A stretch of 23,596 nt of DNA from a virus, in IMG/VR virus record IMGVR_UViG_3300011113_000614, positions 1 to 23,596 of that record; one strand, written 5' to 3'. Below, piece after piece: positions 1 to 23,596 of this stretch. Positions within the stretch are counted from its first letter, which is position 1; each line of letters begins with the position of its first letter. Under the pieces are notes generated by a model. The model was given only the letters and a program-made list of their open reading frames with translations. It was not told the DNA's origin and did not search any database. A program made the translations under genes and the position numbers.

Positions 1-152
1 AAATAATATTAATTATTATAATATATGTTTGATACATACATTTCATTACTGATCAAACGATTTCATAACATTACATTTTATTCAATCTATTAATTAAATA
101 AATTTCATTAATCATAAATGAATATATAAAAAATATTTTAAAAATCAAACCG
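1..152. other. Gene-free A/T-rich stretch
   Basis: No gene is seen in the 152 bases beyond the resolvase stop. The stretch is very rich in A and T. An inverted repeat GTTTGAT (27-33) and ATCAAAC (52-58) is present, but with an 18-nt loop and no T-run it is not a convincing terminator. Confidence 0.5.
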
Positions 153-635
153 TTATTTGAAAAAAGATTTAATCGTTACAGGTTCTTCTCCGGATTTTAA
201 ACATTCAGTTAACCATTCTGCAGGTATTTCTTTTTTTGCAACATGCACGATACCTAATTTTTTTGCATACATTTCATAAGTCGTTTTGCTTGTTTTAGAT
301 AAACGCTGATTCGGATTCTGAAATACCATGCGTATATCAATTCCAGGATTTGATGCTAAAACATGTTTCATTTTTATACGATCTGCAGTAGTCCAACGAC
401 CTTTTGTTTCTATGTACATAGTAACGCCATCCCGTTTAGTAAATACGAAATCCGGCGTATATTTATGACGCGATTCTGGTACTACGTAATTTAATGATTT
501 TGTTTCATAATTCAAATCATACGGGCTAGATGTTATTTGTTCTGCAATAACATGTTCTAAACCAGATTTATAACCATGTTTAAGTGCTGCAGCTCGTTTT
601 GAATTGCCGGCACTATGAAAGTGATTTTTTCGCAT
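153..635 (-). CDS. T7 endonuclease I-like Holliday junction resolvase
   Basis: This 160-aa protein matches phage T7 endonuclease I (gp3), which cuts four-way and branched DNA during recombination and before packaging. The match rests on ordered motifs: SGLE at 24-27, YTPDF at 59-63, ETKG at 76-79, DIRMVF at about 99-104 and PAEW near residue 139. By family comparison the active-site carboxylates and lysine are E27, D62, E76 and K78, all present. Length (T7 enzyme about 149 aa) and start fit; the N-terminus is basic. It is the last gene of the minus-strand array in this window, 18 bp after the peptidase-like gene, and no clear Shine-Dalgarno sequence is seen. In T4-like phages this job is usually done by gp49 (endonuclease VII), so a T7-type enzyme is a non-orthologous replacement or an addition. 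Family assignment is confident; its role in this phage is inferred. Confidence 0.93.
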   Translation of the reverse strand: MRKNHFHSAGNSKRAAALKHGYKSGLEHVIAEQITSSPYDLNYETKSLNYVVPESRHKYTPDFVFTKRDGVTMYIETKGRWTTADRIKMKHVLASNPGIDIRMVFQNPNQRLSKTSKTTYEMYAKKLGIVHVAKKEIPAEWLTECLKSGEEPVTIKSFFK

Positions 636-653
636 AACATTTATTTTTAAATT

Positions 654-1499
654 TTAAAAATCTCCATTAAATGTGAGTTTTTTATCTTTTATTTCCCAAC
701 CTAATACAGTTTTTCCATCCATTTTAGGTTGTTTTAATTTATATAAAATTGTATCTTTTCGCTTTTCTTTAATAAAAGTTGACATCAATTGTTGTAATGT
801 GTTTAAATAATTTTGATTAAACTTTAAAGCTTCTGCAACAGATTTATTATCTCCAGGTATAACTAAGAGTTTATTAGCAAATGTAGTATTCCATTCGTCA
901 TTAAAATAATCAACTGCTCCTGTTTCGTTATCATCCCATAAATCATCCCAACTACCTTTAAACTTACTAAATTTAGTAGTTGGATCATTTGCAATATCAA
1001 CTAAATATTTATGAGCTCGTACTTGTAATGCAGCAAGATCTACATATGTAGATGGTTTAGCTAAGTTTAACCCACTATTTTTTCTTTCTTTACTTTTATT
1101 AGATGAATCTGTTGAATTTATTTTTCCTAATGCGCCGCCGTATACATGTACATGATTGAAATGATTTGCAATTTTCCAATGTGTCGAATATCCGCGCTTT
1201 TTCCACCAATCTGATACCCTATTACCAAGTGTGCCAGTGCATGGAATATCAATTGCTTTATTTTTATAATGATCACTGCTATTAGTATGAACCGGGTCTA
1301 TAGTAGGATCATTTCCAATTCCCGCATCATACAATCGACGATTTTCTCGCATTTGTAATGTATACGGCGTCGTGCTTGATGAAGGTACCCCAGATCCTAA
1401 TGGAAATTCTTTGCGAAAATCTTTTGCATCTTGTACTACTTTTTCCCAATCCGAGCTATCATCTTTTTGTTCGAATATTATATTTTTTAAACTTATCAT
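654..1499 (-). CDS. M15-like zinc peptidase (DD-peptidase fold) with capsid-targeting-like leader
   Basis: The 281-aa product has a putative zinc site of the LAS/M15 peptidase type: SDH at 75-77, AID at 82-84 (spacing H-x6-D) and HVHV at 116-119. M15 enzymes cut D-Ala-D-Ala or L-Ala-D-Glu bonds in peptidoglycan, so a wall-degrading role at entry or lysis is inferred. The first ten residues, MISLKNIIFE, form a short amphipathic leader ending in I-x-E, the pattern of T4 capsid-targeting peptides cut by the gp21 protease; similar leaders occur on the next two upstream genes. The region after about residue 125 is unassigned. There is no signal peptide. A late-motif copy lies 18 nt before the ATG. 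It follows the MORN-like gene with a 26-bp gap. It could be an endolysin instead, but no holin-like gene is adjacent. Confidence 0.6.
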   Translation of the reverse strand: MISLKNIIFEQKDDSSDWEKVVQDAKDFRKEFPLGSGVPSSSTTPYTLQMRENRRLYDAGIGNDPTIDPVHTNSSDHYKNKAIDIPCTGTLGNRVSDWWKKRGYSTHWKIANHFNHVHVYGGALGKINSTDSSNKSKERKNSGLNLAKPSTYVDLAALQVRAHKYLVDIANDPTTKFSKFKGSWDDLWDDNETGAVDYFNDEWNTTFANKLLVIPGDNKSVAEALKFNQNYLNTLQQLMSTFIKEKRKDTILYKLKQPKMDGKTVLGWEIKDKKLTFNGDF

Positions 1500-1517
1500 A
1501 ATGTTAAACTCATATAG

Positions 1518-1525
1518 TATAAATA
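1518..1525 (-). promoter_or_regulatory. Late-promoter-like motif TATTTATA upstream of the peptidase-like gene
   Basis: In the coding direction the sequence reads AATATTTATACT, ending 18 nt before the ATG at 1499. It is one of nine copies of the core TATTTATA in front of genes in this window. Part of the surrounding motif overlaps the 3' end of the MORN-like gene. The promoter role is inferred from position and recurrence. Confidence 0.4.
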
Positions 1526-3301
1526 TTATTCAATCTGCAAATTATCATTAACCCAATACTTTTTATATACCTTATTTTTATATGTAAATTCTAATAAATA
1601 AAACGTAGTATTAGGCATACTATATGTTTTAAGTAAACGTAAATTAGTTAAAGTTTTAGCTATTGGTTTAAGTTTTTGAGCTTTGAACTTATAAGTTACA
1701 TTAGCTTTCAAACTTGAAATTTCAGCTGGGTTTATTTCCTTATCATTTTTATCCCATACTGTATACAATGTCATTGATTTATTAGGATTAATCCATTTAT
1801 ATTTAGGTATTGTTAAATCATCTTTAATTGCAGCTGGTAATTTTTTAGACTGCGTTTCAGATGGTACTAATCCATTTAATGTTTTTACTGATAAATCTTT
1901 ATAATCGGCTTCAAAACTTGTAATAGTAAGATTTCGTATTTCTTTATTGGATTGTTTAGTTGTAAAATATACAAAATTTTCATGCTTATAAACTTTGCTA
2001 GTAATTCCTAACTCCTTAACTCTCGCATCAGTAAATGGATATTTAAATGTTTTATTTTTTATTTTTTCAACACGTTCTTTTTCTTTCTTTTTAGTTGTTT
2101 CCGCGTCTTTTTTCTTTTTTGCTTCGGCATCTGCTTTAGCTTTTGCTTCTGCATCTGCTTTAGCTTTTGCTCTACGTTTTATTTCTTCTGGAGTTAATGT
2201 TTCTTCACCATTTTTTACTATTGATTTAACAGTGCCATCTTTATTATAAAAAGTACCATTAGCTAGTTGATTTTTTTCAGTTAATGTACCTATATATTTT
2301 TCTCCATCGCTGAAGTGAAATTCACCGTCTTTAAATTTAAAAGTAAATCCTGGATCTAATGGATCTCCAGTATATGTAGGCCACAATGTACCATTAAAAT
2401 AAATAAACCCTCCAAAACTATCAGATGTAACATAATCATAACCTGGGAATGGCGTCGTTTTTCCATTTAAATTTGTATCAGAATACCAAACTTCGCCTGA
2501 TTCAGGTAATCCTTTATTATTAAATTTTCCATAGAAAATACCTTTTCCCGGGCTGTCATATAATTGTTTAATAGATTGTATTCCTTCAATCGGAATTAAA
2601 ATAGTTTCACCAGTTTCTGGTACTGTAATTTGATATGCAGTTCCATGGAAACCGCCGGTGTCAATTGTAACAATTTGTTTATCTGCATTTTCGTCAAAAG
2701 TTAAATTAAAAAATTTTGTTGTATCTGGCAAAGATTTTTTTAATTTATCAAATAAAGAATTTACAACGGGATCGTTTAAACTAGTTGTAATCTTAGATAG
2801 TCTAGTTAATAAATTTTGATATTGTGTTGCATCGTAAACTTTTATATTTGATAATTGTGTTATTTCGTCGTTGCTAACAGCAGGCTGAGTTTTAAAATAT
2901 GCATTAGTTTTTATTTTAATATCTAATACACGTATAAATTCATTAACTTTTTGTCTATCAATAATAAATCCATAAAATTTTTTAATTTTTTTAGGATTTA
3001 ATGTTTTCAATGGCAATATAACATACATGTATTTAATATCATCATAAACACCGCCCGGGCCTAAAACAGCCGGTTGTGTTTTTATTATATCAACGATATC
3101 TTGTTGTATTGCGATGTCATTGACTGGATTTGCTTTATAAAAATTTTTAGCTTTTACAAAAAATCCGCGGAGTGCACCTGCATCTTTAGCAGCATCATCT
3201 GCTTTTCGTCCTTGTGCAGTATCACTTCCAAATATTTTTATATACCAACCAGAAGATTCTTGTTCAAGTATAAGTTTTTGTATATATCGTTCTATTTTCA
3301 T
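1526..3301 (-). CDS. MORN-like repeat protein with Lys/Ala-rich segment and capsid-targeting-like leader
   Basis: No family was recognised over the full length. The ATG at 3301 (591 aa) is chosen over a TTG at 3328 because it gives the leader MKIERYIQKLILE, ending in I-x-E like its neighbours. An N-terminal region of about 220 residues is unassigned. Residues of about 250-360 are rich in Gly and aromatics and include GKGIFYGKF and DGEKYIGTL, which resemble MORN repeats (membrane or protein contact modules of the form YxGxxxxG). Residues of about 372-417 are a highly charged Lys/Ala/Glu helix with a tandem repeat AKADAE. A C-terminal beta-rich region of about 170 residues follows. It lies between the kinase-like and peptidase-like genes. 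It is a candidate internal head protein, or else a tail-associated structural protein. The MORN reading is moderate; the leader reading is inference. Confidence 0.5.
   Translation of the reverse strand: MKIERYIQKLILEQESSGWYIKIFGSDTAQGRKADDAAKDAGALRGFFVKAKNFYKANPVNDIAIQQDIVDIIKTQPAVLGPGGVYDDIKYMYVILPLKTLNPKKIKKFYGFIIDRQKVNEFIRVLDIKIKTNAYFKTQPAVSNDEITQLSNIKVYDATQYQNLLTRLSKITTSLNDPVVNSLFDKLKKSLPDTTKFFNLTFDENADKQIVTIDTGGFHGTAYQITVPETGETILIPIEGIQSIKQLYDSPGKGIFYGKFNNKGLPESGEVWYSDTNLNGKTTPFPGYDYVTSDSFGGFIYFNGTLWPTYTGDPLDPGFTFKFKDGEFHFSDGEKYIGTLTEKNQLANGTFYNKDGTVKSIVKNGEETLTPEEIKRRAKAKADAEAKAKADAEAKKKKDAETTKKKEKERVEKIKNKTFKYPFTDARVKELGITSKVYKHENFVYFTTKQSNKEIRNLTITSFEADYKDLSVKTLNGLVPSETQSKKLPAAIKDDLTIPKYKWINPNKSMTLYTVWDKNDKEINPAEISSLKANVTYKFKAQKLKPIAKTLTNLRLLKTYSMPNTTFYLLEFTYKNKVYKKYWVNDNLQIE
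2127..2170. repeat. Tandem duplication inside the Lys/Ala-rich segment
   Basis: A 24-bp unit beginning GCATCTGCTTTAGC on the plus strand is present twice back to back; the second copy matches for about the first 21 bases. It encodes the repeated Lys-Ala-Asp-Ala-Glu stretch of the MORN-like protein and keeps the reading frame, so copy number could change without a frameshift. Confidence 0.75.
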
Positions 3302-3305
3302 TTTA

Positions 3306-3313
3306 TATAAATA
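3306..3313 (-). promoter_or_regulatory. Late-promoter-like motif TATTTATA immediately before the MORN-like gene
   Basis: The coding-strand sequence is ATATATTTATATAAA directly followed by the ATG at 3301, so the core ends only 4 nt from the start codon. If it is a promoter, the transcript would be essentially leaderless for this gene, which makes this the least comfortable of the nine copies. It could instead be an A/U-rich translation or processing element. Confidence 0.3.
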
Positions 3314-3317
3314 TATG

Positions 3318-3854
3318 TCACCAATCAACCATTACCATTTTTCCATCCCACATCATAATGTTTTCTGATCTAAAATCTAAATCTAAATCAAATTCCGGAA
3401 TAGCAAGTTTTTGTATATCTGTTTGTAATGCATTTAAAAAATTATTTAGTTGTTTATTTACCGAATCAGTTTGGTCAGTAAACTCAAATATAGAAACTTC
3501 TCCGCCCTGTTCCCTAGCAAACGCACCAAAATCTCGCATAAACATATCAATTTCTCGCTTTATCGTTTCAGGTAACGGTTCTGCATTAGCCATTATAAAC
3601 ATATCTGACCCATTAACATAATATACTGGTATAAATGTAGAATATGTTGCGTGTTTATCTACTATACGTGCTGCTACTTGATATTCATCTCGTTCTTTAG
3701 TAATTTTAAAAACTTTATCTTCCCCATCGATTTCATAAACACGTCCATTATCACCAGCACCGATAATTTTAAAATCATTGTTTTTTATCTTTTGTAAACA
3801 ACGTTTTAAATCTGAATCAGACATTTCTCGTAACAATTGTTTTAATCGTATCAT
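3318..3854 (-). CDS. Minimal protein-kinase-like fold protein ending at the DFG-equivalent Asp
   Basis: The 178-aa product shows ordered kinase-fold motifs: a glycine-rich loop GAGDNGRVY (32-40), the Lys of VFKIT (K50), a hinge-like MFIMANAEPLPET (about 85-97), a catalytic-loop-like DFRSEN (D160 to N165) and VDW (176-178), equivalent to the DFG/IDW metal-binding Asp. The protein stops right there, so the activation segment and the rest of the C-lobe are missing. In this fold such residues bind ATP and magnesium and transfer phosphate to a protein or small molecule. The N-terminus MIRLKQLLRE ends in L-x-E, like a T4 capsid-targeting peptide. The ATG overlaps the stop of the upstream fibre-like gene by 4 bp, so it is translated with late structural genes. 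Activity and target are unknown; it may be a pseudokinase. The fold call is moderately firm. Confidence 0.65.
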   Translation of the reverse strand: MIRLKQLLREMSDSDLKRCLQKIKNNDFKIIGAGDNGRVYEIDGEDKVFKITKERDEYQVAARIVDKHATYSTFIPVYYVNGSDMFIMANAEPLPETIKREIDMFMRDFGAFAREQGGEVSIFEFTDQTDSVNKQLNNFLNALQTDIQKLAIPEFDLDLDFRSENIMMWDGKMVMVDW

Positions 3855-5479
3855 GATATATTCCTATCTAAATCTAATCGTATTAAAAAATTCATATCAA
3901 CATCAGAACGTTTACGTATAGGCTGTGCTAATTTACCGATAGCTAATAACTGTCCGGCATCATCATATAATCCAATTGTTGTAATATATGGAGCAAAAGA
4001 ACTACCAGAAACAAATGATTGATATGTAGAATCATCATCTCCTGTAAGTGTTAAATTAGATGACATATTAAAATCTCCTGAATCTAATCTTGTAGTTACA
4101 TTCATTTCATATAATGTTATAGTACTTTTATATGATGCTGAATAAGGTAAATATAAAATATCATCGTAACGATAATCCGGAGATGAAATAACAGCTAATC
4201 CTTGTTTTGTAAATACGTTTCCAACGTGATTAGTTTGTAAAAATGTACCGCCTTCCGATCGATCTGCTAAATAACCAACTTCTGTAGAAGTTAACGCTTT
4301 ATTATAAATACGTATTTCATCTAGTTTACCTTGTAAATTCATCGATGTAGTATCAAACCCACCAATAAATAATTCAGCTGAGTTATCAATTCTAGCAGAT
4401 GCTGTAAATGGAGAATTAATAAAAGATAATAAATTACTAGATGCAGAAGCATGAAGTACTCCATTGATATACATTTGCATATCACTACCAGATTTTTGAC
4501 ATAATACATGAGTCCACGTATCAGCAATAATTGATGATGTTAATGTAGTTTTAAATTCAGTACTACCAGCAATTTTATAAACAATTTGATTGCTTCCACT
4601 TAATTCAATTGAAAATGGATATTGTGGCGCTAACGAACTAGATGCTTTTGTAATAATTAATTCATTATCATTAGTAGAATTCGCTCCAGATATAAAAAAC
4701 GAAATAGCATAATTTGTTTGTCTATTATATACACCATCAATCGAAGTACGAATATAACCTGTACCTGTAAATTCTGCAGATAATCCAATTGGTCCGGCAA
4801 ATCCATTAGATGTTGTTATACCATTTACGTATGTTACATTAGCATATTCATACGCAATTCTATTAGAATCAAAATATTCGTTAAAACCTTCATAAAATGT
4901 ATTTTTAGAAATTATTGATGCAGTATTAAATGATGCATCATATAAATTTCCATAACGATCTGATTTAATAAATACTGGTACTGTAACAGTATATGATCCG
5001 GTACCGTAATACGATGTTCCATATATACTACCGTAAATAAAACTACCCGTTAAAATAAATGATTCTTTTTTTATACCTTCACCTATTTTAACTTGCGGAA
5101 ATGATATAATAGACGCAGATTGATATAAAAATTTTTTTGTACGATTTAAATCTGTAGGTCCGTATGTTAATGAAGGATATTGTTTATACTTGTAATATTG
5201 ATGATTTACAGAGTAATATGTTATAGTTTGTAAAGAACCATCAATATTACTAGAGTCATTATATGTTAAATTAGTACCTAATACTGGTAATACATTAATG
5301 TTAGAATATATACCAACTAATGGTAACGCACTGCTAGTAGAACTACCAGAAATGATATTCCATGTTTTATATACTTGAAATGCATTTATTTTAACATCGC
5401 TTGAATCGATTTTTTTAAATACTGTAGGGTAGATTCCTACATAATCAATTTCATCATGAGATATTCTAGATTCAGCCAT
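3851..5479 (-). CDS. Tail or fibre protein with LamG-like (concanavalin A-like) domain
   Basis: The 542-aa protein carries a LamG/concanavalin-type beta-sandwich at about 230-390. Typical signs are FTGTGYIRT at the start, DTWTHVLCQKSG with MYINGVL in the middle and LQGKLDEIRIYNKAL at the end. Such domains bind glycans or mediate trimer contacts in phage fibres, so a role in host attachment is inferred. The last 40 residues (ITTIGLYDD... then LLAIGKL) match the C-terminus of the next upstream gene, showing a shared module. The rest is Ser/Thr/Tyr-rich beta structure typical of virion proteins. It is the last large structural gene before the kinase/MORN/peptidase cassette and overlaps the kinase-like gene by 4 bp. 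The start lies 5 nt after the T-run of an intrinsic terminator, and no Shine-Dalgarno sequence is visible. Confidence 0.7.
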   Translation of the reverse strand: MAESRISHDEIDYVGIYPTVFKKIDSSDVKINAFQVYKTWNIISGSSTSSALPLVGIYSNINVLPVLGTNLTYNDSSNIDGSLQTITYYSVNHQYYKYKQYPSLTYGPTDLNRTKKFLYQSASIISFPQVKIGEGIKKESFILTGSFIYGSIYGTSYYGTGSYTVTVPVFIKSDRYGNLYDASFNTASIISKNTFYEGFNEYFDSNRIAYEYANVTYVNGITTSNGFAGPIGLSAEFTGTGYIRTSIDGVYNRQTNYAISFFISGANSTNDNELIITKASSSLAPQYPFSIELSGSNQIVYKIAGSTEFKTTLTSSIIADTWTHVLCQKSGSDMQMYINGVLHASASSNLLSFINSPFTASARIDNSAELFIGGFDTTSMNLQGKLDEIRIYNKALTSTEVGYLADRSEGGTFLQTNHVGNVFTKQGLAVISSPDYRYDDILYLPYSASYKSTITLYEMNVTTRLDSGDFNMSSNLTLTGDDDSTYQSFVSGSSFAPYITTIGLYDDAGQLLAIGKLAQPIRKRSDVDMNFLIRLDLDRNIS

Positions 5480-5484
5480 ATAGT

Positions 5485-5515
5485 AAAAACCCGTTATACA
5501 TATAAATATAACGGG
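5485..5515 (-). terminator. Intrinsic terminator between two fibre-like genes
   Basis: On the minus strand a perfect 9-bp stem (CCCGTTATA paired with TATAACGGG, plus-strand arms 5490-5498 and 5507-5515) encloses an 8-nt loop and is followed by five T (A-run at 5485-5489 on the plus strand). It sits after the stop of the 429-aa gene at 5534 and just before the ATG at 5479. It should stop transcripts coming from the baseplate and fibre block. Confidence 0.8.
5501..5508 (-). promoter_or_regulatory. Late-promoter-like motif TATTTATA inside the terminator hairpin
   Basis: The coding-direction core TATTTATA lies in the loop and partly in one arm of the terminator at 5485-5515. The same bases could therefore end one transcript and start the next one, for the LamG-like fibre gene and the cassette downstream. 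The promoter role is inferred. Confidence 0.4.
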
Positions 5516-5533
5516 CTCAAATTATGTTATTTT

Positions 5534-6823
5534 TTAGAAATCAAGTTTCACTCGTATAAGAGCTTCTCTTTGAAATGATTTTAGTAACGGTCTAGAAAGT
5601 TTTGCAACTGCTAGTAATTCTTGACGATCATTATATAAACCAACTGTTGTAATATATGTTTTAGGATCTCCAATAAATGTTGATTGTGCAATTTGTCCAA
5701 CACTACCTGTTACATATGATGGATTATTTGAGAAATTATACTCAGCATTTTTAACACGAACGAAATAATGCGTGCTTGTTACTTTTTCCGAATTACGAGC
5801 TAAAAATCCATATGGATCTGATGTAACAGGATTCGTTAGTAATGCAGAACCAGATATTGAATGGAAAAGTGCAAAATGATTATTTCCTTCTGAACTTGAA
5901 CCAGTATTAGTTTGAAATCTTAAATGCTGATCTAACATTTTACCATCTAATATCAATGTACCATAATCTGGATATGCTAATCCAAAATAAATTGGCGCAG
6001 ACGAATTAAATACGCCACTATTAATTGATCCTGATACAATATTATAAACTTTACCAGAATCTCCTACTGTTGCAGATGAAATAGATGAATCATCAATAAG
6101 TGTAATGATTCTAGATCCAGAAACTGCTACACTACCCGTTGCATTCGTAGGACGCGAGCCTGATATTACACGCAATGGTAATTCAAAATTACCAGCATCT
6201 AAACGTTCTTTTAATCTGTTACGTTTAAAATTAACTACATATATGTAATCAGTACTACCAGATCCAGCGGTTGTAAAACGTGTATCAGTAGGATTAAGTA
6301 GTAATTGTTTATATTGTGAATAAATTGCTTTACTAGGAGAATCATTAAGTTGACCTTGAGAGTCAGAACCGCTTCCTAATGCATGTCCAAATGCTAAAGA
6401 AAATTGTACAGCAGATCCAGTTTCTGTAGTAGCTTTGTGATATACATCAACATAATAACGGCGTTGCGATGTAGTTTGAGTAGATGATGTAAAAAACGTT
6501 TCTAGACTAGCTAAATTATCAGACCATAATCCAGCTGTAACAGTTTCAGATTGATTGCTAATAATATCATTAACAGCATCAAATTTAGTATATGTTCTAC
6601 CATTACGAGCTAATATTTGTGATTGTTGTTGTTCTGCAACAATTTGATTAGCAAGTTGTTGAGCTAATTGTCGTACTTGTTCTGTAACGCCGTTATTAGC
6701 TGTTGATAAAACTTGATTTTCTTGCGTAAGTTGTTGATTTTCTCGTACGAGCTGTGCAGGAGTTCTTGGTATTCTAGGCACGGCACCTTGTCTCGGTTGT
6801 TGTTTTAATTTTTTATAATTCAT
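5534..6823 (-). CDS. Coiled-coil virion protein, probable tail or fibre component
   Basis: The 429-aa product begins with a Gln/Glu-rich coiled coil (about residues 24-70, e.g. LVRENQQLTQENQVL), followed by Ser/Thr/Gly-rich beta structure. Its C-terminus (about 389-429, ITTVGLYND then LLAVAKLSRPL) is shared with the LamG-like protein encoded just downstream. No named family was recognised. The shape, N-terminal trimerisation-like helix plus beta-rich body and a common end module, suits a tail fibre, whisker or baseplate appendage. It follows the 216-aa gene by 11 bp and ends just before an intrinsic terminator, so it is probably the last gene of the main tail transcript. Virion role is inferred from context and composition. 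Confidence 0.6.
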   Translation of the reverse strand: MNYKKLKQQPRQGAVPRIPRTPAQLVRENQQLTQENQVLSTANNGVTEQVRQLAQQLANQIVAEQQQSQILARNGRTYTKFDAVNDIISNQSETVTAGLWSDNLASLETFFTSSTQTTSQRRYYVDVYHKATTETGSAVQFSLAFGHALGSGSDSQGQLNDSPSKAIYSQYKQLLLNPTDTRFTTAGSGSTDYIYVVNFKRNRLKERLDAGNFELPLRVISGSRPTNATGSVAVSGSRIITLIDDSSISSATVGDSGKVYNIVSGSINSGVFNSSAPIYFGLAYPDYGTLILDGKMLDQHLRFQTNTGSSSEGNNHFALFHSISGSALLTNPVTSDPYGFLARNSEKVTSTHYFVRVKNAEYNFSNNPSYVTGSVGQIAQSTFIGDPKTYITTVGLYNDRQELLAVAKLSRPLLKSFQREALIRVKLDF

Positions 6824-6834
6824 TTTTTAACCTA

Positions 6835-7485
6835 TTATAAAGTTGCAGTTGTTGCTTTTCTAACTGTTACTGTTAATGTTACACTTCCACCAGTTTCATT
6901 ACCAATTACAGTTACTGTTGCTGTTTTATCTTCAATGAGTTGTGTTTTTGCAATTATTTTAAATTCAAACCCAGCTACTGCTACACTTTGTGCATCTTCA
7001 TTATCACCAATAAAACGCGGTGTTGTAGGGAGTACTGAATTTTGTAAAGCTCTAGTAACTTGAATATCACATACTGTAGAATCAGAAAGAATTGCAGTAT
7101 ATCCTAAATTAGCATTTCCGCCTTGGAAATTACTTGTATTAGGCGAAACAATTGTACTATCCCCAGGAGCTAAAAGTGTAATTGACGTATTACCTACTGT
7201 AACAACTGGTATATTAGTTGTCTGTTTAGGCAATGTTATTAATTTATATTTTAGTGCTTGAGTTTCATCCGGAATTGCTTCTGTAATCGGCATATTTTCA
7301 ATAATAGTGCCATAATAATCTGTTCCTAATGGATGATCCGGATTCCATAAAGAATAATCAATTTCATCATCACCTAATGCAAATTGCGTAATTTGAAATG
7401 CATTACCACCTTTTGCTAATAATTCGCGACCTTTCAATGTTAAAATTGCGTCGACTGTAACACTAGAATTATCTAAGTATCCCAT
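6835..7485 (-). CDS. Tail or baseplate structural protein with Ig-like C-terminus
   Basis: The 216-aa protein has a compact N-terminal motif, LTLKGRELLAKGG followed by ITQFALGDDEIDYSLWN (about residues 16-49), which I associate with small virion proteins of T4-like environmental phages, though I cannot name the family. The end (about 165-213) alternates hydrophobic and polar residues and reads as an Ig-like beta-sandwich (KTATVTVIGN, SVTLTVTVRK). A TTAAGGT ribosome-binding site sits before the ATG, and a late-motif copy lies further upstream. It stands between the 1162-aa tail protein and the coiled-coil protein, so it may link baseplate and fibre. Function is otherwise unknown. Confidence 0.6.
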   Translation of the reverse strand: MGYLDNSSVTVDAILTLKGRELLAKGGNAFQITQFALGDDEIDYSLWNPDHPLGTDYYGTIIENMPITEAIPDETQALKYKLITLPKQTTNIPVVTVGNTSITLLAPGDSTIVSPNTSNFQGGNANLGYTAILSDSTVCDIQVTRALQNSVLPTTPRFIGDNEDAQSVAVAGFEFKIIAKTQLIEDKTATVTVIGNETGGSVTLTVTVRKATTATL

Positions 7486-7505
7486 AGTTATTTACCTTAA
7501 TTTTA

Positions 7506-7513
7506 TATAAATA
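7506..7513 (-). promoter_or_regulatory. Late-promoter-like motif TATTTATA upstream of the 216-aa gene
   Basis: The coding strand reads ATATATTTATATAAAA, then an AAGG ribosome-binding site, then the ATG at 7485. The spacing, core about 20 nt from the start codon with the ribosome-binding site in between, is what a -10-type promoter element would give. Confidence 0.5.
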
Positions 7514-7528
7514 TATTCGTTGAAGAAT

Positions 7529-10500
7529 TTATGCTAATCTAAAACTACCTTGTTCACCATTTGTTTGATATATCAATTGATTAGGATTTGCCGTTCTCCA
7601 TTCTACAACAGGTCCGCCATCAACAGTTTGCGTAGATGCTACATTAAATCCAGGAGAAGATATTTTCGCTCCAGAATAACGTTGGTTATCTACACCACGC
7701 GGTATATAATCTGAAAATTGCGAAACGTGATAACTTTCTGTGTTATTTAATATGATTTTATATTGTGTTATTTCACTCCAAGTACTACCTGTTATAGCTG
7801 GGCATAAACCTTCGCTTAACCAATATGGTGTAGATGCAGTGATATATGTACTTCCTGATCTAATTAAATACTGATACGAATATGTAACGCCATCATATTT
7901 TTCTGATTGAGATGCAGTTAAATACATTTGCCATTGATCATCATCTTGTGCTGTAATTGATAAAATATTCCCATCGATTGCGCCTAGATATTGTAAATAA
8001 TCACCAGATGCTGTTGGTTGTGTTTGTGTGATTATAGCTGAATATGTAGAATCATATCGCTTGATAACTGGTAATATCGTGTCTTTACTTCTTTCTAATA
8101 TATTAGGTTGAATTAAAAGACCTGTTATTTTATCAGCCCGTGCAGGTAGAAGTTGTTCTAATTGTTTGAAAAATGATAAATCAAACAATGTAAACATTTT
8201 GATATATGAATTAATATTATTTCTTGTTTGATATTTTTTCCAATAATCATTTGCAATTTGTATAAGTTCAGGATATGATTTTGATTGCGTAGAGCTAGGA
8301 TCGCCTATATATTCATCTAAGCTAATAAATCCCAATTGTGCAATAATATCCTCATCTATCATTGTTTGCGGAGAAAAATAAACTCCTAACTTTTTACTAT
8401 CTAAAGGAGCTCGATCAAATTGACTGCGTTCTGCTCTAGTTTTAACATCTAACGTACCTATTAATTCATTATCTTCTAAACGAATTTTATTATCATCAAA
8501 CGTGCCAGCACCAAGTGAAATCGCATCATAATAATATGTTTCTTCAATCGAGTCATATGGGGTATTCAATGACCATCCCACAAATGATGCAGTTATATTA
8601 GAAGAAACTGGCTGAATGCCAGAAAGACTACTGGTCAATGTATGATTAATTTTTTGATTTAATGGTAATCTAAATACTAGTTCAGAATATGCATCTACAT
8701 TTCCATCATATGCCCCTGGCGCTTTAACATGATTATCAAAAGGGGCATCTTGCAAACTAGATGACCATAGTCTTAATTCTTGCAATTGTCCAACAAATCT
8801 ACTTCCGCCAGTAGTACTACCCAATGTAATAGAACCTGAATAATCAAATGATGCTGCAGCTGATGCAGATACTGCAGCAACTATTTTACCATATTTAGAT
8901 TTTTTAGCAACTAATTCTAAAGCACTGCCCGATGTATGTAACATAGCAGTAACCCATTCATCGTTATATAACTCCATTTCTGATGAACCAGTACCATTAA
9001 TTTGTAATACGCCTTTTGTTCCGCTAGTAAAATCTATTGTTACTGTATTAGAACCTATCGTAAATAGGTTCATTGTATTCGGTATTAATGGATTCGTAAT
9101 TACACTATCTGGTCTAAAACGAAGTTCTACGGTATTAATTGATTGCGAATAATTAGCTATAACAGTACCTGCAGCACTACTACTTAAATCTAGTGCATAA
9201 TCGAAATTTAATTTTTCATATAATGGAGCACGTTCTAGTCTAGGTCCGCCATATTCATTGATGCTTATTAAGCTTTGGGGTATTCCGTAACAAGAAAGTA
9301 ATGCCCTAATACTTCGCTTTGTTCCTTTAGATTTAAGTAACAATGGCAAGTTATTAACTATACGACGCCAAATAGTATAAGTTTGATTTTTACCCGGAAC
9401 AGATGGGTCTCCTACACTATTTGAACCCGTTAACGGGGTACCTGTAGAATCAGTACCTAATACATATGTCCATAAATCTTGACCTTGTTTACCATCCGTT
9501 AAATTCCATCCAAACTGTTTAGCTACAGAATATAATAATTCATTTGGCATACCTAATTTTGGATTTTCTTCACGTTTATTAACTTTAGTCATATGATTAA
9601 TATACGTATACAATATATCATAATGTTGTGATAACATATATACAAACGATAACAGCTGTTCATTAGCTAAATCATATCGTATATATTCAGGTAATGTATA
9701 AATTAATGAGTTTTGGTTAGATTGATCGTATAACGATGCTGATGAATAAACTCCATCAAACCAAGATATGAAGTTTGAACTAGTTATCGAATATAATGTA
9801 TACGGATATGATGATGTGCTTTTAGGTACTGGTGATATATAACTGCCAGTTAAATCCGGAACTGTTGGTGTTTCTAATGGAATATCATATGTAGTTATTT
9901 TAGAAGATGATTGATAATAAAGATATTTTTCAAAATCATCAAAACCGCCTATTAAATTATTTTTTAAAAGTTGTAAATCTTGTTGATTGGTCGTAGAAAC
10001 GCTACCAGATATGCTAGCAACAACTAAACTTTGTGAAGAATAATATTCAATCAATTGAATTTTGTATCTAAAGTTTTTTAAACGTTCTGTTGCAGAACTA
10101 TAAAATATAAAATTATTAAAATCCGAATAATCAATGTTTAATTTAACATTACCTAAACTACCTGAGAAATATGCATCAACTATCTGTTGTGAAGTTTGTG
10201 TTGATGCTGCTAACAACTCATTCCAACTTTTTAAACCAGTATCAGTTGATGTATTAAATATTGAATTTGCTTGCCAATTTGGATTTGCTAATTTATTAAA
10301 TTTTTTCTGTTGAATTTGTGTTTGAATACTAACAGAATCAACGTAACTAGGTTTTTGTTCTTCAACGATCCAACATTTAAAATTAACTTGGTATTCCGAA
10401 GGCAGTGGTTCATATAACTTTATATAAACATATTCACCTACAACTACACTATTAACAAATAAAAAACATTGATTTCTACTAAAATTTAATAAATAAGATG

Positions 10501-11017
10501 TATAAAATTCAGAATCAGTTTGATTTACAGTTTGTATAAAATTTGTAATTTGTTTTAAGAATTCAATATTATCCGGATCAATTGCCCGTAAACGTATTTC
10601 GGTTCTATCTGTAGAAATTTCATCTATTACTAAATGTTGTTGTTCGAAACTTCCAATTAAATTTTTAAAAAAATTAACTGCAAATGTAAATTTACCTACC
10701 GTTAAATTTAAATTTTTTAATTCGGAATATAGATCAATTGCAATTGGATCTATGATATTAATTGTTTGATTAGTAATTTTATCTACGTAGCTAGGAATTT
10801 TCTTAGTTGTTACAACTTTATGATTACCAGTAAGCCACGTATCATTAGAATATAAATGTAATTCGATTCTACGATCATCTATTTCGTTTAGTATCTCAGT
10901 ATTTGAATAGTATTTTAAATCTCTACTATATGAGACTAAATCACTAGCTCCAAAGCGTACTGCAGAAAATGATTTTCCGAATTGTAAATCGTTGATATTT
11001 TTATATTGACTTAACAT
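7529..11017 (-). CDS. Large tail/baseplate protein with P2 gpI-like segment and LamG-like insert
   Basis: At 1162 aa this is the largest product here. A segment at about 555-580 (LPLLLKSKGTKRSIRALL, then YGIP) resembles the conserved part of P2 gpI-type tail proteins, which sit at the baseplate edge and connect to fibres. It is followed at about 600-760 by a concanavalin/LamG-like beta-sandwich (VELRFRPDS at its start, FVGQLQELRLWSSSL at its end). The N-terminal 500 residues and the C-terminal 350 are not assigned. Position and size recall T4 gp7, the large wedge protein downstream of gp6, but two other genes lie between and no direct match to gp7 can be claimed. Its start overlaps the previous stop (TAATG), indicating translational coupling. 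Tail location is well supported by context; the exact T4 counterpart is not. Confidence 0.65.
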   Translation of the reverse strand: MLSQYKNINDLQFGKSFSAVRFGASDLVSYSRDLKYYSNTEILNEIDDRRIELHLYSNDTWLTGNHKVVTTKKIPSYVDKITNQTINIIDPIAIDLYSELKNLNLTVGKFTFAVNFFKNLIGSFEQQHLVIDEISTDRTEIRLRAIDPDNIEFLKQITNFIQTVNQTDSEFYTSYLLNFSRNQCFLFVNSVVVGEYVYIKLYEPLPSEYQVNFKCWIVEEQKPSYVDSVSIQTQIQQKKFNKLANPNWQANSIFNTSTDTGLKSWNELLAASTQTSQQIVDAYFSGSLGNVKLNIDYSDFNNFIFYSSATERLKNFRYKIQLIEYYSSQSLVVASISGSVSTTNQQDLQLLKNNLIGGFDDFEKYLYYQSSSKITTYDIPLETPTVPDLTGSYISPVPKSTSSYPYTLYSITSSNFISWFDGVYSSASLYDQSNQNSLIYTLPEYIRYDLANEQLLSFVYMLSQHYDILYTYINHMTKVNKREENPKLGMPNELLYSVAKQFGWNLTDGKQGQDLWTYVLGTDSTGTPLTGSNSVGDPSVPGKNQTYTIWRRIVNNLPLLLKSKGTKRSIRALLSCYGIPQSLISINEYGGPRLERAPLYEKLNFDYALDLSSSAAGTVIANYSQSINTVELRFRPDSVITNPLIPNTMNLFTIGSNTVTIDFTSGTKGVLQINGTGSSEMELYNDEWVTAMLHTSGSALELVAKKSKYGKIVAAVSASAAASFDYSGSITLGSTTGGSRFVGQLQELRLWSSSLQDAPFDNHVKAPGAYDGNVDAYSELVFRLPLNQKINHTLTSSLSGIQPVSSNITASFVGWSLNTPYDSIEETYYYDAISLGAGTFDDNKIRLEDNELIGTLDVKTRAERSQFDRAPLDSKKLGVYFSPQTMIDEDIIAQLGFISLDEYIGDPSSTQSKSYPELIQIANDYWKKYQTRNNINSYIKMFTLFDLSFFKQLEQLLPARADKITGLLIQPNILERSKDTILPVIKRYDSTYSAIITQTQPTASGDYLQYLGAIDGNILSITAQDDDQWQMYLTASQSEKYDGVTYSYQYLIRSGSTYITASTPYWLSEGLCPAITGSTWSEITQYKIILNNTESYHVSQFSDYIPRGVDNQRYSGAKISSPGFNVASTQTVDGGPVVEWRTANPNQLIYQTNGEQGSFRLA

Positions 11018-11928
11018 TAGCTAATTTCTTGATTCCATTCATCTACATTTTTACTCGCATCTGTTATAATCCAATATGATTGGTCTGCAATAATAAAATG
11101 ATATTGCGAATCAACATTTTGTCCTGCAAATGCACCAATAGATATTGTATCACCTATTTCAAATTCGTTATTTGGTATAATTACATCTAAATTTAAAGTT
11201 TGTATTTCATATTGTGCAATAGAACCAAACACAGTAGGATTTGATATAGAGTTATTTGCAAACGGACCTTTCCATTGTCGAGTCAATCCACGATCTGGCG
11301 AATTTAGTATTAAAGAAAAATAACTAGTACCATATCCAGATACATCAGTCTGATATTTATGCTGTAGTTTGATTCTAAAACGTAAATCTATACCCGCATT
11401 TTTAATTTCTTTAGTTATAAAATAACCATTAGTATTTTTTTGTAGCAAACCGTCTACAACTTCATCCATTAATATACCGCTGTAACGTTCTGCACCAGGA
11501 CGATTCTCATCACCTGTTCCAATTCTACGATCTTCTGACGGTTTATAACGAGCATATACCGGATCAATTGTACTAGTTTCTAATCCAGAAAAATCTAAAT
11601 CCAAATCCAAATCCAAATCAGGTTCTTCAATAACATTAATTTTAGCAGGAAATTTAAAATAGTTAAATTGGGTATCTAAAATTCTTAATGCAGATCGATT
11701 AGTAATTTTTAAAGAAATTGGTTCGATTATTAATAATGGATTAGATTCGATACCATCCTGCAGTGCAATATTGCCGGCTTCGTCTCTAGGAACTACATTA
11801 CTGTTATTAGAAATTGCAGTTATACCATTTTTATCATAGTAAGTAATTTGCTGTAAATTTACACCATCAGCTAAAAGTTGATTTTGTATCGATTGTCCTA
11901 AATTAAACTGAATTAAACGTTCTGCCAT
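11017..11928 (-). CDS. Baseplate/tail structural protein of unknown family, with Asp-Leu repeat
   Basis: The 303-aa protein is not recognised. It is beta-rich and lies in a chain of genes coupled by TAATG start/stop overlaps between the DNRLRE-like protein and the 1162-aa tail protein, so it is almost certainly a virion protein of the baseplate or wedge. A striking run of alternating Asp-Leu (five Asp) lies near residues 103-112, encoded by a hexanucleotide repeat. By gene order it could occupy the place of T4 gp8, but no sequence signature supports that name. The C-terminus ends in an aromatic-rich segment (FIIADQSYWIITDAS). Confidence 0.55.
   Translation of the reverse strand: MAERLIQFNLGQSIQNQLLADGVNLQQITYYDKNGITAISNNSNVVPRDEAGNIALQDGIESNPLLIIEPISLKITNRSALRILDTQFNYFKFPAKINVIEEPDLDLDLDLDFSGLETSTIDPVYARYKPSEDRRIGTGDENRPGAERYSGILMDEVVDGLLQKNTNGYFITKEIKNAGIDLRFRIKLQHKYQTDVSGYGTSYFSLILNSPDRGLTRQWKGPFANNSISNPTVFGSIAQYEIQTLNLDVIIPNNEFEIGDTISIGAFAGQNVDSQYHFIIADQSYWIITDASKNVDEWNQEIS
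11591..11620. repeat. Hexanucleotide tandem repeat (AAATCC/GGATTT)
   Basis: Five near-identical 6-bp units, AAATCT, three AAATCC and AAATCA on the plus strand, code for alternating Asp and Leu in the 303-aa protein. Changes in copy number would keep the frame and lengthen or shorten an acidic strand. A three-unit relative occurs at 3373-3390 in the kinase-like gene. Confidence 0.8.
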
Positions 11929-13082
11929 TATCTAACTACTTTAAAATAAATTTCGTCGTCGATATATTCTTCTGTAATTCCATCCGTCAATTTTAGTTCT
12001 ATGCGATAATAACGTTCTGGCATAAAACTATTCATATCTATGTAAATAAAATTACTAGTGCTATCGCAACTTACTTTATTATAAATATTATCAAACGGAA
12101 TTATGTATTCATCTGTAGCTGCATCCCGTATTGCATAATATGTTGTAGTTGGCAAATATTTTACAGTTTGTGTTGGAAATAAATTAGTAGGAGATTTTTT
12201 AGGATATTTATCGCGAGCATATATTCGCAATTTAGCAATTTCCGTGTCTTTATACTGCGGTTTAATCTTAGTATATGTTACATATGACTCTGTGTCTACC
12301 TCAGTTAAAGATCCTGTTGTAAAAGTGCTGTTATCCCAATACATAATTAATTTAGGAACATAAATTGTATGTGTATCACGACTAAAATAACGAATATAAC
12401 CAGTTATCGTAGAATCTAATTCATTCGCATCAGAAAACTTCAAAATAAATCCGTTATTATCAATTGATTGACTATTACTACCACTGAACCATTTCAGTAC
12501 CGAATTAGATACATCTAATGTTAAATCCGTTGTTTGATATGAATAGTTATAAGAACTAGAGAACGAAGTACTACCAGTACTATACAACCAACTACCTCCT
12601 GCTCCAGATCCAGAAACAAAAATTCCAGATGTCCCCAATTCAATCTGTTGCGAACTAGATATCCAAGAACTACCAACCTGCGAATCTAATGACCATGACG
12701 CCATTGGTTTCGCCCATTGAACACCATCATTGATTATAGGATTAGAAGCAAGATATCCTGTTCCATTAATCCATGGTTGTGCAACTAAACGAGTTTCTAA
12801 AGTAAATTCTGCTGGTAGATTTTTGGCGTGACTTGTATATAATTGTAAAACAAATTTGGCAGAATTAATATTAATAGAGTATTTTGCAACTGTTGCAGCT
12901 ATCTCACTCATATCAAACTTAAGTAAAGTTCTAGATTTTAATAGAGTTTCACCATCATCTCCTAAACGTTTACCAACTTCTAAAATTTCATCTAAACCAG
13001 TATTAGTTTGACTTAAAGCGCTACTAGTAGTTGCACCTTCATATAATGTTGCATCTTTTTCTGCATAAAATATTCTAAACAT
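11928..13082 (-). CDS. DNRLRE-like tail/baseplate structural protein
   Basis: The 384-aa product starts FRIFYAEKDATLYE and continues with ILEVGKRLG and SRTLLKFDMSEI (about residues 33-59), then TTDLTLDVSNSVLKWFSG, GFILKFSDANE and YIRYFSRDTH with VPKLIMYW. This order matches the DNRLRE type of beta-sandwich found in surface and virion proteins. It follows the gp6-like gene, 41 bp downstream, and overlaps the next gene by one base, so it belongs to the baseplate transcript. A proposed role is a wedge or appendage protein presenting a rigid beta domain. A late-motif copy and an AAGAAG ribosome-binding site precede the ATG. The domain call is moderate; the virion role is from context. Confidence 0.6.
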   Translation of the reverse strand: MFRIFYAEKDATLYEGATTSSALSQTNTGLDEILEVGKRLGDDGETLLKSRTLLKFDMSEIAATVAKYSININSAKFVLQLYTSHAKNLPAEFTLETRLVAQPWINGTGYLASNPIINDGVQWAKPMASWSLDSQVGSSWISSSQQIELGTSGIFVSGSGAGGSWLYSTGSTSFSSSYNYSYQTTDLTLDVSNSVLKWFSGSNSQSIDNNGFILKFSDANELDSTITGYIRYFSRDTHTIYVPKLIMYWDNSTFTTGSLTEVDTESYVTYTKIKPQYKDTEIAKLRIYARDKYPKKSPTNLFPTQTVKYLPTTTYYAIRDAATDEYIIPFDNIYNKVSCDSTSNFIYIDMNSFMPERYYRIELKLTDGITEEYIDDEIYFKVVR

Positions 13083-13107
13083 CGTGTATCTTCTTTTCGA
13101 TCTTTAG

Positions 13108-13115
13108 TATAAATA
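13108..13115 (-). promoter_or_regulatory. Late-promoter-like motif TATTTATA upstream of the DNRLRE-like gene
   Basis: The coding strand reads GTATATTTATAC, about 25 nt before the ATG at 13082, in the short gap after the gp6-like stop. It is one of the nine copies found before genes here. Confidence 0.45.
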
Positions 13116-13123
13116 TACGCGGA

Positions 13124-15004
13124 TTAATAACTTATGACTCGTCCGCGGATATCTTGATTTGGGAATTTAACTTCGAATATACTAGGATCTAATGAAGGAT
13201 AAATTACGCCATTACGTGTGGCAGATTGTAAATCGTAGATATTACCTGAATAATTAAAATCAGTATCATATAAATTTAAAAACTTAACGCCTACTACACT
13301 TTGAACGCCCTTAACATTAGCTAACGTAGTCGTCACGTCAGATTTAATTATTGGTTGATTGATTTGCCATCTATCAATATCAAACATATTTTTAATTGTA
13401 TTAATACATTTTAATAAAGTTTCGTTACTATTATAATTTGGCAATACTGAAATTTCAAAATCGATACCTATATTAATAATAAACGCATCTTTAATGTTAA
13501 TAGCATCTGTTAATATTCTATATTGATCTAAATATGTTTTTAAATTTTGTTTTATTGCATCATTGAGTGCAACAAGATTTTTATTTTCATTATATCCTAA
13601 AACATACATATTCATTGCTAATGGATTAGCAATTCTATTTTGTTCATATGATTCTTGTGCAATTTGATCATCCGGTACAATATAAGCTTTTGCAACACTA
13701 CCGAACTTTGCCGGCAATGAATATGCACGAATAATATAATCTTCTCGAGTAACTAAACGATTCTGTGTAGCAAAATTAGCTAATGCATTATTTTTTATGT
13801 CTTGCAACGAATCTGCAGTTTTAGCACCAATTGCTGGATCCGGATTATTAACAGCTATGGTATTTTTTATAAAATTAAGTACTGAAACATTGCTAGTTGA
13901 ATTGATATCATCATCAAACTCTATAAATTTTATTTCAGTTAATGAATTTGAAGAAACATTGTCAGATATACCATTACCTATAGTATAGGTTATCGTTAAA
14001 ATAGTATTTGATGGTGCTTGTCCATATGTTCTTGTGTATAAAAAGTTTGATGGGTCTAAATCTACATCAACATCTTTACGTAGGCCAGCTAATCCATTTC
14101 CTACATTCGTTGGATTTGGAATAATTTCTTCATCGTTATTATCGGATATACCTGCCCCAAATTGTAATTCTAGTCGATTATCACTTCGCAATCTCGTAAT
14201 AAAACGTTTAGAAGTTTTTCTTAGTTTTAACAAGCTAGGACTCGAAGATCTGTATATTGACAACTCCGGATCATTTTCGGCTAAGTTAGGAACTGATTCA
14301 AAAATTGTATCCTGTGCTAGATACGGTACTTCATACCAATTATCACCATCAGATTCGGTTACTGAAATTATGTCGATAATGTTAGTTTCATTAAGTACAA
14401 CTTTATCATATGGAACAGGTTCGGTAAATGAAAAAGTTTGAGTACGTACTTCTCCCGATACTGCTCGAATTTGTTTCTTTAAAAGATAATATGTAGGTTG
14501 TTTTGTAGTATCATCAGTTTCATATATAGTAATTTCAGTTGTATCAAATGAAGAAGAAAATGCAAAATTAACAGAATCTAAAGTTCTGAAAACCGCATTA
14601 CCATCTCGTTGTTTTACTTGCATTCCAGATTTAATTGATACAGCGTAATTAAAATCTGGTTTTACATTAATGCCGGAGCCAACGGCGGGTACTAATTGAA
14701 ATAAATCTAATGTTACATATGCCGGCACTGCATTTTTTGCAGTATATCCTAACGTTTTAGCTATATCATATATATTAGCACGTTCTACCGCTTGATCTAA
14801 AAATGATTCTTTAAGATTTGAATCTGCATAATAAGATAAAACATCCCCAACATATGCAGCCATTTCTATAAGCATCATCCCAGGTGAAGATTCATTAAAA
14901 TCTGTATATGTAGTTGGAAAATACTGCTTAGAAAAATCAATAAGATTTTTTCTAAATTGTCCAAAATCTTTACCTATATACGATACATCTTTTTTAGTTT
15001 CCAT
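13124..15004 (-). CDS. 6: Baseplate wedge protein, T4 gp6-like (gpJ family)
   Basis: This 626-aa protein has the gp6/gpJ wedge signatures: an N-terminal SSPGMMLIEMAAYVGDVLSY and YDIAKTLGY (the helical region joining neighbouring subunits), a central NRLVTREDYIIRAYSLP near 405-420, and a C-terminal TDAINIKDAFIINIGIDFEI. In T4, gp6 forms the inner iris of the baseplate, binding gp25, gp53 and gp7; length (T4 gp6 about 660 aa) fits. The ATG at 15004 is preferred to a GTG at 15043, which would extend far into the gp25-like gene; from the ATG the overlap with that gene is 11 bp. Order gp25 then gp6 is typical of T4-like and environmental myoviruses. Assignment is strong. Confidence 0.9.
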   Translation of the reverse strand: METKKDVSYIGKDFGQFRKNLIDFSKQYFPTTYTDFNESSPGMMLIEMAAYVGDVLSYYADSNLKESFLDQAVERANIYDIAKTLGYTAKNAVPAYVTLDLFQLVPAVGSGINVKPDFNYAVSIKSGMQVKQRDGNAVFRTLDSVNFAFSSSFDTTEITIYETDDTTKQPTYYLLKKQIRAVSGEVRTQTFSFTEPVPYDKVVLNETNIIDIISVTESDGDNWYEVPYLAQDTIFESVPNLAENDPELSIYRSSSPSLLKLRKTSKRFITRLRSDNRLELQFGAGISDNNDEEIIPNPTNVGNGLAGLRKDVDVDLDPSNFLYTRTYGQAPSNTILTITYTIGNGISDNVSSNSLTEIKFIEFDDDINSTSNVSVLNFIKNTIAVNNPDPAIGAKTADSLQDIKNNALANFATQNRLVTREDYIIRAYSLPAKFGSVAKAYIVPDDQIAQESYEQNRIANPLAMNMYVLGYNENKNLVALNDAIKQNLKTYLDQYRILTDAINIKDAFIINIGIDFEISVLPNYNSNETLLKCINTIKNMFDIDRWQINQPIIKSDVTTTLANVKGVQSVVGVKFLNLYDTDFNYSGNIYDLQSATRNGVIYPSLDPSIFEVKFPNQDIRGRVISY

Positions 15005-15437
15005 TTGTACGTCCAATTTCCAATTGTGCTGTTTCGTCAACACTAATAATTATAGTGTCTGTTGATATATCGTTAAATGAAAATGTTATTCGAATTTGAA
15101 CTACATAATCTAATGTAGGATCGGTTTCTGGAGTAATAACTTCGATTTGTTCGATATTAATATATGGTAACCAAAAATCAACAGGTGGATTAATTATATC
15201 TTCAATTGCTTGTTGCAAGAAATCTGTATTAGGCTCAAATAATACATTTAATAAATTGGTACCAAAATTTGGTTGTGCAATTCGTTCGCCTGTTCTGGTT
15301 AATAATAAATTCTTAAAATTTTCAAAAGCTTGATCTTTAGATAAAAAAATTGGCTGAAAATTCGATACCGATATACCTAACCCAATCTGTGGTTGTAAAT
15401 TAGTTGTTTCATTGATATCGATTATTTTATACCCCAT
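14994..15437 (-). CDS. 25: Baseplate wedge protein, T4 gp25-like (gpW family)
   Basis: The 147-aa product carries the gp25/gpW-family core, FENFKNLLLTRTGERIAQPNFGTNLLNVLFEP (spanning about 38-69), with the hallmark arrangement of LLLTxxGER then PxFG. In T4, gp25 is the wedge component that contacts the first sheath ring and starts sheath assembly. Length matches T4 gp25 (132 aa) with a slightly longer N-terminus. The start codon overlaps the stop of the upstream gene by one base (TAATG), and its 3' end overlaps the gp6-like gene by 11 bp, so the three are translationally coupled. The assignment is firm. Confidence 0.92.
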   Translation of the reverse strand: MGYKIIDINETTNLQPQIGLGISVSNFQPIFLSKDQAFENFKNLLLTRTGERIAQPNFGTNLLNVLFEPNTDFLQQAIEDIINPPVDFWLPYINIEQIEVITPETDPTLDYVVQIRITFSFNDISTDTIIISVDETAQLEIGRTNGN

Positions 15438-15916
15438 TATTTACCTTTTTTTTTATCTATAGCTTTCATGAGAGCTGAATAATCTCGAGTCATTGCTTTT
15501 GCAACAATTGGATCTACCTGTAAATTTTTACCTGTTTCAGGATCTTCCATTATTTGCGGCGCAGCTGTTCTAGGCATACTATTTTGTCTAACTGCTCCAA
15601 ATCCAGCAGCATCGCGTGATGAAAATGACAACGTTTCCATTTCTTCATTCATCATCTGTGCAAAAGACCCAACCGAAGATTGTTCTCGTAACGAATCAGT
15701 TTGGTTTAATACAGAAGCCCATTTATTTTCGTTAAATTGTACTTTGTTTTTTGTTTGTGCGACTGGTTTTGTTTGTGCCACTACATTAGTAGTTTTTGTA
15801 GATGTCATCTCATTAATAGTAGATTGTAACCCTTCACGAAGAATTTCTGTTAATTCTTCCTTTATAACTTCACGTACGGCAGTTTTAAGTGCTTTTATAA
15901 GTGTTTTTGAATCCAT
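15437..15916 (-). CDS. Small helical virion-region protein, unknown
   Basis: This 159-aa product is not recognised. An amphipathic N-terminal helix (LIKALKTAVREVIKEELTEIL, within residues 5-26) is followed by a low-complexity Thr/Val/Gln linker and a polar C-terminus ending in Lys residues. It lies directly upstream of gp25-like with a one-base overlap, so an assembly or baseplate role is likely by position. It may be a small hub or tube-capping component, or a chaperone; nothing in the sequence decides this. A late-motif copy precedes it, and no strong Shine-Dalgarno sequence is seen. Confidence 0.55.
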   Translation of the reverse strand: MDSKTLIKALKTAVREVIKEELTEILREGLQSTINEMTSTKTTNVVAQTKPVAQTKNKVQFNENKWASVLNQTDSLREQSSVGSFAQMMNEEMETLSFSSRDAAGFGAVRQNSMPRTAAPQIMEDPETGKNLQVDPIVAKAMTRDYSALMKAIDKKKGK

Positions 15917-15930
15917 ATGAATACTTTTAT

Positions 15931-15938
15931 TATAAATA
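15931..15938 (-). promoter_or_regulatory. Late-promoter-like motif TATTTATA upstream of the 159-aa gene
   Basis: The coding strand reads TTATATTTATAATAAAAG, with the core 14 nt before the ATG at 15916, in the 28-bp gap after the hydrophobic-protein gene. Confidence 0.4.
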
Positions 15939-15944
15939 TAATGA

Positions 15945-16781
15945 TTAGTAATTTATGCCCGTTCCCCACATTAAATCGCTTTGTTTTGGGCCATATATTA
16001 ATTGATTAGATTGATCAATAAAATAATCTCCAATTTTACCTAAATCTGATTTTGGTATATTTGAACCCAATATAACTTTGCTAGGAGCCTCTAATAAATT
16101 AGTTAATATATCTTGATTTCTGGAAATTAGTTCTTCAATTAGTCTGTTGCGTTGATCAATGTCTTGTTCGGATACATTAATGGTTTGATAAAATTTACTA
16201 GGATATTGTTGAATAATATTTTTAAGTTTACTATCTAAATCACTAGCAACTCCGTCGACAGTCTCGGGTTCAACTGTAAAAGTTTCATTTGTACATATAG
16301 ATCCAACTAAATTAATAATCGGACCTAATGCAAATGATATTCCAACAACTGCTGCTGTAATAATCGGTAATGTTATTGATAATTGTTTAACAGCGGATAT
16401 GATGTTAGATATCAATGTATTCAAAACATTAACAACTTGAGCGGCAGCTGGCGGAGATGGCACAGGAATTAGTAAAGCAGCATTTAATGATGACGATGCA
16501 ACTGTTATAGAAACTTGTAAAACCGAGACAATTGTAGAAGCTACTAGTAGCGTATTTCGAACTTTATCAATTACAGTTTTAATCTTTTCTAAGAGCTGTT
16601 TAATTTCTGTAATCTTAGGATCATTACATTTTGTATTACTAGGAATTAAGCCTGCCTTTTCTCGCAAGTTATTAATTAACTTTTTTAAATAATTAATTAA
16701 TTTGTTAAGAGCTGAAGATAGTTTATTTACCGCTTTGCCCGGTAATACTGTTAATCGATCATATGGTGGTGGTACGGCCAT
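15945..16781 (-). CDS. Hydrophobic virion-region protein with several membrane-like segments
   Basis: The 278-aa protein begins with a Lys/Leu-rich amphipathic stretch (about 15-45) and then holds long apolar stretches at about 75-105, 115-130 and 140-162 (e.g. LPIITAAVVGISFALGPIIN). A polar C-terminal part of about 110 residues follows. No family was recognised. It stands immediately after the gp5-like spike gene, 2 bp apart, and before the gp25-like group. A hydrophobic protein at this place could line the hub, be delivered through the tail, or help membrane penetration. It is too short for a tape-measure protein of a typical myovirus. The membrane reading rests on composition only. Confidence 0.55.
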   Translation of the reverse strand: MAVPPPYDRLTVLPGKAVNKLSSALNKLINYLKKLINNLREKAGLIPSNTKCNDPKITEIKQLLEKIKTVIDKVRNTLLVASTIVSVLQVSITVASSSLNAALLIPVPSPPAAAQVVNVLNTLISNIISAVKQLSITLPIITAAVVGISFALGPIINLVGSICTNETFTVEPETVDGVASDLDSKLKNIIQQYPSKFYQTINVSEQDIDQRNRLIEELISRNQDILTNLLEAPSKVILGSNIPKSDLGKIGDYFIDQSNQLIYGPKQSDLMWGTGINY

Positions 16782-16783
16782 TG

Positions 16784-17758
16784 TTATGTAATTTTAATTT
16801 TATATTTTTTACTATTTAATTCAGTATTCAATAAGCGTTGTGCTTCTTGTAAATCAGCTAAACCATTTGTGATTGCAATACCTCCGGCAGAATCAGTGCA
16901 GCCGGATTGTATAGCACAAATTATATTTTGTAATATATTTTCTAAAACATATCCATGCGGTATAGGTTGTGTTGCATCATCTCCTCCGATTAATACCTCA
17001 CCCGGCGTTTGCATAATGATTGCTCGTTCTGAATGAATAATAGCAACATCTGATTTAGCAGTTAATGAAATTCTATCTGCTATTCCTATAAATTGCGAAC
17101 CGTTAGGTGTTTTAAATTTCTCTGTTAACTTTTTATTAAAGTCTAACTGTATATTTTGCGTACTAGTTAAATATAATGACGATGCATCTGTATTTGGATT
17201 TTCTACTACAAATCGATTGTTTGGTAAATTAGATGTATTATTAGATAATATGATAATAGGATCTGATTCAGGCCCCGTCCATGATGGATTTATAGAATAT
17301 TTAGATTGATTATTTTGTATACTACTACCTAAACGAATAGTATTTCCAAAACGCCCTTCGAATAATAAATCGCCTTCATATGGCTGTAATGGTGATATTA
17401 CTTTTGAATCAGTTGGTTGTGGTATATCTATATTATTATTAGGAAATTGCGATATAGAGGGGAGTCTATTATCATTGATAGCTGTCTGAATATCAATATT
17501 TGATAAATAGTAATAACAATATCCTCGCCACTTATTAGACGAAGCTTGATTATTAAAAGATTTAAAAACTAATACTAGTTCACCAACCTTAGGTATTTTC
17601 TTTACATTATTATTTGCCGGAATTGCAATAAATGGATCTTTATTAAAATATGTATTACATGATCTTACATAAATTGCAAAATTTTGTTCTGAATCATATT
17701 GATATGTTTTATCATAACTGAGTACTTCTGCAACATCAAATGAAAGAATATTATCCAT
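16784..17758 (-). CDS. gp5-like baseplate hub/spike protein without lysozyme domain
   Basis: The 324-aa product has an N-terminal OB-fold-like region (about 1-90, with KIPKVGELVLVF at 54-65) and then YEGDLLFEGRFGNTIRLGSS (127-146) with SDPIIILSN (165-173), a combination known from gp5/gpV/VgrG-type central spikes of T4-like environmental phages. In T4, gp5 is the cell-puncturing spike below the hub and carries a lysozyme domain. Here no lysozyme-like catalytic region is visible and the protein is much shorter than T4 gp5 (575 aa). The later part (about 215-260, ISLTAKSDVAIIHSERAII) could be the start of a beta-helix. The start overlaps the preceding stop by one base (TAATG). The family call is good; the absence of lysozyme is seen directly. 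Confidence 0.75.
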   Translation of the reverse strand: MDNILSFDVAEVLSYDKTYQYDSEQNFAIYVRSCNTYFNKDPFIAIPANNNVKKIPKVGELVLVFKSFNNQASSNKWRGYCYYYLSNIDIQTAINDNRLPSISQFPNNNIDIPQPTDSKVISPLQPYEGDLLFEGRFGNTIRLGSSIQNNQSKYSINPSWTGPESDPIIILSNNTSNLPNNRFVVENPNTDASSLYLTSTQNIQLDFNKKLTEKFKTPNGSQFIGIADRISLTAKSDVAIIHSERAIIMQTPGEVLIGGDDATQPIPHGYVLENILQNIICAIQSGCTDSAGGIAITNGLADLQEAQRLLNTELNSKKYKIKIT

Positions 17759-18192
17759 TATGCATCCTTATTCAGTTTGTTTTGTGCTTCTGTTATTCTT
17801 TGGTTAAATATTCGTTCTTGTTCTGTGTCTCGAAGCGTTTCTAATTCATCTTCTAATTCATGAGAAAGTGTAGTTTCTGCAATCTGTAAAAGTTGTTTCT
17901 TTTCATCATCACTAAGCAAAGAATCAGCACCTGATATAGTTTGTTTTGTAGAAATATATCGTTGAACGATTGCCGTTAATTTAACTAAATGATCATCATT
18001 TTTTATAGACACATCTAATATGTCTTTAATTAAAGGCATAACAACGGTTGCATCGGATGCATTTTTTATGAGTGGTTGTAATGATGCAATAAGCTGATTC
18101 ATTTGTCTATCTTTCTTTTTAGAATTATGATAAACATCAGACATTAAATCAGCAAAACTAGTTCCTTTGAATAGTTCATCATTTTTGTCCAT
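17758..18192 (-). CDS. Small acidic helical protein of unknown function
   Basis: This 144-aa product is not recognised. It is helical and charged, with Leu/Ile-rich helices at about 35-90 and a long Glu-rich helix at about 100-140. It is the first gene of the baseplate block after the sigma-factor gene, has an AAAGGAAG ribosome-binding site a few nt before its ATG, and a late-motif copy just upstream. Its stop overlaps the start of the spike gene. A tail-assembly chaperone or hub component is possible from position only. Confidence 0.55.
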   Translation of the reverse strand: MDKNDELFKGTSFADLMSDVYHNSKKKDRQMNQLIASLQPLIKNASDATVVMPLIKDILDVSIKNDDHLVKLTAIVQRYISTKQTISGADSLLSDDEKKQLLQIAETTLSHELEDELETLRDTEQERIFNQRITEAQNKLNKDA

Positions 18193-18208
18193 AATAACTT
18201 CCTTTAAT

Positions 18209-18216
18209 AATAAATA
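18209..18216 (-). promoter_or_regulatory. Near-copy of the late motif (TATTTATT) upstream of the baseplate block
   Basis: The coding strand reads AATATTTATTATTAAAGGAAG before the ATG at 18192, with the core about 17 nt before the start. One base differs from the core TATTTATA. It sits directly after the stop of the gp55-like sigma gene, a natural place for the promoter of the tail operon. Confidence 0.4.
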
Positions 18217-18915
18217 TTAAAACGGCAAGTTTATGAAGTTTTGTTGTTCATATTCGCGGAATTTGTCTTCGTATATTCTTTTTAGAGTTTTAATAACGCG
18301 CGTAATATTAGATGTATCTAAACCGGTACGTTCTCTTATAAAGATATAAAGAGCCTTTTTATTAAAATTTTCTATGTTTTCCCTTGTTTCAAAAATATGA
18401 AGAATTGAGTCTGCAACATGAATATCTGTAGGATTAGAAAAAATATAATTCAAATTATCATAACAATACTCAATGTATGCATTCATGAATTCTTGCAACG
18501 TTTCTTGCATTTCGTCATTATGTATCTCGGCTAATACATTGCGTTGTTCATCAATATTAATTTCTTCTGAATCGGCTTTTAGTTTAGAATATGCTTTTTG
18601 ATTTTCTGCAATTAAATAATTAAATGACGTTCTTGTATAGTATGAATATGCTTTTCCAGCTTCTGGATTAAATTTATCTAAACGAGCCGTTAAAAATGTA
18701 ACTAAATCGGTTTGTAAGTCGTTAAACGAAGAATCAATATAAGTTGGTTTAACTTTATTTATTAAATTCTCGGCAAGTTTCATAAACGCCGGATATATGA
18801 ATCTTCTATATATCTTTTCTCGTTTAGAACCGATATCTGTTTTGTTATAAGCAGAAATTGCTATATCTGTTATACGTGTAAAATAATTATTACTAGTTTT
18901 CTTCTTGCGTGCCAT
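18217..18915 (-). CDS. 55: T4 gp55-like late RNA polymerase sigma factor
   Basis: The 232-aa protein resembles the short, sigma-70-related late factors of T4-like phages. The region 2-like stretch at about 64-106 contains FNDLQTDLVTFLTARLDKF, NPEAGKAYSYYTRTSFNYL and IAENQKAYSK, the part that binds core polymerase and melts the -10 region. T4 gp55 is 185 aa; it recognises a -10 element only (TATAAATA) and acts with gp33 and the sliding clamp. The ATG at 18915 is chosen rather than the adjacent TTG, giving MARKKKTS. It overlaps the end of the small membrane-protein gene by 23 bp. The C-terminal region is unassigned. The assignment is fairly strong; promoter specificity is inferred. Confidence 0.75.
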   Translation of the reverse strand: MARKKKTSNNYFTRITDIAISAYNKTDIGSKREKIYRRFIYPAFMKLAENLINKVKPTYIDSSFNDLQTDLVTFLTARLDKFNPEAGKAYSYYTRTSFNYLIAENQKAYSKLKADSEEINIDEQRNVLAEIHNDEMQETLQEFMNAYIEYCYDNLNYIFSNPTDIHVADSILHIFETRENIENFNKKALYIFIRERTGLDTSNITRVIKTLKRIYEDKFREYEQQNFINLPF

Positions 18916-19189
18916 CAAATTCTTCTTTCAGTTCGTCAATTGTTTGCTTTAGTAATTGAAACGTAGTACCAGATTCATCATCTTTTTCAAATGCACCTAA
19001 TCTGTCTATTTCTTGCATTTTATTATATGCTTCTGCAATTTTTGAATACATATATGCATTTGTTAATGCTACTTGTTCTGTATATTCTTGTTCATCTGCT
19101 AATATGCCAGCTAATATGTAAGCTCGGTATGCAAAATATCCAAACCCGGATAAGAACATTAATGTTGTTAATGATAAAAATATGGTCAT
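18893..19189 (-). CDS. Small protein with one N-terminal membrane helix, unknown
   Basis: With the ATG at 19189 the product has 98 aa: a hydrophobic helix (about 3-26, FLSLTTLMFLSGFGYFAY) followed by an acidic helical region to the end (coiled-coil-like YSKIAEAYNKMQEIDRL, then a Glu-rich tail). An ATG at 19231 is possible but would overlap the HD-domain gene by 41 bp. The new start lies one base after that gene's stop. Topology, single N-in helix and charged helical tail, is what i-spanins show, but no o-spanin or lysis gene is nearby, so this remains a guess. It overlaps the sigma gene by 23 bp. Confidence 0.55.
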   Translation of the reverse strand: MTIFLSLTTLMFLSGFGYFAYRAYILAGILADEQEYTEQVALTNAYMYSKIAEAYNKMQEIDRLGAFEKDDESGTTFQLLKQTIDELKEEFDGTQEEN

Positions 19190-19190
19190 G

Positions 19191-19976
19191 TTAATCTTGA
19201 TTGAATGATTTAAATGCGTTGAAAATATCATTTATTGACTGTTCAACGGTAGGATTATTTTCTGCTAAGTTTTTCAAACCGTTGCTTTTTGTTATTTTAG
19301 ATTTTTCTGCGACTGGTTTAGGAGTTGCATTATGTTGATTTCTCCAACGCTCGAATTCGATTTGAGCTGCCATATGATCTGCATGATGTAAAACAATAGG
19401 TAAATTTGTTTTCAATTTGGCTTGTGCTGAACGAGCAACATAATATGGTTTATTTGCATCATCATACATACCATCATGAATCTTAATTGCTTGATATTCA
19501 TTCCAAGACAATTTTACATCATATTCTTGTAGCAACCAAATTGAAAGATCCGGTACCATAGTAAATGGAATGTTTTCGTTGTGCTTATACATCTTGTTTT
19601 GATTCTTGCGATGCCAATCTGATGTTTCAACTTGATATACTTCATTACCTTCGCCTGGAAATCCTACTTTACCTAAATCATGATGCATTGCTGCAAACAT
19701 TAATTCTTCCATGGTATAGCCCGACATATCAGCTCCGGATGATTGCCACGTTGCATACAAGTTTCTAGCACATTCCATTACACGAAGTACGTGATCTACA
19801 TAACCTCCGGCAAATGCATTATGAAAATGAGCAATAGAAGAAGCTGGCATCATTACGATGCGATCTTCTAAATCATTATACATTGCATGAAGTTTTTTGT
19901 TGCGCGTAGGAAAGTACGTGTCAATTTCATCACGAAATCTTTCCCAATTCGATTTTATTTTTTCTGCTTCTAACAT
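19191..19976 (-). CDS. HD-domain metal-dependent phosphohydrolase
   Basis: The 261-aa protein contains the HD-superfamily pattern: HNAFAGGYVDHVLRVMECA (H62 in the DHVLRV part), FAAMHHDLGKVG (H99-D100), an IHDG at 167-170 and LHHADH at 197-201 (D200). HD enzymes hydrolyse phosphate esters of nucleotides or nucleic acids with divalent metals. Such proteins are frequent in T4-like environmental phages, where substrates are usually unknown; a nucleotide-pool or second-messenger role is possible. The C-terminal 50 residues are a Lys/Asn-rich tail. It is followed one base later by the small membrane-protein gene and precedes the sigma factor. The catalytic residues are all present; the substrate cannot be inferred. 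Confidence 0.85.
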   Translation of the reverse strand: MLEAEKIKSNWERFRDEIDTYFPTRNKKLHAMYNDLEDRIVMMPASSIAHFHNAFAGGYVDHVLRVMECARNLYATWQSSGADMSGYTMEELMFAAMHHDLGKVGFPGEGNEVYQVETSDWHRKNQNKMYKHNENIPFTMVPDLSIWLLQEYDVKLSWNEYQAIKIHDGMYDDANKPYYVARSAQAKLKTNLPIVLHHADHMAAQIEFERWRNQHNATPKPVAEKSKITKSNGLKNLAENNPTVEQSINDIFNAFKSFNQD

Positions 19977-19992
19977 AACTTATTATATAAAA

Positions 19993-20157
19993 TTATTTTC
20001 TAACTTCCAATACATGCCCGTTAACTAACTTAGACACACATTTCCAACATGTAACGGCTGTTGCTTTTTCATCAACTCGTTGACAAATTTCATCGCAATA
20101 TTTACATTGAAGTTTTTTGTATCCTTTCGGAGTAGGAGAAGATTTACCGTTTTTCAT
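19993..20157 (-). CDS. 54-aa zinc-ribbon protein
   Basis: This short gene encodes 54 residues with two Cys pairs, CKYC (18-21) and CWKC (37-40), spaced 15 residues apart as in a zinc ribbon. The N-terminus is basic (MKNGKSSPTPKGYKK) and could touch nucleic acid. The ATG overlaps the stop of the upstream 59-aa gene as ATGA, so translation is coupled, and it ends 16 bp before the HD-domain gene. Small zinc-ribbon proteins in phages often act as transcription or replication adaptors, but no specific function can be assigned. Confidence 0.7.
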   Translation of the reverse strand: MKNGKSSPTPKGYKKLQCKYCDEICQRVDEKATAVTCWKCVSKLVNGHVLEVRK

Positions 20158-20333
20158 TCTCTATCGATATAGTATTTTGCAGAATCTAATTTTTGTAATG
20201 CACGTGCTAAATTGTCTAGTGCAGACTGTTTGTCAATTTTACCTTCTTGTAACATTTTACCAGTTGTACGAATAATTTCTTTTGCATCTTCTACATCATC
20301 GGTAATTTTTGCTTTGTAACGGTATTGTGCCAT
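20154..20333 (-). CDS. 59-aa helical protein, unknown
   Basis: The gene encodes 59 residues, highly charged and helical (DDVEDAKEIIRTTGKMLQEG then SALDNLARALQKLD), with no cysteine and no membrane segment. An AAAGG sequence precedes the ATG, and a late-motif copy lies 37 nt upstream of the start. It is the first gene of a probable short operon with the zinc-ribbon, HD-domain, membrane-protein and sigma genes. Supported as a gene by the frame, the ribosome-binding site and the coupled start of its neighbour. Function is unknown. Confidence 0.65.
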   Translation of the reverse strand: MAQYRYKAKITDDVEDAKEIIRTTGKMLQEGKIDKQSALDNLARALQKLDSAKYYIDRE

Positions 20334-20370
20334 TTGTAAACCTTTATTATTATTTATTAATATTATTATA

Positions 20371-20378
20371 TATAAATA
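20371..20378 (-). promoter_or_regulatory. Late-promoter-like motif TATTTATA upstream of the 59-aa gene
   Basis: The coding strand reads AATATATTTATATATAA, 37 nt before the ATG at 20333, right after the stop of the UvdE gene at 20381. It may drive the operon that includes the sigma factor. The surrounding stretch is nearly pure A/T, so chance occurrence is more likely here than elsewhere. Confidence 0.35.
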
Positions 20379-20380
20379 TA

Positions 20381-21412
20381 TTATTCTAAAATTAATGGTA
20401 TATTATTTTCTTGACAACATATAACATTAAGTTGCGATAAAGCTAACTCCTTGGCCTTGGCCTCTACCTCGATATCTAATGCATCAACACCATATGTGTC
20501 GGGAAGACGCGTAATGAAGTCGGCATGAGCTTGCTCCTTGATCTTGGTAAACTCCTTGTATTGTTTGTGAAAGGTAGGCCATTGTTCAATATTGTCCATG
20601 GAGATACCATGATGATCAAACATACGCTCAATAAGAATTTGATGTTCGCGTCGACGTGACTCGGAGTAATGTGTGCATTGAATGGCATCGTTAACAGCCC
20701 ATGTGTCGCGAGCCATGAAGAATGCTTCTTGTTCGGATATGTCACCTGTATTGAAAGTGTGATGCCAATAGTCAAACGTAATAGGAATACGTGTCGGAAC
20801 ATGCAAATACTCATACAACTCGCGAACTGAATACATGGAAGCCTTATCATCATTCTCAACAACTAAACGTGCACGACAAGAGTCAGATAAACGTCGATAG
20901 TTAAACAACCAACGTGCAACGGTACCGGGCTTGTCATTGTATGTGGCACCTATATGAATATTGATAAGATTGTCAAAAGATGGTGCAAAGCCCATGAGGT
21001 CAAACATTTCGGAATGTCGTTCAAGACCAATGATAGAATTGTCAACAACTACGTCATCGGGACTACCTAAGATATGAAACGGACCAGGATGCGTTGTAAG
21101 ACGATGGCCATGAGCACGTGCATAGTCACCTGCAATACGAAGATGATGTGCGATCTCATCAATACCAGGCAAGTCACGTAACTCGTAATGATTCCAACGC
21201 GGAAATATTTCTGAACCGATACGGAATAGGCGAATACCTTGTTGCTCATTCCATTGCAGAATAACGAGTAAATCGCGAGCATTGGCAAGTGCAATGTCGG
21301 AAGCAAGTTGCAAACCACCTTGTTGAAATTTGCGATCAATCATTGCACGGCCGGTGCGGATGCCGGCGTGAGAAAGCTGTGTATTGATACAGCAATAACC
21401 TAGGCGAATCAT
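20381..21412 (-). CDS. uvdE: UV damage endonuclease (UvdE/Uve1 family)
   Basis: The 343-aa protein is a UvdE-family TIM-barrel nuclease, which nicks DNA 5' of cyclobutane dimers and other UV lesions to start repair. Visible family motifs are FRIGSEIFPRW (63-73), HPGPF (108-112), NIHIGATYNDKPGT (151-164), VVENDDK (184-190), FDYWHHTF (213-220) and HYSESRR (248-254). The metal-binding residues expected from the Thermus enzyme have counterparts here (H108, H153, E186, D214, H217, H248). Length is normal for the family. It plays the part that DenV (endonuclease V) plays in T4. The DNA is visibly richer in G+C (sampled lines mostly 43-52 per cent) than its neighbours (about 30) and uses other third-position bases, which suggests recent acquisition. 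It lacks the late motif in front but has a possible sigma-70 promoter. Confidence 0.93.
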   Translation of the reverse strand: MIRLGYCCINTQLSHAGIRTGRAMIDRKFQQGGLQLASDIALANARDLLVILQWNEQQGIRLFRIGSEIFPRWNHYELRDLPGIDEIAHHLRIAGDYARAHGHRLTTHPGPFHILGSPDDVVVDNSIIGLERHSEMFDLMGFAPSFDNLINIHIGATYNDKPGTVARWLFNYRRLSDSCRARLVVENDDKASMYSVRELYEYLHVPTRIPITFDYWHHTFNTGDISEQEAFFMARDTWAVNDAIQCTHYSESRRREHQILIERMFDHHGISMDNIEQWPTFHKQYKEFTKIKEQAHADFITRLPDTYGVDALDIEVEAKAKELALSQLNVICCQENNIPLILE

Positions 21413-21437
21413 ATATAAGATATTAAATTATATTAAT

Positions 21438-21465
21438 ATTATATGAAAAATTATTGACAATTCAA
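21438..21465 (-). promoter_or_regulatory. Possible sigma-70 promoter for uvdE
   Basis: On the minus strand TTGAAT (21460-21465) and TATAAT (21438-21443) are separated by 16 nt, and the -10 hexamer is perfect. The ATG at 21412 lies 25 nt beyond. The -35 part overlaps the 3' end of the HNH gene. Low base complexity makes this uncertain, but it would allow early expression of the repair gene by the host polymerase. Confidence 0.35.
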
Positions 21466-22109
21466 AGTTTCCATTTGCATTTAGCTAGATGTTGACGTTT
21501 AATTACAGATGCACTATGAGTTAACTTGCAGTATGGACATGTTAAATAACGTAAATTATATTTACCTCGTTTTTGTCCAGTACGAGAAGCAACTGATTTT
21601 TTTATTTGTTGTTGTATTCTAGGATCATCCTTCGTCAATCCTGCATTCCATCTAGTTGCATTAGCAATTTTTGCCACCCGCGGATCTGATTTTGTTAATC
21701 CCGAGCACCAAGACGATTTTCCTCTACGTCCGCTGTTTTGTTTCATTTTAGCTCGTATTTCATCAGTGTGTTTTTTACCATAATAATGATTTAATTTACC
21801 AGTATTACGCTTTGCAAATTCCATACGTAAATAATCATATTCTCGTGCAGTTATAGCAATATTTCTTTTATTTTGCTTTAACATAGCCATTGCATAATAA
21901 CCTTTAAGAATTCCATGATGTTCTGGATATATTTCGCAAAGAAGCTTATGTATGATGAAATGTTCACGAGCAGTTAAATAAACAAGATTATCTGCATGAT
22001 TTGTTCCACCCATACATTTTGGAACAATATGATGTCGTTCTTTGTAACCTGTTAACGTTCTCGTACGAGCTCGTTCAATAATAACGTCATGTATTTTTTT
22101 ATAATCCAT
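21462..22109 (-). CDS. HNH homing endonuclease with NUMOD-like repeats and C-terminal zinc finger
   Basis: The 215-aa product begins with an HNH nuclease domain (HHIVPKCMGGTNHADNLVYL at 26-45, with further His at 50 and 54), then NUMOD3-like DNA-binding motifs (NHYYGKKHTDEIRAKM at 107-122) and two copies of a (S/A)GLTKxDPR unit at about 136-144 and 156-164. It ends with a C-x2-C-x12-H-x3-C zinc finger (C191, C194, H207, C211). This architecture is typical of free-standing phage homing endonucleases, which cut a related phage lacking the gene and are copied by repair. It lies between the divergent plus-strand gene and uvdE, and has a structured leader that would cover its AAGG ribosome-binding site. 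The DNA target is unknown. Confidence 0.88.
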   Translation of the reverse strand: MDYKKIHDVIIERARTRTLTGYKERHHIVPKCMGGTNHADNLVYLTAREHFIIHKLLCEIYPEHHGILKGYYAMAMLKQNKRNIAITAREYDYLRMEFAKRNTGKLNHYYGKKHTDEIRAKMKQNSGRRGKSSWCSGLTKSDPRVAKIANATRWNAGLTKDDPRIQQQIKKSVASRTGQKRGKYNLRYLTCPYCKLTHSASVIKRQHLAKCKWKL

Positions 22110-22119
22110 ATAAGTAAGT

Positions 22120-22202
22120 AACCTTGCATCTTTCGAGGTTGCGGACTCTACTCAATGCAAGGTTTCTTTATTAAATTTCTTCATGTAGCCGCAACTCTAC
22201 AT
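22120..22202. promoter_or_regulatory. Structured leader with interleaved helices (possible pseudoknot) before the HNH gene
   Basis: Two long complementary pairs overlap in this stretch. Helix 1 pairs AACCTTGCAT (22120-22129) with ATGCAAGGTT (22155-22164), ten perfect base pairs. Helix 2 pairs GTTGCGG-ACT-CTAC (22138-22151) with GTAG-CCGCAAC (22185-22195), eleven pairs around a 3-nt bulge. Their order, first arm 1, first arm 2, second arm 1, second arm 2, is that of an H-type pseudoknot. A competing hairpin ATGTAG/CTACAT (22183-22202) shows part of helix 2 in its loop. On the minus strand the AAGG 12 nt before the HNH start lies inside helix 1. No known RNA class was recognised; whether it acts as RNA is inferred. 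Confidence 0.6.
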
Positions 22203-22236
22203 TAATAAATATATACGATTTTTTTATTTTACTTTA

Positions 22237-22244
22237 TATTTATA
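22237..22244 (+). promoter_or_regulatory. Late-promoter-like motif TATTTATA, plus-strand copy
   Basis: For the one gene read from the plus strand the motif also appears on the plus strand (TTTATATTTATATGAAAG), 30 nt before the ATG at 22275. A clear AAAGGA ribosome-binding site lies between. The strand switch with gene direction is the best single argument that the motif is functional. Confidence 0.5.
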
Positions 22245-22274
22245 TGAAAGAAAGTAACCTTTAAAGGAAAGAAT

Positions 22275-23129
22275 ATGAAAAACATCTTAGCAGAAAATTT
22301 ACTTCGATTTGGAGTAAAGAATTTATCTGAAGATATCAAACGTAAATTGCAAGAACAGCCTGAGCCTACAACGGACCCATTTGATTTAGGTGCCGGTAAT
22401 AAATTAAATCAAACATTAGGAAATGTATTAGATGCTAAGCAAATAGAATTATTGAATCAAGGGAAAGCGGCTGTTAACGACAGTACGCAAAAGCAAATAT
22501 TTGATAATTATTATGCAGCTAATACATCACCGGTTGGTAAGTATTTAATACTTGGTGGTATTTCTCCATCGTCTAAAATAATAGGTCCAATTCAATCTGT
22601 ATTACCATTTAGTGATATCTCCGATGGATTAGCCATATGGACAACTAAAAAAGCTGTATTTAATTTTGCAGGAATACAAAAAGCATATTTAGAAAATGCA
22701 GGAGGGTTTCTAGAAACAAGCCTGTCACATGGTATCAATGATCGATATGTAAAATCTGGCGATGTTTATCTAAATAAACGAGGAAATAGACAAACTGAAT
22801 TAATCCTACCACCATATCCAACTAATGGGTTAGCTGGTATGCCTATGACTTACTTTGCGCCATACTCTGCCAATACTATGTATTATGATTATTTTGTAGA
22901 TACGACCTCTAATGTAGGAATTAATAAAAATATGTTTAATGTTTATGATAAAGCTAGAAAACTAGTAGGTATGGTACCGATGCAAATACAAGGTATGGTA
23001 AGTAATTGGGATCAAACCGGATTAGATATTAGAGTAGATAAAAACGTAGAAGCTCAGATTCAATCTAAACGCAAAAGATTAGAAAAAACGGATCCGAATA
23101 GTGATATTATAACTGGAATACCACTCTAG
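22275..23129 (+). CDS. Unknown protein with capsid-targeting-like N-terminus
   Basis: The 284-aa protein is not assigned to a family. It starts MKNILAENLLRFGVKNLSE, an amphipathic leader containing L-x-E sites (LSE at 17-19 and LQE at about 25-27), followed by an acidic/proline linker (QPEPTTDPFD). This resembles the cleavable leader of T4 head proteins. The remaining part is mixed, with Gly and aromatic residues and no membrane helix; a basic tail (QSKRKRLEKTD) precedes the end. It is the only gene on the plus strand in the window, has a strong ribosome-binding site (AAAGGA, 7 nt from ATG) and its own late-motif copy, and converges on a DUF2927-like gene 18 bp away. A head-internal or prohead protein is suggested by the leader; an ordinary virion protein is the alternative. 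Confidence 0.6.
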   Translation: MKNILAENLLRFGVKNLSEDIKRKLQEQPEPTTDPFDLGAGNKLNQTLGNVLDAKQIELLNQGKAAVNDSTQKQIFDNYYAANTSPVGKYLILGGISPSSKIIGPIQSVLPFSDISDGLAIWTTKKAVFNFAGIQKAYLENAGGFLETSLSHGINDRYVKSGDVYLNKRGNRQTELILPPYPTNGLAGMPMTYFAPYSANTMYYDYFVDTTSNVGINKNMFNVYDKARKLVGMVPMQIQGMVSNWDQTGLDIRVDKNVEAQIQSKRKRLEKTDPNSDIITGIPL

Positions 23130-23147
23130 AAATATACTAAAGATTGC

Positions 23148-23596
23148 TTACCGACTATATAACTTTTTAATCAATAATTTATCAATATCAGAATATTCTG
23201 TAATAGAAGTCCATCCTTGATAAAACATGCTATTAGGATATGTCCAACTGTCATTTGGTAATCCTAAACATTGTGTCAATTCTTCTCGAAGAACGTGTTT
23301 CTCTTCTTCTATCGATAAATGATTTTTTGTGTCTACAAAAATTTTAGCAAAATAAATTTCATTGATGCTATTAGTCCATAACGACCCCAATCCTAATTGG
23401 TTGGAATATTTTCTAGAATGAGGAAAAATAATATTATATTCCTCCATACTTCCGAAAAATATAGGCATATTGCTTTGAGTTGAATCTGAAACGATGGAAA
23501 TATTAATGGTTTCAATTAAATCGTTTAGTTCAGAGATTATTTTTTCTAACTCTAAAACGAGATATTCCTTTCTATCACCTTTTATGTAAATTTTTA
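23148..23596 (-). CDS. DUF2927-like protein, 5' end cut by the window edge
   Basis: The frame stays open to the edge of the window, so the N-terminus lies beyond 23596; the visible part is 148 residues. It starts KIYIKGDRKEYL, continues with a helix (LEKIISELNDLIE) and then has VLREELTQCLGLPNDS, followed by YPNSMFYQG and IDKLLIKKLYS at the end. This order matches DUF2927-type proteins, which are often secreted and have been suggested to be metalloprotease-like; I recognise the pattern but cannot verify it. An internal ATG at 23468 is not the real start because conserved-looking sequence continues upstream of it. It converges on the 284-aa gene with no visible terminator between. Confidence 0.5.
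   Translation of the reverse strand, partial: KIYIKGDRKEYLVLELEKIISELNDLIETINISIVSDSTQSNMPIFFGSMEEYNIIFPHSRKYSNQLGLGSLWTNSINEIYFAKIFVDTKNHLSIEEEKHVLREELTQCLGLPNDSWTYPNSMFYQGWTSITEYSDIDKLLIKKLYSR

What the first reader, a model, noticed from the sequence alone, without database searches (positions are those of the whole stretch)
654..3854. Cassette of three proteins with T4-like capsid-targeting leaders: candidate injected effectors
Three consecutive minus-strand genes encode proteins that start with short amphipathic leaders ending in (I/L)-x-E: MISLKNIIFE, MKIERYIQKLILE and MIRLKQLLRE. In T4, leaders such as MKTYQEFIAE target internal proteins and the Alt toxin to the prohead and are cut by gp21 after (L/I)-x-E. 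The bodies are unrelated (M15-like peptidase, MORN-like protein, kinase-like fold), which is what a shared targeting tag on different cargo would give. They could be packed in the head and injected with DNA. The window shows no prohead protease, so the link is inferred.
Basis: partly seen in the sequence, partly recalled or inferred. Interest (0 to 1): 0.78.

Follow-up and report, generated by a model that had tools for sequence, protein, structure and literature searches.

The report
Phage cargo genes with capsid-targeting leaders
A large group of uncultured T4-like phages puts the same kind of short, probably cleavable address tag on many unrelated proteins, including a miniature protein kinase and cell-wall enzymes, which most likely loads them into the virus head so that they can enter the host with the DNA.

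Summary
The three genes at 654-3854 start with MISLKNIIFE, MKIERYIQKLILE and MIRLKQLLRE; a fourth, at 22275-23129 (+), has a two-site leader. In 12 related contigs plus the window, the leader pattern sits at 57 of 1287 ORF starts against 12 of 5987 internal Met (p 5e-32). It occurs on 33 unrelated body families. In 60 distinct kinase orthologs M1, I2, L4 and E10 are invariant and L7 and L8 nearly so; T4's capsid-targeting sequence uses residues 4 and 7 for targeting, 8 and 10 for cleavage. The gap between the kinase and endonuclease I genes is a turnover hotspot: 46 different contents, yet 66 of 68 occupants keep a leader site. The gp21-type protease missing from the window is present in every tested relative of 31 kb or more except one 34 kb fragment. 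The kinase-like protein is a 178-residue minimal kinase with all catalytic residues. Cargo repeatedly shows peptidoglycan-acting domains. Best reading: a prohead-targeting tag on interchangeable cargo, cut by the S77 protease and probably injected. Virion location, cleavage and injection are inferred. A new variant of the T4 internal-protein system.

The parts
654..1499 (-). M15-like zinc peptidase with leader MISLKNIIFE|Q (candidate cargo)
   Evidence: S75, H77, D84, H113, H116 and H118 invariant in 7 family members; family profile hits an M15-like structure at 1.4e-10; relatives with PF13539
1470..1499 (-). leader MISLKNIIFE (10 residues, predicted cut after E10)
   Evidence: register as in T4 IPIII and gp24
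1526..3301 (-). 591-aa mosaic protein, weakly MORN-like, with leader MKIERYIQKLILE|Q (candidate cargo)
   Evidence: divergent N-terminal domain shared with other cassette proteins
3263..3301 (-). leader MKIERYIQKLILE (13 residues)
   Evidence: phi-x-x-phi-phi-x-E
3318..3854 (-). minimal protein kinase (178 aa), conserved cargo, leader MIRLKQLLRE|M
   Evidence: K50, E57, D160, N165 and D177 invariant in 60 orthologs; kinase fold
3825..3854 (-). leader MIRLKQLLRE; M1, I2, L4, E10 invariant in 60 orthologs
153..635 (-). T7 endonuclease I-like gene, downstream border of the variable cassette
   Evidence: PF05367, 6.3e-33; synteny
3851..5479 (-). laminin-G-like protein, conserved upstream flank of the kinase gene
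   Evidence: PF13385; 54-82% identity in relatives
22275..23129 (+). fourth leader protein, two-site leader MKNILAE|NLLRFGVKNLSE|D
   Evidence: leader type B, shared with other body families

Best explanation
The leaders are propeptides that bind the prohead core and so carry otherwise unrelated proteins into the assembling head of a T4-like phage. The gp21-type S77 protease then cuts after (L/I/V/F)-x-E and frees the cargo, which is held with the DNA and most likely enters the next host with it. The kinase-like protein is a constant cargo in this phage group, a minimal kinase that could act at the start of infection. The one or two genes after it form a swap site where cargo changes and only the leader is kept. 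Other cargo includes enzymes and domains that act on peptidoglycan, which could open the wall during ejection or act in the periplasm. Shown: the leader family, its conservation, cargo diversity, hotspot turnover, presence of the protease in relatives, and the kinase fold with conserved catalytic residues. Inferred: core binding, cleavage, presence in virions, injection, and all targets of the cargo.
For: Leader enrichment at true starts. 33 body families with leader A, B or a fusion of both. An alignment of 42 such proteins, collected by their leaders, shows a consensus only in the N-terminal leader, MxxLKxLLxENxxRFGxKNLxE, with one E invariant. In 60 kinase orthologs positions 1-5, 7, 8 and 10 have mean entropy 0.11 bits, against 0.94 for the body and 1.53 for the linker after the site, while positions 6 and 9 are free. 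This is the register T4 needs: targeting at 4 and 7, processing at 8 and 10 (PMC9026906). T4 gp24, a gp21 substrate, starts MAKINELLRE. S77 protease in relatives. The protease's own N-terminus, MSKQLIVEYMPFKPVGSLTE, has the same 12-residue spacing between its two x-E sites as leader B. A body-only kinase profile finds a homologue in cultured Flavobacterium phage immuto (E 2.3e-6), which independently starts MISIYNILKE. Cassette replaced in a relative whose flanking kinase is 92% and endonuclease 86% identical. Leader residues 1-8 are below pLDDT 50 in the kinase model.
Against: No virion proteomics for any member was found. The window is a fragment without head genes. The predicted P1' residue is often Q in cassette leaders (32 of 66), whereas the likely major capsid protein and protease sites of the same phages are followed mostly by S or A. 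Microcystis phage Mel-JY01 has the protease but no significant N-terminal enrichment. Peptidoglycan hydrolases among the cargo could also suggest a lysis or tail role.
Confidence: 0.78

Rival explanations
1. The leaders are capsid-targeting and cut by the protease, but the cargo is structural or assembly-related and stays in the head; nothing is injected.
For: Some T4 core proteins are cut and mostly leave the head, and IPIII affects head assembly (PMC9026906). The kinase gene lies among structural genes in all relatives.
Against: Conserved catalytic residues in the kinase and wall-acting enzyme domains argue for enzyme action in the host. Cassette turnover looks like an arms-race locus rather than a structural gene.
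Confidence: 0.12
2. The leader is not for the head: it is an amphipathic membrane or export tag, or a tail-docking tag, for enzymes that act on the cell wall.
For: Wall-acting domains recur among cargo: Phage_lysozyme, Phage_lysozyme2, LysM, M23, PG_binding_1, M15.
Against: The leaders have no hydrophobic stretch of signal-peptide length. The invariant Glu and the phi4-phi7-phi8-E10 register match the T4 targeting sequence. The same leader sits on a kinase and on small proteins of no known wall function.
Confidence: 0.07
3. Chance or composition: short K/L/E-rich N-termini are common in AT-rich phage genomes.
For: A loose [LIVF]xE site occurs in 35% of N-termini and 28% of internal windows of these genomes.
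Against: Enrichment over internal Met of the same genomes, 97% occupancy in the cassette, none of 37 ORFs in T7, and invariance in 60 orthologs with two free positions.
Confidence: 0.02

Closest known systems
T4 internal proteins IPI, IPII, IPIII and Alt with capsid targeting sequences cut by gp21
   Same: 10-19 residue N-terminal leader ending (L/I)-x-E, hydrophobic residues at 4, 7 and 8, unrelated bodies, variable locus, S77 protease in the genome
   Different: Different leader sequences (MIRLKxLLxE, LLEQIIRxxLLE, ILAENMRRFGTKNLSE), roughly 15 more N-terminal matches per genome than background, cargo with kinase and wall-acting domains, phages outside the T-even group; no T4 IP bodies seen
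T4 gp24 vertex protein propeptide (MAKINELLRE)
   Same: Near-identical 10-residue form, in a known gp21 substrate
   Different: gp24 is a shell protein, not cargo
phiKZ and SPN3US inner-body and ejection proteins cut by gp175-type proteases
   Same: Many head proteins cut after x-x-E, injected bolus, redundant sites in propeptides
   Different: Motif S/A-x-E, different propeptides, jumbo phages
T7 gp0.7 protein kinase
   Same: Phage protein kinase; 3 of 60 orthologs weakly match its PHROG
   Different: gp0.7 is made early in the cell and has no such leader; the protein here is much shorter
OspG-type minimal effector kinases
   Same: Minimal kinase, best Foldseek match
   Different: Bacterial secreted effectors; no sequence relationship shown

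Membership tests
T4-type capsid-targeted internal proteins | N-terminal leader of 10-19 residues ending in (L/I)-x-E | tested here: met
   10- and 13-residue leaders in the window; L or I at P3 in nearly all cassette leaders, although some cassette leaders are shorter than 10
T4-type capsid-targeted internal proteins | Key residues 4 and 7 (targeting), 8 and 10 (processing) | tested here: met
   L4 and E10 invariant, L7 57/60, L8 58/60 in kinase orthologs
T4-type capsid-targeted internal proteins | gp21-type S77 prohead protease in the same phage | tested here: met
   present in relatives; not in the window itself, which is a 23.6 kb fragment
T4-type capsid-targeted internal proteins | Unrelated bodies sharing only the leader | tested here: met
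T4-type capsid-targeted internal proteins | Present inside virions with the leader removed | not testable with these tools
   needs mass spectrometry
T4-type capsid-targeted internal proteins | Injected into the host with DNA | not testable with these tools
   needs an infection experiment
Protein kinase superfamily (3318-3854) | Gly-rich loop, VAIK Lys, catalytic D..N, DFG Asp | tested here: met
   G34, K50, E57, D160, N165, D177 in 60 of 60
Protein kinase superfamily (3318-3854) | Kinase fold | tested here: met
   top Foldseek matches are kinases or kinase-like phosphotransferases; best VIA-align Z 8.0, rmsd 4.2 over 124 residues, so moderate; the protein ends at the DFG-like motif
M15 peptidase (654-1499) | SxHx(6)D and HxH zinc ligands | tested here: met
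   invariant across 7 members including the window protein
M15 peptidase (654-1499) | M15 fold by model | tested here: inconclusive
   pLDDT 60, not searched
MORN-repeat protein (1526-3301) | PF02493 repeats | tested here: inconclusive
   no hit for the window protein, one of 64 relatives at 0.005
Sec or SAR signal peptides | Hydrophobic core of signal-peptide length | tested here: not met
   leader sequences by inspection: no hydrophobic run longer than a few residues; no signal-peptide predictor was run

The most novel reading that the evidence does not exclude
A widespread lineage of uncultured T4-like phages uses a modular head-loading tag to deliver roughly fifteen or more different proteins per virion at the moment of infection, among them a near-universal minimal protein kinase that acts on the host before any phage gene is expressed, plus a turnover hotspot of exchangeable effectors and wall-degrading enzymes.
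Probability: 0.45. Interest if true: 0.78.

Novelty: new variant of a known kind. Interest (0 to 1): 0.62.

Why it matters
If true, the leader is a readable address label: it picks out candidate injected proteins in hundreds of uncultured phages and turns unannotated genes into testable candidate effectors. An injected protein kinase would be a host-takeover tool that I do not know from well-studied phages. The cassette would be a new place to look for anti-defence proteins, as the T4 ip locus proved to be (PMC12373910).

Tried and rejected
Protease in the window itself: none; the window is a fragment. Close relatives of the M15 protein by peptide pattern: none, but found through the cassette. 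Window kinase and MORN proteins in 50,697 phage records by tblastn: none. Pfam on single window cargo proteins: nothing useful. M15 fold search dropped because the model was poor. PDB sequence hits to the kinase profile were spurious: S100-A9, myosin light chain. Chance origin of the leaders rejected. Comparing wall-acting domains in non-leader ORFs of one genome was not conclusive, because the output lists only the top 25 of 95 families. Literature searches found no earlier description of this leader family or of virion proteomics for this group, but only open-licence papers are held.

Full report
Observation. The window is one 23,596-base virus record, a fragment. It holds baseplate and tail genes of a T4-like phage. 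The start at 3301 for the middle gene is the first ATG; an upstream TTG would add nine residues but overlaps the preceding gene. The kinase gene overlaps the laminin-G gene by four bases. A fourth leader protein lies on the other strand at 22275-23129 and starts MKNILAENLLRFGVKNLSE.

Relatives. A baseplate gp6-like protein of the window finds over 500 related IMG/VR stretches. The named cultured relatives with full-length matches are Flavobacterium phage immuto (40% identity) and Microcystis phage Mel-JY01 (54%).

Protease. Peptidase_S77 (PF03420, the gp21 family) is present in 12 of 14 related contigs tested first and in immuto; the two without it are 34 kb and 27 kb fragments. It is present in 9 of 16 further contigs, and all seven without it are 26 kb or shorter. 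It is present in Mel-JY01 too. In relatives the protease lies about 20 kb past the cassette (for example G011: kinase at 17120, protease at 37029), which would be beyond the end of the window.

Is the leader real? A strict pattern occurs at 57 of 1287 ORF starts but at only 12 of 5987 internal methionines of the same proteins (Fisher 5e-32; some contigs are near-duplicates). A looser pattern set on the register of the T4 targeting sequence (phi-x-x-phi-phi-x-E within 22 residues) is found at 11-14% of N-termini in the three largest relatives and in immuto, against 3-4% of internal windows. It is found in 0 of 37 T7 proteins and is not enriched in Mel-JY01. That is about 15 proteins above background per genome. 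Leaders A (MIRLKxLLxE), B (ILAENMRRFGTKNLSE) and fusions of both occur on 33 body families. A forced alignment of 42 such proteins has no consensus except in the leader, where one Glu is invariant; they were collected by their leaders, so this shows that the bodies are unrelated rather than giving independent proof of the tag.

Conservation. In 60 distinct kinase orthologs the leader residues 1-5, 7, 8 and 10 are nearly fixed while 6 and 9 vary freely and the residues after the site vary. Published T4 work puts targeting at residues 4 and 7 and processing at 8 and 10 (PMC9026906). T4 gp24, a known substrate, begins MAKINELLRE. A body-only profile of the kinase finds one protein in immuto at E 2.3e-6; it starts MISIYNILKE, the same register, and lies one gene away from a primase gene; in the uncultured relatives a similar protein follows the endonuclease I gene.

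The cassette. Between the kinase gene and the endonuclease I gene sit zero to two genes. Among 76 complete cassettes there are 46 different contents with 68 ORFs, and 66 of them have a leader site. A relative whose kinase is 92% and endonuclease 86% identical to the window's carries an unrelated gene there, which still starts with a short I-F-E site. This resembles the T4 ip hotspot, where unrelated injected inhibitors share only the leader (PMC12373910).

Cargo. The kinase-like protein models well (pLDDT 84.7) and matches protein kinases and kinase-like phosphotransferases; it ends right at the DFG-like motif. K50, E57, D160, N165 and D177 are invariant. The 654-1499 family has invariant M15-type ligands and resembles a solved M15-like domain; distant relatives sit in mycobacteriophage endolysins and tape-measure proteins. 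Across cargo, wall-acting domains recur: Phage_lysozyme, Phage_lysozyme2, LysM, M23, PG_binding_1, Peptidase_M15_4. Whether wall-acting domains are really over-represented in leader-bearing proteins was not settled.

Mechanism. Most likely the leader binds the prohead core, the S77 protease trims it, and the cargo is injected. The steps after the leader itself are inferred from T4. The frequent Q after the Glu differs from the S or A that follows the likely capsid-protein and protease sites, and should be tested.

Verdict. Supported as a new variant of the T4 internal-protein system, with a larger and different repertoire. It falls short of categorically new because the tag, protease and logic are known from T4.

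Noticed in passing
window 15437-15916 (-): Baseplate-region protein with an amphipathic N-terminus (MDSKTLIKALKTAVREVIKEELTEILRE), similar to a protein beside the baseplate genes in immuto (81525-81944); it also matches the loose leader pattern.
   Followed up: partly
window 21462-22109 (-): HNH-like endonuclease ORF, possibly a mobile insertion; its start matches the loose leader pattern, probably by chance.
   Followed up: no
window 20381-21412 (-): Looks like a UvdE-type UV endonuclease; a PF03851 protein is also present in relative G003.
   Followed up: no
protease genes of relatives, e.g. L123:7996-8628: The protease N-terminus (MSKQLIVEYMPFKPVGSLTES) has two x-E sites 12 residues apart, the same spacing as leader B.
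   Followed up: partly
immuto L081-L083 (record 1803, 103806, 117631, 118632): Its own repeated leader, MENFDLKKFLVENKLTxNSxLLKE, on several different proteins, mostly with the same 12-residue spacing between two sites.
   Followed up: partly
L143:10273-12618 and L143:12615-13382: The MORN-like and M15-like neighbours appear to share a C-terminal module (YFxxYKGxxWIPGD), suggesting domain swapping among cargo.
   Followed up: no
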